Source of the DNA: Sphingobium sp. KCTC 72723 | GTDB taxonomy: Bacteria; Pseudomonadota; Alphaproteobacteria; Sphingomonadales; Sphingomonadaceae | Length of the DNA: 64,000 bases | Direction: 5' to 3' | NCBI RefSeq assembly: GCF_014280435.1 | Contig: NZ_CP060388.1 | Coordinates: 1,860,001-1,924,000, forward strand | In this document: positions 1-64,000 of the stretch, piece by piece | Layout of the letters: each line of letters opens with the position of its first letter | How positions within the stretch are numbered: position 1 is the stretch's first letter | Program-made: the position numbers and the translations under genes | The notes under the pieces: model-generated | Told to the model about the DNA's origin: nothing | Databases searched by the model: none | The model's input: only the letters and a program-made list of their open reading frames with translations

Positions 1-731
1 GAGAGTGTCTCGCCCGACTGGAAACGCAAGTCCCAGCGGCGATTGCCGACCCAGGTCGCACCCGCCAGCATCGGCTTCAAAGCCGGGGCATTTTCCATCA
101 ACCGGTTCAGCCCCGCCGTCTGCCGGTTGGCAAAGGGACCGACCACCAGCGGCAGGTCCGGCATTGCGCTGGCCGAAACGGGTTGCAGCACCACGCCCGC
201 CACGTCGATCAGATGCAATTGCCCGCCATGCTGCCACACCGCGACCGGATCACGCTCCACGATGTCGACCACCAGCGTGTCGGGCAGGCGGCGCGAAATT
301 CGCGCATCCTTCACCCAGCCAAGGTTCAGCATTTCGGCCCGCACCTTTGGCAGGTCGAGCGAGAGCATGGAGCGATCCACCTGCCCCAGCGCAATATTAT
401 AGACCGCCAGTTCATCCATTCGCTCGACGCCGCGCACTTCGACCTTGTCGACTTCGAAGCCCGCACGCGCGGCCAGTTCCGCCGCCTGCTTCTGCGCCAT
501 GGCGGGCAGGCCGAAAATCATGGCAAGGGCAATGAGGACTGCGCCGAAAATGCCGACGATCGCCCAGCTGGCCAGCCGTTGCAGCGTCGCTTCGCTGATC
601 GGCAGCGCCTCGAAAAAGCGGTCGAGCGCGGACTGGCGCTTGAGCGCGCGGCCACGCCCGCCTTTCGTCGCCCTGCCCTTTGCGCTGCTCAGCCGTGCCG
701 TGCCGCCGCGCCTGATCCGTGCTTCAGCCAT
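1..731 (-). CDS. ftsQ: Cell division protein FtsQ (3' end cut by window edge)
   Basis: FtsQ is the bitopic inner-membrane scaffold that links early and late divisome proteins. Reading minus from ATG at 731, 243 codons are open to base 1; the family is usually about 300 residues, so some 60 C-terminal residues lie outside. A basic cytoplasmic tail (ARIRRGGTAR) precedes one membrane segment near residues 50-68, then a POTRA-type start (VDKVEVRGVERMDE) and the beta domain with VERDPVAVWQHGG. The ATG overlaps the ddl stop by 8 bases, so translation is probably coupled. It follows ddl as in other alphaproteobacterial dcw clusters, and ftsA and ftsZ should follow below base 1. The identity rests on context plus POTRA pattern and is secure. 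Confidence 0.93.
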   Translation of the reverse strand, partial: MAEARIRRGGTARLSSAKGRATKGGRGRALKRQSALDRFFEALPISEATLQRLASWAIVGIFGAVLIALAMIFGLPAMAQKQAAELAARAGFEVDKVEVRGVERMDELAVYNIALGQVDRSMLSLDLPKVRAEMLNLGWVKDARISRRLPDTLVVDIVERDPVAVWQHGGQLHLIDVAGVVLQPVSASAMPDLPLVVGPFANRQTAGLNRLMENAPALKPMLAGATWVGNRRWDLRFQSGETL

Positions 732-1674
732 GCGTGTTTCCTCCGGCGCGGCCCAGCGCTTCTGCGACAATAGTCTCTACCAGCGTGGCATAGTCAATGC
801 CGAGCTTTGCCGCCTGTTCGGGAACCAGACTGAGCGGCGTCATGCCCGGCTGGGTATTGACCTCCAGCAGATATAGCCCCGCGATCCCCTGTTCGTCGTC
901 CCAGCGGAAATCGGCCCGCGACGCGCCTTTGCAACCCAGCAACTGGTGCGACCGCAGCGCCAGCGCCTTGCACGCCTGCGTAATCTCGTCCGGTATCTCC
1001 GCGGGGCAGACATGTTCGGTCATGCCGTCGGTATATTTGGCATCGAAATCGTAAAAGCCGCTCTTGGGGCGCAATTCGGTGACCAGCAATGCTTCATCGC
1101 CCAGCACGGCAGTGGTCAGTTCACGCCCGCGAATATAGGATTCGGCCAGCAGTTCGGGAAAGTCCTGCCACGGGCCGACGCTATCGCGGCCGATGGGATT
1201 GCCATAATTGCCCTCCGCCGTGACGATCGCGACCCCGACCGAGCTGCCTTCATTGACCGGCTTCAACACATAAGGGCGCGGCAGCGGATCGCCCGCGAAC
1301 AGGCTCTCGCTTGTCACGATATGCCCGCCGGGCATGGGGATGCCGTGCGGCACCAGCGCCTGCTTGGTCAACTGCTTGTCGATCGCGATGACCGATGTGG
1401 CGAGGCAGGAGTGGGTGTAGGTCAGGCCCATCAGGTCCATCATCCCCTGCACCGTGCCATCTTCACCCGGAACGCCATGCAGCGCGTTGAAGATCACGTC
1501 CGCCTTCGTTTCGGAGAGGCGCGCCGCGACGTCCCGGTCCATGTCGATCCGCGTGACTGTGTGGCCGCGCGATTCCAGCGCCTTGGCAACGCCCTCCCCG
1601 CTCGACAGCGACACCGGGCGCTCCGCCGACCAGCCGCCCATCAGGACGGCAACATGCCAGGGACCGTGGGTCAT
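724..1674 (-). CDS. ddl: D-alanine--D-alanine ligase
   Basis: ATP-dependent ligase that makes D-Ala-D-Ala for MurF; cytosolic, ATP-grasp fold. The 316-residue product starts THGPWHVAVLMGGWSAE and has the nucleotide and substrate loop VNEGSSVGV and the metal-binding end EVNTQPGMTPLSL. The frame stays open to a GTG at 1683, but GGAG lies 8 bases before the ATG at 1674, which decides the start. The upstream gap to murB holds a REP-like palindrome, an unusual break in this otherwise tight operon. The last 8 bases overlap ftsQ. Length and motifs are those of the family. Confidence 0.96.
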   Translation of the reverse strand: MTHGPWHVAVLMGGWSAERPVSLSSGEGVAKALESRGHTVTRIDMDRDVAARLSETKADVIFNALHGVPGEDGTVQGMMDLMGLTYTHSCLATSVIAIDKQLTKQALVPHGIPMPGGHIVTSESLFAGDPLPRPYVLKPVNEGSSVGVAIVTAEGNYGNPIGRDSVGPWQDFPELLAESYIRGRELTTAVLGDEALLVTELRPKSGFYDFDAKYTDGMTEHVCPAEIPDEITQACKALALRSHQLLGCKGASRADFRWDDEQGIAGLYLLEVNTQPGMTPLSLVPEQAAKLGIDYATLVETIVAEALGRAGGNTHG

Positions 1675-1700
1675 GCGCAACACTCCGAAACAATATTCAC

Positions 1701-1807
1701 CGTCATCCCAGCGACCCGAAGGGCGGCGTGAGCCAACGCTGGGATCCCTCTGCCTTCTGACGCAGCGAGAAAAGAAAAGTGAGATCCCAGCCTGCGCTGG
1801 GATGACG
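1701..1807. repeat. REP-like palindromic element between murB and ddl
   Basis: The element begins CGTCATCCCAGCG (1701-1713) and ends with the exact reverse complement CGCTGGGATGACG (1795-1807). Internal GCTGGGATCCC and GATCCCAGC form shorter nested stems. The same 13-base ends recur at 4366-4453, and a variant at 30314-30424. It sits in the 148-bp gap between murB and ddl. As RNA it would fold into a long cruciform and may affect murB/ddl transcript stability. This is a dispersed intergenic palindrome family; no transposase of the RAYT type is in the window. Confidence 0.85.
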
Positions 1808-1822
1808 GAGTTGGAAGGCAGT

Positions 1823-2710
1823 TCACTTGCTCACCCCAACCCGCTGAATTTCCCATTCCAGCTCCACGCCACTCTTGTCCTTCACTCGCCGCCGCACTTC
1901 TTCGCCCAGCGCTTCGATGTCGCTACTGGTCGCATCGCCGGTGTTGAGCAGGAAGTTGGTGTGCTTTTCGCTCACCTGCGCGCCGCCCAGTTGCAACCCG
2001 CGACAGTCCGCTTCGTCCACAAGCTGCCACGCCTTATGCCCGTCCGGGTTCTTGAAGGTCGAACCGCCCGTCTTGCTGCGCAGCGGCTGGCTTTCCTCGC
2101 GCGCGGTGGCGATGCGGTCCATTTCCGCCTGAATGGCAGCCGGTTCGCCCGGTTTCCCAAAAAATGTCGCGCTGACCACCACTGCGCCGTCGGTCAGGTT
2201 GGAATGGCGATAGGTGTAGGCCAGGTCGCGTTTCAACAATGTCACCTGCTCGCCCGACCGCAGCACGACTTCGCATGAAACGAGAATGTCGCGCGTCTCC
2301 CGCCCATAAGCGCCGCCGTTCATCCGCACGAACCCGCCGACCGTGCCGGGAATGGAGCGGAGAAATTCCAGCCCCGCAATCCCCGCATCCCGCGCGGTCG
2401 ATGACACGAGAATGCCCGAAGCCCCGCCGCCGCAAACCAAAGTCGTCTCGTCCAGCCTCTCGACCGTCGCAAAGGGCTTGCCCAGCCGCACCACCACGCC
2501 CGGCACGCCGCCATCGCGCACGATCAGGTTGGATCCCAGCCCCAGCGCCATCACTGGAACCGCCGGGTCAAGCATCGCAAGGAAGTCGGACAGATCGTCC
2601 GCATCCTTCGGCTCGAACAGCCATTGCGCCGCGCCGCCCGCCTTGAACCAGACGAGCGGGGCCAGCGACGCATCCGCCTTCAACGTGCCGCGCACGGGTG
2701 GCAGGGCCAT
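1823..2710 (-). CDS. murB: UDP-N-acetylenolpyruvoylglucosamine reductase MurB
   Basis: FAD enzyme that reduces UDP-GlcNAc-enolpyruvate to UDP-MurNAc with NADPH, the second committed step of peptidoglycan synthesis. The 295-residue product shows the FAD-binding GLGSNLIVRDGG, SIPGTVGGFVRMNGGAYG, and the catalytic-serine region KTGGSTFKNP (GSFFKNP in many homologues). The C-terminal part QLGGAQVSEKHTNFLLN is typical of the type lacking a tyrosine loop insert. The frame is open far upstream through murC, but ATG 2710 gives the family N-terminus; a GTG two codons earlier is possible. It lies 8 bases after a 65-aa ORF in the dcw operon. Confidence 0.96.
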   Translation of the reverse strand: MALPPVRGTLKADASLAPLVWFKAGGAAQWLFEPKDADDLSDFLAMLDPAVPVMALGLGSNLIVRDGGVPGVVVRLGKPFATVERLDETTLVCGGGASGILVSSTARDAGIAGLEFLRSIPGTVGGFVRMNGGAYGRETRDILVSCEVVLRSGEQVTLLKRDLAYTYRHSNLTDGAVVVSATFFGKPGEPAAIQAEMDRIATAREESQPLRSKTGGSTFKNPDGHKAWQLVDEADCRGLQLGGAQVSEKHTNFLLNTGDATSSDIEALGEEVRRRVKDKSGVELEWEIQRVGVSK

Positions 2711-2718
2711 CGTGACGC

Positions 2719-2916
2719 TCAACCGCGCATCCCCCACAGGTTCATCCAGCTTTTCATTGCCTTCAGCCCCGCTTCGTTCGCCTGCGTGGCGGCCATGCCC
2801 GCCTCTACATTGCGCTGCGCCGTGTCGATCATGTCGCGGGCCGTTTCCACGCCCTGCATCTGCACGTCGATCATGCGCTTCTGCATTTCCAGCCCAACGG
2901 CGAACAGCTCGAACAT
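2719..2916 (-). CDS. Small 65-aa hypothetical protein between murC and murB
   Basis: Not a recognised dcw gene. The ATG shares its A with the murC stop (TGATG), and the stop lies 8 bases before the murB ATG, so the ORF fits exactly between two coupled genes; this is the main argument that it is real. The product ([20 protein letters not shown]... ending LWGMRG) is a single predicted amphipathic helix with regularly placed Met, Ile, Val and Ala, resembling a short phasin-like or coiled-coil segment. No signal peptide or membrane span is seen. Function unknown; cytosolic helix that may oligomerise or touch a Mur enzyme is only a guess. Confidence 0.72.
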   Translation of the reverse strand: MFELFAVGLEMQKRMIDVQMQGVETARDMIDTAQRNVEAGMAATQANEAGLKAMKSWMNLWGMRG

Positions 2917-4343
2917 CAGACGGTTTCCTTGACCTTGGCGGAAACGGCAACGGCCAGCCCCGCCGCCCATTTGGTGATGTCGCCCGCCCCCAGGCAAATG
3001 ACCATATCGTCCGCCTGAATATCCGCCGCCAGCGCACTCGCCAGCGCATCGGCGTCCGCCACGGTGGAGGCGTGGCGATGGCCCCGGCGCTTGAGGCCAG
3101 CAACCAGCGCGGCACTGTCCACGCCCTCGATCGGCTGTTCGCCAGCGGTATAGACGGGCGCGGCATAGACGATATCCGCGTCGTTGAACGCCTGCTGGAA
3201 CTCATCCATCAAATCACGCAACCGGGTGAATCGATGCGGCTGGACCACGGCGATCACGCGCCCCTGCGCGCCCTCCCGCGCGGCGGCGAGAACGGCCTTT
3301 ATCTCGACCGGGTGATGACCATAATCGTCGATGACGGTCGCCGCGCCTGCCCCGACCACAATCTCGCCAACCTTGGTAAAGCGCCGCTTCACCCCGCCAA
3401 ACTTGGCAAAGCCGGTCTGGATCGTCGCGTCATCAATGCCCATGTGCAGCGCCACGCCGATCGCCGCCATCGCGTTCAGCACATTGTGACGGCCGGGCAT
3501 CGGCATTTCGATCCCCTCGATCTTGCGGGTGGAACCGTCTCGCTCGCGCACCTGTATGTCGAAACGGTTGCCGCCGGGGAAGCTGACGACATTGTCGCCA
3601 CGAATGTCCGCCTGCGCCGAAAAGCCATAGGTGACGATCCGCCGGTCCTGCACGCGCGGCAAAATCGCCTGCACTTCGGGATGGTCGAGGCACAGCAAGG
3701 CCGCGCCATAGAAGGGAACATTGCCGACAAATTCGACAAAGGCGTCCTTCACCCGATCGAAGCTGCCATAATGGTCCAGATGTTCGGGGTCGATATTGGT
3801 GACGACCGCAATCGTGCCGTCCAGCCGCAAGAAGCTGCCGTCGCTCTCATCGGCTTCAACGACCATCCAGTCGCTATTGCCCAACCGTGCGTTGGAACCA
3901 TAGCTGTTGATGATGCCGCCATTGATGACCGTCGGGTCCACCCCGCCCGCGTCCAGCAGCGCCGCAACCATCGACGTCGTCGTGGTCTTGCCATGCGTGC
4001 CAGCGATGGCGACAGTGGATTTCAGCCGCATCAGTTCGGCGAGCATTTCCGCCCGGCGGATCACAGGCACGCGGCTTTCCAGCGCCAGTTCGACTTCCGG
4101 GTTGTCGCGCTTGATCGCGGTGGACGTGACGACCACGGCCGCATCGCCCAGATTTTCCGCCCTATGGCCAATCATCACGCGAATGCCCTTGGCCCGCAGC
4201 CCTTCGACCACATAGCCTTCCGCCACGTCCGACCCCTGAACGTCATAGCCCAGATTGTGCATCACCTCGGCGATACCGGACATGCCGATGCCGCCGATGC
4301 CGATGAAATGGATCGTGCCGATGTCCGTGCCGACACCCTTCAT
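2916..4343 (-). CDS. murC: UDP-N-acetylmuramate--L-alanine ligase MurC
   Basis: Adds L-Ala to UDP-MurNAc using ATP, the first amino-acid ligation of the stem peptide. The 475-residue product has the N-terminal Rossmann motif [15 protein letters not shown], the Mur ligase P-loop [12 protein letters not shown] near residues 113-124, the central [11 protein letters not shown] segment and the C-terminal [10 protein letters not shown]. Length and order of domains match MurC. Its stop overlaps the following small ORF by one base. Upstream, a REP-like element separates it from murG. Confidence 0.97.
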
Positions 4344-4365
4344 GCGATAAACTCCAAAACTACAC

Positions 4366-4453
4366 CGTCATCCCAGCGAAGGCTGGGATCTCTCTTATCT
4401 TTAAGAGCGACCGGGGAAAAAGAAGGGTGATCCCAGCTTTCGCTGGGATGACG
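4366..4453. repeat. REP-like palindromic element between murG and murC
   Basis: Ends CGTCATCCCAGCG (4366-4378) and CGCTGGGATGACG (4441-4453) are perfect inverted repeats and identical to the ends of the 1701-1807 element. Just inside, AAGGCTGGGATC and GATCCCAGCTTTCG form secondary stems. It occupies most of the 124-bp murG-murC gap. Two copies 2.6 kb apart in the same operon could recombine or form alternative RNA pairings. Confidence 0.85.
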
Positions 4454-4467
4454 AAGGAACATGCAGC

Positions 4468-5649
4468 TCACGCTGGAACCCCCGCCAGATTGAGGCTGGT
4501 CGGCGTCGGCCCGACTCGTACCGGATCGTTGACGATCGGCGCCTGGCCGATGCTTTCGAGCAAGTCCGCCATGTCACGCGCAGCATTGGGACGGCCGCAG
4601 CCTCGCGCGCGCTTCGCCGCATTCTGCAACGCGCCCGGCTCCATCGCCATTTTCTGCATCTGCTTGGCCAGTTCCACGGCGGTAAAACGCGCCTGGCTGA
4701 TCGTCCGCGCGCCGCCTGCCTGCGTCATTTCGCGGGCATTGGCGGTCTGGTGATCGTCCATCGCGCTGGGCAGCGGGATCAGGATCGCCGGGCGGCCCGC
4801 GCAGGTCAGTTCCGCCAGCGTCGAAGCGCCGGCCCGCGCAATCACCAGATGCGACCAGCCCAGCTTTTCCGGCACATCGTTGAAATAGGTCGCCAGATCA
4901 GCGGGAATTTCCATCTCTGCATAGGTTTTACGGACCCGGTCGATATCCTCGGCCCGGCATTGCTGTGTCACCTGCAAGCGGCGGCGCAGCGCGACGGGCA
5001 GCATCGACAGCCCCTCCGGCACTATGCTCGACAATATCGTCGCGCCCTGACTGCCGCCGATCACCAGCACACGAAACACGCTCTCGTCGGTCAACGCGGG
5101 GAAATCCTCCTCGCGCAGCGCCTTGACTTCCTCGCGCACCGGATTGCCGACCAGATGCACCTTGCCCGCATATTTGGGCTTCAACCGCTCCACCCCCGGA
5201 TAGGCAGTCGCAATCGCATCGACTCGCCCGGCCAGCAGACGGTTGACCCGGCCCAACACCGCATTTTGTTCATGCACCGCCGTCGGGATGCCATCGGCCA
5301 GCGCGCCCAGCAGCGCGGGCATGGCAGGGTAGCCGCCAAAGCCGACCACGGCAGTCGGCCGGAACGTCTCGTTCAATCGGCGCGCCATCGCGCGGCCTGC
5401 CAATATGCCCTTGATCGCGGCGGGCCAGCTTGCCGGGCTTTTGGTCATCCGCCCGGCGGGCAGGACATGGACCTGCGCCCTGTTACCATCGACTGCGTCG
5501 AATATGCCGGGGATCTTCGCGCCACGCGCATCGGTGACCAAGGCGACATGATGACCGCGCGCCATCAACTCCTCCGCCACGGCATGGGCGGGGATCATAT
5601 GACCACCCGTCCCACCGGCGGCGAGGACGAAATGCCGGGAAATGCTCAT
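4468..5649 (-). CDS. murG: UDP-GlcNAc:undecaprenyl-PP-MurNAc-pentapeptide transferase MurG
   Basis: GT-B glycosyltransferase that turns lipid I into lipid II on the inner face of the membrane. The 393-residue product has the N-terminal glycine loop LAAGGTGGHMIPA, the lipid-side VGFGGYPAMPALLGAL, and the C-terminal UDP-GlcNAc site VIGGSQGA and ARAGASTLAELTCAGRP. ATG 5649 overlaps the ftsW stop as ATGA; the longer open frame upstream lies within ftsW and has no family N-terminus. The product ends just before the REP-like element. Confidence 0.96.
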   Translation of the reverse strand: MSISRHFVLAAGGTGGHMIPAHAVAEELMARGHHVALVTDARGAKIPGIFDAVDGNRAQVHVLPAGRMTKSPASWPAAIKGILAGRAMARRLNETFRPTAVVGFGGYPAMPALLGALADGIPTAVHEQNAVLGRVNRLLAGRVDAIATAYPGVERLKPKYAGKVHLVGNPVREEVKALREEDFPALTDESVFRVLVIGGSQGATILSSIVPEGLSMLPVALRRRLQVTQQCRAEDIDRVRKTYAEMEIPADLATYFNDVPEKLGWSHLVIARAGASTLAELTCAGRPAILIPLPSAMDDHQTANAREMTQAGGARTISQARFTAVELAKQMQKMAMEPGALQNAAKRARGCGRPNAARDMADLLESIGQAPIVNDPVRVGPTPTSLNLAGVPA

Positions 5650-6872
5650 CGACCACTCCATTTGACGACCGTGTGCCGACCCATGAAGGGGTTGCGTCGC
5701 GTGAAGGCGAGCAACAGGCCGACGCCGATGCAAAGCGCCAGCATAGAGGAGCCGCCATAGCTGATAAAGGGCAGCGTCATCCCCTTTGACGGAAATATCT
5801 GCGCATTGACGCCCATGTTGATGATCGCCTGCACCCCCAATTGCGTGGTCAGGCCCGCCGCCGCCAATATGATGAAACTGTCCTCCTCATCCAGCAGACG
5901 CAGCAGCACCCGCACGATGATGGCCAGGTAGACGCAGGCAATGGCGATGCACGCCAGCAGGCCGAACTCCTCCCCGATCACGGAAAAGATATAGTCGGTA
6001 TGCGCTTCGGGCAGGCGGAACTTATGCTGTCCTCCGCCCGGTCCCACGCCGGTAAAGCCGCCATGGGTGATGGTGCGGAACGCCAGGTCGGTCTGGTCCG
6101 GTCCGCTATCCAGGCTGACACCGATGCCCAGAAAATCATTCACGCGCTGGCGACCGTTTTCGTAGAACATATAGACTGCCACCAGCCCCACCAGCGCCAG
6201 CCCGCCCATCGCGCCGATGAAGCGCATCGACACGCCTGACAGCAGCAGCAACACGCCCCAGCAGGCGCAGAAAATGACCGTCTGGCCAAAGTCGGGCTGG
6301 CGCATCAGCACCAGCCCAATCAGCGCGGTCATCACCCCGGTCAGCGGAATGACGGGCAGATTTTCATCCTTGCCGCGCAGCGACAGCAGCCAGGCCAGCG
6401 TCACGACATAGACAGGCTTCAGGAACTCGGACGGCTGGAACCGGAAACCGGGCAGGTCGATCCAGCGTTTCGCGCCATTCACCGTGCTGCCCAGCACCGG
6501 CACGAACAACAACATGACGAAGAAGAATACCGCGCCAAACGTCGCCAGCCGCCGCGCCTGTTGCCGGGGCAGCATGGAAATGACCAGCATGATCGGCAGG
6601 CCGATGAACACCCACATCAACTGACGCCAGAAATAGAGCAGCGGATTGACCGCAATCGTCGCCGTCGAACGGTCGATCGCCGCCACCGGCGACGCGGCGG
6701 CCACCGCCACCAGCCCGATCGCCATCAGCGCGACGATCAGCGACAACAGCACCCGGTCGATTTCCCAGAACCAGATGGCGAGCGCCGTGCGTTCGCGCGG
6801 CACGGTGCGGGTCTTGAAGCCCTTCACCAATTCGCCTGCCCTGAACATCGCCGTCGCCCCTTTTCTACTCAT
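5646..6872 (-). CDS. ftsW: Lipid II polymerase FtsW (SEDS family)
   Basis: Multi-pass septal peptidoglycan glycosyltransferase that works with FtsI. About ten hydrophobic segments are visible. SEDS signatures include GFRFQPSEFLKP, the periplasmic TGVGPGGGQHKFRLPEAHTD and the end FISYGGSSML. It overlaps murG by ATGA and follows murD after 21 bases. Start is uncertain: ATG 6872 gives 408 residues, but AGGGG lies 8 bases before an in-frame ATG at 6848, which would give 400. Either keeps a cytoplasmic basic N-terminus. Confidence 0.95.
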   Translation of the reverse strand: MSRKGATAMFRAGELVKGFKTRTVPRERTALAIWFWEIDRVLLSLIVALMAIGLVAVAAASPVAAIDRSTATIAVNPLLYFWRQLMWVFIGLPIMLVISMLPRQQARRLATFGAVFFFVMLLFVPVLGSTVNGAKRWIDLPGFRFQPSEFLKPVYVVTLAWLLSLRGKDENLPVIPLTGVMTALIGLVLMRQPDFGQTVIFCACWGVLLLLSGVSMRFIGAMGGLALVGLVAVYMFYENGRQRVNDFLGIGVSLDSGPDQTDLAFRTITHGGFTGVGPGGGQHKFRLPEAHTDYIFSVIGEEFGLLACIAIACVYLAIIVRVLLRLLDEEDSFIILAAAGLTTQLGVQAIINMGVNAQIFPSKGMTLPFISYGGSSMLALCIGVGLLLAFTRRNPFMGRHTVVKWSGR

Positions 6873-6893
6873 GCCCCCGTACCTTGTCCGTCT

Positions 6894-8225
6894 TTACTCC
6901 AGAGCCGCGACCGCCGCCACGAAGGCATCGCCGCGCGCCTCGAAATCGCGGAACTGGTCGAAACTGGCGCAGGCGGGTGACAACAGCACGACATCGCCCG
7001 GCTGTGCGATACGCGCGGCCCGGCGGACGGCGGCGCTTAGCATTTCACTGTCGTCCACCGCCATAGCGGGACGCAGCAGGTCAGCGAACATATGCCCCGC
7101 TTCGCCGATGGTATAGGCGTGCGCGACATTGCCGAAATGGGGGACGCATTCGTCCAGATTGTCGGACTTGGCGACCCCGCCGACGATCCAGTGGATGCGC
7201 GGACGCCCATCGACCGGCGGCCATGCCGCCAGCGCAGGCGCGGTGGACGCCGCGTTCGTCGCCTTGCTGTCGTTGACGTAAAGCACGCCGTTGCGGGTAC
7301 CAATGGCCTGCATCCGGTGAGGGAGCGAGGCGTAGCTGGCGAGGGCATTTGCAATGCTGGCTTCGTCGATGCCCAGCGCTTTGGCGACAGCGGTAGCTGC
7401 GGCGGCGTTCTGTGCATTGTGCGGCCCTTGCAACGCGGGCCAGTTGACTTGATCGGCAGGGTCTATCGACAGACCATTGAATTGCCGCATATTTTCCCAA
7501 CGTCCGAAATTATGCTCAAGTTTGTAAAAAACATCATCGGCTTCGCGATCATCTTCACCGATTAAGCCAACATGTTCGTTTGATTGCAAAGTGAAGAGAC
7601 GCATCTTCGACGCAATATAGCCCGCAAACCCGTCATAACGATCGAGATGATCGGGCGTGATGTTCAACAACACCGCCACGTCGCAATCCAGGCTATAAGT
7701 CAGGTCGATCTGATAACTCGACAGCTCCAGCACATAGACGCCCACGCCATGCAGGTTCGGTTCCAGCGGCGGCTGGCTCAGCACCGGCAGGCCGATATTG
7801 CCGCCCATGACCGTCGGATAGCCCGCCTGTTCGATGATATGGTGGATCAGCGCCGTCGTGGTCGATTTGCCATTGGTGCCGGTGATGCCGACGACCTTGT
7901 GCGGCGGCAAAGTCGGCCGCGCCAGCGCGAACAGCTCGATGTCACCAATGACCGGCACCCCTGCCAGCTTCGCCCGCGACGCGATCGGGTGGCGGTTCAG
8001 CGGCACGCCCGGCGATACGACGATGCCGTCGAAGCCGGACAGGTCGATTTCCATCGGATCGCCCAGTTCCGCGCGTCCCTCGACCTGCGCCCGCGCCGTT
8101 TCCTGACTGTCCCATGCGACGACCCGCGCACCGCTCGCCAGCAGCGTCTCGACGGTGGCAAGCCCCGACCGTGCCAGCCCCAGCACGGCGTAGGTCTTGC
8201 CCGCAAAAGCCTCCGAAACGATCAT
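6894..8225 (-). CDS. murD: UDP-N-acetylmuramoyl-L-alanine--D-glutamate ligase MurD
   Basis: Adds D-Glu to UDP-MurNAc-L-Ala. The 443-residue product begins IVSEAFAGKTYAVLGLARSG (Rossmann substrate domain), carries the P-loop VVGITGTNGKSTTTAL, the carbamylated-lysine region NHDPDHLDRYDG-like ITPDHLDRYDG, and the C-terminal domain with IHWIVGG and LLSPACASFDQF. All are MurD hallmarks. It begins two bases after the mraY stop, so the two are co-transcribed. Confidence 0.96.
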   Translation of the reverse strand: MIVSEAFAGKTYAVLGLARSGLATVETLLASGARVVAWDSQETARAQVEGRAELGDPMEIDLSGFDGIVVSPGVPLNRHPIASRAKLAGVPVIGDIELFALARPTLPPHKVVGITGTNGKSTTTALIHHIIEQAGYPTVMGGNIGLPVLSQPPLEPNLHGVGVYVLELSSYQIDLTYSLDCDVAVLLNITPDHLDRYDGFAGYIASKMRLFTLQSNEHVGLIGEDDREADDVFYKLEHNFGRWENMRQFNGLSIDPADQVNWPALQGPHNAQNAAAATAVAKALGIDEASIANALASYASLPHRMQAIGTRNGVLYVNDSKATNAASTAPALAAWPPVDGRPRIHWIVGGVAKSDNLDECVPHFGNVAHAYTIGEAGHMFADLLRPAMAVDDSEMLSAAVRRAARIAQPGDVVLLSPACASFDQFRDFEARGDAFVAAVAALE

Positions 8226-8227
8226 CC

Positions 8228-9301
8228 TTACCTCAGCTTCAACGTGGCAAGCCCGGCCAGCGCCAGCACGAAAGCGATGATCCAGAAACGGATCACCACG
8301 GTCGGTTCGGCCCAGCCCAGCTGCTCGAAATGATGGTGGATCGGCGCCATCTTGAACACCCGCTTGCCAGTGCGCTTGTAGAAGAACACCTGAATGATGA
8401 CGCTCATCGCTTCGACCACGAACAGCCCGCCGATGATACCCAGCACGATTTCATGATGCGCCGTAACCGCGATCACGCCAATCGTCCCGCCAAGCGCGAG
8501 CGATCCGGTATCGCCCATGAACACGGCGGCAGGCGGCGCGTTGAACCACAGAAACGCCAGCCCCGCACCAATGATCGCCCCGCACAATATCGTCAGGTTG
8601 CCTGCCCCCGGCACATGGGGAATACCCAGATATTCGGCGAAATCCGCGCGCCCGACCAGATAGACGATCAGCATGAACGCGAGGCAGGCGATGATGACCG
8701 GCATCGTCGCCAGTCCGTCCAGCCCGTCGGTCAGGTTCACCGCATTGCCGAATGCCACGATGACGAAGGCGGCAAAGCAGAAGTAGAACGGCCCCAGCTC
8801 GATCGCCGGGCCATTGTAGAAAGGCACATAGAGCGCGGTATTGCCATGCTGGTGGACGATCATCCACGCCGCGATTCCCGCGATCAGAAACTCCGCCAGC
8901 AACCGCGCCTTGCCCGACAGCCCCTTGTGGCTGGCCTTGGTCACCTTGTCATAATCGTCCATGAAGCCGATCGCGCCGAAGCCCAGCGTCACGAACAGGC
9001 AGGCCCAGACATAGGTGGACGACAGGTCCATCCACAACAGCACCGAAATGACCATGGACGTCAGGATCATAAGGCCGCCCATGGTCGGCGTGCCGCGCTT
9101 GGCCAGATGCGTCTGCGGCCCGTCCTCGCGGATCGGCTGCCCCTTGCCCTGCCGCACGCGCAGCCAGCCGATGAATTTGGGACCGATGACGAGGCCAATG
9201 ATGAGCGCGGTAAAGATCGCCGCACCCGCGCGGAAGGACAGATAGCGGATGAGGTTGAAAACCCCCGCAAAATCCATGGTCTGGGCCAGCCAGTAAAGCA
9301 T
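8228..9301 (-). CDS. mraY: Phospho-N-acetylmuramoyl-pentapeptide transferase MraY
   Basis: Integral membrane enzyme that moves phospho-MurNAc-pentapeptide from UDP to undecaprenyl phosphate, making lipid I. The 357-residue product has about ten membrane spans and the catalytic loops [30 protein letters not shown] and the APIHHHFE histidine motif. It starts three bases past the murF stop. Length is normal for Gram-negative MraY. Confidence 0.97.
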
Positions 9302-9304
9302 CTG

Positions 9305-10693
9305 TTATGACTTTCCTTCGCGGGCATCGTTGGTCAGGGCCGCGACCAGTCGGGACAGCCCGATGCCGTTGGAACCCTTGACCAATATCGCGTCGCCCGC
9401 GCGTATTTCGGTGGTGATTGACGTGATGGCGCTCGTGGCGTCCGGCACATGGCTATAGGGCAGGACGCCGTTCAGCGCATCGGCCAGCGGCGTCATTTCA
9501 ACGCCAACCAGTATCGCCTGATCGACCTCCCCCGCAACCAGCGCATCGGCAAGGCCCGCGTGCAATTCCGCGCTGCGGCTGCCCAGTTCGCGCATCCCGC
9601 CCAATATGGCAACGCGCCTGTCCGCCCGCTCGCGCCCCAGCTGCTTCAGCGTCGCAACCATCGACAGCGGGTTGGCATTATAGCTTTCGTCTATCACCAG
9701 CGCTTGCCCAGCGCCCACCGGCACGACATGGCGCGCGCCCCGCCCCGGCAGGCCGGGCATCTCCGCCAGCGCCAGCCCCGCCGCCGCCAGATCACCACCC
9801 ACCGCATGAACCGCCGCCAACACCGCCAGCGCATTGGACACCCAATGGTCGCCCGGTGCCGCCACGGTAAAGCATAGTTCCGCGTCGGGCAGCTTTGCCG
9901 TGACCAGCGTGCCGCCACCTGCCGCCGGCACAGTGTCGCGCGCATGGACGTCCGCATCGGCGCTCATGCCGAATGTCAGGATATGGGCGGCGTGCCGTTC
10001 CGCCTTATTATACAGCGCGGCGACATGCGGACTGTCATAGGGGATGATCGCAGTGCCGCCCGGTTCCAGCCCCTCGAAAATCTCCGCCTTCGCCTGCGCA
10101 ATTGCCTCTTCGGTGCCGAAAAATTCGATATGAGCGGGCGCGATGGCCGTCACGATAGCCACATCGGGCCGCACCTGCCGGGTCAGCGCGGCGAGTTCGC
10201 CCGCATGGTTCATCCCCATCTCGAATATGCCGAACGCCGCATCGCGCGGCATCCGCGACAGGCTCAGCGGCACGCCGACATGGTTGTTGTAACTTTTGAC
10301 CGACCGATGCACCTGCCCCGGATGCGCGCGGTCCAGCGCCTGGAACAGCGCTTCCTTGGTCCCGGTTTTGCCGACCGATCCGGTCACGCCGATCACCTTG
10401 CCGCCCATGCGCGCACGCGCCGCCCGGCCCAGCGCCTCCAGCGCGGCGGCACTGTCCGGCACCAATATATGGGGATGGGCCACTGCTTCGCTGACGATGG
10501 CCCCCGCCGCGCCCTGCCCGAACGCCTTGTCGATGAATTGATGCCCGTCTGTCGCATCGCCCTTCATCGCGACGAACAGGTCACCGTCCGTCACTTCCCG
10601 GCTGTCGAAAGCGACGCCCGAAACGGCAAACGGCGCCGACGCGGCGCCGCCTGTGGCCTGGGCGATTTCGGCGGATGTCCACAGATCACTCAA
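9305..10693 (-). CDS. murF: UDP-MurNAc-tripeptide--D-alanyl-D-alanine ligase MurF
   Basis: Adds D-Ala-D-Ala to the UDP-MurNAc-tripeptide to finish the soluble precursor. P-loop GVTGSVGKTGTKEAL, the DESYNANP motif and ILVKGSNGIGL are all present. No ATG fits: the usual family N-terminus (SDLWTSAEIAQATGG) follows a TTG at 10693 that overlaps the murE stop as TTGA, with GGGAG 8 bases upstream. An in-frame GTG at 10702 overlaps that GGGAG itself and is less likely. A TTG start with a 4-base overlap suggests translation coupled to murE. Chosen length 462 residues. Confidence 0.95.
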   Translation of the reverse strand: MSDLWTSAEIAQATGGAASAPFAVSGVAFDSREVTDGDLFVAMKGDATDGHQFIDKAFGQGAAGAIVSEAVAHPHILVPDSAAALEALGRAARARMGGKVIGVTGSVGKTGTKEALFQALDRAHPGQVHRSVKSYNNHVGVPLSLSRMPRDAAFGIFEMGMNHAGELAALTRQVRPDVAIVTAIAPAHIEFFGTEEAIAQAKAEIFEGLEPGGTAIIPYDSPHVAALYNKAERHAAHILTFGMSADADVHARDTVPAAGGGTLVTAKLPDAELCFTVAAPGDHWVSNALAVLAAVHAVGGDLAAAGLALAEMPGLPGRGARHVVPVGAGQALVIDESYNANPLSMVATLKQLGRERADRRVAILGGMRELGSRSAELHAGLADALVAGEVDQAILVGVEMTPLADALNGVLPYSHVPDATSAITSITTEIRAGDAILVKGSNGIGLSRLVAALTNDAREGKS

Positions 10694-12135
10694 CCCGCGC
10701 ACTCCCGCGCCACGGTCACATCGTCAAAGGGCAGCACCCGGTCGCCGATAATCTGGCCCTGTTCATGCCCCTTGCCCGCCAGCAGCACAATGTCGTCCGC
10801 CCCCGCCTGCGCAATGGCGGCGGCAATCGCCGCGCGACGTCCGCCAATTTCCTGCGCACCCTTCGCGCCCGCCATGACCGCCGCGCGGATCGCGGACGGC
10901 TCCTCGGAACGGGGATTATCGTCCGTGACGATGACATGATCGGCCAGTTCCGCCGCAACCTGCCCCATCAAAGGCCGCTTGCCCGCATCGCGATCCCCGC
11001 CCGCGCCGAACAGCGCGATCAGGCGGCCCTTCGTATGCGGGCGCAGCGCTTCGATCGCGGCGCGCAGCCCATCGGGCGTATGAGCATAATCGACATAGAC
11101 CGGCGCACCCGCCGCGCTGATGACTGCCCGCTCCAGCCGCCCGCGCACCGGCTGAACCCGGCCCAGCAATTCCAGCACCTTGGCGGTATCGCCGCCGGTC
11201 GCAATGACCAGCCCAGCAGCGGTGAGCGCATTGGCCGCCTGATAAGCACCGATCAGCGGCAGGTTGACCTTATAGGTCTTGCCGTCCGCCTCGATGCCCA
11301 GCGTCTGGCCCAACTGCGTTGGCGTGCGCGTGACAAGGCGCAGCGCATCGCCTTTCTCGCCCACGCTCACCAGCCGCAGCCCGCGCGCAGCGACCCGCGC
11401 GATCACCTTGTCCGACCAGGCATCGTCGGCCCACACCACCGCTGCGCCATCTGCGCCGACGACTTCATCGAACAGCCGCATCTTCGCGTCGAAATAGCTG
11501 TCCATGTCGCCATGATAGTCGAGATGGTCGCGCGACAGGTTGGTGAAGCCGGCCGCCATCACTGGCAGCCCTTCGGTGCGATATTGCGCCAGCCCATGGC
11601 TCGACGCCTCGAACGCGGCATGAGTCACGCCCTCACGGCGCAGGCCCGACATGTTCGACAGAAACGTCACAATGTCCGGCGTGGTCAGCCCTGTCGATAC
11701 CTGATCGACCGATGTGGTGACGCCCAGCGTGCCGATGGACGCAGCGTGATGCCCCATCATCCGCCACAATTGCCGGGTCAATTCGACAGTGGATGTCTTG
11801 CCATTGGTGCCAGTGACGGCGACCGTCACATCGGGGAAAGGCGTGAAATAGCGTGCGGCCAGTTGCGCGAACAGCCGACGGGGATTGGCATGGGCAATAT
11901 GGATCGCACCCTCGACCCGCGCTTCGGGCCGGGCGACCACGGCGATGGCACCGGCTTTCACGGCGTCCGCGATATAATCCTCGCCATTGACACGCAGCCC
12001 CTGAAACGCACCGAAAATGGTGCCGGGCGCGACCTTGCGGTTGTCGATGGCAAATCCGGTTACGTTCTGGTTCAGGTCAGCGTCCTGCCCAATCGTCGCA
12101 TCCAGCCTTTCGATCAGCGAAGAAAGCCGGGTCAT
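10690..12135 (-). CDS. murE: UDP-MurNAc-tripeptide synthetase MurE, meso-DAP type
   Basis: Adds the third stem residue to UDP-MurNAc-dipeptide. The 481-residue product has the P-loop VAVTGTNGKTSTVEL and the C-terminal specificity motif DDNPRSEEP; DNPR is the signature of meso-diaminopimelate ligases rather than lysine ligases. This agrees with a Gram-negative wall. ATG 12135 overlaps the ftsI stop by ATGA, and its stop overlaps the TTG start of murF. Confidence 0.97.
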   Translation of the reverse strand: MTRLSSLIERLDATIGQDADLNQNVTGFAIDNRKVAPGTIFGAFQGLRVNGEDYIADAVKAGAIAVVARPEARVEGAIHIAHANPRRLFAQLAARYFTPFPDVTVAVTGTNGKTSTVELTRQLWRMMGHHAASIGTLGVTTSVDQVSTGLTTPDIVTFLSNMSGLRREGVTHAAFEASSHGLAQYRTEGLPVMAAGFTNLSRDHLDYHGDMDSYFDAKMRLFDEVVGADGAAVVWADDAWSDKVIARVAARGLRLVSVGEKGDALRLVTRTPTQLGQTLGIEADGKTYKVNLPLIGAYQAANALTAAGLVIATGGDTAKVLELLGRVQPVRGRLERAVISAAGAPVYVDYAHTPDGLRAAIEALRPHTKGRLIALFGAGGDRDAGKRPLMGQVAAELADHVIVTDDNPRSEEPSAIRAAVMAGAKGAQEIGGRRAAIAAAIAQAGADDIVLLAGKGHEQGQIIGDRVLPFDDVTVARECAG

Positions 12136-13838
12136 TCACTCTCTCCCTTGGGCTTCCACAACAGCGGCATCAGGTCCGAAATATCGACGTCGCGCCGCTC
12201 GTCGGGCATCACGCCCAGCATCGGGCCGACCCGCTCCACGACCCGCTTGACCACCGGCGACGCCGTCCATGCCGCAGTGCGCAGGCCGAACGCGCCGGTC
12301 GCTTCGTCCATTATGACGACGACGACATAGCGGGGATTGTCCATCGGAAATGCGGACGCAAAGGTCGTCACCAGCGAACTCTTGTTATAGCGGCCCGCTT
12401 CGGGTTTTTCGGCGGAACCTGTTTTGCCACCGATGCGAAAACCCTTGGCATCGGCGCTGCGACCTGTACCCTCCGACACGATCATCCGCAACAGCTGGCG
12501 CATCCGGGCGCTGGTCGCGGCGGAAAACACCCGCCGTCCCTCCGGCACATCTTCGGCGCGCAGCTTGCGCAAGGTCGCGGGACGCCAGGTGCCGCCATTG
12601 ACCAGCGCGGCGTAGGCGCTGGCCAGGTGCAGCGGCGTGACGGCGATGCCATGGCCATAGGACACCGTCATCGTCGTGATCCGGCCCCAGTTGGCGGGCC
12701 ACAGCGTCCCAGCGCGTTCCTTCAGCTCGATCGGCGCGCGCTGGTCGAAATCCAGCGCACGGAACAGTTTTTGCAGCGGCGCAGCGCCCATTTCGTCGGC
12801 GATGCGCGCCGTGCCGATGTTGGAGCTATGCACCAGAATCTCCGGCACATTAACCCAGCGGCCCAGCGCATGGTCATCCTTGATGCGGAAGCCCGCCACC
12901 GCCAGCGGTGCCGTCGCGTCATAACGCTTGGCCATTGATGTCACGACGCCACTGTCCATGGCCGCCGCAATCGACAGCGGCTTGAACGCGGAACCCAGTT
13001 CGTAACGCGCCTGCACCATATGGTTGCACAGCGGCGATTCCCCGCACGATTTGCCCGCATAATTTTGCAGCTTGTTGGGGTCGAATACCGGAATGGATGC
13101 CATGGCGACGACTTCGCCTGTGTTCGCGTCCAATATGATGCCGCCCGCGCCCTTGGCGCTCTGCGCTACCAACTGCGCATAAAGTTCGCTTTCCAGCGCA
13201 CCCTGCACCCGCGCGTCGATCGAAAGGGCAAAGGGCTTGCCCCGTGTCGCCGGGTCGATCAGCTGGTCGTTGAACGCCGATTCCACGCCCATGCCGCCCA
13301 CGCCATTGGCATCGGGCGCAAAGCCCAGCACATGCGCCGCCAGCGTCCGCTGCGGATAGAGCCGTTCCTTTTCGCGCGGAAATTCGATGCCGATTTCGCC
13401 CAGCGCATTCACCGCCGCCACTTCTTCGGGCAGCGCGCGGCGGCGCAGATAGGCCCATCCCCGCCCGGTCAGCTTCTTGTAGAAAGCCGCCTCAGCTTCA
13501 TCGGGGAAAATCTCGTGCAACTTGCGCGCCAGTTCCGCTGGTTGCCCGATCAGCTTGGACGGGCGCACCGCCACTGAATAGGCTTCCATCGTCCGCGCCA
13601 GCGGCACCCCGTTGCGATCGACAATGTCGGCCCGCGCGGGCAGGAATATGCCCAGCGCATCGTCGCCGGTCGCCCCTGCGGTAAAAATGCCGATCCACAA
13701 CATCCGCCCGATCAACAATCCGGTCACCGCCATGAACAGGATCAGCAGCAGCATCAGCCGGTTATGGGCAATCGCCGTCAGGCTGACCCGTTGCCGCCCC
13801 GCCCGCGCGCCACCGGGCTGGACGATGATCGTCGCCAT
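12132..13838 (-). CDS. ftsI: Septal peptidoglycan transpeptidase FtsI (PBP3)
   Basis: Division-specific class B penicillin-binding protein. In the 568-residue product a basic tail leads to one membrane anchor (about residues 27-52), then the pedestal domain opening with ADIVDRNGVPLA, and the transpeptidase domain: SAFK at 283-286 (catalytic Ser283), SSN at 338-340 and KTGS at 472-475. One base separates its ATG from the ftsL stop. It acts in the periplasm with FtsW. Confidence 0.97.
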   Translation of the reverse strand: MATIIVQPGGARAGRQRVSLTAIAHNRLMLLLILFMAVTGLLIGRMLWIGIFTAGATGDDALGIFLPARADIVDRNGVPLARTMEAYSVAVRPSKLIGQPAELARKLHEIFPDEAEAAFYKKLTGRGWAYLRRRALPEEVAAVNALGEIGIEFPREKERLYPQRTLAAHVLGFAPDANGVGGMGVESAFNDQLIDPATRGKPFALSIDARVQGALESELYAQLVAQSAKGAGGIILDANTGEVVAMASIPVFDPNKLQNYAGKSCGESPLCNHMVQARYELGSAFKPLSIAAAMDSGVVTSMAKRYDATAPLAVAGFRIKDDHALGRWVNVPEILVHSSNIGTARIADEMGAAPLQKLFRALDFDQRAPIELKERAGTLWPANWGRITTMTVSYGHGIAVTPLHLASAYAALVNGGTWRPATLRKLRAEDVPEGRRVFSAATSARMRQLLRMIVSEGTGRSADAKGFRIGGKTGSAEKPEAGRYNKSSLVTTFASAFPMDNPRYVVVVIMDEATGAFGLRTAAWTASPVVKRVVERVGPMLGVMPDERRDVDISDLMPLLWKPKGESE

Positions 13839-13839
13839 A

Positions 13840-14490
13840 TCAGCGCGCTCCCTTCTTGCGCTCGCGCGCCGCCGTGGCGCTCAGGTCGCCCAGCGTGCTG
13901 TCGTCCAGCAATTTGGCGTCCAGCATTGCCATCCGTTCCGCCTTGCGCGCCACCGGGTTGGGCTTCGACACGTCGGCATCCACTTTCGCGCGGATCGCCG
14001 GGGTCGGCTTGGCAGGGCTGGCCAGTTTTTCGACATTGTCGGCGGCATGGGCCTGCCGGATCACCGCGATTTCGCTGCGGATCTGAGTCGCGGCGGGGCT
14101 GGCGGGCGCGGCCTGCGGCGCGGACGGCAGGTCGGCGGGGGTTTCGACCATCGCCACCATCACCGGCGGCGCGACATAGTCCGGCCCGTTGGGCTGCACC
14201 CCGTCCAACTGCGCCAGCGCGCGCTCGCCCGCCAGATATTGGCCGGATGTGGGCGTGCTGTATAGAAAGTCATGCTGGTTCCAGCTTTCCAGCTGACGCA
14301 TGGAAGCCCGCGCGCTGAATTCCGTTTCCAGGTAGCGAATGTCGCTCTGCGCCCGCGCGATCTGCATCCGCACCCGCATCAACTCGTTGCGCTCGGTCGC
14401 CACCTTCAACGACACCATATAGGCACCCAGCGCACCCAGCGCGACCAGCACGACCCAGATCAGGCTCTGCAACCTTTTGACGGCGATCAT
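13840..14490 (-). CDS. ftsL: FtsL-like division protein with long C-terminal tail
   Basis: Position between rsmH and ftsI, a short cytoplasmic end, a membrane span near residues 9-27 and a following heptad-like segment ([20 protein letters not shown]) mark this as FtsL, the bitopic regulator of FtsW-FtsI. Sequence is poorly conserved in this family, so the call leans on position and topology. At 216 residues it is about twice the size of E. coli FtsL: an Ala/Pro-rich low-complexity tail of about 110 residues follows the coiled coil. ATG 14490 overlaps the rsmH stop by four bases. Confidence 0.85.
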
Positions 14491-15440
14491 GGGCGGACAC
14501 TCCGGGGGGCGGAAACGAGGGCAGATGTGCGCACGGCGCTGCGCAGCGTGGCGGACCGGGCGCGGGGGTTGCGCGCCAGTTCCGCTTCGCTCGCACGCAC
14601 CGCCTTGGCGGGCTTGCCGAATGTCGGCGCGGCTTGCGCCGTCTTTTCAGGCATATGCCGCGAACCACCGCCATCGCCGCCGCTGCGGTTGCGCAGGAAC
14701 TGCTTGACGATGCGGTCCTCCAAACTGTGGAAACTCACGATCGCCAGCCGCCCGCCTTCTTCCAGCAACGCCTCGGCCGCTTCCAGTGCGCGCTCCAGCT
14801 CCTCCAGCTCGCGGTTCACATGGATGCGGATCGCCTGAAACGCGCGGGTCGCCGGATCCTTCTTGTCATGCGGCTTGTGGCCCAGCGCGCGGCGAATGAC
14901 ATGGGCCAACTGCCCCGTCCGCTCCAGCGGGCGCGCGTCCACGATCGCATGGGCAACCCGGCGCGAACGCGGCTCCTCGCCATAGCGGTAGAGGACGTTG
15001 GCGATCTCCTCTTCCTCGGCATTGTTCAGGAAATCGGCGGCGCTCATGCCGTCCTGGCTCATCGTCATCAGCAACGGGCCATCGGACTGGAACGAAAAGC
15101 CCCGGTCGGCACGGTCGAGCTGCATCGACGAGACACCAATGTCGAGCGTGATGCCCGACACCTTCTCGATCCCGCGTTCGGCCAGCAATTGCGCCATGCG
15201 CGAAAATTCGCCCGGAATCAGCGTGATGTGATGGGTGTCGGCCAGCGCCTGTCCTTCGCGAATCGCGTCGGGATCACGGTCGAGCGCGAACACGCTTGCC
15301 CCCGCCATCGCCATTGCGCGCGAATAGCCGCCCGCGCCGAACGTGCCGTCGACATGGCGCTCGCCCGGCGCGATGGCCAGCGCAGCCAGCACTTCGTCGA
15401 TCAGGACGGGAATATGCGGGGCGACCTGCGACTCGTTCAT
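14487..15440 (-). CDS. rsmH: 16S rRNA (cytosine1402-N4)-methyltransferase RsmH
   Basis: SAM-dependent methyltransferase (MraW) that modifies C1402 in the ribosomal P site. The 317-residue product has [13 protein letters not shown], the SAM loop [23 protein letters not shown] with [12 protein letters not shown], and the C-terminal [13 protein letters not shown]. It starts on the A of the mraZ stop (TAATG) and overlaps ftsL by four bases. Length is normal. The tail after HMPEK is Ala/Arg-rich, as often in alphaproteobacteria. Confidence 0.97.
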
Positions 15441-15958
15441 TACCCCGCCTCCGCCGCGCGCGCGTCGAGCCAGCGCTTCACCTTGTTGCGGATCAGTGCA
15501 GGCCGGTCGGGGCTTTCGATCAGCGCTTCCGGCTTCCAGATCTGAAAATAAAGGCCCACGCCATAGAAAAACGCCACGTCGGTAATGCCCGCTTCTTCCT
15601 TGATATCGGGGTGCAGGAAGAAACGGCCACCATCGTCGAAATTCACGTCCTCGATCGTGCCGAGCCGGTTTTCGCGTTCCAGATCGCCGTTGAAGGGACG
15701 GTTCGCCTCACGCGCCAGCCGCTCCAGTTCCGCCACTTCGTCGAACAGAAACTGCTTGTGCGACAGGCCAAATCCGGTGGCGCAACCATTGTCCATATGG
15801 ACCGACAGGCACAACCGATTGTCGCCGCCGCTGGCGTGCTTGACCAGCTTGCGCATCTCCAGGGGCAGCACGAACCGGCCTTTGCCGTCCGCGACGCTGA
15901 ATGCGTTGCCCGAATAGAGAATGACATCCGACACGGCGAAAAGTGGCCCCTTTTCCAT
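15440..15958 (-). CDS. mraZ: Transcriptional regulator MraZ
   Basis: First gene of the dcw operon; a ring-forming DNA-binding protein with two SpoVT-AbrB-like halves that in E. coli represses its own operon. The 172-residue product shows [18 protein letters not shown] in the first half and [19 protein letters not shown] with [12 protein letters not shown] in the second. It starts at ATG 15958, inside ATGG next to a 171-bp upstream gap that should hold the operon promoter. The N-terminal extension before the first AbrB half ([13 protein letters not shown]) is normal for sphingomonads as far as can be judged. Confidence 0.95.
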
Positions 15959-16083
15959 GGGGCACAGACTCCCCGTCTCCGGAACCGCACATGCGAATCC
16001 GGGTGAACAGGACTGATCAACGCCTGATGAACCCCAATGCCGGTTTACCTACCAAGCATGGGGGTCAGTGAAAAGGGAAAATT

Positions 16084-16118
16084 CGGGTGGAGGTGGGAAA
16101 AGCTGTTCGTAAATGGGT
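16084..16118. promoter_or_regulatory. Candidate MraZ operator upstream of mraZ
   Basis: On the plus strand CGGGT (16084), TGGGA (16094), TGTTC (16104) and TGGGT (16114) recur at exactly ten-base steps. In E. coli MraZ binds TGGGN repeats with five-base spacers, which is this spacing, but here the motif reads opposite to the operon and the third unit is degenerate. A weak promoter guess on the minus strand is TTGAAA (16133-16128) with TACGAA 16 bases on. The block lies 126-160 bp before the mraZ ATG. Chance occurrence is possible. Confidence 0.35.
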
Positions 16119-16129
16119 TTAACCGTTTT

Positions 16130-17353
16130 TCAATCCCTGTTCCAGCCAATATTCATCTTTTGTTCTTTTGCATTACACTGTCTATCTCGCTGTCCATGTC
16201 GCGCCAGAAACAGGCTTCCCAGCACCGCCCAGATTGTCCCAAGGATCAGCGCCCAGCGCAGCCCCAGAACCACGTCCGCCTGATCCCGCATCCAGCGCCG
16301 GTCGCCCGGTATCGACGCCCCCAGCCATCGCGCGACCAGCGCAGGCGTATCCGCGCTCCACGCACGCGGATCGCGCGGGGTCGCAGGGTTGGCGAGCCAC
16401 AGCCGGTCATCGATCAAATCGGCATCGCCCACCACGACTGCCTGCCCCCGTCCGATGGCGCAGGTGACCATAACGCCATCCCCCCTGCACCCGCCAAGCC
16501 GCGCAAAGTCCGACAACGTGACCAGCGTGTCATCGGGCAAAAAATGCCGCGTCTCACCCGCCACCATCCGCCCTTGCACGACACCCCAATGCGCCAGCAA
16601 CGGCCCCAACAAGCTGACCGAAGGCGCACGGCGGCGATCCCCCAGCGGGAGGGCTGACGGCCAGCGCCACAGCGGATCGGCCAGCACCACCGCCCTGCCC
16701 CCATCCCGTACCCAGCGGTCAACCGCCACCAATTGTTCGGGCGTCATCGCGCGCGGTTGCGCCAGCAATAACCGCCCCGCCCCGGACGCCGCCAAAGCGC
16801 GCGCGTCATCCACCGGCATGATCGTAAAGCGCGTCCGCAGCAGCGTGACGATCGGCGCATCGGCCTGCTTACCCTGCCCCTTCTCGTCCCAGAACAGGGG
16901 CAGCGCCGTCATAACCGCCAGTGCAGGCCGGTCGGCAACCGGCGCGATCTCCTGCGCCGGACCCCGCCATATGACCAACGCCGCCAGCGCCAGCAATCCC
17001 GCCCCCAACAACCGCTTCTGCCGGTCATAGAGCAACATGCTCGCGATACCCGCCAAAGGCGTCGCGAGCGCAAGGCCGATAGCGGCAAGCGGATCAGGCC
17101 AGCGTCCCGCCGCAATTGCGCAAAACACCAGTATCGCCCCCACCACGCCGACCGCGATCCAGACGATCAGAACCCCCGCCGACCGGGCCAATATCCGCCC
17201 CATCAGCGCCAGCACCAATGCAGCGGGCAAGGCCCAACTCCATGGGTCCGCTTGCCCGCCGGATCGCCAGGCACGGGCGATCCCCGCCAACAGCGCGGCA
17301 ACGACAGGCAGCATCAGAACGAGAAACAGCAAGAGGCGCCGGCGCATGGCCAT
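16130..17353 (-). CDS. GldG/DUF4350-like membrane protein, orphan
   Basis: A 407-residue inner-membrane protein: hydrophobic segments near residues 6-26, 38-53, 59-84, 92-108 and 115-127, then a soluble domain of about 230 residues and one more span near 365-385. The soluble part (LLRTRFTIMPVDDARAL, LLLAQPRAMTPEQL, WVRDGGRAVVLADP, VVVGDADLIDD) matches the class I glutamine-amidotransferase-like fold of DUF4350/GldG proteins, which usually sit beside an ABC ATPase or a MoxR/DUF58 pair. None is here. Substrate unknown. It follows a 100-aa membrane protein and cysK on the same strand; ends just before the mraZ promoter region. Confidence 0.75.
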   Translation of the reverse strand: MAMRRRLLLFLVLMLPVVAALLAGIARAWRSGGQADPWSWALPAALVLALMGRILARSAGVLIVWIAVGVVGAILVFCAIAAGRWPDPLAAIGLALATPLAGIASMLLYDRQKRLLGAGLLALAALVIWRGPAQEIAPVADRPALAVMTALPLFWDEKGQGKQADAPIVTLLRTRFTIMPVDDARALAASGAGRLLLAQPRAMTPEQLVAVDRWVRDGGRAVVLADPLWRWPSALPLGDRRRAPSVSLLGPLLAHWGVVQGRMVAGETRHFLPDDTLVTLSDFARLGGCRGDGVMVTCAIGRGQAVVVGDADLIDDRLWLANPATPRDPRAWSADTPALVARWLGASIPGDRRWMRDQADVVLGLRWALILGTIWAVLGSLFLARHGQRDRQCNAKEQKMNIGWNRD

Positions 17354-17365
17354 CCCCCCGGATGC

Positions 17366-17668
17366 TTAACGCGATTGCGCCGGGTCGCGGTCCATCGGTT
17401 TGCGCAGATTGGGGTCAGGCTGCAAATCCGGCACGATCGGTGCCTGTTCGGGCGCGGGCTGCACGCCCAGTTCGGCCAGCGGATCCTTGGGCGACACGGC
17501 ATTGGCCGACAGCGTCGGCACCACTGGCGGCGGCAGCGCGGCATCGTCCATCCGCGCCTTGTCGATGACGATATTGGCAAGGCCAACGAGCAACACGATA
17601 CCCGCCAGCCCGGTCAGCCCGACCTGGACGCGCTGTAACCCTTCCTGTCGTCGGGGTGTTTCCGCCAT
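17366..17668 (-). CDS. 100-aa single-pass membrane protein, function unknown
   Basis: Unrecognised. After a short polar N-terminus (AETPRRQEGLQR) one membrane span (about residues 15-36, VGLTGLAGIVLLVGLANIVI) is followed by a Pro-rich tail that would face the periplasm. The C-terminus DPNLRKPMDRDPAQ is repeated-charge and disordered. It lies 38 bases after cysK and 12 before the GldG-like gene, so it is likely co-transcribed with them. The Shine-Dalgarno is weak; the open frame runs upstream into cysK, so ATG 17668 is chosen on the family-like membrane-anchor layout. A small partner subunit of the GldG-like protein is a guess. Confidence 0.6.
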   Translation of the reverse strand: MAETPRRQEGLQRVQVGLTGLAGIVLLVGLANIVIDKARMDDAALPPPVVPTLSANAVSPKDPLAELGVQPAPEQAPIVPDLQPDPNLRKPMDRDPAQSR

Positions 17669-17706
17669 AACGCCATTGCTTTCGTCGCTGCGACCCGTGT
17701 CAGCGA

Positions 17707-18702
17707 TCACGCAGTCTGCGCCAGCCAGGGGAAGACCGTCAAGCCCTTCGATTCGAGCCATTGCCGGTTGTAGAGCGTCGAAAGATAGCGGAATCCGGTA
17801 TCGCACAATATCGTCACGATCCGCTTGCCCGGCCCCAATTGCCGCGCCAGCGCGACTGCGCCCGCCACATTGATGCCCGACGACAGCCCCAGGCACAGCC
17901 CTTCCTCGGCCAGCAACCGGCGGACCCACTCCATCCCTTCCGCGTCGGAAATGCGAAATTGCGTGTCGATCGGCGCGCCTTCCAGATTGGCGGTAATCCG
18001 CCCCTGCCCGATCCCTTCGGCGACCGACGACCCTTCGGCCTTCAATTCGCCGTCGGCATAATAGCTGTAGAGCGCCGCGCCATGCGGATCGCTCAGCGCA
18101 ATGGTGATGGCCTCATCCTTAGCTTTCAGGCCCAGCCCTACGCCTGCGATCGTCCCGCCCGTCCCCGCCGCGCAGGTGAAGCCGTCGATCCGCCCTTCCA
18201 TCTGGGTCCAGATTTCCTCCGCCGTGCCGATGATATGCGCCTTGCGATTGGCGATATTGTCGAACTGGTTGGCCCAGATCGCGCCGTCCGTTTCCTCCGC
18301 GATCCGGCGGGACGTATGAACGAAATGGCCGGGGTTTGAATAGGGCGCGGCTGGCACCGTCACCAGCTCGGCCCCCAGCGCGCGCAGCGTGTCCATCTTC
18401 TCGCGGCTCTGGGTTTCGGGCATGACGATGATCGTCTTATACCCCTTGGCATTGGCGACCAGCGCCAGCCCGATGCCGGTATTGCCCGCCGTCCCCTCGA
18501 CAATCGTGCCGCCGGGCTTGAGCAGCCCCTTTTCCTCGGCATCGTTGACGATGAACAGCGCCGCGCGGTCCTTGACCGATGCGCCGGGGTTGGCGAATTC
18601 GCACTTGGCGAAAATGTCGCAGCCGGTGGCGTCGGAAGGCCCGGCGAGGCGCACCATCGGCGTGTTACCGATCAGGGCGAGACTATCTTGGTGAAGCAGC
18701 AT
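17707..18702 (-). CDS. cysK: Cysteine synthase (O-acetylserine sulfhydrylase)
   Basis: PLP enzyme of fold type II that makes cysteine from O-acetylserine and sulfide. In the 331-residue product, IGNTPMVRL, the Schiff-base lysine K44 in PGASVKDRA, the phosphate/carboxylate loop EGTAGNTGIGLA (SGNTG in E. coli CysK) and GTGGTIAGVG are present. C-terminal LCDTGFRYLSTLYN is typical. The frame is open to 19071 across the divergent gene; ATG 18702 gives the family N-terminus. A relaxed substrate choice (CysM or CBS-like) cannot be excluded from sequence. Confidence 0.92.
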   Translation of the reverse strand: MLLHQDSLALIGNTPMVRLAGPSDATGCDIFAKCEFANPGASVKDRAALFIVNDAEEKGLLKPGGTIVEGTAGNTGIGLALVANAKGYKTIIVMPETQSREKMDTLRALGAELVTVPAAPYSNPGHFVHTSRRIAEETDGAIWANQFDNIANRKAHIIGTAEEIWTQMEGRIDGFTCAAGTGGTIAGVGLGLKAKDEAITIALSDPHGAALYSYYADGELKAEGSSVAEGIGQGRITANLEGAPIDTQFRISDAEGMEWVRRLLAEEGLCLGLSSGINVAGAVALARQLGPGKRIVTILCDTGFRYLSTLYNRQWLESKGLTVFPWLAQTA

Positions 18703-18916
18703 GGCCCACGCATAGCGGACGCCACGCGCCTTTGCCAAGCAAGGGAATGATGCGCGGCCAAAAGGGCGAGTTTCTTTTGCGACAGCGCCCACCCCAACCC
18801 ACCCCGTTAACCTCTCCCCCGCCACCCGTCCCATCCCGGCACAGCCCCAAATCCGGGGAGGAAGTGGAAAGATATTTGCCCTAAGGGCGATACTCGCGGC
18901 AAATGAAGGACGTATG

Positions 18917-19867
18917 ATGCAGGCAATGGGGTGGAAAGGACGTAGCGCGATCGGCGCGCTTGCCCTGTTCGCGCTCGTCGCGCCGCGCCTGATCACCGCC
19001 GCGCCGCTCGACATGCTCGACGGCATGGATAGCCCGGCGCAGGACGATCCGGCCGAGGACGCTGCCGCCAACTTCCCCGGCTCTGCCTTCTTCTATGCGC
19101 AGGGCGCGTTCGATCCCGTCCCCGGCGTGGAAACCGTGCGCAGCCAGCATGTGCTGGGCCTGGATGCCGTCAAAGCCGCGCCCGCCGCGATATTTCGCGG
19201 CCTGACCAGCCTCGACAGCTATCGCGCGCTCAATTGCCTGACATCGGCGGTCTATTATGAGGCCGGGAACGAACCGGACGAGGGCCAGCGCGCCGTGGCG
19301 CAGGTCGTCCTGAACCGCGTGCGCAGCCAGCTTTGGCCCGACACGGTGTGCGGTGTCGTCTATGAAGGGTCCGAACGCACCGACTATAAATGCCAGTTCA
19401 CTTTCAGCTGCGACGGCGCCATGGCGCGGATGCCAGCGCCTGCGCTATGGGCGCGGGCGCGGCGCGTGGCGCAGGATGCGCTGGCGGGCCAGGTCTATGC
19501 CCCCGTTGGCCTGGCCACCCATTATCACACGCTGGCCGTCCGCCCGGTCTGGTCGTCCAGCCTGTCGCCGGTCGCCGTCATCGGCGCGCATATATTTTAC
19601 CGCAACCCCGGCTTTAATGGCACCCCGGCGGCCTTTCGCGCGGCCTATCTGGGGCATGAAATGATTTCCGGCCCTGCGCGGCGCGTCTGGCCCGCGCGCC
19701 CGGTCGTGCCAGTGGACGCCATCGCCGCACCCTATACTGTTCCAGCTACGCCAGCGATCGGCTGGACCCCGCCAGCGCCGCGCCGCGCCGCGTCCGACCG
19801 CGACGACGATCTGCCGCAATCGACGATCCGCCCGGAATATCGCAACAGCGGCCGTCCGCTGATCTGA
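18917..19867 (+). CDS. SleB-type cell wall hydrolase, secreted
   Basis: Peptidoglycan hydrolase of the Hydrolase_2 family (SleB/CwlJ), expected to cut glycan strands as a lytic transglycosylase. A signal peptide (about the first 28 residues, ending near ITAAP) is followed by a linker and the catalytic domain from residue 95: LTSAVYYEAGNEPDEGQRAVAQVVLNRV contains the family YYEA-E-GQ-AVA-V-LNR pattern in separate parts, then CQFTFSCDG and THYHTLAV. The last 70 residues are Pro/Arg-rich. GAAGGA lies three bases before ATG 18914 and six before ATG 18917; the second is preferred. Divergent from cysK. Confidence 0.88.
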   Translation: MQAMGWKGRSAIGALALFALVAPRLITAAPLDMLDGMDSPAQDDPAEDAAANFPGSAFFYAQGAFDPVPGVETVRSQHVLGLDAVKAAPAAIFRGLTSLDSYRALNCLTSAVYYEAGNEPDEGQRAVAQVVLNRVRSQLWPDTVCGVVYEGSERTDYKCQFTFSCDGAMARMPAPALWARARRVAQDALAGQVYAPVGLATHYHTLAVRPVWSSSLSPVAVIGAHIFYRNPGFNGTPAAFRAAYLGHEMISGPARRVWPARPVVPVDAIAAPYTVPATPAIGWTPPAPRRAASDRDDDLPQSTIRPEYRNSGRPLI

Positions 19868-19897
19868 CAGCCCCTTTCGGCTAAGTCTTTTGATTCG

Positions 19898-19923
19898 AAC
19901 CAGATTAAAATTTCTGGTTTTTT
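19898..19923 (+). terminator. Rho-independent terminator of the SleB-type gene
   Basis: AACCAGA (19898-19904) pairs with TCTGGTT (19913-19919), with an AT-rich inner part that can extend the stem, followed by a run of six T. It lies 31 bases after the hydrolase stop. Confidence 0.7.
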
Positions 19924-19930
19924 CGCGGAA

Positions 19931-20062
19931 GAACGGGAACCCATCGCCCGATCATGGGTTCTACACTTCGGATAGCAAATCTTTTGCCCCCCGCTCTTTG
20001 CTATCCACATATATGAGCCCGGAACGCTTCCCCCCCGACACGTTCCGGGCTCAGACTTTTTT
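19931..20062 (+). ncRNA. Candidate structured small RNA with C-rich loops
   Basis: No ORF fits this stretch, yet it folds into three successive perfect hairpins: 8 bp, GAACCCAT (19937-19944) with ATGGGTTC (19954-19961); 10 bp, GGATAGCAAA (19970-19979) with TTTGCTATCC (19997-20006); 12 bp, GAGCCCGGAACG (20015-20026) with CGTTCCGGGCTC (20041-20052). The loops of the second and third carry runs of six and seven C. The last hairpin is followed by a T run, as a Rho-independent terminator. This is the layout of alphaproteobacterial trans-acting sRNAs whose C-rich loops pair with Shine-Dalgarno regions. The 5' end and promoter are not identified; the start is set after the upstream terminator. Confidence 0.6.
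20015..20060 (+). terminator. Strong terminator hairpin (3' end of sRNA candidate)
   Basis: A perfect 12-bp GC-rich stem (20015-20026 with 20041-20052), 14-base loop with seven consecutive C, then AGAC and six T (20057-20062). No protein gene ends just before it, so it most likely ends an RNA gene. Confidence 0.8.
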
Positions 20063-20189
20063 GGGGCCGCTTCATCCTGAAATCATTATATTTTCGCACG
20101 CGGAACGCTTTTGCGCACGATGGGTTTTCCCCTTGTCGCCAACATGGCGCGTCCATGTCGGCCAATGAATTTTTCGAAGGAGATAATCC

Positions 20190-20318
20190 ATGACCAAGAA
20201 AATCCTGACCGCTCTGCTGCTCACCGGATCGCTGATGGTAGCGGCGTGCAACACGGTCGAAGGCGCTGGCCGCGACGTGCAGAGCGCTGGCAAGGCTGTC
20301 GAAAAAGTCGGCAACTAA
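20190..20318 (+). CDS. Entericidin-type small lipoprotein (42 aa)
   Basis: MTKKILTALLLTGSLMVAAC is a lipoprotein signal with the acylated cysteine at residue 20; the mature part is only 22 residues, NTVEGAGRDVQSAGKAVEKV. NTVxGAGxDVxxAGxAV is the entericidin A/B (EcnA/EcnB) pattern, an envelope lipoprotein proposed as toxin/antidote in enterobacteria and widespread, with unclear role, in alphaproteobacteria. AAGGAG lies 8 bases before the ATG. A long 5' leader of over 100 bases separates it from the sRNA terminator. Strong terminator at 20358. Confidence 0.9.
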   Translation: MTKKILTALLLTGSLMVAACNTVEGAGRDVQSAGKAVEKVGN

Positions 20319-20357
20319 CAGCCGCCGCACGAATATAGACGACCCCTCCCTAGCATA

Positions 20358-20388
20358 GGCCCGCCCTTCAAAAGGCGGGCCTTTTTTT
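20358..20388 (+). terminator. Rho-independent terminator of the entericidin gene
   Basis: GGCCCGCC (20358-20365) pairs with GGCGGGCC (20374-20381) around CTTCAAAA, followed by seven T. It ends six bases before the stop of tatC, which reads towards it. Confidence 0.9.
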
Positions 20389-20393
20389 ATGCC

Positions 20394-21191
20394 TCAGGCA
20401 GCGACCTCGTCCCCGTCCGCATCGTCTTGCGCGCGCGCGACTTTCGCCTGCCGCCGGTCGGTGAACCAGATCGCGATCAGGGTGATTTCGTACAGCAGCA
20501 GCAAGGGAATCGCGAGCATCAGCTGCGAAACGACATCGGGCGGGGTCAGCACGGCGGCCAGGATGAACGCCGCCACGATCATGTACCGCCGCATCCCGAT
20601 CAACTGCGCCCGCGTCACGAAGCCCGAACGGTTGAGCAGCATCAGCAGCACCGGCATCAGGAAGCAGATGCCGAACGCCAGAATGAACTGCATCACCAGC
20701 CCCAGATAGGCATCGGCGCTGGGCAGCGCCTCGACCTGCAAACCGCTGCTGTTACCCTGAAATTCCAGAAAGAAGTGAAACGCCATCGGCATCACGACGA
20801 AATAAGCCAGGCTCGCCCCCAGCGCGAACAGGAAGGGGGTGGCCAGGATGAAGGGCAGCAGCGCCTTCTTTTCCTTGGCATATAGCCCCGGCGCGACGAA
20901 CGCCCATAGCTGGTTGGCAATGATCGGAAAGGACAGGCAAAACGCCCCGAAGAACGCGATTTTCACCTGCACGAAAAAGGCTTCGTACAGCTTGGTATAG
21001 ACCAGCTTGCCCCCGCCATCGCCGAACGCTTCCTTGAGCGGATGGACGAGGATGGCGAATAATTGTTCGGAAAAATAGAAACAGACTGCGCCCGTCAGCA
21101 CCAGCGCATAGACGCATTTGAGCAAGCGGCCACGCAATTCGATCAGATGATCGAGCAAGGGCGCCTTGCTCTCGTCAATATCGCCGATCAT
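20394..21191 (-). CDS. tatC: Sec-independent protein translocase TatC
   Basis: Six-span receptor of the twin-arginine translocase; binds Tat signal peptides. The 265-residue product has the N-terminal LLDHLIELRGRLLK (cytoplasmic signal-peptide site with its Glu), PFILATPFLFALGASLAYFVV spread over one span, and PDVVSQLMLAIPLLLLYE near the end. ATG overlaps the tatB stop by ATGA. Order tatA-tatB-tatC is standard, and follows scpB as in other alphaproteobacteria. Confidence 0.97.
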   Translation of the reverse strand: MIGDIDESKAPLLDHLIELRGRLLKCVYALVLTGAVCFYFSEQLFAILVHPLKEAFGDGGGKLVYTKLYEAFFVQVKIAFFGAFCLSFPIIANQLWAFVAPGLYAKEKKALLPFILATPFLFALGASLAYFVVMPMAFHFFLEFQGNSSGLQVEALPSADAYLGLVMQFILAFGICFLMPVLLMLLNRSGFVTRAQLIGMRRYMIVAAFILAAVLTPPDVVSQLMLAIPLLLLYEITLIAIWFTDRRQAKVARAQDDADGDEVAA

Positions 21192-21625
21192 GCCGCTGCC
21201 CCGCCTTTGCCGCTCAGATAGGGCGGGCCGTCCGCCGCCGCGACGGGGACCGATTCGGTCGAAACAGGCTCTACCGGCGCAGGCTCCACCGGCGCGGATT
21301 GGGCGACATAGGGCGGATGCTCGGTCGCGTCCGGCAATGCTTCCATCGCGGGCGCGGCACCGTCTGCAATCGTCGCGTTGGCCGTTTCAGGCGGATGCTC
21401 GTCCATGATCCGCTTGTTCTGCGCCGCCCACTTCTTTTCCAGTTCCTCCAGCTCGACTTCGCGCACCATGGCGTCCAGCCCGGTGCGAAAATGCCGGGCC
21501 ATGCCCTGTGCCTTGCCGACGATCTGCCCCACCTTGTAAAGCGCGCGCGGCAAATCCTTGGGACCAATCACGATCACCGCAATGATCACGATGACCAGAA
21601 ATTCGGACGAATCGATGCCAAACAT
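21188..21625 (-). CDS. tatB: Twin-arginine translocase subunit TatB
   Basis: TatB forms the receptor with TatC. The 145-residue product has an N-terminal span with the FGIDSSEFLVIVIIAVIVIG pattern then the GP hinge and KDLPRALYKVGQIVGK amphipathic helix typical of TatB, and an acidic helix (VREVELEELEKKWAAQ). The tail from residue 85 is Pro/Val/Ala-rich with repeated APVEP units and is probably disordered. Four-base overlap with tatC. Confidence 0.94.
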   Translation of the reverse strand: MFGIDSSEFLVIVIIAVIVIGPKDLPRALYKVGQIVGKAQGMARHFRTGLDAMVREVELEELEKKWAAQNKRIMDEHPPETANATIADGAAPAMEALPDATEHPPYVAQSAPVEPAPVEPVSTESVPVAAADGPPYLSGKGGAAA

Positions 21626-21651
21626 GGGCGACTACCAACCGGCTCTGTATG

Positions 21652-21888
21652 TCAGGCTTTGGTCTTTTCTTCGGTCGTGGTCGTGGCATCCTGTTCAGGC
21701 ACGCGCTGACCCTCGATCCGCGTGGCAGGCTTGGCCGGCGTCACGTCGTCATCGTCGGCCATGCCCTTTTTGAAGCTCTTGATACCCTTGGCCACGTCAC
21801 CCATCAGGCCGGAAATCCGGCCGCCGCCAAACAGCAGCATGACGACCAGGAGTACGATCACCCAGTGCATCAGCGAGAAGGAACCCAT
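21652..21888 (-). CDS. tatA: Twin-arginine translocase subunit TatA
   Basis: Pore-forming subunit, 78 residues: short N-terminus, membrane span [20 protein letters not shown], and amphipathic helix [14 protein letters not shown], then an acidic tail starting ADDDD. The FGGGR hinge and FKKGM are TatA marks. It lies 26 bases before tatB. Confidence 0.95.
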
Positions 21889-21916
21889 GATAATATACTC
21901 CAGTAAGGCAGCCTAT

Positions 21917-22510
21917 CTAGGCTACATCCTCGTCACTTTCCAGAACGGATTGGCCGCCCATACCCTCCAGCGCCAAATCGACGGGGTCCAGCAGCCCGGC
22001 GGCGCGCAGATCGTCGATTCCCGGCAGGTCACGGCGGCTGCTAAGCCCGAAATGTGACAGAAAATCTACGGTCGTGGCGTAGATGAGTGGACGGCCCGGC
22101 ACTTCGCGGCGTCCCGCTGGCCGCGCCCAGCCCGCTTCCATCAGCACGTCCAGCGTCCCCTTGGCGACCTGAACACCCCGGATCGCCTCTATTTCCGCCC
22201 GGCTGACCGGCTCATGATAGGCAATGATCGCCAGCGTCTCCATCGCCGCGCGCGACAATTTGCGCGGCTCGTCCTTTTCCCGGCGCAAAATGTGGGCCAG
22301 GTCCGCCGCCGTCTGAAAATGCCAGCGCCCGCCGCGCTCGACCAGATTGATGCCGCGCCCGGCATAATGATCGGCCAGCATCGCCAGCGCGGCGGACAAA
22401 TTTCCCCCGTCGCCGACATGCAGCCGCAATTCCGCCGGGGCCAGCGGCGCTTCGGCCACGAACAAGGCCGCCTCCACCGCGCGCAGGAAATCGTCCGGCT
22501 CCTCGCTCAT
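21917..22510 (-). CDS. scpB: Segregation and condensation protein ScpB
   Basis: Winged-helix partner of ScpA in the SMC condensin complex. The 197-residue product has EAALFVAEAPL at its start and AMETLAIIAYHEPVSRAEIEAIRGV followed, in separate parts, by GWARPAGRREVPGRPLIYATT and FLSHFGLSSRRDLPGID, all typical ScpB features. ATG overlaps the scpA stop by four bases. Confidence 0.95.
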   Translation of the reverse strand: MSEEPDDFLRAVEAALFVAEAPLAPAELRLHVGDGGNLSAALAMLADHYAGRGINLVERGGRWHFQTAADLAHILRREKDEPRKLSRAAMETLAIIAYHEPVSRAEIEAIRGVQVAKGTLDVLMEAGWARPAGRREVPGRPLIYATTVDFLSHFGLSSRRDLPGIDDLRAAGLLDPVDLALEGMGGQSVLESDEDVA

Positions 22511-23280
22511 GCCCCTGCCTCCCCGCTATCGCCTGCACGCAGATAGATCGGCGCGAAAATCTCGTCCTGCCGCATTTCCAGCCGCCCCTGCCGCGCCAGT
22601 TCCAGCGCCGCGACGAAACTGCTCGCCAGTGCCGACTTCGCCTTGGGCATGTCCAGATGATCGGGCAAAAACGCTTCCAGCCGGGTCCATTCGATCGCCG
22701 TCCCTACCAGCGCGCCGACCCGCCGGATCGCCTCGTCCAGCGTCATCACCGGCCGCCGCGCGATAGTGTGAACCACCGGGCGGGTGCGCGCGCGAATCTG
22801 GCCATAGGTCTGGATCAGGTCATAGAGGCTGGCGCGCCATTGCGCCTTCTTGACCAGCCGCAGCCCTTCGGGTTTGCGCCGCACGAACACGTCGCGCCCC
22901 ACCCGGTCGCGCGCCATCAGCCGCGCCGACGCATCGCGCATCGCGTGCAGCCGCTGAAGCCGTAATTGCAGCCGCAAAGCCATATCCTCCGGGCTGGGTT
23001 CATCCTGCTCCTGACGCGGCAGCAGCAGCCCGGACTTGAGATAAGCCAGCCACGCCGCCATCACCAGATAGTCCGCCGCCAGTTCCAGCTTCACCTGCTG
23101 CGCGCCGTCGATGAAATCCAGATATTGCTCGGTCAGCGCGAGGATGGAAATCTCACGCAAATCCACCTTCTGCGCCCGCGCCAGGCTCAGCAACAGGTCA
23201 AGCGGCCCCTCCCAGCTATCGAAACTGACGGTCAGCGTATCGACGGCAGGAATGGCCGGCGGATCAAACAGATCGTCCAC
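22507..23280 (-). CDS. scpA: Segregation and condensation protein ScpA
   Basis: Kleisin that bridges SMC heads and binds ScpB. In the 257-residue product, SFDSWEGPLDLLLSLARAQK and DLREISILALTEQYLDFID give the N-terminal SMC-neck binding part, followed by LAADYLVMAAWLAYLKSGLL; the C-terminal winged helix lies near residues 195-245 (FVAALELARQGRLEMRQDE). Overlaps scpB by ATGA. A long inverted repeat separates it from nagZ. Confidence 0.95.
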   Translation of the reverse strand: MDDLFDPPAIPAVDTLTVSFDSWEGPLDLLLSLARAQKVDLREISILALTEQYLDFIDGAQQVKLELAADYLVMAAWLAYLKSGLLLPRQEQDEPSPEDMALRLQLRLQRLHAMRDASARLMARDRVGRDVFVRRKPEGLRLVKKAQWRASLYDLIQTYGQIRARTRPVVHTIARRPVMTLDEAIRRVGALVGTAIEWTRLEAFLPDHLDMPKAKSALASSFVAALELARQGRLEMRQDEIFAPIYLRAGDSGEAGA

Positions 23281-23285
23281 CTTAC

Positions 23286-23405
23286 ATCCTCCCCCTTAAG
23301 GGGAGGGGGACCGCCAGCGTAGCTGGTGGTGGAGGGGTATCGCCCACTCGATAGCAGAACACCCCTCCACCACTTCGTGGTCCCCCTCCCCTTGCAGGGG
23401 AGGAT
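23286..23405. repeat. Long imperfect inverted repeat between nagZ and scpA
   Basis: ATCCTCCCC at the left end (23286) and GGGGAGGAT at the right (to 23405) are complementary, as are most of the roughly 45 bases inside each arm (GGACCGCCAGC..GTGGTGGAGGGGT against ACCCCTCCACCAC..GGTCCCCCTCC), leaving a loop of about 25 bases. Small hairpins within each arm (CCCCTTAAGGGG, CACTTCGTG) make it a cruciform-forming element. It is another dispersed intergenic family; a short relative of the arm end is at 59690-59710. Confidence 0.75.
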
Positions 23406-23421
23406 TTTTCAGTAGCCCCGC

Positions 23422-24435
23422 TCAAGCCACCACCAGCCCCAGCAACGTGTCGCGCGTCGCCAGCAATTCCTCCAGCAACGGCTGATCCCCGCCCCGCACC
23501 ACGCTGGCCATCGCCCGGTCCAGCCGCGCCCGGCCTGCCGCGCTGATTTCCGGCAACGCCTGCGCAATGCCGACCATATCGTCCATGCGCCCCCAACAAT
23601 TGAGCGCCAGGTCGCATCCCGCCGCGACCACCCCCGCCGCCAGATCAGGAATAGCGCCGTTCAGCGCCTTCATGTCCAGATCGTCCGACATCAACAGCCC
23701 ATCAAAGCCGATCCGCTGCCGGATAATTTCCTCGATGATCGTGGGCGACAGGCTGGCCGGGCGGTCAGCGTCCCATGCAGTATAGACGACATGCGCCGTC
23801 ATCCCCATCGGCGCGCTGTTCAGCGTGCGGAACGGCGCAAGGTCGGTTTCCAGCGCATTGAGGTTGGCGTCCACCACCGGCAAGTGCAGATGGCTGTCCA
23901 CGAGCGCCCGGCCATGGCCCGGCATATGCTTGACGATGCCGACCACGCCGCCATCGGCCAGCCCCTCCAGCGTCGCCCGGCCCAACGCCGCCACCCGCAT
24001 CGGATCGGCCCCCAGCGTCCGGTCGCCCATGATGTCGCTCGCGCCCTCCTGCCGCACGTCCAGTAACGGCAGCGCATCGACCGTGATGCCGACTTCGGCC
24101 AACGTCAGCGCAATCGCCCGCGCATTGGCCCGCGCCGCCGCGATCGCGCTGGACGGGGCAAGATCATAGAGGCGATCGAACACAGCGCCCGGCGGAAAAG
24201 CGGGCCACACCGGCGGCTGCATCCGCGCCACCCGGCCACCCTCCTGGTCGATCATGATCAACAAGTCGTCGCGCCCGTGCAGGTCGCGCAGCGCATCGGT
24301 CAATGCCCGCAATTGCGCCCAATCAGCGATATTGCGCCTGAACATTATATAGCCCGCAGGCTGCGCCTCACGGAAAAAAGCGCGCTCGTCAGCGGTCAGG
24401 GTTTCGCCGGAAAGGCCGAAGATAACGGGTTTCAT
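23422..24435 (-). CDS. nagZ: Beta-N-acetylhexosaminidase NagZ
   Basis: Family GH3 enzyme that removes GlcNAc from anhydro-muropeptides in cytosolic wall recycling. The 337-residue product has MIDQEGGRVARM near residue 64, the family motif VKHMPGHGRALVDSHLHLP in parts (KHxPGHG with catalytic-loop Asp/His), and SDDLDMKAL carrying the catalytic Asp. No signal peptide, consistent with a cytosolic enzyme. Lies between the SPOR protein gene and scpA, a usual alphaproteobacterial order. Confidence 0.95.
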   Translation of the reverse strand: MKPVIFGLSGETLTADERAFFREAQPAGYIMFRRNIADWAQLRALTDALRDLHGRDDLLIMIDQEGGRVARMQPPVWPAFPPGAVFDRLYDLAPSSAIAAARANARAIALTLAEVGITVDALPLLDVRQEGASDIMGDRTLGADPMRVAALGRATLEGLADGGVVGIVKHMPGHGRALVDSHLHLPVVDANLNALETDLAPFRTLNSAPMGMTAHVVYTAWDADRPASLSPTIIEEIIRQRIGFDGLLMSDDLDMKALNGAIPDLAAGVVAAGCDLALNCWGRMDDMVGIAQALPEISAAGRARLDRAMASVVRGGDQPLLEELLATRDTLLGLVVA

Positions 24436-24478
24436 GCGCGTGATGGTAGCGACGCACGCGCCCCCTGTCGAAGGTCTT

Positions 24479-24498
24479 GAGAATGATTTTTCATTCTC
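24479..24498. other. Hairpin in the nagZ - SPOR gene gap
   Basis: GAGAATGA and TCATTCTC form a perfect 8-bp stem with a TTTT loop; a second small stem CTCTCCC/GGGAAGAG follows at about 24505-24525. The gap (24436-24536) lies between two minus-strand genes. As minus-strand RNA it could end or stabilise the SPOR transcript, but no clear U run follows. Confidence 0.4.
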
Positions 24499-24536
24499 CC
24501 TCCCTCTCCCCTAAAGGGAAGAGAGAAACAGCTTCG

Positions 24537-25271
24537 TCAGTTGACCACCAGGCAACTCTCGCCCGCTACCTTCAACTTGCCGCATATCGTCCCGGCCTGC
24601 CCCCCGGCGGTGGCGCGCAGGCGATAGACGGTGCCGCCGCCAACCTCGGCCGGTTCCACTGTCATGGCCAGCGGCGCAAGGTAAGCGAAGCGCTTGGACA
24701 ATTTCGTCCATGCGTCCTTCGCGCCCGACGCGCTGCCATAGGCACCCAACTGGATCATCGCGCCGCCGCTGGCCGCCTTGGCCGCGACGGCGGGTTTGGC
24801 ACTGGTTTCGTCCGTGACATGGGCCGTCACGCTCTGCGCAGGCTTGGCGGGAACCGCAGGCTTGGCGGATGCAGGCGCAGGCGCGGTCTTGGTGATCGGC
24901 GCTTCAGGCACGCGGCTGGGGTCGATACGCCCGTCGCGCAGCACGCCTTCGCTCGCAGCAAAACTGGCGTCGCCTTCGCCGTCGAACTTCTTGGCGTCGG
25001 CCTCATTGGCGGCGATCTTGTAATTGTCGATCGGCGCGGGGATGATCTTGCCTTCATCCACGCCGCCGTTGCCATTGCGGTTCTGCGCCCACCACACGCC
25101 AGCGACCACGGCCCCGATCAACACCAGACCCAGCAGGATCAGACCAAGCAGCCGCAACGGCGAGATGCGATCATCCTCGCCCTCCTCGACCGCCGGTTCC
25201 AGCCAGGGCAGCCGATCCTCATCCTCGAAATCGAGCCGGTCCCGCCCCCCGTCCCGCCCATAGTCGCCCAT
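24537..25271 (-). CDS. SPOR-domain membrane protein
   Basis: Bitopic protein of 244 residues: acidic cytoplasmic N-terminus (LDFEDEDRLPWLE), one membrane span near residues 39-61, an Ala/Pro-rich periplasmic linker and a C-terminal SPOR domain from about residue 168 (AMIQLGAYGSASGAKDAWTK ... YRLRATAGG). SPOR domains bind denuded glycan strands at septa. It sits between argS and nagZ, where sphingomonads and other alphaproteobacteria usually keep this gene. A pair of Cys near the end (TICGKLKVAGESC) could form a disulfide. Confidence 0.88.
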   Translation of the reverse strand: MGDYGRDGGRDRLDFEDEDRLPWLEPAVEEGEDDRISPLRLLGLILLGLVLIGAVVAGVWWAQNRNGNGGVDEGKIIPAPIDNYKIAANEADAKKFDGEGDASFAASEGVLRDGRIDPSRVPEAPITKTAPAPASAKPAVPAKPAQSVTAHVTDETSAKPAVAAKAASGGAMIQLGAYGSASGAKDAWTKLSKRFAYLAPLAMTVEPAEVGGGTVYRLRATAGGQAGTICGKLKVAGESCLVVN

Positions 25272-25290
25272 CGTCAGAACACTCCGCCTT

Positions 25291-27015
25291 CTACTGTAAC
25301 TCGGTCAGTGCGACCACGCCCATCAGGGCCAGCCCGTTGCGGATGATCTGCCCTATTCCCGCGCTCAAGAAAAGCCGCGCCGATGTGATCGCCGGATCCT
25401 CGGTCAGGATGACGCGCGCGCGCGGATCGTCATTGCCCATATTCCACCAGCCATGGAACGCGGACGCCAAGTCATTGAGATAGAAGGCAATCCGGTGTGG
25501 CTCGCGCGCCTGCGCCGCGCCATCGACCACGCGCGGGAACTGCGCCGCCAGCTTGACGATGGCCAGCTCCGCCGTCCCAAGAAGGGACAGGTCGGGCGCG
25601 GGCAGGTCAATCCCGGCCTCCTGCGCCTTGCGGCCGAGCGAGGAAATGCGCGCATGGGCATATTGCACATAGAATACCGGATTGTCCTTCGACGCTTCCA
25701 CCACCTTGGCAAAGTCGAAATCCATCTGCGCGTCGGCCTTGCGCGTCAGCATGGTGAAGCGGACGACATCCTTGCCGACTTCACCGACAACATCGGCCAG
25801 CGTGACGAAATTGCCCGCCCGCTTGGACATTTTCACCGGCTCGCCATCGCGCAGCAGGCGCACCATCTGAATGAGCTTTACATCGAACCGCGCCTTGCCC
25901 TCCGTCAGCGCCGCGACCGCCGCCTGGATGCGCTTGACCGTGCCTGCATGGTCCGCCCCCCAGATGTCGATCAACTGGTCGGCCGATTGCGCCTTCTGGT
26001 AATGATAGGCCATGTCCGCGCCGAAATAGGTCCAGCTGCCGTTGGACTTCTTGATCGGCCGGTCCTGATCGTCGCCAAATTTGGTCGACCGGAACAAAGG
26101 CAGTTCCACTGGCTCCCAATCGTCGGGCAACTCTCCCTTGGGCGCTTCCAGCACGCCGTCATAGACCAGATCCTGCGCGCGCAGCCACGCTTCGGCCTGC
26201 TCCGGCTTCCCCGCCGCCTGCAATTCGGCTTCGGACGAGAACACATCATGCCGAATGCCCAGCAGCGCCAGGTCGGCGCGGATCATGTCCATCATCTTCG
26301 CCACGGCAAAGGTGCGGAAGGTGACGAGCCAGTCGCCTTCCGGCGCATCGACGAAACGGTCGCCATATTCGGCGGCCAATGCCTGCCCTACCGACACCAG
26401 ATAATCGCCGGGATACAGGCCTTCGGGAATGGCGATCGTCTCGCCCAGCGCCTCGCGGTAACGCAGATGCGCCGACTGGGCGAGGACATCGACCTGCCCC
26501 CCCGCATCGTTGATATAATATTCGCGGATCACCTTATGCCCGGCATATTCCAGCAGCGTGGCGAGCGCGTCGCCCACCACTGCGCCCCGGCAATGGCCCA
26601 TATGCATGGGTCCGGTCGGGTTGGCCGACACATATTCGACATTGACGGTGATGCCCTGGCCGAAATCGGACCGGCCATAATCGGCGGCGTCTGCGTGGAT
26701 CGCGGCCAGTTCCGCCCGCCATGTCGCATCGGTCAGCGTCATGTTGATGAAGCCGGGACCAGCGATCGACGCGCTCGCCACCCCCTCGATCGCCTGCAAT
26801 TTCGCAACGATCGCTTCGGCAAGGGCGCGCGGATTGGTGCCAGCGGGCTTTGCCAGCACCATCGCAGCATTGGTCGCCATGTCGCCATGCGACGGATCGC
26901 GTGGCGGCTCGACCGTTACAGGTTTGCGGTTGAGGCCAGCAGGCAGGACGCCATCAACCTCCAGTGCATCCAGCACAGCGTCGAGATGAGCGGTAAAACG
27001 GGTATAGAGAGACAC
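25291..27015 (-). CDS. argS: Arginyl-tRNA synthetase
   Basis: Class I synthetase that charges tRNA-Arg. The 574-residue product has the N-terminal Add1 domain (about residues 1-110), the HIGH box as SANPTGPMHMGHCRGAVVG (HMGH), the KMSK box as KMSKRAGNFVTL, and the C-terminal DALR domain (YLNDLASAFHGWWNMG). The only tRNA in the window is an Arg acceptor, at 45.6 kb. Nineteen bases separate it from the SPOR gene. Confidence 0.97.
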   Translation of the reverse strand: MSLYTRFTAHLDAVLDALEVDGVLPAGLNRKPVTVEPPRDPSHGDMATNAAMVLAKPAGTNPRALAEAIVAKLQAIEGVASASIAGPGFINMTLTDATWRAELAAIHADAADYGRSDFGQGITVNVEYVSANPTGPMHMGHCRGAVVGDALATLLEYAGHKVIREYYINDAGGQVDVLAQSAHLRYREALGETIAIPEGLYPGDYLVSVGQALAAEYGDRFVDAPEGDWLVTFRTFAVAKMMDMIRADLALLGIRHDVFSSEAELQAAGKPEQAEAWLRAQDLVYDGVLEAPKGELPDDWEPVELPLFRSTKFGDDQDRPIKKSNGSWTYFGADMAYHYQKAQSADQLIDIWGADHAGTVKRIQAAVAALTEGKARFDVKLIQMVRLLRDGEPVKMSKRAGNFVTLADVVGEVGKDVVRFTMLTRKADAQMDFDFAKVVEASKDNPVFYVQYAHARISSLGRKAQEAGIDLPAPDLSLLGTAELAIVKLAAQFPRVVDGAAQAREPHRIAFYLNDLASAFHGWWNMGNDDPRARVILTEDPAITSARLFLSAGIGQIIRNGLALMGVVALTELQ

Positions 27016-27034
27016 GGGGCGAACTTTCCTACAA

Positions 27035-27115
27035 GTCCCGTTCGCCCTGAGCCTGTCGAAGGGCTGCTCTTTTCTTCAAGAAGTGCAGGGCTTCGACACG
27101 CTCAGCCCGAACGGA
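27035..27115. repeat. Dispersed inverted repeat (CCTGAGCCTGTCGAAGG family)
   Basis: Left arm GTCCCGTTCGCCCTGAGC.. (27035-27067) and right arm ..GCTCAGCCCGAACGGAC (27084-27115) are imperfect inverted copies, about 27 of 32 bases matching, around a 16-base spacer. The core CCTGAGCCTGTCGAAGGGC is a very common intergenic repeat in sphingomonads, recalled from knowledge and not counted here. It fills the gap between argS and the lipoprotein gene, both on the minus strand. Confidence 0.8.
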
Positions 27116-27130
27116 CAAAACGAGCTGACT

Positions 27131-27781
27131 TCAACGAGTCGCGTTATAGCGCAACTGGTCCTGGGTCAGGTTGAACCCGACCAGCAATTCAAAACTGGTG
27201 CGCTGCAAAGCGGCCTTCACGTCGGGCTGGGCGAACGGGTCAATCGCGGCGTCGGCATCACCGGCCTTGCGCTTCTGCGTGATCTTCTGCTGAATCTCGG
27301 CGGGCAGGCTGGCCGCCGACTTCTCGACATAGCTACCCGCCTTTGCCTGCGTGCTGGTGCGATATTCGCCCGCCGCAAAGTTCAGCGTCACCTCCCCCAG
27401 CCGCTTGGCGACGATGGCATTGCCGCCGCGCACCACGGCGGAGAAATAGGGCAAGGTCACCTGCCGCGCGGCGCTGGCGTCACGACGGCGCGCGCTGACG
27501 GTGAAGGTCGCTTCGGTATAATATTGCGCCCCGTCCGCGCAGGTGGAGCGCAGGTCGGTGATGTTGGCGACCACGTCGATCGCCGCCGCGTCGCGGCTGG
27601 ACGCGGGGTCGAATAACGTGATGTCGCCGGTCTGCGCGGGGATAGCCGCCGTCGGGCAAGCGGAACGCACCGCAACGATGCCGCCGGTCGCGTCGATTTC
27701 GCCCCGGCGCGAACAGCCCGCCAGGGTCAGGGCCAGCATGGCAGTCAGGGCGATACGAGACAGGCTGATGTTCCTTGGCAC
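27131..27781 (-). CDS. Conserved-type lipoprotein, function unknown
   Basis: A 216-residue envelope lipoprotein. The N-terminus [20 protein letters not shown] runs into LAGC, giving the acylated Cys at residue 23. The mature part has no motif that I recognise; it contains predicted beta strands ([34 protein letters not shown]) and two Cys likely paired, and ends with a helix-rich [20 protein letters not shown]. Homologues are common in sphingomonads in this place. Divergent from ispH. Confidence 0.75.
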
Positions 27782-27921
27782 AGACAGTTATTCCTTGGCA
27801 TGGCCCACCGGCCAGGATCGTGGCGCTTTCCTTATCCATCCCCCGCCCCGCGCGCAACCGCAAGGACATAGCTTTCATCGCCCCCTTTCTTCGCGCGCGA
27901 CATTGTCCTAAGCGGCTGGGC

Positions 27922-28881
27922 ATGATCCAGCCTGCCGACACCCGCCCGCCCATGACCCTGCTGATCGCCGCGCCGCGCGGCTTTTGCGCCGGGGTCGACC
28001 GCGCGATCATCATCGTGGAAAAGGCGATCGAGGCCTATGGCGCGCCAGTCTATGTCCGCCATGAAATCGTCCATAACAAATATGTGGTGGACAGTTTGAA
28101 GGCGAAGGGCGCGATCTTCGTGGAGGAACTGGATCAGGTGCCGGACGGCGTGCCGGTGGTCTTTTCCGCCCATGGCGTGCCAAAAGCGGTCCCGGCCAAG
28201 GCGGAAGAACGCGGCCTCTCCTATCTCGACGCCACATGCCCGCTGGTCAGCAAAGTGCATCGCCAAGCCGAACGGCAGGTCGAACTGGGCCGCCACATCC
28301 TGTTTATCGGGCATAAGGGGCATCCCGAAGTCATCGGCACCTTCGGTCAGGTGCCGGACGGCAACATGACGCTGATCGAAACGGTCGAGGATGCCGAGGC
28401 GTTTGCGCCGGCCGATCCCGACAATCTCGCTTTTCTGACCCAGACCACATTGTCGGTGGATGATACCGCCGCCATCGTTGCCACGCTGCTGCGCCGTTTC
28501 CCCACCATCGCCGCGCCCAAGGGGGAGGATATCTGCTACGCCACTTCCAACCGGCAAACCTCGGTCAAGGCGATCGCCCCACGCTGTCAGGCGCTCTATG
28601 TCATCGGCGCACCCAATAGCTCCAATTCGCTGCGGCTGGTCGAAGTCGCCGAACGCGAAGGCACCCCCGCCCGCCTGATCCAGCGCGCCGACGAAATCGA
28701 CTTCGACTGGCTGGCCGGGGTCACGACGCTGGGCCTGACCGCCGGTGCTTCCGCCCCGGAAATATTGGTGCGCGAAGTAGTGAGCGCCATCGCCACTCGC
28801 TTCACTGTGACGGAGGAGCAGGTCGAAACCGCGCGGGAGAATATCTCCTTCAAACTGCCCCGTGGGCTGGAAACCGCCTGA
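27922..28881 (+). CDS. ispH: 4-hydroxy-3-methylbut-2-enyl diphosphate reductase IspH
   Basis: [4Fe-4S] enzyme of the last MEP-pathway step, giving IPP and DMAPP. The three cluster cysteines lie in [21 protein letters not shown] and [20 protein letters not shown] and [10 protein letters not shown] bind substrate. ATG 27922 gives 319 residues; ATG 27952, just before [11 protein letters not shown], would give 309. Neither has a clear Shine-Dalgarno, so the start is open. First gene of a plus-strand ispH-thrB-rnhA operon. Confidence 0.95.
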
Positions 28882-28884
28882 GCC

Positions 28885-29862
28885 ATGGCCGTCTACACCC
28901 ACGTTCCCGCCGAAGAGATCGACGCTTTCCTCACCCGTTATGATGCTGGCCGCCTCGTATCGGCCAAGGGCATTGCCGAGGGGGTGGAGAATAGTAATTA
29001 CCTGCTCGAAACCACCGGCCATGACGGGTCGGGTCATCGCTACATCCTCACTCTCTATGAAAAGCGGGTGGATGAGGCCGACCTGCCCTTCTTCATGGAC
29101 CTGCTCGATCATCTGGGCGCGCGCGGCTGCCTCGTCCCCCGCTTCATTGCCGACCGCGATGGCCAGCGACTCCAGATGCTCGCCGGTCGCCCTGCCTGCC
29201 TGATCGAATTTCTCACCGGCATTTCCGTCACCGAACCCACCCCGGCGCAGGCACGCGCGACCGGCGCGGCGCTGGGCGAACTGCACCGCGCGGCGGCGGG
29301 GTTCGCCAGGACACGCCCCAACACGCTCGACAAGGCAGGCTGGCACGATCTGGCGCGCAAATGCGGCGATGATTTCGACCAGATTGCGCCCGGCCTTGGC
29401 GCACGGGTTACGCAGGAACTGGCGTATCTCGACGCGCACTGGCCCGCCGACCTGCCCCGATCGGTCATCCATGCCGACCTGTTCCCCGACAATGTGCTGA
29501 TGCTGGGGGATCGGGTCACCGGCCTCATCGACTTTTATTTCAGCTGCACCGACATTCGCGCCTACGACCTGGCCGTCACCCACAGCGCCTGGGTATTCAG
29601 CAATGACGGCGCGACCTTCTTTGCCGACCGCGCAGCGGCGCTGGGCGCGGGCTATGGGGAGGCGCATGGCCTGACCGACGCCGAACGTGCGGCCTTCCCC
29701 ATCCTGTGCCGTGGCGCGGCGTTGCGCTTCCTGCTCACCCGCGCCTATGACTGGATCAACACGCCGCCCGACGCGATGGTGACGCGCAAGGATCCGCTCG
29801 CCTATCTGCGCCGCCTCGATTTCTACGCCAGCGCCAACCCGGCCGAGTTGCTGGGCGCATGA
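28885..29862 (+). CDS. thrB: Homoserine kinase ThrB, APH-fold type
   Basis: Phosphorylates homoserine in threonine synthesis. It belongs to the aminoglycoside-phosphotransferase-fold type found in proteobacteria, not the GHMP type. The 325-residue product shows [11 protein letters not shown], the catalytic loop [13 protein letters not shown] and the metal-binding [11 protein letters not shown]. It begins three bases after ispH and overlaps rnhA by ATGA. The ispH-thrB-rnhA order is well known in alphaproteobacteria. Confidence 0.94.
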
Positions 29863-30305
29863 GCGACACCCCAACAGTCGATATTTTCACCGATGGCGCG
29901 TGCAAGGGCAATCCTGGTCCCGGCGGCTGGGGCGCGGTGCTGCGCTTTGGCGAAACCGAAAAGGAATTGTCGGGCGGCGAGCCGCAGACGACCAACAACC
30001 GCATGGAAATGATGGCCGCGGTCGAGGCGCTCAACGCGCTGAAAAAGCCGTGCCGCGTGACCATCCATACCGACAGCAAATATGTGATGGACGGCATCAC
30101 CAAATGGGTGATCGGCTGGCAGAAAAAGGGCTGGCGCACCGCCGACAACAAGCCGGTCAAGAATGTCGAAATCTGGCAAGCCCTGCTCGCCGCCGCCGCG
30201 CCGCACAAAGTCAGCTGGAAATGGGTCAAGGGCCATGCCGGCCACCCCGAAAACGAACGTGCCGACCGCCTCGCCAGCGCAGCGGCGGATCGGTTCCGGG
30301 CTTAA
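29859..30305 (+). CDS. rnhA: Ribonuclease HI
   Basis: Cuts RNA in RNA-DNA hybrids. The 148-residue product has the catalytic acids in [16 protein letters not shown] (Asp), NNRMEMMAA (Glu) and [10 protein letters not shown] (Asp), with the C-terminal [14 protein letters not shown]. Length is that of E. coli RNase HI. ATG overlaps the thrB stop. A REP-like palindrome follows. Confidence 0.97.
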
Positions 30306-30313
30306 AATTCATC

Positions 30314-30424
30314 CGTCATGCCAGCGCAGGCTGGCATCTCAGGCGACAGCGCGCGACGTCGGGGCAGCACTACGCCTTACCCTCGCTGCCACCGCCTGTC
30401 ACCCCAGCCTACGCTGGGGTGACA
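30314..30424. repeat. REP-like palindromic element after rnhA
   Basis: CGTCATGCCAGCG (30314) at the left, CGCTGGGGTGACAG (to 30425) at the right, with inner GCAGGCTGGCATC and CACCCCAGCCTACG stems. It is a diverged copy of the 1701-1807 and 4366-4453 elements. It sits in the convergent gap between rnhA and the minus-strand YegP-like gene, where it could also act as a transcript end. Confidence 0.75.
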
Positions 30425-30437
30425 GTTGAGGGCCACC

Positions 30438-30614
30438 TCACTCCGCTTCTTCAATCTCCGCGCCCGGCCCGTTCTTCAGCACCGATTCGATCGCATTCTT
30501 CGCGCCTGCCTTGCTGGCATAGCCTTCGGTCCAGAAAATCACTTCGCTATTATATTTGAACTTGGCGACGAACTCGCCCGCCTTGTTCTTCTCGATCACG
30601 AACTTGTGCGCCAT
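30438..30614 (-). CDS. YegP/DUF1508-type small protein
   Basis: 58 residues: KFVIEKNKAGEFVAKFKYNS then EVIFWTEGYASKAGAKNAIE is one DUF1508 (YegP) unit, a small beta-beta-alpha fold; E. coli YegP has two. Function is unknown. AAGGA lies 9 bases before ATG 30614, which decides the start over the longer open frame. It begins 25 bases after the FAD oxidoreductase stop on the same strand. Confidence 0.88.
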   Translation of the reverse strand: MAHKFVIEKNKAGEFVAKFKYNSEVIFWTEGYASKAGAKNAIESVLKNGPGAEIEEAE

Positions 30615-30639
30615 TTTCGGTCCTTCCAGAGTCGTTCCG

Positions 30640-31743
30640 CTATCGAAACCGGGTCGGAGAATAAGCAGCCGTATCGATCCCCGCAACGCTTTCCGGCATC
30701 GCTTCCCCCCCTATCAGCGCGGCGGCCAGCAACGCAGCGGCAGGCGCGGTCTGGATGCCAAAACCACCCTGCCCCGCAAACCAGAAAAAGCCCGGCGCAT
30801 CGCGATCAAAGCCATAGACCGGCGCACGATCGGGCGCAAAGCTGCGCAACCCTGCCCATTTATGCTCGACCGCCGCGACCGGCCAGTCGACCACGCTTTC
30901 GAACCGCGCAATCGCCTCCGCCACCGCCATCTCCTCCGGCGCACTGTCGCAGGGTGGCGACGGTTCCTCGTCATGCGGGGTCAGCCAAATGCGCCCCGCC
31001 CCTTCCGGCTTGAAGTAGAATTGCGCCGCCAGATCCATGATCAGCGGCAAGTCGGGCGATGGCAGCCCCGGCACCCGCAACTGCGCCACCGTCCGCCGCA
31101 GCGGCCTGATCCCGATCGGCGCGACCCCGCACGCCCGCGCTACTTCATCGGCCCACGCCCCCGCCGCATTGACCAGCAGCCCGCACGACAAGGCGCCCTC
31201 GCGCGTCTCCACGCGCCAGCCGCCGCCCTCGCCCCGCGCTGCGTCCAGCCGCGTCGCCGTCCGCACTTCCCCGCCAAGCCGACGGAAGCGCCGCAAATAG
31301 GCCTGATGCAGCGCCGCTACATCAATGTCCTGGCAACTCGCCTCCATCACGCCGATGGTCCAGCCCGACCGCAACCCCGGCACGATCGTCGCGGGATCGA
31401 CCGGCTGCAAATCCACCTTGCCCGCAAATTCGGCCAGCAGCGCGTCGCGCCGCCCCTCATCCCCCGCCCGCCCGATATGCAGCGTGCGGCGCGGCGACAG
31501 GAAACTGCCATGGTGGAAATCCGGGTCCGGCGCGCTCAGCAACGGTCCCGACGCGCTCGTCAGCGGCTGGACGATCGCCCCGCCATAGCTTTCCTCCCAG
31601 AAAGCGACCGACCGCCCGGTGGCATGATAGCCCGCGCGATCCTCCATCTCCAAAATCACGACGCGCGCATGGGCGGCCAGCTCCGCACCCAGGCTGGCCC
31701 CTGCGATGCCGCCGCCGACAATGACGATATCGGGGTAACTCAA
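30640..31743 (-). CDS. FAD-dependent oxidoreductase, DAO family
   Basis: A 367-residue flavoenzyme of the glycine/D-amino-acid oxidase (DAO) fold. DIVIVGGGIAGASLGAEL is the dinucleotide-binding loop; YHATGRSVAFWEESYG follows; LLVNAAGAWADEVA and the C-terminal FWFAGQGGFGIQTAP contact FAD. Substrate is unknown: the family includes sarcosine, glycine and D-arginine dehydrogenases, and the HATGRSVA with GQGGFGIQT combination resembles D-arginine dehydrogenase-like members. Overlaps the upstream hydrolase gene by ATGA, so both belong to one operon. Confidence 0.85.
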   Translation of the reverse strand: MSYPDIVIVGGGIAGASLGAELAAHARVVILEMEDRAGYHATGRSVAFWEESYGGAIVQPLTSASGPLLSAPDPDFHHGSFLSPRRTLHIGRAGDEGRRDALLAEFAGKVDLQPVDPATIVPGLRSGWTIGVMEASCQDIDVAALHQAYLRRFRRLGGEVRTATRLDAARGEGGGWRVETREGALSCGLLVNAAGAWADEVARACGVAPIGIRPLRRTVAQLRVPGLPSPDLPLIMDLAAQFYFKPEGAGRIWLTPHDEEPSPPCDSAPEEMAVAEAIARFESVVDWPVAAVEHKWAGLRSFAPDRAPVYGFDRDAPGFFWFAGQGGFGIQTAPAAALLAAALIGGEAMPESVAGIDTAAYSPTRFR

Positions 31744-32735
31744 CCGGCAACCTCATCCAGAAAAGCGTCGATCCGGCGCAGCGCGTCCAGCCGCACGCCG
31801 TCCGTCTCGCGCAATATTTCATGCGCTGCCTCGCGCCCATAGACGTGCAACCGGGCATTGGGAATATGCGCGGCGATCCGCCGGATTGCGGGCGTCGATA
31901 CCAGTTGATCCGCGCGCGTCGCCAATATCAGCACCGGCACCGCAATCCGCGCGACCGCCGCCTCGCCCAACGCCTGCGTCGAATCGAGCGCTTGGCGCAC
32001 CCAGTTCCAGCTTGGCGGACCCAGCGCGATGTCGCGGCTATGGTCGCGCCACCATAATTCGTCGGCATAACGGTCCGGGTCATGCGTCAATCGCTTTTGC
32101 CGCATCCGCCGCTGCCGCTCCGAATCCTTCTTCTGCGTCCATGCCTGCCGCGCGCCCCGGCCCAGCCGCACCATCATGCGCGCCACCAGCACTGCCAGCC
32201 ATCGCGGCAACGGCGCGCTATGCAGGCCCAGCATCGGCGCAACCGCCACGGCGGCATCGGGCGGCGGCATTCCTTCGGCCAGCGCGCGCAGCAACATATG
32301 CCCGCCCATGCTGTGGCCCAGCATCGCCGTCGGTCCGCTTCCCTGCCCGCGCCACTCCGCCGCCAGCGCGTTCAGGTCCGCGATCCAGTCGGCAAAATCG
32401 CCGATATGGCCGGTCATCGGGTCATCGGTCAGCCGCCCCGATCCGCCCTGCCCGCGCCAGTCGAACGTCGTGACCGCCCATCCCCGCGCCGCCCAATGGT
32501 GCATCACCTCCAGATATTTTTCGATCATGTCGCCGCGCCCGCCCAGCAGCAACATCCGCCCGCGCGTCCCATCCCCCAACATGTAGCGGCGAATCGGCCA
32601 GCCATCGGGCGCGGTCCAATAGTCCATCCGACCGCCCATCGGCCAGGCGCGCCGATCCAGCATCGGCATATCGGAGGCAAAGTCAGGGGAAAGGGGCGAA
32701 TCCATCAGGGGCATGGTTACGATTTGGTAAGCCAT
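31740..32735 (-). CDS. Alpha/beta hydrolase, lysophospholipase-like
   Basis: A 331-residue serine hydrolase. The nucleophile elbow is LGHSMGGHML, the oxyanion/cap start is FDWRGQGGSGR, and VPVLILATRADQLVS supplies the acid with the His in YGREAAHEILRET. The pattern matches PldB-type lysophospholipases and monoacylglycerol lipases; no signal peptide is seen. Start may be ATG 32735 or ATG 32714. Divergent from cpaA with 20 bases between the ATGs. Pairing with a DAO flavoenzyme does not suggest a known pathway. Confidence 0.82.
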   Translation of the reverse strand: MAYQIVTMPLMDSPLSPDFASDMPMLDRRAWPMGGRMDYWTAPDGWPIRRYMLGDGTRGRMLLLGGRGDMIEKYLEVMHHWAARGWAVTTFDWRGQGGSGRLTDDPMTGHIGDFADWIADLNALAAEWRGQGSGPTAMLGHSMGGHMLLRALAEGMPPPDAAVAVAPMLGLHSAPLPRWLAVLVARMMVRLGRGARQAWTQKKDSERQRRMRQKRLTHDPDRYADELWWRDHSRDIALGPPSWNWVRQALDSTQALGEAAVARIAVPVLILATRADQLVSTPAIRRIAAHIPNARLHVYGREAAHEILRETDGVRLDALRRIDAFLDEVAG

Positions 32736-32755
32736 CGGGTCTAGGGTCCAATGCC

Positions 32756-33229
32756 ATGTTGGGGGATTATTTCAGGTTGGCGCTGATTTGCGCCCTGGGT
32801 GCATCGCTGATCGCTGCGGCGATCACGGACCTGCGTTCGCGCATCATTTCCAACCGATTGAACCTTGTCATCGCGGCGCTCGCGCCGCTGTGGTGGGTCG
32901 CCTGCGGGCTGGACCTGTGGCCGGGCATGGCCGTGCAATTGCTGGTCGGTGCTGCTGTATTCGTCCTGTTCGCCGCGCTATTTGCCATTGGCATGATGGG
33001 CGGCGGCGACGTGAAGCTGCTTGGCGCGCTGGCGCTGTGGTTTCCGTGGCAGGCGGTGGTGTCGCTGATCGTGCTGATGGCGCTGCTGGGCGGCGTGGTC
33101 ACGCTGGTCACTGTCATCCATCACCGGATGAGCCGACGGCTGGGTCAGCCCGAAATCCCCTATGGCATCGCCATCTCGCTCGCGGCCATGTGGCTGCTTG
33201 GCGAACGATATCTTAACCAATTTGCGTAA
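32756..33229 (+). CDS. cpaA: Prepilin peptidase CpaA/TadV
   Basis: Membrane aspartyl protease that cuts and matures Flp pilins. The 157-residue product has five to six spans and the two catalytic Asp: DLRSRIISN near residue 26 and GGGDVKLLGAL near residue 80, the second being the GxGD motif. Short form lacking the N-methyltransferase domain, as in tad systems. First gene of the cpa/tad cluster; no flp pilin gene lies beside it in the window. Confidence 0.94.
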   Translation: MLGDYFRLALICALGASLIAAAITDLRSRIISNRLNLVIAALAPLWWVACGLDLWPGMAVQLLVGAAVFVLFAALFAIGMMGGGDVKLLGALALWFPWQAVVSLIVLMALLGGVVTLVTVIHHRMSRRLGQPEIPYGIAISLAAMWLLGERYLNQFA

Positions 33230-33293
33230 TGAGTAGCTGCACTAAGGCCAATGCTGGAACCAGTGTAGCCGCTTGAGGGAGGCGAATTTCGTC

Positions 33294-34310
33294 ATGGATG
33301 CTAAGAAGATCGTGCTGCTGGTGGGGGCGCTTATTATAGCGGTCACTACAGCCTTGCTTGCGCGCAGCATGTTGAGTTCGTCCGGCGCGCCGCAGGTGAA
33401 CGCTGCGGCGATGCCAGTGGAGGCTGACCAGCCCCATGTGCTGGTCGCGACCAAGGCGTTGCCGGTCGGCACCATCCTCGACGCGGAAAGTTTCCGCTTC
33501 CAGCCCTGGCCCAAGGATCTGATCGAACAGGCCTATTATCTCAAGGGTCAGGCTGATCCCCTGAAACTGGCGGGCAGCGTCGTGCGCACCGCCATTTCGG
33601 CTGGCCAGCCACTGACGCAGGGTGGCCTGGTAAAGCCGGGCGATCGCGGCTTCCTGGCGGCGGCGCTTGGCGCGGGGATGCGGGCCGTCACCGTCCCTGT
33701 CTCGGCACAGAGTTCGGTCGCAGGCTTCGTCTTTCCCGGCGACCGCATCGACCTTGTCCTGACGCAAAGCGTTGCAGGCGGCGGCGAAGGCGAAGCGCTC
33801 AAAGTGTCCGAAACCATCCTGCGCAACCTGCGCGTGCTGGCCACCGATCAGCGCATGGATGCGATGGGCGCGGACGGCAAGCCGGAGATTCGCACCTATT
33901 CCAACGTCACGATCGAAGTGACGCCCAAGATCGCCGAAAAGATCGCAGTCGCCCAGACCATCGGCTCGCTGTCCATGTCGCTGCGGTCGCTGGCCGACAC
34001 TGCGTCCGAACTGGATGCGGCGATTGCCGGCACCGACGTAGACCTGCCCGATGGCGCCAGCCCGAACGCGGAAAAGGCGATCATCGCCAAGCTCGCCTCG
34101 CGCCCTGTCGATCGCGGCTCCACCTACTCCACCGGCGCCGACGTCTCGCGCTACCAGCGCAGCTCCGTCCCCGCCAAGGCAGACGCACAGAGCGCACCGA
34201 TGATGGCCGCCACCGGCGCGCAGATCACAGCGCCGGTCGCTTTCAAAGGCCCGGTGATCCGCGTCGCACGCGGCACCAACGTGACCGAAGTTCCGGTCGG
34301 GGGGAAGTAA
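33294..34310 (+). CDS. cpaB: Pilus assembly protein CpaB/RcpC
   Basis: Periplasmic tad pilus assembly protein. The 338-residue product has an N-terminal membrane anchor (about residues 4-24) and a SAF-type domain (VLVATKALPVGTILDAESF; GMRAVTVPVSAQSSVAGFV; PGDRIDLVLTQ). ATG 33294 is preferred over an in-frame TTG at 33273, which overlaps the GGGAGG ribosome site. One base separates its stop from the cpaC start. Confidence 0.93.
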   Translation: MDAKKIVLLVGALIIAVTTALLARSMLSSSGAPQVNAAAMPVEADQPHVLVATKALPVGTILDAESFRFQPWPKDLIEQAYYLKGQADPLKLAGSVVRTAISAGQPLTQGGLVKPGDRGFLAAALGAGMRAVTVPVSAQSSVAGFVFPGDRIDLVLTQSVAGGGEGEALKVSETILRNLRVLATDQRMDAMGADGKPEIRTYSNVTIEVTPKIAEKIAVAQTIGSLSMSLRSLADTASELDAAIAGTDVDLPDGASPNAEKAIIAKLASRPVDRGSTYSTGADVSRYQRSSVPAKADAQSAPMMAATGAQITAPVAFKGPVIRVARGTNVTEVPVGGK

Positions 34311-34311
34311 G

Positions 34312-35811
34312 ATGAACAGGATGCACAAGGTCGCCGGACCTGCAATCGCCATCGGCCTGGCCCTCGCCACTGCCATGGTCCCCGGCACCGCGCTCAACGC
34401 GGCTCCCTCCAGCCAGCAGGACAATGCGATCCTGATGTCGGTCGGCGGCAGCCGGGTCATCAACCTGTCGGGCAAGATGTCCGACGTGGTGATCGGCAAC
34501 CCCGATGTGGTGGACGTCCACGTCCGTTCGCAGAACCAGCTTTACCTGATCGCCAAGAAAGGCGGCGAAAGCACCGTTTTCGCGACCGCCCCCGATGGCA
34601 AGGTGCTGTTTTCCGGCAATGTGCGCGTCGGCAACAACCTGACCAGCATCGACGACATGCTGCGCCTCGCCATGCCCGGCGCGAACATCGCGGTGAACAA
34701 GATGAACGGCATGGTCCTGCTGACCGGCACGATCCCCGCACCCGAAGACGCTGCCGAAGCCGAACGGCTGACGCAGGCTTTCGTCGGCAAGGAAACGACT
34801 GTGGTCAGCCGCCTGCGCACGGCAACCCCCTTGCAGGTCATGCTGCAAGTCAAGATTTCCGAAGTCACCAAGGACATCGGCCACAAGATCGGCACGAATT
34901 TCGCCAGCGTCGATGGCCCTCGTTTTGGCGGCAATGTCGGCGGCGGCACCCGGAATTTTGCCGACTATACACGCGGCACCGATGCCGAACCCGGCTACTG
35001 GACCTTCAACAACCCTACTGACGGTGGATATAGCTTGGGTGGCGTAGCACGTCTGCTGGGCATGGACGTCGCCGGCGCACTGGACCTGGCCGAATCAAGC
35101 GGCCTTGCCACCACATTGGCACAGCCCAACCTGACCGCCTTGTCGGGCGAAACCGCCAGCTTCCTGGCAGGCGGCGAATATCCCTACACGGTCAGCAACG
35201 GCACGCAGGGTAACAGCATCGAATTCAAGCAATATGGCGTGCAACTGGCCTTCACGCCCACCGTGCTGGCCGATGGCCGCATTTCGCTGCGCGTCCGCCC
35301 GACCGTGTCCAGCCTCGACTTCTCGGTCAATTCCAGCATCCCCGCGCTCAAGAGCCGCACTGCCGAAACCACGGTGGAACTGGGTTCGGGTCAGGCCTTC
35401 ATGATCGCGGGTCTGCTGAACAATGAAACCAGCAATGGCATCAACAAGGTGCCGGGCATCGGCAACCTGCCGATTTTGGGCAGCCTGTTCAAATCGCGCC
35501 AGTTTCAGCGCAACGAAACCGAACTGGTCATCGTCATCACCCCCTATCTGGTAAAGCCGGTGAACGCATCGGACGTGCGCCTGCCGACCGACGGCTATCG
35601 TAACGCCAATGTCGGCCAGGGGCTGTTCCTGCAACAGGGCAGCGACGGGATCAGCGGCGCGCAAGGCGCAAAGCCGACCCGCGCACCCGGATCGCCCATG
35701 CCCGTGACGCCCGGCCCGCAGGCGTCCGGCGCCCTGCCCGCCGTCGCCAACCGCGACGGGGCGAAGCGTTCGGCCAAATCGGGTGCCGCCGCTCCCGGCT
35801 TCAGCTTCTGA
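34312..35811 (+). CDS. cpaC: Outer-membrane secretin CpaC/RcpA
   Basis: Forms the outer-membrane channel of the Flp pilus. The 499-residue product has a signal peptide, a BON-like/N-domain (GKMSDVVIGNPDVVDV), TPLQVMLQVKISEV and the C-terminal secretin core (QPNLTALSGETASFLAGGEYP, TAETTVELGSGQAFMIAGLL, PGIGNLPILGSLFKSR, TELVIVITPYLVKP). The tail of about 60 residues is Pro/Gly/Ala-rich. Its end is 16 bases before cpaD. Confidence 0.96.
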   Translation: MNRMHKVAGPAIAIGLALATAMVPGTALNAAPSSQQDNAILMSVGGSRVINLSGKMSDVVIGNPDVVDVHVRSQNQLYLIAKKGGESTVFATAPDGKVLFSGNVRVGNNLTSIDDMLRLAMPGANIAVNKMNGMVLLTGTIPAPEDAAEAERLTQAFVGKETTVVSRLRTATPLQVMLQVKISEVTKDIGHKIGTNFASVDGPRFGGNVGGGTRNFADYTRGTDAEPGYWTFNNPTDGGYSLGGVARLLGMDVAGALDLAESSGLATTLAQPNLTALSGETASFLAGGEYPYTVSNGTQGNSIEFKQYGVQLAFTPTVLADGRISLRVRPTVSSLDFSVNSSIPALKSRTAETTVELGSGQAFMIAGLLNNETSNGINKVPGIGNLPILGSLFKSRQFQRNETELVIVITPYLVKPVNASDVRLPTDGYRNANVGQGLFLQQGSDGISGAQGAKPTRAPGSPMPVTPGPQASGALPAVANRDGAKRSAKSGAAAPGFSF

Positions 35812-35827
35812 CGGAAGGACCGACCAC

Positions 35828-36484
35828 ATGACCTATCTGTCCCGCAAAATACTGGCCCCGCTGGCCATCCTCGCCCTCCCGCTCGGCGGCTGCGTCACCG
35901 ACAAGCCCAACCGCAGCGTCGATTCGGTGCATCAGCCCGTCGTCAGCTACGCTGCCTACACGTTCGACGTGCAGACCGGATCGGACGGTACCCTGTCCGT
36001 CTATGAAGGCCGTCGGCTCAACGACTGGTTCGCCTCGATCGGCCTTGGCTATGGCGATCAGGTCGCGATCGTATCCGACGCGGGCTATTACAACCCGGCG
36101 GTCCGCGAAGGCATCGCCGATGTCGTGGCCCGCCACGGCCTGCTGGTCAGCGACGACGGATCGGCTGCTGCCGGTGCTGCGCCGCAAGGGGCCGTGCGCC
36201 TGATCGTGCGCCGTGCCACGGCCAGCGTGCCGGGCTGCCCCGACTGGAGCAGCACGCAGGAAACCGACATGAACCTGGCCACATCCTCCAATTTCGGATG
36301 CGCCGCCAACAGCAATCTGGCCGCCATGGTCGCCAATCCCGAAGATCTGGTGCGCGGTCAGGGCAATGATAGCGCGCTGCGCACCGCCACGTCGAACCGC
36401 GCCATTTCCACCTATCGGGAAAAGACGCCGACCGGGGCTGGTGAACTGAAACAGATCACCGCCGGCGCCGCAGGAGGGCAATGA
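35828..36484 (+). CDS. cpaD: Pilus assembly lipoprotein CpaD
   Basis: CpaD helps assemble or place the secretin. The 218-residue product is a lipoprotein (LALPLGGC, Cys at residue 22) with the family segment FGCAANSNLAAMVANPEDLVRG near the end, split here as FGCAANSNL and MVANPEDLVRG. AAGGA lies 10 bases before ATG 35828; the longer frame is within cpaC. The stop is two bases before the cpaE ATG. Confidence 0.93.
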   Translation: MTYLSRKILAPLAILALPLGGCVTDKPNRSVDSVHQPVVSYAAYTFDVQTGSDGTLSVYEGRRLNDWFASIGLGYGDQVAIVSDAGYYNPAVREGIADVVARHGLLVSDDGSAAAGAAPQGAVRLIVRRATASVPGCPDWSSTQETDMNLATSSNFGCAANSNLAAMVANPEDLVRGQGNDSALRTATSNRAISTYREKTPTGAGELKQITAGAAGGQ

Positions 36485-36485
36485 T

Positions 36486-37781
36486 ATGAACGCACCCTGG
36501 AAACCCGGCGCAGGCGGTCCGCGCGATCCGTTCCACGCCTTCGTCTGCGACGACCACAGCTTCGACCTGGTCCGCGCGGTCGCTTCCGAACTCGGCTGGG
36601 CGCCCGAAAAGGTGAACAAGGGCGGGATGCGCAATGCGGTCCAGAGCCTGTCGATCACCGCGTCGCCCCAGATCCTGTTCGTGGACATGTCCGAAAGCGG
36701 TGATCCGCTCAACGACATCAACAGCCTGGCCGAAGTGTGCGAACCCGGCACCGTCGTCATCGCGGCGGGGCAAGTCAATGACGTGCGCCTCTATCGCGAT
36801 CTCGTTGCCAGCGGCATTCAGGACTATCTGCTCAAACCCTTTGGCGCGGACCAGTTGCGCGACGCCCTGGCGCAGGCGCAGGCCGTATTCATGGCCCCGC
36901 GCGACGCAGCGCCAGAACGCCCGCACATGACCGTTGCCGTCATCGGCACGCGCGGCGGCGTGGGCGCGTCCAGCATCGCCACCTCGCTGGCGTGGATGCT
37001 TTCGGAAAAGAAGAAGCGCCCGACCGCGCTGCTCGACCTCGACGTGCATTTCGGCACCAACGCGCTGGCGCTGGATCTGGAACCGGGCCGTGGCCTGACC
37101 GACGCGATCGAAAATCCCAGCCGCATCGACGGGCTGTTCATCGAACGCGCGATGGTGCGCGCCAGCGATACGCTGGCCATCCTGTCGGCCGAAGCACCGA
37201 TCAGCCAGCCGATGATGACCGATGGCGGCGCTTTCTACCAGTTGCTGGAAGAATTCCGCCTCGCCTTCGAATGCAGCGTCATCGACCTGCCGCGCAACAT
37301 GCTGATCCAGCATCCGCATCTGATGACCGATGCGCATGTCACGCTGATCGTCACCGAATTGACGCTGGCATCGGCACGCGACACCATCCGCCTTCTGTCC
37401 TGGCTCAAAAGCAATGCCCCGCAGTCGCGCGTGCTGGTGGTCGCCAACCGCGTCCACCCCGGATCGCCGGAAATCAGCCGCAAGGATTTCGAAACCTCGA
37501 TCGAGCGCAAGGTCGACATCCTCATTCCGTTCGACCTGCGCATCGCGGCGCAGGCGGCAAAGCTGGGCAAGACACTCGCCGAAACGGCCAAGGGCAGCAA
37601 GGTCGGCGCGGCCTGCGCCCTGATGCTGGACCATGTGCTGGGCGCGGCGGTAGCGGCGGCGGAAGACGCGCCAGAGGGCAAGGCCGCTGCGAAAAAGGGC
37701 GATTCGCTCCTCGGCAAGATCGACTTCCGCAAGATGATCCCGGCACGGCGCAAGGACAAGGTGGCCGCACTGGACGACTAG
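36486..37781 (+). CDS. cpaE: Pilus localisation ATPase-like CpaE/TadZ
   Basis: ParA/MinD-family protein that places the Flp machine at the cell pole. The 431-residue product has a receiver-like N-terminal domain (FVDMSESGDPL; YLLKPFGADQLRDAL) and a MinD-like domain from residue 149. The deviant Walker A reads GTRGGVGASSIA (154-165), so the usual signature and catalytic lysines are Arg and Ala; this suggests weak or absent ATP hydrolysis, as known for some TadZ proteins. DLDVHFG holds the A' motif Asp. Confidence 0.94.
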   Translation: MNAPWKPGAGGPRDPFHAFVCDDHSFDLVRAVASELGWAPEKVNKGGMRNAVQSLSITASPQILFVDMSESGDPLNDINSLAEVCEPGTVVIAAGQVNDVRLYRDLVASGIQDYLLKPFGADQLRDALAQAQAVFMAPRDAAPERPHMTVAVIGTRGGVGASSIATSLAWMLSEKKKRPTALLDLDVHFGTNALALDLEPGRGLTDAIENPSRIDGLFIERAMVRASDTLAILSAEAPISQPMMTDGGAFYQLLEEFRLAFECSVIDLPRNMLIQHPHLMTDAHVTLIVTELTLASARDTIRLLSWLKSNAPQSRVLVVANRVHPGSPEISRKDFETSIERKVDILIPFDLRIAAQAAKLGKTLAETAKGSKVGAACALMLDHVLGAAVAAAEDAPEGKAAAKKGDSLLGKIDFRKMIPARRKDKVAALDD

Positions 37782-37826
37782 GACCGTCGGATACGCAGGC
37801 AGGCGACAAGGAACAGGCGACAACAA

Positions 37827-38825
37827 ATGGACGGCAATTTCATCCTGATAACGGTGCTGATGGCGACCCTGCTGGGGCTGGCCGTGGTGGCGTTTGCCGG
37901 TCCTTCGCCGGAAAAGGCGCGCAAGCGCCGCGTCGCCATGATCCGTGGCCGCCACAGCGAATCGGCCGAAGCACTGCTGGAAGCGCGGATGCGCAAGGCG
38001 ATTTCCAATCGCGCCACCGGCATCGAGGCCAAGATGCTGGTGTCGCTGATCCCCAACCCCGAAAATCTGACCAAACGGATCAAGATGACGGGGAAGAAGT
38101 GGACGCTCAGCCAGTATATGACGGGCAGCGCGATGCTGTTCCTGGGGATTACCTCCTTGCTGATGCTGCGCGGCTTTCCCTTTCTGATGGCGCTGATGAT
38201 GGGCCTGGCCGCCGGACTTGGCCTGCCCCACTGGTGGGTCGGCCGCCTAATCAAGAAGCGGATCGGCAAGTTCAACGCCAAATTCCCCGACGCGCTGGAA
38301 CTGCTGACGCGCGGCCTGCGCTCCGGCCTGCCCATCGCCGAAACGCTGGGCATCGTGTCGAGCGAAATTCCAGGCCCGGTGGGCGAGGAATTCAAGCTCA
38401 TCACCGAACGGATCAAGATCGGCAAGACGATGGAGCAGGCGCTTCAGGAAACGGCCGATCGCCTCGGCACGCCGGAATTTCAGTTTTTCGTCATAACCCT
38501 GTCGATTCAGCGGGAAACCGGCGGCAACCTTGCCGAAACCCTGTCGAACCTGGCCACCGTGCTGCGCCAGCGTGCGCAGATGAAGCTGAAAATCCGCGCC
38601 ATGTCCTCGGAATCCAAGGCATCGGCCTATATCATCGGCGCGCTGCCCTTCCTCGTGTTCGGCATGATCAGCTACATCAACTTCACTTATATGAGTCCCT
38701 TCTACACGCCTGATCCGGCGGGGATTTTCGGACTGTCGCTGATGCAGGTCATTGGCATTGGGGGCTTTTGCTGGATGGGCATCGGTGCCTTCATCATGGC
38801 CCAGATGGTCAATTTCGAAATCTGA
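37827..38825 (+). CDS. tadB: Tad platform protein TadB
   Basis: Inner-membrane GspF-type platform subunit. The 332-residue product has an N-terminal span, two spans near 105-145, the T2SF domain (FPDALELLTRGLRSGLPIAE; QRETGGNLAETLSNLATVLR) and two C-terminal spans. It follows cpaE directly, without the usual cpaF between them. Nineteen bases precede tadC. Confidence 0.95.
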   Translation: MDGNFILITVLMATLLGLAVVAFAGPSPEKARKRRVAMIRGRHSESAEALLEARMRKAISNRATGIEAKMLVSLIPNPENLTKRIKMTGKKWTLSQYMTGSAMLFLGITSLLMLRGFPFLMALMMGLAAGLGLPHWWVGRLIKKRIGKFNAKFPDALELLTRGLRSGLPIAETLGIVSSEIPGPVGEEFKLITERIKIGKTMEQALQETADRLGTPEFQFFVITLSIQRETGGNLAETLSNLATVLRQRAQMKLKIRAMSSESKASAYIIGALPFLVFGMISYINFTYMSPFYTPDPAGIFGLSLMQVIGIGGFCWMGIGAFIMAQMVNFEI

Positions 38826-38843
38826 TCGGCAGGGAGAGAAAAA

Positions 38844-39833
38844 ATGGACGCCCCTACCCCCGCCGGCACCTTGTTCGGCATGACCGCAACCGATTTCGGC
38901 ACGCTGCTGGCCGCGCTGGCGACGCTGGCCATGCTGTTCGCGCTCTACGCCGTCATGACGGTGCGCGACCCCATGGCCAAGCGCGTCAAGGCGCTGAACG
39001 ACCGGCGTGAACAGTTGAAGGCGGGCATCACCGCATCGACCGCCAAGCGCCGCGCCAAACTGGTCCAGCGCAACCAGACGACGGACCATATGCGGTCCTT
39101 CCTCTCCAGCCTGAAAGTGTTGCAGGACGACCAGCTCAAGGACGCGCAGATCCGCCTGGCACAGGCGGGCATCCGGTCGAAGGACATGGCCGTCGCCGTC
39201 ATCTTCGGTCGCATGATCATGCCGATCGTCATTGGCGGCGCGGCGGCGATCCTGCTGTACGGCGTGGGCATCCAGCCCGAATGGGGTCCGCTCAAGCGCT
39301 TTTTCGCCTTCGCTGTCGCGCTGCTGCTGGCCTATAAGGCGCCCGACATCTTCATCGACAACAAGGTGCAGAAACGCGCCGCCGCCATTCGCAAGGGGCT
39401 GCCCGACGCACTCGACCTTCTGGTCATCTGCGCCGAAGCGGGCCTGACCGTCGACGCGGCCTTCAACCGCTGCGCCCGCGAACTGGGCAAGGCTTACCCC
39501 GAACTGGGTGACGAATTTCAGCTGACCGCCATCGAACTCAGCTTTCTGACCGAACGGCGCATGGCATTCGAAAACCTGGCCACCCGCGTCAAGCTGGACG
39601 CGGTCAAGGGCGTGGTCACGACCATGATCCAGACCGAAAAATACGGCACGCCGCTCGCCTCCGCGCTGCGCGTGCTATCGGCCGAATTTCGCCACGAACG
39701 CATGATGCGCGCGGAAGAAAAGGCCGCCCGCCTGCCCGCCATCATGACCGTGCCGTTGATCCTGTTCATTCTGCCGACCCTGTTCGTCGTCATTCTGGGT
39801 CCGGCCGCCTGTTCGATCAGCACCGCTTTCTAA
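38844..39833 (+). CDS. tadC: Tad platform protein TadC
   Basis: Second GspF-type platform subunit, pairing with TadB. The 329-residue product has an N-terminal span, two spans near residues 112-152 and the T2SF domain (LPDALDLLVICAEAGLTVDA; FNRCARELGKAYPELGDEF). C-terminal span PLILFILPTLFVVILGPA. Last gene of this cluster; a strong terminator follows. tadD and tadG genes are not in the window. Confidence 0.95.
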   Translation: MDAPTPAGTLFGMTATDFGTLLAALATLAMLFALYAVMTVRDPMAKRVKALNDRREQLKAGITASTAKRRAKLVQRNQTTDHMRSFLSSLKVLQDDQLKDAQIRLAQAGIRSKDMAVAVIFGRMIMPIVIGGAAAILLYGVGIQPEWGPLKRFFAFAVALLLAYKAPDIFIDNKVQKRAAAIRKGLPDALDLLVICAEAGLTVDAAFNRCARELGKAYPELGDEFQLTAIELSFLTERRMAFENLATRVKLDAVKGVVTTMIQTEKYGTPLASALRVLSAEFRHERMMRAEEKAARLPAIMTVPLILFILPTLFVVILGPAACSISTAF

Positions 39834-39877
39834 AGGTTGGAGAGAGGGACGACGCGCTTGCCGTAGCGTCGCCCGGA

Positions 39878-39923
39878 AAGCCGCCCGCCCCGCCGGAAAA
39901 AGGCGGTGGCGGGCGGCTTTTTT
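39878..39923 (+). terminator. Rho-independent terminator after tadC
   Basis: AAGCCGCCCGCC (39878-39889) pairs with GGCGGGCGGCTT (39908-39919); a further five pairs continue past a one-base bulge around GGAAAAA. Six T follow. Marks the end of the cpaA-tadC operon. Confidence 0.92.
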
Positions 39924-39963
39924 CCTGCTTATCCTCCGGCCAAAGAACAGGAGAATGGATCGC

Positions 39964-40380
39964 ATGAAACGCGCTGCCCTCGCTTTGGCTATATTTGCCG
40001 CCACCACCGCCCTTCCCGCGCTGGCGGCCCAGCCGGTCACCGGTCGCTGGTCCACTGTGGATGGCAAGGCGATCGTCCACATCGCCCCCTGCGGCAAACA
40101 ATTGTGTGGCAAGATCGAACGGATCGTAAAGCCAACGCCGGGCCGTCCCCATACCGACATCAACAATGCCGACCCCGCACTGCGCGACCGCCCGCTGGTC
40201 GGCCTCGGCCTGCTGACCGGCTTTTCCGAAGCGGGCGACTTGTGGAAGGGGACGATCTACGACCCGGAAAGCGGCAAGAGCTACACGTCCAAAGTCAGCC
40301 GCAACGCCAATGGCACGCTCAAGGTGCAGGGCTGCATCGCCTTCTTCTGCAAGACCCAGACCTGGACGCCCCTGCGCTAA
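39964..40380 (+). CDS. DUF2147 secreted protein
   Basis: A 138-residue secreted protein. Signal peptide MKRAALALAIFAATTALPAL ending AALA-like, then the DUF2147 domain: VTGRWSTVDGKAIVHIAPCG, LCGKIERIV, YDPESGKSYTSKVS and VQGCIAFFCKTQTW. Four Cys probably form two disulfides. Role unknown; DUF2147 is a small beta-barrel domain common in proteobacterial envelopes. GGAG is 10 bases before ATG 39964; the ATG at 39955 is too close to it. Confidence 0.88.
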   Translation: MKRAALALAIFAATTALPALAAQPVTGRWSTVDGKAIVHIAPCGKQLCGKIERIVKPTPGRPHTDINNADPALRDRPLVGLGLLTGFSEAGDLWKGTIYDPESGKSYTSKVSRNANGTLKVQGCIAFFCKTQTWTPLR

Positions 40381-40387
40381 AACGCAC

Positions 40388-40415
40388 AACGCCCCGGCCT
40401 TGCGACCGGGGCGTT
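40388..40415. terminator. Terminator-like hairpin between DUF2147 gene and def
   Basis: AACGCCCCGG (40388-40397) and CCGGGGCGTT (40406-40415) form a perfect 10-bp stem with an 8-base loop, in the 58-bp convergent gap. No T run follows on either strand, so it may be a bidirectional transcript end that is not a classic Rho-independent one. Confidence 0.6.
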
Positions 40416-40438
40416 GCCCTATCCCGAAACCCGAAAGA

Positions 40439-40969
40439 TCAGGCCGCCTTGCGCGCCTTGTTCAGCTTCTTCATCAACATGTCGCGTTTCAGCCGCGACA
40501 GATGGTCGATGAACAAAACCCCTTCCAGATGATCCATTTCATGCTGAAGGCAAGTGGCCAGCAGCCCGTCAATCTGCTCCTCATGGATGCGGCCATCACG
40601 GTCCATCCAGCTGGCACGGACCGACGCCGGGCGCTCCACCTCGGCATATTGCTCCGGCACAGACAGGCACCCTTCATTATAGACTGCCATGTCCTGCGAC
40701 CCGGACAGGATTTCCGGGTTGATGAACACCATCGGCTTCCTGACTGGCGGCGCATCTTCCTCGTCCGTCTCCGGTTCCTGAAGATCCATCACCAGCACAC
40801 GCTTGGGAACGCCGACCTGAATCGCGGCCAGGCCGATGCCCGGCGCGTCATACATCGTCTCGAACATATCGTCGATCAGGCGTTGCAGGTCCGCGTCGAT
40901 CGCCTCGACCGGCGTCGAAATGGTGCGCAGGCGCGGATCGGGCGCCTCAAGGATAGGAAGAATAGCCAT
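40439..40969 (-). CDS. def: Peptide deformylase
   Basis: Metalloenzyme that removes the formyl group from new N-termini. All three family motifs are present in the 176-residue product: [10 protein letters not shown] (44-53), EGCLSVP with metal ligand Cys101, and QHEMDHLEG with ligands His143 and His147 and the catalytic Glu. fmt, which adds the formyl group, lies 0.7 kb away on the other strand with recR between. Confidence 0.97.
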
Positions 40970-41016
40970 ATCATCCTAAAATAGACGGAATGCCGCCCCA
41001 TTTCAAGCTATCGGCT

Positions 41017-41613
41017 TCACCCCACTGGCCGCCGCGCGCGCAATGCCTGCGCCAGCGTGCCTTCGTCCAGATAGTCCAGTTCCCCGCCCACCGGCACGCC
41101 ATGGGCCAGTTGGGTCAGGCGGATGGGAAAACGCTCCAGCCGCTCGGCCAGATAATGAGCCGTCGTCTGCCCCTCCAGCGTGGCATTCATCGCCAGCACC
41201 ACTTCGTCGATCCCGCCCAGTTCCAGCCGGGCGACCAGCGCGTCGATGGTCAGATCCTCCGGCCTTATCCCTTCCAGCGCGGACAATCGCCCGCCCAGCA
41301 CATGGAAACGGCCGGGGAACAGCCGCGACTTGTCCAGCGCCCACAAGTCCGCCACATCCTCCACCACGCACAGCGCCCGCCCGTCGCGGCGCGGGTCCGC
41401 ACACACGCCGCACGGGTTGACCGTATCGACATTGCCGCATGTATCGCACGTCACCAGCCGTTCGTTCACCGCCTCCAGCGCGCGCAGCAACGGAGCCATC
41501 GCGCCGTCGCGTTTCTTGATGAGGTGCAACACCGCCCGCCGCGCCGAACGCGGCCCAAGACCGGGGAGCCGGGACAGCGCCTGCGTCAGCGCTTCTATCT
41601 CTGGGGATGCCAT
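41017..41613 (-). CDS. recR: Recombination mediator RecR
   Basis: DNA-repair protein of the RecFOR path that helps load RecA on gaps. At ATG 41613 the product is 198 residues, the common RecR length: helix-hairpin-helix [19 protein letters not shown], zinc finger [16 protein letters not shown], and Toprim domain ([32 protein letters not shown]). An upstream in-frame ATG at 41649 would add 12 unlikely residues. 52 bases separate its ATG from the divergent fmt ATG. Confidence 0.97.
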
Positions 41614-41665
41614 GGAACCGAGATAGGGGGTTGCAAGTCGTCCCGACAAGAGGTTTGAGCAAGCT

Positions 41666-42574
41666 ATGCGTATTATCTACATGGGCACCCCTGATTTCGC
41701 CGTCCCCGCGCTCGATGCGCTGGCAAAGGCGGGCCACGCCATCGTCGCGGTCTACAGCCAGCCGCCCCGCCCAGCCGGACGCGGCAAGGCGCTGCGCCCC
41801 TCCCCGGTCCATCAGCGCGCGCAGGACATGGGAATAGAGGTCCGCACGCCCGTATCGCTGAAAGACGCCGACGTGCAGGCCGCCTTCGCCGCGCTCGACG
41901 CCGATATCGCAGTGGTCGCCGCTTATGGTCTTATTCTGCCGCGCGCGATCCTCGCCATGCCGCGCCATGGCTGCATGAACATCCACGCCTCGCTGCTGCC
42001 GCGCTGGCGCGGGGCCGCGCCGATCCAGCGAGCGATCCTCGCGGGCGACAATGTTACCGGCGTCACCATCATGGACATGGAGGCAGGCCTCGACACTGGC
42101 CCGATGCGCGCCAAATATGTCACCCCGATCGAGGACAAGACCGCCGGCACCCTGACCGCCGAACTGGCGCAGGCGGGTGCGGACCTGATGGTCGAGGTGC
42201 TGGACGACATCGCCCTGCATCCACCGATGGCCCAGCCGGACGAAGGCGTCACCTACGCGGCCAAGATCGACAAGCCCGAAGCGCGGATCGACTTCACCCA
42301 TAGCGCGCAACAGGTCGAACGGCAGGTCCGCGCCTTCAATCCCGCGCCCGGTGCTTTCTTCGTCTATGGCAGCGAACGCTTCCGCATCCTGTCCGCCCAT
42401 ATCGAACATCATGGCGGGGAAGCAGGTATGCTGCTGGACGACAGCCTGCTGATCGGCTGCGGCCATGACGCGATCCGCCCCACGCTTATCCAGCGCGCGG
42501 GCAAGGGCGCAATGACGCCGGGCGAATTGCTCAACGGTTTTGCCATGCCCGCCGGAAGCCATGTGGATGACTGA
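41666..42574 (+). CDS. fmt: Methionyl-tRNA formyltransferase
   Basis: Formylates Met-tRNA(fMet) for initiation. The 302-residue product has [15 protein letters not shown], the catalytic [20 protein letters not shown] with Asn and His, and LDTGPM with the Asp. C-terminal OB-like domain from about residue 205. It is followed after 24 bases by truA. Confidence 0.97.
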
Positions 42575-42598
42575 ACGCGCCGGTCGGCCTGTCGCCCG

Positions 42599-43357
42599 AT
42601 GACCCGCTACGCCCTGACCGTCGAATTTGACGGCCGCCCCTATATGGGCTGGCAACGCCAGTCCCATGGTCCCAGCGTGCAGCAGGCGATCGAGGACGCG
42701 ATCCACGCCGTCACTGGCGAACGCACCATCGTTCATGCCGCAGGCCGCACCGACGCTGGCGTCCATGGCCTCGCCATGCGCGCCCATGCCGACATTGCCA
42801 AGGACTTGGCCCCCTTCCGCCTGATGGGAGCCATCAACGCAAGGCTGCGCCCGCACCCGGTCGCAATCCTGGCGTGCGATCCCGTCGCCGACGACTGGCA
42901 CGCCCGCTTTTCCTGTCTTGGTCGCGCCTATGTCTATCGCATCGCCAACCGCCGCGCGCCGCTGACGTTCGAAAAAGGGCTGACATGGCAGGTCATTCAG
43001 CCGCTGGACGCCGACGCGATGCACGACGCCGCGCAGCTATTGGTGGGCCTGCACGACTTCACCACCTTCCGCTCCGCCCATTGCCAGTCGCAAAGCCCGG
43101 TCAAAACGCTCGACCTTCTTAACGTGGAAAGGGCAGGCGACCGCATCGCCATCCACGCCGCCGCTCGCTCCTTCCTCCACCATCAGGTCCGCTCGATGGT
43201 CGGCTGCCTCGCCATGGTCGGCATGGGCCGCTGGACCGCCGACGACCTGCGCGCGGCACTGGAAGCCCGCAACCGCGCCGCCCTCGGCCTCAACGCCCCG
43301 TCCGACGGCCTCTATTTCCTGCGCGCCGATTATCCGGGTGATGGGTATGAAAAATAG
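42599..43357 (+). CDS. truA: tRNA pseudouridine(38-40) synthase TruA
   Basis: Makes pseudouridine at positions 38-40 of the anticodon arm. The 252-residue product starts [20 protein letters not shown] and carries the catalytic Asp52 in [11 protein letters not shown], with [16 protein letters not shown] late in the chain. fmt-truA is a usual alphaproteobacterial pair. Length is normal. Confidence 0.97.
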
Positions 43358-43433
43358 GGCGCAAACCTATAGCTAAATTGGCACCAGCACCTGTCGCCGA
43401 TCGCCGCAGAAGCGGCCAACGCTTGGATGCCCG

Positions 43434-43676
43434 CTATGATTTGCCGCCCCAGCGCCATCGCCAGCCGCCCTCGGTTTTCAAAGCGCAAATAATGATAAGG
43501 GCAATCACCGCTGGACCATCAACGACCAACTTTCCCCATCCGGGGAGATTTGCAGCCACGGCAATGATGAGAAAAAATCCCGCAAGAAAAGCCCAACCCT
43601 CCCATGATATGGGTAGCCCAGAACCGTAACCATACCGCTTGGGTGCAAACCATGCCTTCGATGATCGTTTTGCCAT
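43434..43676 (-). CDS. 80-aa small membrane protein, function unknown
   Basis: The product opens MAKRSSKAWFAPKRYGYGSG, then LPISWEGWAFLAGFFLIIAV and GKLVVDGPAVIALIIICALK give two membrane spans, ending in a Trp/Arg tail. AGGAG stands 9 bases before ATG 43676, which decides the start. No motif I can name; the FAPKRYGYG opening is one I associate with small sphingomonad membrane proteins. Its region looks less GC-rich than its neighbours, and about 80 bases of non-coding DNA flank it on each side. Confidence 0.7.
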   Translation of the reverse strand: MAKRSSKAWFAPKRYGYGSGLPISWEGWAFLAGFFLIIAVAANLPGWGKLVVDGPAVIALIIICALKTEGGWRWRWGGKS

Positions 43677-43759
43677 TCTGCAAACTCCTGCAACGGCAAA
43701 GAATATAGCACAATCACGGCCCGCCATTCTATGATTTGTGCCGCAACCCGCCCCACACC

Positions 43760-44698
43760 CTAACCGAACACCCCAACCCGCAACTGGTTCTTGCCCCCAT
43801 GTTTGGCCGTCAGCATCGCCGCGTCCGCGCAGGCGATCATCCGTTCCAGATCCACCGCATCGGGCGCCGTCACATGGACCAGCCCGAAACTGCCACTGAC
43901 CCCGACACCCTGCGCCGCCAGCGCCACACGCACATCCTGCGCCAGTGCCTCTGCCCCAACGCCGTCCCGCCCGGCCAGCAACATCACGAATTCATCGCCG
44001 CCCACCCGCGCCACCGCGTCGCGCGTGGTGCCATGCGCGCTCAGCAATTGCGCGACATCGACCAGACAGGCGTCGCCCGCCGCATGGCCGTGCCGGTCGT
44101 TCAACTGCTTGAACCCGTCAAGGTCGAGGAACAGCAGGCTCACCCCCTGCTCGCCCCCGCGCGCATCGGCCAATATGTCGTTCGCCCGTGCCGCCAGCCC
44201 CCGGCGATTGAGCAGCCCGGTCAGCGGATCATGCACCGCCTCGAAACTCGCGCGGCGCAGTTCCGACAGATCCTCGATCACCGCGACGAAAAATTCCGGC
44301 TGCCCATCGTCATCCCGCACCATCGCCACCGTCAGGTTGATCCAGATGATCGTGCCATCGGCGCGAATATAGCGTTTCTCCAGCGTATAGCGCGGAAACT
44401 CGCCATCATGCAGCCGCGCCAGCAGGTCTTCGTCGATATGCAGGTCGTCGGGATGCGTGATCTGCTGAAACCCGGTGCGCAGCAAAGTCGCGGCATCATG
44501 GCCGCTGATTTCGCAAAAGCGCGGGTTGACCATCAGGAACGCGCCGTCCAGCCCGACATGGGCAATGCCCACCGGCGCGTGCAGAAACGTTGCCTCGAAC
44601 CGGCGCTGCGCGAGCGCGAGTTCAGCGGTCAGATCATTGGACGGTAAAGGTTTGCGGCTTTCCGATTCTAGGAATTGCCGATGCGACTGCCTGCTCAT
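43760..44698 (-). CDS. PAS-GGDEF diguanylate cyclase
   Basis: Makes cyclic di-GMP from two GTP. In the 312-residue product a PAS domain (about residues 30-148; FLHAPVGIAHVGLDGAFL, IRADGTIIWINLTVAMVRDD) leads to a GGDEF domain with an intact RVGGDEF (GGDEF at 233-237) and DPLTGLLNRRGL. The product-inhibition site upstream reads TTRD in place of RxxD, so feedback control is probably lost. No membrane span or signal peptide, so it is a cytosolic sensor; no PAS cofactor residue can be named with confidence. Confidence 0.9.
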   Translation of the reverse strand: MSRQSHRQFLESESRKPLPSNDLTAELALAQRRFEATFLHAPVGIAHVGLDGAFLMVNPRFCEISGHDAATLLRTGFQQITHPDDLHIDEDLLARLHDGEFPRYTLEKRYIRADGTIIWINLTVAMVRDDDGQPEFFVAVIEDLSELRRASFEAVHDPLTGLLNRRGLAARANDILADARGGEQGVSLLFLDLDGFKQLNDRHGHAAGDACLVDVAQLLSAHGTTRDAVARVGGDEFVMLLAGRDGVGAEALAQDVRVALAAQGVGVSGSFGLVHVTAPDAVDLERMIACADAAMLTAKHGGKNQLRVGVFG

Positions 44699-44773
44699 TC
44701 CCCCTCATGGCGCGCAGGGAGTAAACAGAGGCTTTATGTCGCGATGCCGCAACGCAATATATCTGTAAAATAT

Positions 44774-45493
44774 TCAGAGCCGCGCCCGAAACGGGGTGAA
44801 ATTGGTGCCCGCGTCGAACACGTCCAGCCCTTCGGCCCGCTTCAACCCGTTGACCACCATATAGGTTACCGGCGTCAGCACCACTTCCCAGCCGACCTTC
44901 ATCGCCCAGTTGGTGACCATCACCGTCAGCACCTGCGCGTCGCTCCATGCCCCATAAAATGCCAGCGGGTAAAAGATCAGGCTGTCCACCCCCTGCCCCA
45001 CGATGGTCGACCCGATCGTGCGCATCCACAAATGCCGCCCCTGCGTCAGCACTTTCATGCGCGCCAGCACGAAGCTGTTGGCAAATTCCCCGGCCCAGAA
45101 TGCAAGCAGCGACGCAAACACGATCCGCCATGTGCTTCCGAACACCGCTTCATAGGCGTCTTGCCCCGACCAGCCGTCGGCAGCGGGCAGCGCGACCACG
45201 ACCCAACTCATCACCGCCATGAACAGCATCGCGCCAAAGCCCGCCCATACGCACCGCCGCGCGCGGGCATAGCCATAGACTTCGGTCAGCACGTCGCCGA
45301 TCACATAGCCCAGCGGAAAAAACAGGATGCCCGCGCCGAATGTGAAGCCGCCGACCGTGGACAGTTTGGCCGCACCGATCAGGTTCGACAACAGCAATAT
45401 GGTGACGAACGCCGCCATGAAAAAATCATAATAGCGCAGCGGCCGCGCGCCCAGCGCCCCCGCTTCGACCCTTTGCACTGCCCCGTCGTTCAT
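44774..45493 (-). CDS. Queuosine precursor transporter YhhQ family
   Basis: Multi-pass protein of the VUT/YhhQ family, taken to import 7-cyano-7-deazaguanine or a related queuosine precursor. The 239-residue product has six spans; GFTFGAGILFFPLGYVIGDV followed by LTEVYGYARARRCVW, and FASLLAFWAGEFANSFVLAR are family features. The open frame runs to 45577, into the divergent tRNA gene, so ATG 45493 is preferred. Shine-Dalgarno is weak. Confidence 0.85.
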   Translation of the reverse strand: MNDGAVQRVEAGALGARPLRYYDFFMAAFVTILLLSNLIGAAKLSTVGGFTFGAGILFFPLGYVIGDVLTEVYGYARARRCVWAGFGAMLFMAVMSWVVVALPAADGWSGQDAYEAVFGSTWRIVFASLLAFWAGEFANSFVLARMKVLTQGRHLWMRTIGSTIVGQGVDSLIFYPLAFYGAWSDAQVLTVMVTNWAMKVGWEVVLTPVTYMVVNGLKRAEGLDVFDAGTNFTPFRARL

Positions 45494-45562
45494 GTCTTTG
45501 GCATAGACGATGGCCGCATCATTGCAAGCCGCCCAAACCGACGCTATCGGGACCGCACACAT

Positions 45563-45639
45563 GGCCCCGTAGCTCAACTGGATAGAGCACCCGCCTTCTA
45601 AGCGGGATGTTGCGTGTTCGAGTCACGCCGGGGTCACCA
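45563..45639 (+). tRNA. tRNA-Arg (anticodon UCU)
   Basis: A 77-nt cloverleaf: acceptor GGCCCCG with CGGGGTC (one G-T pair), D arm AGCTCAACTGGATAGAGC, anticodon stem CCCGC/GCGGG with loop CTTCTAA (anticodon TCT, reads AGA), variable ATGTT, T arm GCGTG TTCGAGT CACGC, discriminator A, and encoded CCA at 45637-45639. A hairpin follows at 45663. Confidence 0.97.
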
Positions 45640-45662
45640 TCACCTTACCCAAACAGACATGG

Positions 45663-45685
45663 GCCGGGACGCACCGCGCCCCGGC
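45663..45685. terminator. Terminator-like hairpin between tRNA-Arg and transaldolase gene
   Basis: GCCGGGACGC and GCGCCCCGGC pair with one mismatch around ACC, in the short convergent gap. No T run, so termination is probable but unproven for either gene. Confidence 0.45.
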
Positions 45686-45697
45686 TGGCGTATCGAC

Positions 45698-46351
45698 TTA
45701 CAGAATGGTCTGGCCGGTCTTGGCCCAATCGGCCATGAAACCCTCGATGCCCTTGTCGGTCAGCACATGGTTGAACAGCGCCTTGATGACGGTGGGCGGC
45801 GCAGTCATCACGTCCGCGCCGATCCGCGCGCTTTCCAGCACATGGATGGGGTGGCGCACCGACGCGACCAGGATTTCGGTGTCGAAACCATAATTGTCGT
45901 AAATCAGGCGAATGTCCTGAATCAACGCCATGCCGTCAAAGCCATTATCGTCATGACGGCCCACGAAGGGCGAAATGAAACTTGCGCCCGCCTTGGCCGC
46001 CAACAACGCCTGATTGGCGGAAAAGCACAAGGTCACATTCACCTGCGTGCCATCGTCGGTCAGCGCCTTGCAGGTCTTCAGGCCGTCGATCGTCAACGGC
46101 ACCTTGATGCACACATTGTCGGCGATCTTGCGCAGGACTTCGGCTTCCTTCATCATCGTCTCATGGTCGAGCGCGACGACTTCGGCGGACACCGGCCCAT
46201 CGACCAGTCCGCAGATTTCCGCGACCACTTCCAGAAACTTGCGCCCCGACTTGTGGATCAGCGACGGGTTGGTGGTGACACCGTCCAGCAGGCCGGTAGC
46301 GGCCAGATCGCGGATTTCGGCGGTGTCGGCGGTGTCGACGAAGAATTTCAT
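45698..46351 (-). CDS. tal: Transaldolase, short (FSA/TAL) type
   Basis: Schiff-base aldolase of the non-oxidative pentose phosphate path. At ATG 46351 the product is 217 residues, the size of the short bacterial transaldolase/fructose-6-phosphate aldolase group: [27 protein letters not shown], catalytic Lys83 in [20 protein letters not shown]. Which of the two activities dominates cannot be read with certainty, but RHDDNG favours transaldolase. GGAG precedes the ATG by 12 bases. The longer upstream frame is not family-like. Confidence 0.93.
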
Positions 46352-46491
46352 GGGTGCAGGCTCCAAAGGGACAGGGAATCGGCTTCCTTTAACCACTGAC
46401 CGCCCGATTGGCCATCGCCCGATCGCGCAACAGCCTTGGCAACGCGCCAGCAACAGTCCTAAGGCACCGGCACCTTTCCAAAGGACCAGCC

Positions 46492-47133
46492 ATGCTCCGC
46501 CGCCTCACCCTGCCCCTCATCGTTCTTGCCGCCCCCGCCAACGCCGCGACCAGCGAAACGCAGGCATGGCTCAGCGAAAGCGTCACGATCCGCGCGGACC
46601 CCGCCACCATCGTCACGCTCGATTCCAGCCAGCGCGCCCGCGCCGACGCGGCCAGCGGCGGCGAACAGTTTCTCGTCCGGGGGGCGATCGACCACGCCAT
46701 CGCGCCGGGCGTGCAACTGGGCGGCGGCCTCGCCTGGCTCAAAAGCGAAAGCGATCAGGAAATGCGCCTGTTTCAACAGGCGACGTTCACGAAGGGCATC
46801 TGGAGCGCCCGCACACGGCTGGAACAGCGTTTCTTCGACAATGCCGACACCGCCAGTTGGCGCCTGCGCCAGCGGGTGCAGGCCGCCGTGCCGATCGACA
46901 GCGCAAAACAATGGACGCTGATCGCAGCGAGCGAAATCATGTTCCACCTCAACCGCGCCCGCGCGAGCGACAAGACCGGCCTTGCCGTGATGCGCCACCA
47001 GATCGGCTTGCGTCACCCGATCGGCAAGGGTGTGGACGCGCAGTTGCTCTATATGCGGCAACAGACGTTCCGCGAAGCCCGCGCCGATGTCGTCGCGCAT
47101 ATCCCTTGGCTGACGTTAAGCTGGCGAATGTAG
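46492..47133 (+). CDS. DUF2490 secreted beta-strand protein
   Basis: A 213-residue protein with a signal peptide ([20 protein letters not shown]) and then strongly alternating beta segments ([40 protein letters not shown]) with aromatic ends: LEQRF and RLRQR are DUF2490 marks. It probably forms an outer-membrane barrel; the C-terminus LTLSWRM nearly fits the barrel sorting end. Role unknown. AAGGA lies 6 bases before ATG 46492. priA follows 44 bases on. Confidence 0.78.
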
Positions 47134-47177
47134 CAGGCGGCGTTTGCGCCATCGCCCGGAGCCGCTAAGGATCATCC

Positions 47178-49346
47178 ATGTCCCGCGCCCGCGTCCTCCT
47201 GCTCAACGCTGCCCTTGGCCCGCTCGACTATCGCGTGCCGCACGGCATATCGGTCCAGCCCGGCAGCATCGTCGTCGCCCCGCTCGGCCCGCGCCAACTG
47301 GTCGGCGTAGTGTGGGAGGAGGAGAGTTTCCCCGATGTCGACAGCGTGGGCGACAACCGCCTGCGCAACCTGATCGAAGTCGTGGATGCGCCGCCGCTCC
47401 CCGCGCCGCTGCGCCGCCTGATCGAATGGACAGCGGACTATTATCTCTCCCCCCCCGCCGCCGTGCTGCGCATGGCGCTCGCATCCATGGCCGCGCTGGA
47501 GGGGACACGCACCGTCATCGAATATCGCGCCACCGGCGCAGTCCCCGAACGTATGACCGAACAACGCGCACAGGCGCTCGAACGCATCGGCGACCGGCAA
47601 GGGCTGATCCGCGAACTGGCGCTGATCGGCGGGGTGTCCGACGCGGTGATTCGCGGCCTGATCAAGCAGGACATTTTCCAGCCCATCGAAGTCAGCGTCG
47701 ATACCCCTTTCCCTATGCCCGATCCGGCCCATGCCCAGCCGATCCTGTCCGACGCCCAGCGCGAAGCCGCAACCACCATGGCCGACGCCGTGCGCGCGCA
47801 CGACTTCGCGCCCTTCCTGCTCGACGGCGTCACTGGTTCCGGCAAGACGGAGGTGTATTTCGAAGCCATAGCCGCCGCCATCCGCGCCGACCGGCAAGTG
47901 CTGGTGCTACTCCCCGAAATCGCCCTGACCGAACCCTTCCTCGAACGGTTCGAAAAACGCTTCGGCACCGTCCCGGTCAACTGGCATAGCGGCCTGCGCC
48001 AGACCGAACGCCGCCGGGCGTGGCGCGCCATCGCCAGCGGACAGGCGCAGGTCGTCGTCGGCGCGCGTTCCGCCCTGTTCCTGCCCTATCCCAATCTGGG
48101 CCTCATCATCGTCGACGAAGCGCATGAGGCCAGCTTCAAGCAGGAAGATGGCGTCCATTATCACGCCCGCGACGTGGCAGTGATGCGCGGACTGATCGAG
48201 AAATTCCCGGTCATCCTCGCCTCCGCCACTCCGGCCATTGAGACGCGCCATCAGGTCGAACTGGGCCGCTACCGCGAAATCAAGCTGCCCTCCCGCTATG
48301 GCGGCGCGGAAATGCCTCAGATCGAGGGGCTGAACCTGCTCACCGACCCGCCCGAACGCGGTCGCTGGATCGCCCCGCCGCTGGTAAAGGCGATCGACGA
48401 GGTGATGGCCAAGGGCGAACAGAGCCTCCTCTTCCTCAACCGGCGCGGCTATGCGCCGCTGACGCTATGCCGCCATTGCGGCTATCGCTTCCAATGCCCC
48501 AATTGCACCGCATGGATGGTCGAACACCGGCTGACCCACCGCCTTGCCTGCCATCATTGCGGCCATGTCGTCCCCACCCCGCGCCGCTGCCCCGATTGCA
48601 AGGAGGAAGACAGCCTGGTCGCCTGCGGTCCCGGCGTCGAACGCATCGCGGACGAGGTAAAAGCGCTATGGCCACAGGCGCGCACCGCCATCGTCACGTC
48701 CGATACACTTTCCTCCCCCGCCCGCGTCGCCGATTTCGTGAAATCGGTGGAGGCCGGCGACATCGACATCATCGTCGGCACCCAATTGGTGACGAAGGGC
48801 TATCATTTCCCCAACCTCACTCTGGTCGGCGTGATCGACGCCGATCTGGGGCTGGAGGGGGGCGACCTGCGCGCCGCCGAACGCACCTTCCAGCAAATCG
48901 TGCAGGTCGCCGGACGCGCCGGGCGCGGGCAAAAACCGGGCCGCGTATTCATTCAGACCCGAATGCCCGGCAGCGAAGTCATACAGGCGCTGATCGACGG
49001 CGACACCGAACGTTTCTACGCCGTCGAAACCGAACATCGCCGCCGCGCCAACGCCCCCCCCTTCGGCCGCTTTGCCGCGATCATCATCTCCAGCGAAAAT
49101 GCCGACGAAGCCGCGCAAACCGCCCGCCTGATCGGCAAATCTGCGCCTGTGATCGAAGGGATGGCCGTCTATGGTCCCGCCCCCGCGCCACTGTCCGTCC
49201 TGCGCGGGCGGCACCGCCACCGCCTGCTCATCCACGCGACGCGGCAGGTCGATATTCAGGCAGCGATCCGCGAATGGCTCGGCAATCTGGTGTGGAAATC
49301 AGGCACCCGCGTCGCCGTGGATGTCGATCCCTACAGCTTCATGTGA
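47178..49346 (+). CDS. priA: Primosomal protein N' (replication restart helicase PriA)
   Basis: Superfamily 2 DNA helicase that reloads the replisome at stalled forks. The 722-residue product has the N-terminal DNA-binding part, Walker A DGVTGSGKTEVYFEA, IIVDEAHEASFKQED (DEAH), a zinc-binding pair (CRHCGYRFQCPNCTAWM and CHHCGHVVPTPRRCPDC) and helicase motifs GTQLVTKGYHFPNLTLV and QVAGRAGRG. Its stop shares the A of the next gene's ATG. Confidence 0.97.
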   Translation: MSRARVLLLNAALGPLDYRVPHGISVQPGSIVVAPLGPRQLVGVVWEEESFPDVDSVGDNRLRNLIEVVDAPPLPAPLRRLIEWTADYYLSPPAAVLRMALASMAALEGTRTVIEYRATGAVPERMTEQRAQALERIGDRQGLIRELALIGGVSDAVIRGLIKQDIFQPIEVSVDTPFPMPDPAHAQPILSDAQREAATTMADAVRAHDFAPFLLDGVTGSGKTEVYFEAIAAAIRADRQVLVLLPEIALTEPFLERFEKRFGTVPVNWHSGLRQTERRRAWRAIASGQAQVVVGARSALFLPYPNLGLIIVDEAHEASFKQEDGVHYHARDVAVMRGLIEKFPVILASATPAIETRHQVELGRYREIKLPSRYGGAEMPQIEGLNLLTDPPERGRWIAPPLVKAIDEVMAKGEQSLLFLNRRGYAPLTLCRHCGYRFQCPNCTAWMVEHRLTHRLACHHCGHVVPTPRRCPDCKEEDSLVACGPGVERIADEVKALWPQARTAIVTSDTLSSPARVADFVKSVEAGDIDIIVGTQLVTKGYHFPNLTLVGVIDADLGLEGGDLRAAERTFQQIVQVAGRAGRGQKPGRVFIQTRMPGSEVIQALIDGDTERFYAVETEHRRRANAPPFGRFAAIIISSENADEAAQTARLIGKSAPVIEGMAVYGPAPAPLSVLRGRHRHRLLIHATRQVDIQAAIREWLGNLVWKSGTRVAVDVDPYSFM

Positions 49347-49567
49347 TGAACACGCCCCCTGTCACTCCCTGCCGCAACCTGTGCCAACTCGACGCCGCGC
49401 GCGCCACCTGCACCGGCTGCGGCCGCACCATCGACGAAATCGTCCACTGGCGCAGCATGGGCGATGCCGCCCGCGCCGCTGTCATGACGCGGGTGCAGGA
49501 TTTCCAGCCTTTGCCCCATCCTTCGGCTTTTTCGCTACCAGCGCGTCGAACTTCGCCTTCATCCTGA
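49346..49567 (+). CDS. DUF1289 small Cys-rich protein
   Basis: 73 residues; PCRNLCQLDAARATCTGCGR with TIDEIVHWRSMGDAARAAV is the DUF1289 pattern, a short CxxxC...CxGCxRT metal- or nucleic-acid-binding-like unit of unknown role. It starts inside the priA stop (TGATG), so the two are translationally coupled. The last 20 residues (PLPHPSAFSLPARRTSPSS) are not family-like and overlap a decayed gene on the other strand, so the end may have been extended by a junction. Confidence 0.82.
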   Translation: MNTPPVTPCRNLCQLDAARATCTGCGRTIDEIVHWRSMGDAARAAVMTRVQDFQPLPHPSAFSLPARRTSPSS

Positions 49568-49802
49568 TCGCTGCCTCGCGCATGTCCGACGCATGGGGCG
49601 AAAAGGCTATCGGGATATTTCACCCCAGTCGCGCGAATGGCGCTAACGATGCCGGGCAGTGCGTCGGTTCCCGGCTAGTGGATCAGCCGTAACTCATCCT
49701 CGATCAGCGCGCCCTGCGCCATGTCGACCGGGCCTGCCACCACGCCGCCTGCGCAGTCCCGCACAGCGCCAAGCTCATCGCCAGCCCGGCCCAGGCCTTC
49801 AC
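49482..49802 (-). pseudogene. Decayed gene for a secreted protein
   Basis: Reading minus, GTG 49802 opens a good signal peptide (VKAWAGLAMSLALCGTAQA). The following homologous-looking segment needs a shift of frame: VVAGPVDMAQGALIEDELRL, an in-frame TAG, then PGTDALPGIVSAIRATGVK in the same frame, then another shift to IPIAFSPHASDMREAAIRMK and AKFDALVAKKPKDG, ending at TGA 49482. Codon pattern and Ala/Arg content look protein-like in all three pieces, while no intact frame spans them. I cannot name the family. Alternatively this is non-coding DNA with chance frames. Confidence 0.4.
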
Positions 49803-49871
49803 CCCGAAACGCGACCCCAAAACCAGACCAGACGAAACGCGCGACGGATGAAAAGCCCAAATTCCCTTGCC

Positions 49872-50366
49872 TCATGGCCGGATGGCGTCTGCTGGCGACA
49901 CGATGATGACGACGCGCCGGTTTTCGCGGCGGCCATCGGCGGATCGGTTGCTGTCCACTGGCAGGCGCGCGCCCATGCCCAGCACGCGCAATGCGCCCGG
50001 TGCCATCCCCCCGCTGCCCAGCGCGTCGGCCACTGCCTGCGCCCGTTTCAGCGACAGCGCCTCGTTATAGGCGGCGGTCCCGGTCGAATCGGTATGCCCC
50101 TCCACCCGCGCGCCGGTGATGTCGACTGCGACCAGCGTCCGCGCCATGGCACCGATCACGCCATGTTGCGCGGGGATCAGAACGCTTTCGTCGCTGGCGA
50201 ACAACAGCCGGTCGGCCATCCCGAACTGCCATCCGTCGCCCACCGGCTCGAACCCGTTTTGCTGCAACGTGGCGACCTGACGCGGGGTAAAGCCGCTCCG
50301 GTCCGGCACGGTCTGGCACCCCGCCAGCGCCAGGGACAGGATCATCAGGGAAAAAATCTGGCGCAT
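49872..50366 (-). CDS. yfiB: OmpA-like lipoprotein, YfiB homologue
   Basis: A 164-residue lipoprotein: MRQIFSLMILSLALAGC gives the acylated Cys17; an OmpA-like domain follows from about residue 60 (RVEGHTDSTGTAAYNEALSL, KRAQAVADAL, ADGRRENRRVVI) with the Asp and Arg that bind diaminopimelate in peptidoglycan. Next to a YfiN-type cyclase and a YfiR-type protein, it fits YfiB, the outer-membrane sensor that sequesters YfiR. It begins 13 bases past the cyclase stop. Confidence 0.85.
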   Translation of the reverse strand: MRQIFSLMILSLALAGCQTVPDRSGFTPRQVATLQQNGFEPVGDGWQFGMADRLLFASDESVLIPAQHGVIGAMARTLVAVDITGARVEGHTDSTGTAAYNEALSLKRAQAVADALGSGGMAPGALRVLGMGARLPVDSNRSADGRRENRRVVIIVSPADAIRP

Positions 50367-50379
50367 AATATCAAGTCCG

Positions 50380-51603
50380 TCATTCGGTGGTTCCGTGCCG
50401 CCGCCCCTTGGCGGCATACATTGCCGCGTCCGCATGGCGCAGCAGGTCGCGCGCATCGGCGCTGTCTTGGGGATATAGCGCCCAGCCCAGGCTCAGCGAC
50501 GACCGGATGCTCTGGCCATTGGGCAGCATGATCGGCTGTTCCATGCTCGCGTCGATCCGCGCCGCTACTGCCTCCACTGCGTCGCGCGCCGTGCCGGACG
50601 CCAGGATCAGGGCAAATTCATCGCCACCCAGCCGGAACGCCAGATCGCCCGTGCGCAATGCCACGCGCAAACGGGCGGCAATGACGATCAGCATCACGTC
50701 GCCCGCATCATGCCCATGCCCGTCATTGACCTGCTTGAAGCGGTTGACGTCGGCATAGATGATCGCAAAGCCTGCGTCATTGTCCTGCGCCTGCTGCACC
50801 GACGCTGCCAAATGCCGCTCGAACATGGCGCGATTGCCAAGCCCGGTCAGCGTATCGCGCGTCGCCTGTTGTTCCAGTTGCCGGTTTTCGGTCAGAACAC
50901 CGGCGTGCCATTGCTGCAATTCGTCCAGCAAAGCATTGAAATCGCGCGCCAACTGATCGACTTCGGCAATCTGCGCGCCCGGCACCCGCCGGTCGAAATG
51001 CCGGTCGGCACGCACCGCATGGGCCACCTGCGCCATCTGCGCCAACGGCCCGGTCACATCCTTTTGCAACCGCCGGGCCAACATATGCGCGGCAATGACC
51101 GTCAGCCCCAGGCACGCCAGCGCGATCAGCGCGCCCGACAGGATATAGCGGCCAATCGCTCCGGCATCGCCATGCACGGTCAACCGGGCAATCACGTCCC
51201 GGCCATGGCGGATCGGCTGAGTGACTGGCGATGGCCACAACAGCGCGCCCGCCATCGCCTCCATCCGCGCGACCATGCCCGCATCGGGCCGGGTCCAGCG
51301 GATTATCAACTGCCCGCTATCGTCATGCACCTCTACCATCCGTACGCCCTGACCGCCTGCGACCATGGCGATACCATCCTGCGCCGCCGCCATGTCGTCG
51401 AACAGCAACGCCGGTTCGATCGTATAGCCCACGGTCCGCGCGACCAGCGCCAGATTGCGTTCGGCATAGCCGCGCATGACGACGACGCCTGCCACCATCA
51501 AAGTTGCCCCTGCCATCAACACCGCGAACAGGATCAGGCGCATATGCACCCGCGCCAATATCTGGCGCAACGACGGCATGACCGGGGGAACCGGATGGGT
51601 CAT
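50380..51603 (-). CDS. yfiN: Membrane diguanylate cyclase, YfiN/TpbB type
   Basis: Domains of the 407-residue product: membrane span 22-43, periplasmic CHASE8-like sensor (about 45-150, with PALLFDDMAAAQDGI), second span 152-175, HAMP-like segment 176-230, GGDEF from 248. The active site is RLGGDEF (GGDEF 326-330) and the feedback I-site RTGD (317-320) is intact. This is the YfiN arrangement, in which periplasmic YfiR holds the cyclase off. Its ATG lies four bases after yfiR. Confidence 0.92.
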   Translation of the reverse strand: MTHPVPPVMPSLRQILARVHMRLILFAVLMAGATLMVAGVVVMRGYAERNLALVARTVGYTIEPALLFDDMAAAQDGIAMVAGGQGVRMVEVHDDSGQLIIRWTRPDAGMVARMEAMAGALLWPSPVTQPIRHGRDVIARLTVHGDAGAIGRYILSGALIALACLGLTVIAAHMLARRLQKDVTGPLAQMAQVAHAVRADRHFDRRVPGAQIAEVDQLARDFNALLDELQQWHAGVLTENRQLEQQATRDTLTGLGNRAMFERHLAASVQQAQDNDAGFAIIYADVNRFKQVNDGHGHDAGDVMLIVIAARLRVALRTGDLAFRLGGDEFALILASGTARDAVEAVAARIDASMEQPIMLPNGQSIRSSLSLGWALYPQDSADARDLLRHADAAMYAAKGRRHGTTE

Positions 51604-51607
51604 GGCG

Positions 51608-52195
51608 TCAATACCCCCCTTTCGACAGACGCAGCACGCGCGGGTCGATCCGCACGGTCGATCGCGAAACCGCGTCGATATTGAGTTGGAAATTCAGCGT
51701 GTCCGGCGCGAACATCAGGCAAAACATCGCCCCGCTGCGGCAATCGGCATCGGCTTCGGCAATGGTCACCACCGCCGCGTCGCGCACCATGCCCAACAAA
51801 CGCCGATTATCCAGCGCGGCCATGCGCCCGATATAAAGGGCGTCGCACCGGGTCGCTCCGCTAGGGTCAGACAGGCGCGTCACCTGTATCTGCGCGCCAT
51901 TGGACAGGGTGATGCTGTCCAGTTGCCCCGCATGGTCAGCCACGCCGGCAACGCATAGCTGGACGAAAGGCCGGGCGGTCGGCCAGCGGGTGAATTCCAA
52001 TATGGCGTCGGTCATCCGCGCCGCGCCTGTCGCCATGCGGTCCGGCCCATCGCCCAGCGGCATGACCACAGGTCGCAACACCGGCGCGGCCATCACCGCG
52101 ACCGGGACCATCAACAGCAACCAAAACACCAGATGCCGCAAATTCTGCCCCAAACCCGTCCGAATATAGTTAATCGGGTGTAAAAATCCGACCAT
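51608..52195 (-). CDS. yfiR: YfiR/HmsC-family periplasmic repressor
   Basis: A 195-residue protein with an unusually long N-terminus before its hydrophobic signal (LVFWLLLMVPVAVMAAP), then the YfiR (DUF4154) domain: ILEFTRWPTARPFVQLCVAG, CDALYIGRM, RDAAVVTIAEADADC and FQLNIDAVSRS. Four mature Cys are placed as in YfiR, whose activity depends on disulfides. It would bind the periplasmic part of YfiN and inhibit it. First gene of yfiR-yfiN-yfiB. No strong Shine-Dalgarno for ATG 52195. Confidence 0.88.
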   Translation of the reverse strand: MVGFLHPINYIRTGLGQNLRHLVFWLLLMVPVAVMAAPVLRPVVMPLGDGPDRMATGAARMTDAILEFTRWPTARPFVQLCVAGVADHAGQLDSITLSNGAQIQVTRLSDPSGATRCDALYIGRMAALDNRRLLGMVRDAAVVTIAEADADCRSGAMFCLMFAPDTLNFQLNIDAVSRSTVRIDPRVLRLSKGGY

Positions 52196-52264
52196 TCGGG
52201 CCGTAAGTCAACCATTCGTCACGCCATCGTTCCAACTTGTCGGGCAATGGTGCCAAGCCGTGGC

Positions 52265-53323
52265 CTAAACGTCACGCTCGCGCGCCAGCAACGCCCGCTT
52301 GCGTTCCACGCCCCAGGCATAGCCGCCCAGCGCCCCGTCGCCGCGCACCACCCGGTGGCACGGAATCAGCACCGCCAGCCCGTTGCCGCCACACGCCGTC
52401 CCCGCCGCCCGCACGGCGCCGGGCCGACCGATCGCGGCGGCGATATCGCCATAGCTGCGCATTTGCCCTGGCGGAATCGCGCGCAATGCGGCCCACACCG
52501 CCTGCTGAAACGCCGTGCCACCCACATCCACCGGCAGGTCGGGCGTCGCCGCCGGATCCTCCACCAGCGCCGCGACTGCCGCCGCCAGTCGGTCCGTGAC
52601 CACATCGGCGGACCGAAGTTCCGCCGCCGGAAAGCGCGCACGCAATTCCGCCTCCCCCTCGCCGAAACTGATCCGGCACAGCCCCTTGTCCGTCGCCGCG
52701 ACCAGCACGGGGCCAAGGCTGCTATCCACGGTGCGCCATCGGATGACGACACCCCGTCCCCCCGCCTGCCACGCGCTCGGCGTCATGCCCAGCGTGCCTT
52801 GCGCATCGGCATAGGCCCGGCTCGGCGCCCCATAGCCCGCCGCATAGATCGCATCGGTCACACGCCCCTCCTGCGCCAATGCCGCCTTCAGCCGATCGGT
52901 CCGCAACGCGCGTGCGAACGCCGCCGGGGAATTTCCAGTCAACCCTTTGAAAAGACGTTGAAAATGATGCGGCGCATAGCCCACATGCGCGGCCAGTTCG
53001 GCCAGCATGGGTGGCGTCTCCGCCGCTTCGATCAGTGCGATCGCTGCCGCCACGGCCTGCTCGTCGCGCGCCACATCGTCGGGGCGACAGCGCAGGCAAG
53101 CGCGAAATCCCGCCGCCCGCGCCACCGCCGGATCGGGCAGGAACGTCATATTCTCGCGCCGGGGATGGCGCGCTGCGCAACTGGGTTTGCAGTAAATCCC
53201 CGTGGTCGCCACGCACCCCACGAACCGCCCGTCCATTCCCCGGTCGCGCGCCAGCACGGCGGCCCAGCAGGCTTGCGGATCGGGCATCGGGGGCGCGGGA
53301 CGGGCGGGCTGACTCACATACAT
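52265..53323 (-). CDS. ada: Ada: methylphosphotriester sensor, AraC regulator and O6-alkylguanine alkyltransferase
   Basis: Bifunctional DNA-alkylation repair protein and activator. In the 352-residue product the N-terminal zinc module has GIYCKPSCAARHP (Cys45, Cys49) and FRACLRCRP (Cys76, Cys79); Cys45 is the methyl acceptor. A helix-turn-helix AraC domain spans about 85-185 (GYAPHHFQRLFKGLTG). The C-terminal alkyltransferase has acceptor Cys321 in LIPCHRVV. All three parts intact. A shorter start at MPDPQ is possible. Gene stands alone and divergent from the protease. Confidence 0.95.
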   Translation of the reverse strand: MYVSQPARPAPPMPDPQACWAAVLARDRGMDGRFVGCVATTGIYCKPSCAARHPRRENMTFLPDPAVARAAGFRACLRCRPDDVARDEQAVAAAIALIEAAETPPMLAELAAHVGYAPHHFQRLFKGLTGNSPAAFARALRTDRLKAALAQEGRVTDAIYAAGYGAPSRAYADAQGTLGMTPSAWQAGGRGVVIRWRTVDSSLGPVLVAATDKGLCRISFGEGEAELRARFPAAELRSADVVTDRLAAAVAALVEDPAATPDLPVDVGGTAFQQAVWAALRAIPPGQMRSYGDIAAAIGRPGAVRAAGTACGGNGLAVLIPCHRVVRGDGALGGYAWGVERKRALLARERDV

Positions 53324-53421
53324 GGATATGGCCTATGTTAGTAAAGATCGCGACGCTTCCTGTATCTTGCGTTCAAACGCGATTGCGGCATTTCCCGATT
53401 GCACAGCGCCTCCCGTGCAAT

Positions 53422-54996
53422 ATGTATGCGCGCCATATGGTCGCCCTTCTCCGCCGCTTCGCCCTGCTTCTCGCGCTGCTTGCGCCAGCCACCCTTCACG
53501 CCGAACAGCAGGACATCGCCGCCGCCGCGCGCGGTGTCGTGCGCGTCGTGCTGGTCGCCACCGACGGCAGCGAAGCCTATTTCGTCGGCCATGGCAGCGG
53601 GCTGGCCGTCGCCCCGGACAAGATCCTGACCAACGCCCATGTCGTGGAACTGGTGCGGGAGGAAAAAAATCTCGTCATCGGCGTCATCCCGTCGGAAGGG
53701 CGCAAGACCTATGGCGGGCGAATCATCGCCTTTTCCCCCGGCAACGACCTTGCCCTCATCCAGCTGGACGAAGGCCGCCTGCCCGTCTCTACCTTCTACG
53801 CCGGAGCAGTCACCGATGGCGCGCATGTCACTGCGATCGGCTATCCCGGCACGGTCGATCGTGCGCAGGGTCTGGGCCTCAAACAGATGGTCGAACCACT
53901 CGCCACGGTAAAGACCAGCGGCACCCTGTCGTCGGGCCGCTCCGGCCAGAGCTTCGACACGCTGCTGCATACCGCCCCGCTGGGCGCGGGGAACAGCGGC
54001 GGGCCGCTGGTCGATGATTGCGGCCGGGTATTGGGCGTCAACAGCTTCGGGTCGGTGTCGGACGGCAATGACGCCGAATTCGGCTTTGCCATATCCTGGC
54101 GCGAAATCGCCTCCTTCCTGCGGCAGGCCGGCGTCGCCTCGCGCCACACCATCGTCCCCTGCCGCTCCATGGCCGAAGCGGACGCTGCCGAAGCCGCCAT
54201 CACCCAGCGCGAATCGCAGGCGACCGAACAAAAGACGCGCGCCAGCGCCGACGCCCGCGAAGCCGCCCTCACCCGCGCCCGCGACACAGCGGAGCGCGAC
54301 GTCATCACGGCCCGCGAAAACGCCATGGCTGGCGCGGCGGTTCTGCTGGCCATCGCCGTGCTGGGCCTCGGTGCAGGCGGCCTCCTCTATACGCAGGGCA
54401 AGGAAAAGCCCGCAATCTGGGGGTTCTCGATTGGCGGCCTGTTCCTGTTCGGCGCGCTTGGCCTGTTCTTCTTCCGCCCCAGCTTTGCCGGCATCGACGA
54501 ACGCATCGCCGTGGCGCAGGACAGCAGCATCGTGGGCAACAGCGCCTTTGCCTGGGCTGGCGACAATATCTGCAAGGTCGATATGGGCCGCAGCCGCCTG
54601 ACCATATCGCAACCCAGCGACATCCCCTTTAGCTGGGCGGAGGGCGGCTGCGTCAATGGTGACGCCCAATATGTGGCTAACGGCACGCGGTGGCAGCGGC
54701 CCCATGTCCCGGCGGATGGCAATTACCTGACCGCCAGCAATTTCGACCCCGTCACGGGCATGGTGCGGATCGACCGCTGGCTGCCCGACGCCGACACGAT
54801 GGACAAGGCGCGCGCCCTCATCGCACAAAAACCCGTGCAGGGATGCAGCGCGAACCCGGAGAATCTGGCCCGCGTCGCCGCGTTACAATCCGATCTGGCA
54901 GCACTGGTCCCGGCCCAGCCTAATGAACGGATCGTCTATCATTGCCAGAAAGGACGGCTTGCCCCGGAAGCGCAATTGGCCGCTCCTGCGCAATAG
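53422..54996 (+). CDS. Trypsin-like serine protease with membrane hairpin and C-terminal domain
   Basis: A 524-residue envelope protein. Signal peptide (residues 1-27), trypsin-like domain with the triad His73 (TNAHVVE), Asp109 (GNDLALIQLD) and Ser192 (GAGNSGGPL), a charged Ala-rich coiled coil (about 248-300), two close membrane spans (303-323, 332-351), and a 170-residue C-terminal domain with Cys residues (ADNICKVDM-like GDNICKVDM, GGCVNGDAQY, QGCSANPENL). No PDZ domain, unlike DegP. Start 53422 or 53437; neither has a clear ribosome site. Partner and substrate unknown. Confidence 0.85.
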   Translation: MYARHMVALLRRFALLLALLAPATLHAEQQDIAAAARGVVRVVLVATDGSEAYFVGHGSGLAVAPDKILTNAHVVELVREEKNLVIGVIPSEGRKTYGGRIIAFSPGNDLALIQLDEGRLPVSTFYAGAVTDGAHVTAIGYPGTVDRAQGLGLKQMVEPLATVKTSGTLSSGRSGQSFDTLLHTAPLGAGNSGGPLVDDCGRVLGVNSFGSVSDGNDAEFGFAISWREIASFLRQAGVASRHTIVPCRSMAEADAAEAAITQRESQATEQKTRASADAREAALTRARDTAERDVITARENAMAGAAVLLAIAVLGLGAGGLLYTQGKEKPAIWGFSIGGLFLFGALGLFFFRPSFAGIDERIAVAQDSSIVGNSAFAWAGDNICKVDMGRSRLTISQPSDIPFSWAEGGCVNGDAQYVANGTRWQRPHVPADGNYLTASNFDPVTGMVRIDRWLPDADTMDKARALIAQKPVQGCSANPENLARVAALQSDLAALVPAQPNERIVYHCQKGRLAPEAQLAAPAQ

Positions 54997-55180
54997 CCGA
55001 TTCGCGGCGCGATAAAAACTCAGGCAAATGCCGCCGATTTCGCACTAACGATGGAATCGCGCACCATGACTTGCATAGTCATAATCGCGCTGCTAACCGG
55101 CCCGACAACAGGGGGGACTGGCAACGTCGCCGCCCCTTCTTTGCATGACCGGCAAATCAAGTGTGGAGGACGGCAAGCGC

Positions 55181-57267
<2,087 letters not shown>

Positions 57268-57275
57268 TTTGATGA

Positions 57276-57299
57276 AGGCCGCCGGGTGACCGGCGGCCT
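57276..57299 (+). other. Intercistronic hairpin between atpA and atpG
   Basis: AGGCCGCCGG (57276-57285) and CCGGCGGCCT (57290-57299) form a perfect 10-bp stem with the loop GTGA. No T run follows, so it is not a terminator; such hairpins often mark mRNA processing or set decay rates between atp cistrons, which need different protein amounts. Confidence 0.75.
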
Positions 57300-57323
57300 C
57301 CCTACACTGAATTCGGGATTGAG

Positions 57324-58208
57324 ATGGCAAGCCTCAAGGAACTGAAGATCCGCATCGGGTCGGTCAAATCGACCCAGAAGATCACCAAGGCGAAGCAAAT
57401 GGTCGCCGCTGCGAAACTGCGCAAGGCGCAGGCCGCAGCGGAAGCCGCGCGTCCCTATTCCAGCCGTCTGGAAGCGGTCGTCGCTTCGCTCGCCTCGAAA
57501 ATCGCGGGCGGTTCGGGCGAAGGCGCGTCGCCACTGCTGGCTGGCACCGGCAAGGATCAGGTTCACCTCCTCGTCGTCGCCAACTCCGACCGTGGCCTGG
57601 CGGGCGCGTTCAACGCGAACATCGTCAAGGCCGCCCGGCTGAAGGCGGACGAGCTGACGCGGCAGGGCAAGACGGTGATCTTCTACCTGATCGGTCGCAA
57701 GGGCCGCCCGGTCATCAACCGCCTCTTTCCCGGCGCCATCGTCGGCCAGTTCGATACCACCGGTGCCAAGCAGCCCGGCTATGATCAGGCGCAGGCCATC
57801 GCCAATGAGCTGACGACGATGTATCTGAACGGCAAGTTCGACATCGCGCATCTCTTCTACTCGCGCTTCAAATCTGCGCTGGCGCAGATTCCGACCGAAC
57901 AGCAGATCATCCCGGTCAAGATCCCGGCGGATGCTGATCGCAACGCCATCGGCGCGACGGTCGAATATGAACCGAGCGAAGAAGCGATCCTGGACGAGCT
58001 GCTGCCGCGCAACATCGCGATCCAGCTGTTCAAGGCGCTGCTGGAAAACAACGCATCCGAACAGGGCGCGTCGATGACCGCAATGGACAATGCCACGCGC
58101 AACGCCGGCGATCTTATCAGCAAGCTGACCATTCAGTATAACCGCAGCCGTCAGGCCGCGATCACCACCGAACTGGTCGAAATCATTTCGGGCGCGGAAG
58201 CGCTTTAA
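57324..58208 (+). CDS. atpG: ATP synthase F1 gamma subunit
   Basis: Central shaft. 294 residues: [20 protein letters not shown] and [16 protein letters not shown] at the N-terminus, [10 protein letters not shown] in the middle, and [20 protein letters not shown] at the end form the two long helices. Standard length, 24 bases before atpD. Confidence 0.98.
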
Positions 58209-59678
<1,470 letters not shown>

Positions 59679-59689
59679 AACCGATACTT

Positions 59690-59710
59690 CCCCTCCCTTC
59701 AAGGGAGGGG
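59690..59710. repeat. Short palindrome between atpD and atpC
   Basis: CCCCTCCCTT and AAGGGAGGGG are perfect inverted repeats around a single C, 11 bases after atpD. The arm resembles the ends of the 23286-23405 element (CTCCCCCTTAAGGGGAGG). As RNA it cannot close tightly with a one-base loop, so the real stem is shorter. Confidence 0.6.
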
Positions 59711-59796
59711 ATTGAGGGGTGGGTGGCGCGCGCAGCGGGCCTGCCCCCTTCTCGTTCAGGGCGCCTCGCCGTCGATCAGGGGCTGGGACTTGGATA

Positions 59797-60051
59797 GTGG
59801 CACTGCATTTTGAACTCGTGACCCCGGAAAAGCTCGTCCGTTCGCAGGACGTCTATCAGGTCGTGGTGCCAGGCACCGATGGCGATTTCGGCGTGCTGGA
59901 AGGCCATGCGCCCTTCATGTCGACCGTGCGCGACGGCAGCATCCAGATTTACGCCACGGCCGGCGCAGTGCCCGAAATTCTGCCGGTCCAGGGCGGCTTT
60001 GCCGAAGTGAATGAAAAGGGTCTGACGATTCTCGCCGAAAAGGCAGGCTGA
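59797..60051 (+). CDS. atpC: ATP synthase F1 epsilon subunit
   Basis: Regulatory subunit on the central stalk. Starting at GTG 59797 the 84-residue product ([57 protein letters not shown]) is the N-terminal beta-sandwich only; the C-terminal helical inhibitory arm of E. coli epsilon is missing, as is common in alphaproteobacteria. The open frame upstream of the GTG contains no family residues. The 118-base gap from atpD is unusually long. Terminator follows. Confidence 0.93.
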
Positions 60052-60083
60052 CCGTCCACCACCCCATCACTGACATTCTCGAC

Positions 60084-60113
60084 AAGGGGCGCTTTCCGCG
60101 CCCCTTTTCTTTG
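60084..60113 (+). terminator. Rho-independent terminator of the atp operon
   Basis: GGGGCGC (60086-60092) and GCGCCCC (60098-60104) form a 7-bp stem, extendable by two A-T pairs, around TTTCC, followed by TTTTCTTT. It lies 32 bases after atpC. Confidence 0.9.
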
Positions 60114-60133
60114 CCCTGAACAGCGCGAAAATG

Positions 60134-60169
60134 ACCCACAATATTGCCCTGTGGTGCAATATTGTGGGT
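60134..60169. promoter_or_regulatory. Perfect 14-bp inverted repeat in the atpC-cpaF gap
   Basis: ACCCACAATATTGC (60134-60147) and GCAATATTGTGGGT (60156-60169) are exact inverted copies around CCTGTGGT. Each arm carries CAATATTG, itself a palindrome. There is no T run of terminator quality right after it (five T come 6 bases on). Either a dyad operator for a regulator or a strong RNA hairpin, 240 bases before cpaF. The remainder of this 358-bp gap (60170-60409) shows no ORF and is the likely cpaF promoter region; no promoter could be fixed. Confidence 0.6.
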
Positions 60170-60409
60170 GCTGCTGTTTTTGCGACTCTATGTCCATCTC
60201 GCTGTCGCCAAATGCGTGGCATCCGCTTGATCTGCATCGGCAATCTCACGCCCGTCATGCGCCCTTCGCTTGGTGGCCCATTCTCTCATTTTTTCCCGAC
60301 CATATTCGCCGTGCGCCATTAGCCATTTGTCAAAGTTTCCACTTTATTCACCTTGATCAACCCTATCTGACCGGCATTTGGCCCGGTCGTGACATGCAGG
60401 CGGAGAGCT

Positions 60410-61936
60410 ATGAGCGCCTTTGGACGGAAAAATGGACCTGCCGGCATCAAGTCTGGCTTTGGCGTTGCCCGGCCAATGCAGGGCGGCGCGCCCAAGGAGG
60501 AATTGCGCGGCGGCGATCAATTCCCGCCGCTGGATATTGCCGCGCTCCCCGGCGAATCGACCTTCGACCCGCTGGCCGCCCCGACCAGCCAGATGCAGCG
60601 CAATGCCGATGCGATGAACCGCCTGTCGGACCGCGCCAATGCCGAACATGTGGCCGACGCCGGGCCGCAGGGCTTTGAAGCCAGCGTCCACAAGATCAAG
60701 GAACAGGTGCTTCCCCGCCTGCTGGAACGAGTCGACCCCGAAGCGGCCGCCACCCTGACCAAGGATGAACTGGCGGAGGAATTCCGCCCGATCATCATGG
60801 AAGTGCTGGCCGAACTGAAACTCACTCTTAACCGGCGCGAACAATTCGCGCTGGAAAAGGTGCTGGTCGATGAACTGCTGGGCCTCGGCCCGCTCGAAGA
60901 ATTGCTGTCCGACCCGGACATCACCGACATCATGGTGAACGGCCCGGACCAGACCTATATCGAAAAAAAGGGCAAGCTGCTCATTGCCCCGATCAAGTTT
61001 CGCGATGAGGAACATCTGTTCCAGATCGCCCAGCGCATCGTCAGCAAGGTCGGCCGCCGCGTCGATCAGACGACCCCACTGGCCGACGCCCGCCTGCCCG
61101 ATGGCTCGCGCGTCAACGTGATCGTTCCGCCGCTCAGCCTGAAAGGCACGGCGATCTCGATCCGTAAATTCTCGGCCAAACCGATCACCATCGACATGCT
61201 CGCCGGCTGGGGCGCAATGTCGCCCAAAATGGCGACCGCGCTCAAGATTGCGGGTGCCTGCCGTTTCAACATCGTCATTTCAGGCGGCACGGGTTCGGGC
61301 AAGACGACCATGCTCAATGCCCTGTCGAAGATGATCGATCCGGGCGAGCGCGTGCTGACCATCGAGGATGCGGCCGAACTGCGTCTGCAACAACCCCACT
61401 GGTTGCCGCTGGAAACCCGCCCTGCAAATCTGGAGGGCAATGGCGCGATCACGATTGGCGATCTTGTCAAGAACGCCCTGCGTATGCGCCCCGACCGCAT
61501 CATCCTGGGCGAAATTCGTGGCGCGGAATGTTTCGATCTGCTCGCCGCGATGAACACCGGCCATGACGGCTCCATGTGTACGCTCCACGCCAACAGCCCC
61601 CGCGAATGTCTTGGCCGTATGGAAAATATGATCCTGATGGGCGACATCAAAATCCCCAAGGAAGCGATCTCCAAACAGATCGCCGATTCGGTCGATCTGA
61701 TCGTTCAGGTAAAGCGCCTGCGCGACGGTTCGCGCCGCGTCACCAACGTAACCGAAGTCATCGGGATGGAGGGCGACGTCATCGTCACCCAGGAACTGTT
61801 CAAATTCGAATATCATGATGAGGATGACAGCGGCAAAATCGTGGGCGATTATCGCTCCATGGGCCTGCGCCCCTATACGCTCGACAAGGCGCGGATGTTC
61901 GGTTTCGACCAGCCGTTTCTGGAAGCCTGCCTGTGA
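60410..61936 (+). CDS. cpaF: Tad pilus assembly ATPase CpaF/TadA
   Basis: Hexameric secretion ATPase that drives Flp pilus polymerisation. At ATG 60410 (GGAG 6 bases before) the product is 508 residues: a flexible N-terminal 85, helical part, LVDELLGLGPLEELLSDPDI, Walker A SGGTGSGKTT (291-300), TIEDAAELRLQQPHWL (Asp box), Walker B DRIILGEIRGAE and NTGHDGSMCTLHAN (His box). It is the ATPase expected between cpaE and tadB but stands alone, 21 kb from them. Confidence 0.96.
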   Translation: MSAFGRKNGPAGIKSGFGVARPMQGGAPKEELRGGDQFPPLDIAALPGESTFDPLAAPTSQMQRNADAMNRLSDRANAEHVADAGPQGFEASVHKIKEQVLPRLLERVDPEAAATLTKDELAEEFRPIIMEVLAELKLTLNRREQFALEKVLVDELLGLGPLEELLSDPDITDIMVNGPDQTYIEKKGKLLIAPIKFRDEEHLFQIAQRIVSKVGRRVDQTTPLADARLPDGSRVNVIVPPLSLKGTAISIRKFSAKPITIDMLAGWGAMSPKMATALKIAGACRFNIVISGGTGSGKTTMLNALSKMIDPGERVLTIEDAAELRLQQPHWLPLETRPANLEGNGAITIGDLVKNALRMRPDRIILGEIRGAECFDLLAAMNTGHDGSMCTLHANSPRECLGRMENMILMGDIKIPKEAISKQIADSVDLIVQVKRLRDGSRRVTNVTEVIGMEGDVIVTQELFKFEYHDEDDSGKIVGDYRSMGLRPYTLDKARMFGFDQPFLEACL

Positions 61937-62048
61937 ACCTATGCTGTAAGGAATGATGGCTGGCGGGGATTTCCCCTCCAGCCCCCTTGCGTCGCGTCAC
62001 CGCTGACGGCACATCATCCTCCTTCCGTTTTTGAAGAGAGGATCCCTG

Positions 62049-62861
62049 ATGAACCGTCTCGCCCGCGCGCTGCTGTTGGCCACTGGCCTTGCCCTGCCCG
62101 CCCTGCCGCTTGCCGCGCAACATGCCGACCATGGCGCGCACAAGGCCGCCGACCCGATCGCCGCCGCCATTGCCGCGCCGACCCGCACCCCTGCCAATGT
62201 CGCGCGCGACCGCTATCGCAACCCGTCGGAAACGCTGGCGTTCTTCGGTATCAAACCGACCCAGACCGTGCTGGAATATTCGCCCGCCGGAGGGTGGTAC
62301 ACCGAAATCCTCGCCCCCCTGCTGCGTGACAAGGGCAGCTTCTACGCCGCCCAGTCGGCCGGCAAGGGCTTCGATAATCTCAAGCTCAAGCTGGATGCTG
62401 ACCCGGCCACTTATGGCAAGGTCAAGCTGGTCCCATGGACTGTCCCACTTGCCGCTGTCCCCAACGCCAGCGTCGACACCGTGCTGACTTTCCGCAACGT
62501 CCATAATATGGTGATGGGCGGAACCGAGGCCGCGACGTTCAAAGCCTTTTTCGACGTGCTGAAACCCGGCGGCACATTGGGCATCGTCGATCATCGCCTG
62601 CCCGAAGCACGCGACAGCACGCTGGAAAAGAGCAGCGGCTATCTCAAGGTTTCCACCATCCGGCGCATCGCGGAGGCTGCCGGCTTCCAATATGTCGGGG
62701 CGTCGGAAGTGAACGCCAATCCGAAGGATATGTCCGACTGGGCCAAGGGCGTGTGGACCCTGCCCCCGGTGCTGACCAACAAGGATGTCGATCGTGAGAA
62801 ATATCTCGCCATCGGCGAAAGCGACCGCATGACCCTGAAATTCCGCAAGCCGGTCAAATAA
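62049..62861 (+). CDS. Secreted SAM-methyltransferase-like protein
   Basis: A 270-residue protein with a signal peptide (MNRLARALLLATGLALPALP LAA region) and a class I methyltransferase fold: TVLEYSPAGGWYTEILAPLL is the glycine loop (E/DxSPxGGxxT), VDTVLTFRNVHNM follows and FFDVLKPGGTLGIVDHR is the post-I motif. COG4798-type predicted methyltransferase. SAM is not expected in the periplasm, so it may act on another ligand or be non-enzymatic. GAGAGGA is 8 bases before ATG 62049. A 112-bp gap follows cpaF. Confidence 0.85.
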   Translation: MNRLARALLLATGLALPALPLAAQHADHGAHKAADPIAAAIAAPTRTPANVARDRYRNPSETLAFFGIKPTQTVLEYSPAGGWYTEILAPLLRDKGSFYAAQSAGKGFDNLKLKLDADPATYGKVKLVPWTVPLAAVPNASVDTVLTFRNVHNMVMGGTEAATFKAFFDVLKPGGTLGIVDHRLPEARDSTLEKSSGYLKVSTIRRIAEAAGFQYVGASEVNANPKDMSDWAKGVWTLPPVLTNKDVDREKYLAIGESDRMTLKFRKPVK

Positions 62862-62870
62862 TCCGGCACC

Positions 62871-62910
62871 GCCTTAACCCGGTTGCGCACAGGCGGAACC
62901 GGGTTAAGGC
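62871..62910 (+). promoter_or_regulatory. 14-bp hairpin covering the transporter's ribosome site
   Basis: GCCTTAACCCGGTT (62871-62884) and AACCGGGTTAAGGC (62897-62910) are perfect inverted copies around 12 bases. The right arm includes AAGG, the only Shine-Dalgarno-like bases before the GTG at 62917. No T run follows. It may be a transcript end for the methyltransferase gene, a translation-blocking hairpin, or both. Confidence 0.6.
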
Positions 62911-62916
62911 ACGTCC

Positions 62917-63819
62917 GTGACCGTCCCACCACCTTCCGACCGACCGCACCGGCCCTTTTTCGCTATTGGCCTGCGCCTGACGGCCGTGATTTGCCTGTCG
63001 ATCATGTTCGTGACCGTTCGGCTGGCCAATCAGCGCGGCGTCCATATCGTCGAATCGCTATTCTATCGGCAAGCGCTGGCCCTACCCTTCGTGCTGGCAT
63101 GGGTCGCGATGGCCGGTGGACTGGGCGCATTGCGCACCCGCCGCATCGGTGTTCACGCCAACCGCATGATGCTGGGCCTGATGGGCATGACGCTCAATTT
63201 CCTGTCCTACATCCTCCTCCTTCCGGCAGAAGCAGCAACGATCGGTTTCACCATGCCGATCTTCGGCACGATCCTGTCCGCCCTGATCCTGCGCGAGGTC
63301 ACGGGCATCCATCGCTGGAGCGCGGTGCTGCTGGGCTTTGTCGGCGTGCTGGTGATGGTCCGGCCAGACGCTGGCCATTTCCCGATGCAAGGCGTGGCCG
63401 TTGCCATCGCGGCGGCTGTCGTGACCGCCAGCGTCAGCCTGGTGCTGCGCGAACTGGGCCGCACCGAAAGCGCGGGCGTCGTCGTCTTCTGGTTCACGGC
63501 GCTGTCCATGCTGCCGCTGGGTATCGCCATGCCCTTCTTCGCGCAGATGCACGATCCGCTGACCTGGGGCTTGTTGCTGCTGATCGGGCTGTTCGGCGGC
63601 GTGGCGCAGATTTGCCTGACCGCCGCGCTGCGATGGGGTCCGGTATCGGTTGTGCTGCCGATGGACTATAGCGCGATCATCTGGACCACGTTGCTGGGCG
63701 TGGCGATCGGCGAGGATTGGCCGATGGCGACGACATGGATCGGCGCAACCCTCATCATCGCCAGCGGCCTCTATATCGCCTGGCGCGAACATGTCCGCGC
63801 CAGGCAGGCAGGGCGTTAA
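62917..63819 (+). CDS. EamA/DMT-family transporter
   Basis: 300-residue inner-membrane carrier with about ten spans in two EamA repeats. LLPAEAATIGFTMPIFGTIL and SALILREVTGIHRWSAVLLG mark the end of the first repeat, VVLPMDYSAIIWTTLLGVAI of the second. Substrate cannot be told; the family exports metabolites. Starts at GTG 62917, whose ribosome site lies in a hairpin. Its stop overlaps the opposing OsmC stop by three bases. Confidence 0.9.
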   Translation: MTVPPPSDRPHRPFFAIGLRLTAVICLSIMFVTVRLANQRGVHIVESLFYRQALALPFVLAWVAMAGGLGALRTRRIGVHANRMMLGLMGMTLNFLSYILLLPAEAATIGFTMPIFGTILSALILREVTGIHRWSAVLLGFVGVLVMVRPDAGHFPMQGVAVAIAAAVVTASVSLVLRELGRTESAGVVVFWFTALSMLPLGIAMPFFAQMHDPLTWGLLLLIGLFGGVAQICLTAALRWGPVSVVLPMDYSAIIWTTLLGVAIGEDWPMATTWIGATLIIASGLYIAWREHVRARQAGR

Positions 63820-64000
63820 CCCAGCAATTCCGCGCTCAGGCTGATGTCCGCCTTCAACAGCTTGGAAATCGGGCAATTGGCCTTCGCCTTGCCCGCCAGT
63901 TCCTGAAAGGTCGCATCGTCGGTGCCGGGAATGGTCGCTTTGAGCGTCAGGGCGCTGGCCGTCACCGCAAAGCCATCGTCCAGCTTTTCCAGCGTCACGA
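63816..64000 (-). CDS. OsmC-family protein, C-terminal part
   Basis: Only the last 61 codons are in the window and the frame is open to base 64000. The visible part (AVTASALTLKATIPGTDDAT, FQELAGKAKANCPISKLLKA) has the OsmC/Ohr C-terminal Cys in NCPISK; the usual partner Cys would lie upstream. These are thiol peroxidases for organic hydroperoxides, about 140 residues long. An ATG at 63998 is within the chain and is not the start. Confidence 0.85.
   Translation of the reverse strand, partial: VTLEKLDDGFAVTASALTLKATIPGTDDATFQELAGKAKANCPISKLLKADISLSAELLG

Follow-up and report, generated by a model that had tools for sequence, protein, structure and literature searches.

Under stress, PhyR removes NepR and so frees EcfG, and the EcfG responses of alphaproteobacteria have been mapped mainly for protein genes. 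Alphaproteobacterial RNAs of the RF00519 suhB family, with the MmgR and CcsR RNAs and the motif CCUCCUCCC, have C-rich loops, and some have sibling copies. The closest described regulator is GsrN of Caulobacter crescentus, an RNA of approximately 100 nt with a general-stress sigma promoter, a 5′ six-C loop and a 3′ terminator (PMC5869019, eLife 2018). According to extracts of that paper, many GsrN targets are G-rich, the C-loop acts on katG, BLASTn matches were confined to the Caulobacteraceae with further candidates in rhizobia, and no apparent gsrN-like gene was reported for Erythrobacter litoralis (PMC5869019). Excerpts of a review describe SuhB of Sphingopyxis granuli as a 61 nt RNA that is raised at high growth rate and acts as an Hfq-dependent repressor of thnR (PMC6563040), and PmaR of Agrobacterium is described, likewise in excerpt, as interacting via an accessible C-rich loop within a spoon-like structure of one long stem (PMC6234868). 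The EcfG motif was given as GGAAC-N16-CGTT in Sphingopyxis, with variable −10 boxes that include GGTT (PMC7083833), and as GGAAC-N17-20-GTT in S. melonis (PMC6599016); the terms ‘sRNA’ and ‘small RNA’ are absent from the main texts of these two sphingomonad regulon studies.

Our study revealed, in the genome of Sphingobium sp. KCTC 72723 (4.43 Mb, two contigs), a locus that compares closely in layout with GsrN. The locus lies within a window of 64 000 nt (NZ_CP060388.1, positions 1 860 001 to 1 924 000), which is the whole stretch of DNA analysed here, and its features are collected in Table 1. Judging from sequence comparison, positions 19967–20062 probably encode a trans-acting small regulatory RNA that is transcribed by EcfG and ends at its own terminator. 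With its relatives in many sphingomonads, this RNA suggests that their stress response has an RNA arm not described until now, and it was absent from the open-licence PubMed Central matches listed.

Table 1. Features of the RNA locus and its neighbours (positions within the window)
Feature	Position	Strand	Details
Cell wall hydrolase (Hydrolase_2), upstream neighbour	18914..19867	+	Pfam PF07486, E 1.2e-26
Terminator-like hairpin of hydrolase, with T run	19898..19923 (about)	+	By eye; not listed by consensus scanner
EcfG-type promoter (hairpin one of the first-pass annotation)	19936..19960	+	−35 GGAAC 19936–19940, 17-nt spacer, −10 GTT 19958–19960
Predicted small RNA gene	19967..20062	+	Start inferred, uncertain by a few nt; end is the T run; from fold, conservation and covariation
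5′ hairpin	19970..20006	+	Stem GGATAGCAAA/TTTGCTATCC, 10 bp (19970–19979 with 19997–20006); CCCCCC at 19987–19992 in loop, inside TCTTTTGCCCCCCGCTC
Intrinsic terminator hairpin	20014..20062	+	Stem TGAGCCCGGAACG/CGTTCCGGGCTCA, 13 bp (20014–20026 with 20041–20053); loop CCCCCCC at 20030–20036; T6 tail at 20057–20062
Second EcfG-type promoter, before entericidin	20102..20126	+	Motif match, genus alignment
Entericidin EcnA/B family small lipoprotein	20190..20318	+	PF08085, E 1.5e-8
tatC, convergent downstream neighbour	20394..21191	−	PF00902, E 9.9e-72

In common with GsrN, as that RNA is described in the extracts, the window RNA has a length of about 100 nt, an EcfG/SigT promoter (by sequence, in 117/119 listed named loci) and, in the predicted fold, an exposed C6 5′ hairpin and a 3′ terminator. 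Unlike GsrN, it has a second C-run in the terminator loop and, in Sphingobium, siblings with unrelated stems. The GsrN family is typically found near ecfG-nepR-phyR, although not in C. crescentus. The window RNA is distant from that locus: on contig 1, nepR lies at 1.59 Mb and the RNA at 1.88 Mb, some 290 kb apart. For katG, a target of GsrN, no PF00141 peroxidase match was found in the window's own genome. Because the locus and katG features are missing and the likeness to GsrN is one of layout, we file the window RNA as working like GsrN rather than as a proven member of the GsrN family. No Rfam family matched the window RNA; for RF00519 (suhB, CcsR), in particular, there was no match at the gathering score, nor up to an E value of 10, and the RNA has plain C runs instead of the motif of that family. 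SuhB of Sphingopyxis is a sphingomonad small RNA too, set apart here by its description (61 nt, against a predicted 96 nt), whereas PmaR shares the C-rich loop and differs, as described in the excerpts, in its single long stem and in having no EcfG link. If our reading is correct, a conserved EcfG-controlled RNA and its siblings would provide a post-transcriptional stress arm for widespread soil, water and pollutant-degrading bacteria, and the GsrN kind of regulator would extend past Caulobacter and rhizobia.

The first-pass annotation had described three perfect hairpins of 8, 10 and 12 bp, with six and seven consecutive C in the loops of the second and third and a T run after the last. All three hairpins are present, although the third has 13 bp, and both C runs and a run of six T are where they were described. 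The RNA gene thus reads as a C6-loop hairpin, a short linker and a C7-loop terminator, and its fold (19967–20062) was estimated at −39.9 kcal/mol with a z score of −8.17, none of 200 shuffles being equally stable. The broader stretch 19910–20070 gave a z score of −3.9, again with 0/200 shuffles equally stable. The third hairpin is absent from the list of the consensus terminator scanner because its loop is longer than the scanner allows. A terminator of the hydrolase's own, also claimed in that annotation, can be recognized by eye as a terminator-like hairpin but was equally unlisted by the scanner.

Sequence comparison bore out a structured plus-strand element with a terminator near 20062 and conserved C-rich loops. 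Mean column identity was 89 % across 30 genus sequences, and the 5′ hairpin and its loop were nearly invariant among the aligned relatives. Compensatory changes, which had been named beforehand as the sequence test of the structure, were found in both stems. In the genus alignment, which was not fitted to the structure, 3 of 22 pairs had changed on both sides (7 cells), compared to none in all six slid controls; in alignment A4, which was fitted to the structure, both sides had changed in 13/22 pairs, with 116 cells, compared to 27.6 in shuffles and no more than 17 in any slid control. Across 39 sequences, pair 8 of the 5′ helix was A-U in 14 and G-C in 25, and pair 4 was U-A in 33, C-G in 3 and U-G in 3. 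In distant members (e.g. L284, L287 and L299) most of the stem was replaced, while the C-loop and promoter were kept.

Hairpin one (GAACCCAT/ATGGGTTC, 8 bp) had been taken as part of the RNA, but its sequence marks it as a promoter of the EcfG type (general stress response) that lies outside the RNA, the GGAAC-N17-GTT boxes being complementary by chance. Its form agrees with the EcfG motifs published for sphingomonads, as given in the extracts (PMC7083833, PMC6599016). The motif is not rare in the window (7 matches compared to 4.7 expected), and therefore what counts is that it is conserved. Among 30 genus loci the spacer varied and both boxes were kept, with GGAAC-N17/18-GTT in 30/30. Of the listed named loci, 119 extend 50 nt or more upstream of the RNA, and 117 of these have an EcfG promoter there, whereas random 50-nt windows contained one in 154 of 20000 cases (0.77 %). 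The distance from the end of GTT to the hairpin was exactly 9 nt in 116 of these 117 loci; the two loci without the motif both read GGAACC-N-ATT. Furthermore, GGAAC and GTT were recognized by eye upstream of 29/29 best-scoring loci from a search with R1, a covariance model that covers the RNA and does not include the promoter. The boxes thus stay in relatives and the stem does not: across 149 loci (30 genus and 119 named), inward Watson–Crick pairs extending the stem averaged 0.34, compared to 0.32 when shuffled, and 192/1000 shuffles were as high. The window was an outlier with four pairs. The stem of hairpin one shows no sign of selection, and the window's spacer extends it by chance. As the promoter lies outside the RNA, the expected transcript is about 96 nt and not the 130 nt or so that had been proposed with hairpin one included.

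By blastn (E < 1e-20), the RNA was present in 33/37 genus genomes, its own included; it was not found in G028, G203 and G466 (estimated completeness 99–100 %) or in G034 (91 % complete). R1 matched 84/249 family genomes, representing 38/96 genera, at E ≤ 0.1, and 76 family genomes, counted by hand, fell below 1e-5, whereas under these strict filters 165/249 had no match. Absence from these genus genomes and from those 165 family genomes indicates that the RNA is not indispensable. A second model, R2, matched 88/296 order genomes at E ≤ 0.01, all in the window's family, and 24 genomes from the order's other families gave no blastn match better than E 0.2. Among 289 class genomes R2 matched six, two of which belong to the family, while the other four lie outside it and match weakly (E 4e-5 to 0.01). 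Across the genomes sampled, strong matches were confined to the window's family. Named genomes were scanned with a pattern in which stem and loop are fixed and hence present by selection, and this returned at least 120 loci in Sphingobium, Sphingomonas, Sphingosinicella, Sphingomicrobium, Stakelama, Parasphingopyxis, Rhizorhapis and others. Among the 120 loci listed, tatC lay downstream in 103, entericidin downstream in 86 and the hydrolase upstream in 25, counts that are lowered by contig ends and stretch ends. From these counts the location beside tatC looks old, and the hydrolase looks to belong to the Sphingobium-like loci of the sample. The envelope function of the neighbours, which had been pointed out earlier, is no evidence on targets. 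Entericidin has an EcfG-type promoter of its own that is for the most part preserved across the genus alignment, and it therefore looks like a general stress gene.

Our study also revealed predicted sibling RNAs in Sphingobium. These were sought in 61 genus genomes as an EcfG promoter followed after 12–42 nt by CCCCCCGC, a pattern by which promoter and C6 are present by selection and stems and second loop are not, and 91 matches were obtained compared to 18 for the backward pattern. On reading, 56 were of the window type (one each in 56/61 genomes; six with a GGATGG/GGACGG stem) and 35 were others. Of 25 of these 35 examined, 21 had both a 5′ hairpin enclosing the C-run and a second hairpin resembling a terminator, although several are near-identical copies and not independent; the second loop held at least five C in 19/21, L323 and L366 being without such a run. 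L317, L370, L371 and L372 were rejected for lacking the layout, and L305, L311 and L318 were set aside because they lie inside long open frames. Stem types among the siblings include GTCGGACG/CGTCCGAC and GAGGCCGCC/GGCGGTCTC, and none of ten loci that hold siblings or distant members matched Rfam at the gathering score. The window's own genome carries a second copy (L319 1501–1625, contig 1 from 4116915) with an EcfG-type promoter, a C-loop hairpin, a C-loop terminator and stems unrelated to those of the window RNA. Sphingobium yanoikuyae carries another stem type, L357, on the conjugative plasmid NZ_CP139980.1 (136388–136528), the terminator of L357 having been missed by the folding script and recognized on separate reading; the feature listed under this match is a thermonuclease family protein. 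The window RNA itself had no plasmid match. On sequence comparison, the Sphingobium siblings share a layout and have unrelated stems. That sphingomonads carry a family of sibling twin-C-loop general-stress RNAs, in one to several copies per genome, with stems free to change and loops kept, has in our estimate an even chance of being right. If so, two like loops would let one molecule, or siblings additively, hold many G-rich mRNA leaders at once, and the stress response would gain a post-transcriptional switch controlled by dose.

In the mechanism we propose, stress would free EcfG and the RNA would accumulate, its U-tail may be bound by Hfq, and pairing of the C-loops with G-rich stretches in mRNA leaders would alter translation or stability. 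EcfG itself only activates genes, and therefore the sibling RNAs would add a post-transcriptional arm, similar to GsrN, to the sphingomonad general stress response. Genes for NepR, PhyR and Hfq are present in the window's genome. The Hfq gene (L195/L196, contig 1, 922920–923345) has two Hfq domains in a single open frame of 166 codons. Pairing with Shine–Dalgarno sequences, as put forward in the first-pass annotation, is something we infer. The complement of loop one had seven matches in the window's own genome at up to two mismatches, one of which is the RNA gene itself, compared to four for the backward control. The best of these (L198 1501–1520) lies in the start region GGGCGGGGGGCAAAATATG of a response regulator gene, with 15 bases pairable including one G-U, and is the sole near-perfect complement near a start codon in this genome; it is not conserved, as 21 close orthologues keep just a short G-run. 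When a second target pattern, GCGGGGGGC near ATG, was searched in 14 genomes, the 20 matches that were read lay mostly inside long open frames, and L266 and L270 could be gene starts. Neither search found a conserved mRNA target.

This last result would also fit an EcfG-controlled RNA whose C-loops bind a protein, as a sponge or decoy, rather than mRNA, and twin repeated C-runs with covarying stems would suit a protein-binding repeat. We know of no candidate protein for binding such C-loops. GsrN, which depends on a stress sigma factor and has a loop of six C, works by mRNA pairing according to the extracts (PMC5869019), and overall we regard a protein decoy as unlikely. A 5′ UTR leader that controls the downstream entericidin in cis is a considerably poorer prospect. 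Entericidin does follow in the 86 of 120 listed named loci and it too sits behind an EcfG-type promoter, but that promoter is its own and a strong terminator intervenes; moreover, no entericidin was detected in the other 34 listed loci (some of them cut at their ends), among them loci in which tatC comes directly next, and the sibling copies are located elsewhere.

The third hairpin is a good terminator on which tatC converges in 103/120 listed loci, and the stretch might on that account be a conserved intergenic terminator pair only, for example protecting convergent tatC, with no regulatory RNA. This would leave unexplained why the promoter keeps a fixed distance, why the 5′ hairpin and its loop hardly vary and why there are siblings, and we hold it to be highly improbable. 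The probability of a small protein is very slight indeed. Helix two has an ATG at its base in 98/120 listed named loci and, despite the earlier description of a gap without an ORF, a mechanical ORF with a TTG start (19890–20168) spans the site; however, coding was rejected, because the reading frame across the RNA is not kept (split 40/35/18 among the 93 loci placed of the 120 listed) and changes follow base pairing.

A trans-acting RNA under EcfG control remains our preferred reading, and the weak and outlying matches suggest that its layout may be found beyond this control. Of the four class matches outside the family, none had the EcfG motif in the 150 nt upstream; L070 (G605) and L072 (G570) each form two hairpins on folding, both loops holding a run of five or more C, whereas L071 and L073 have no C-loop pair. 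As both fold in this way, L070 and L072 do not look like plain chance; they may represent analogues that answer to another regulator, or they may reflect the model's preferences. Among 20 weak or outlying matches, a promoter was found by regular expression in 14, in the promoter and C6 scan for L302 and L303, and by eye, as a near variant, for L300; none was found in the 150 nt upstream of L295, L296 and L297. The frame script had misplaced L303, and in L291 and L300 the hairpin escaped the simple fold. Despite the missing motif, L295 (G108) and L297 (G104), both within the family, have two C-loop hairpins in a row, while the first loop of L296 is without a C-run. A TTGACA box was seen by eye upstream of L295. 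From L070 and L072 the C-loop layout would not always be tied to EcfG, and L070, L072, L295 and L297 possibly represent the same RNA layout under other control, in which case they would be the same tool put to use by another regulator. In G284, a family genome, a second RNA (L298/L316) has a loop identical to that of the main copy, a different stem and an EcfG-type promoter.
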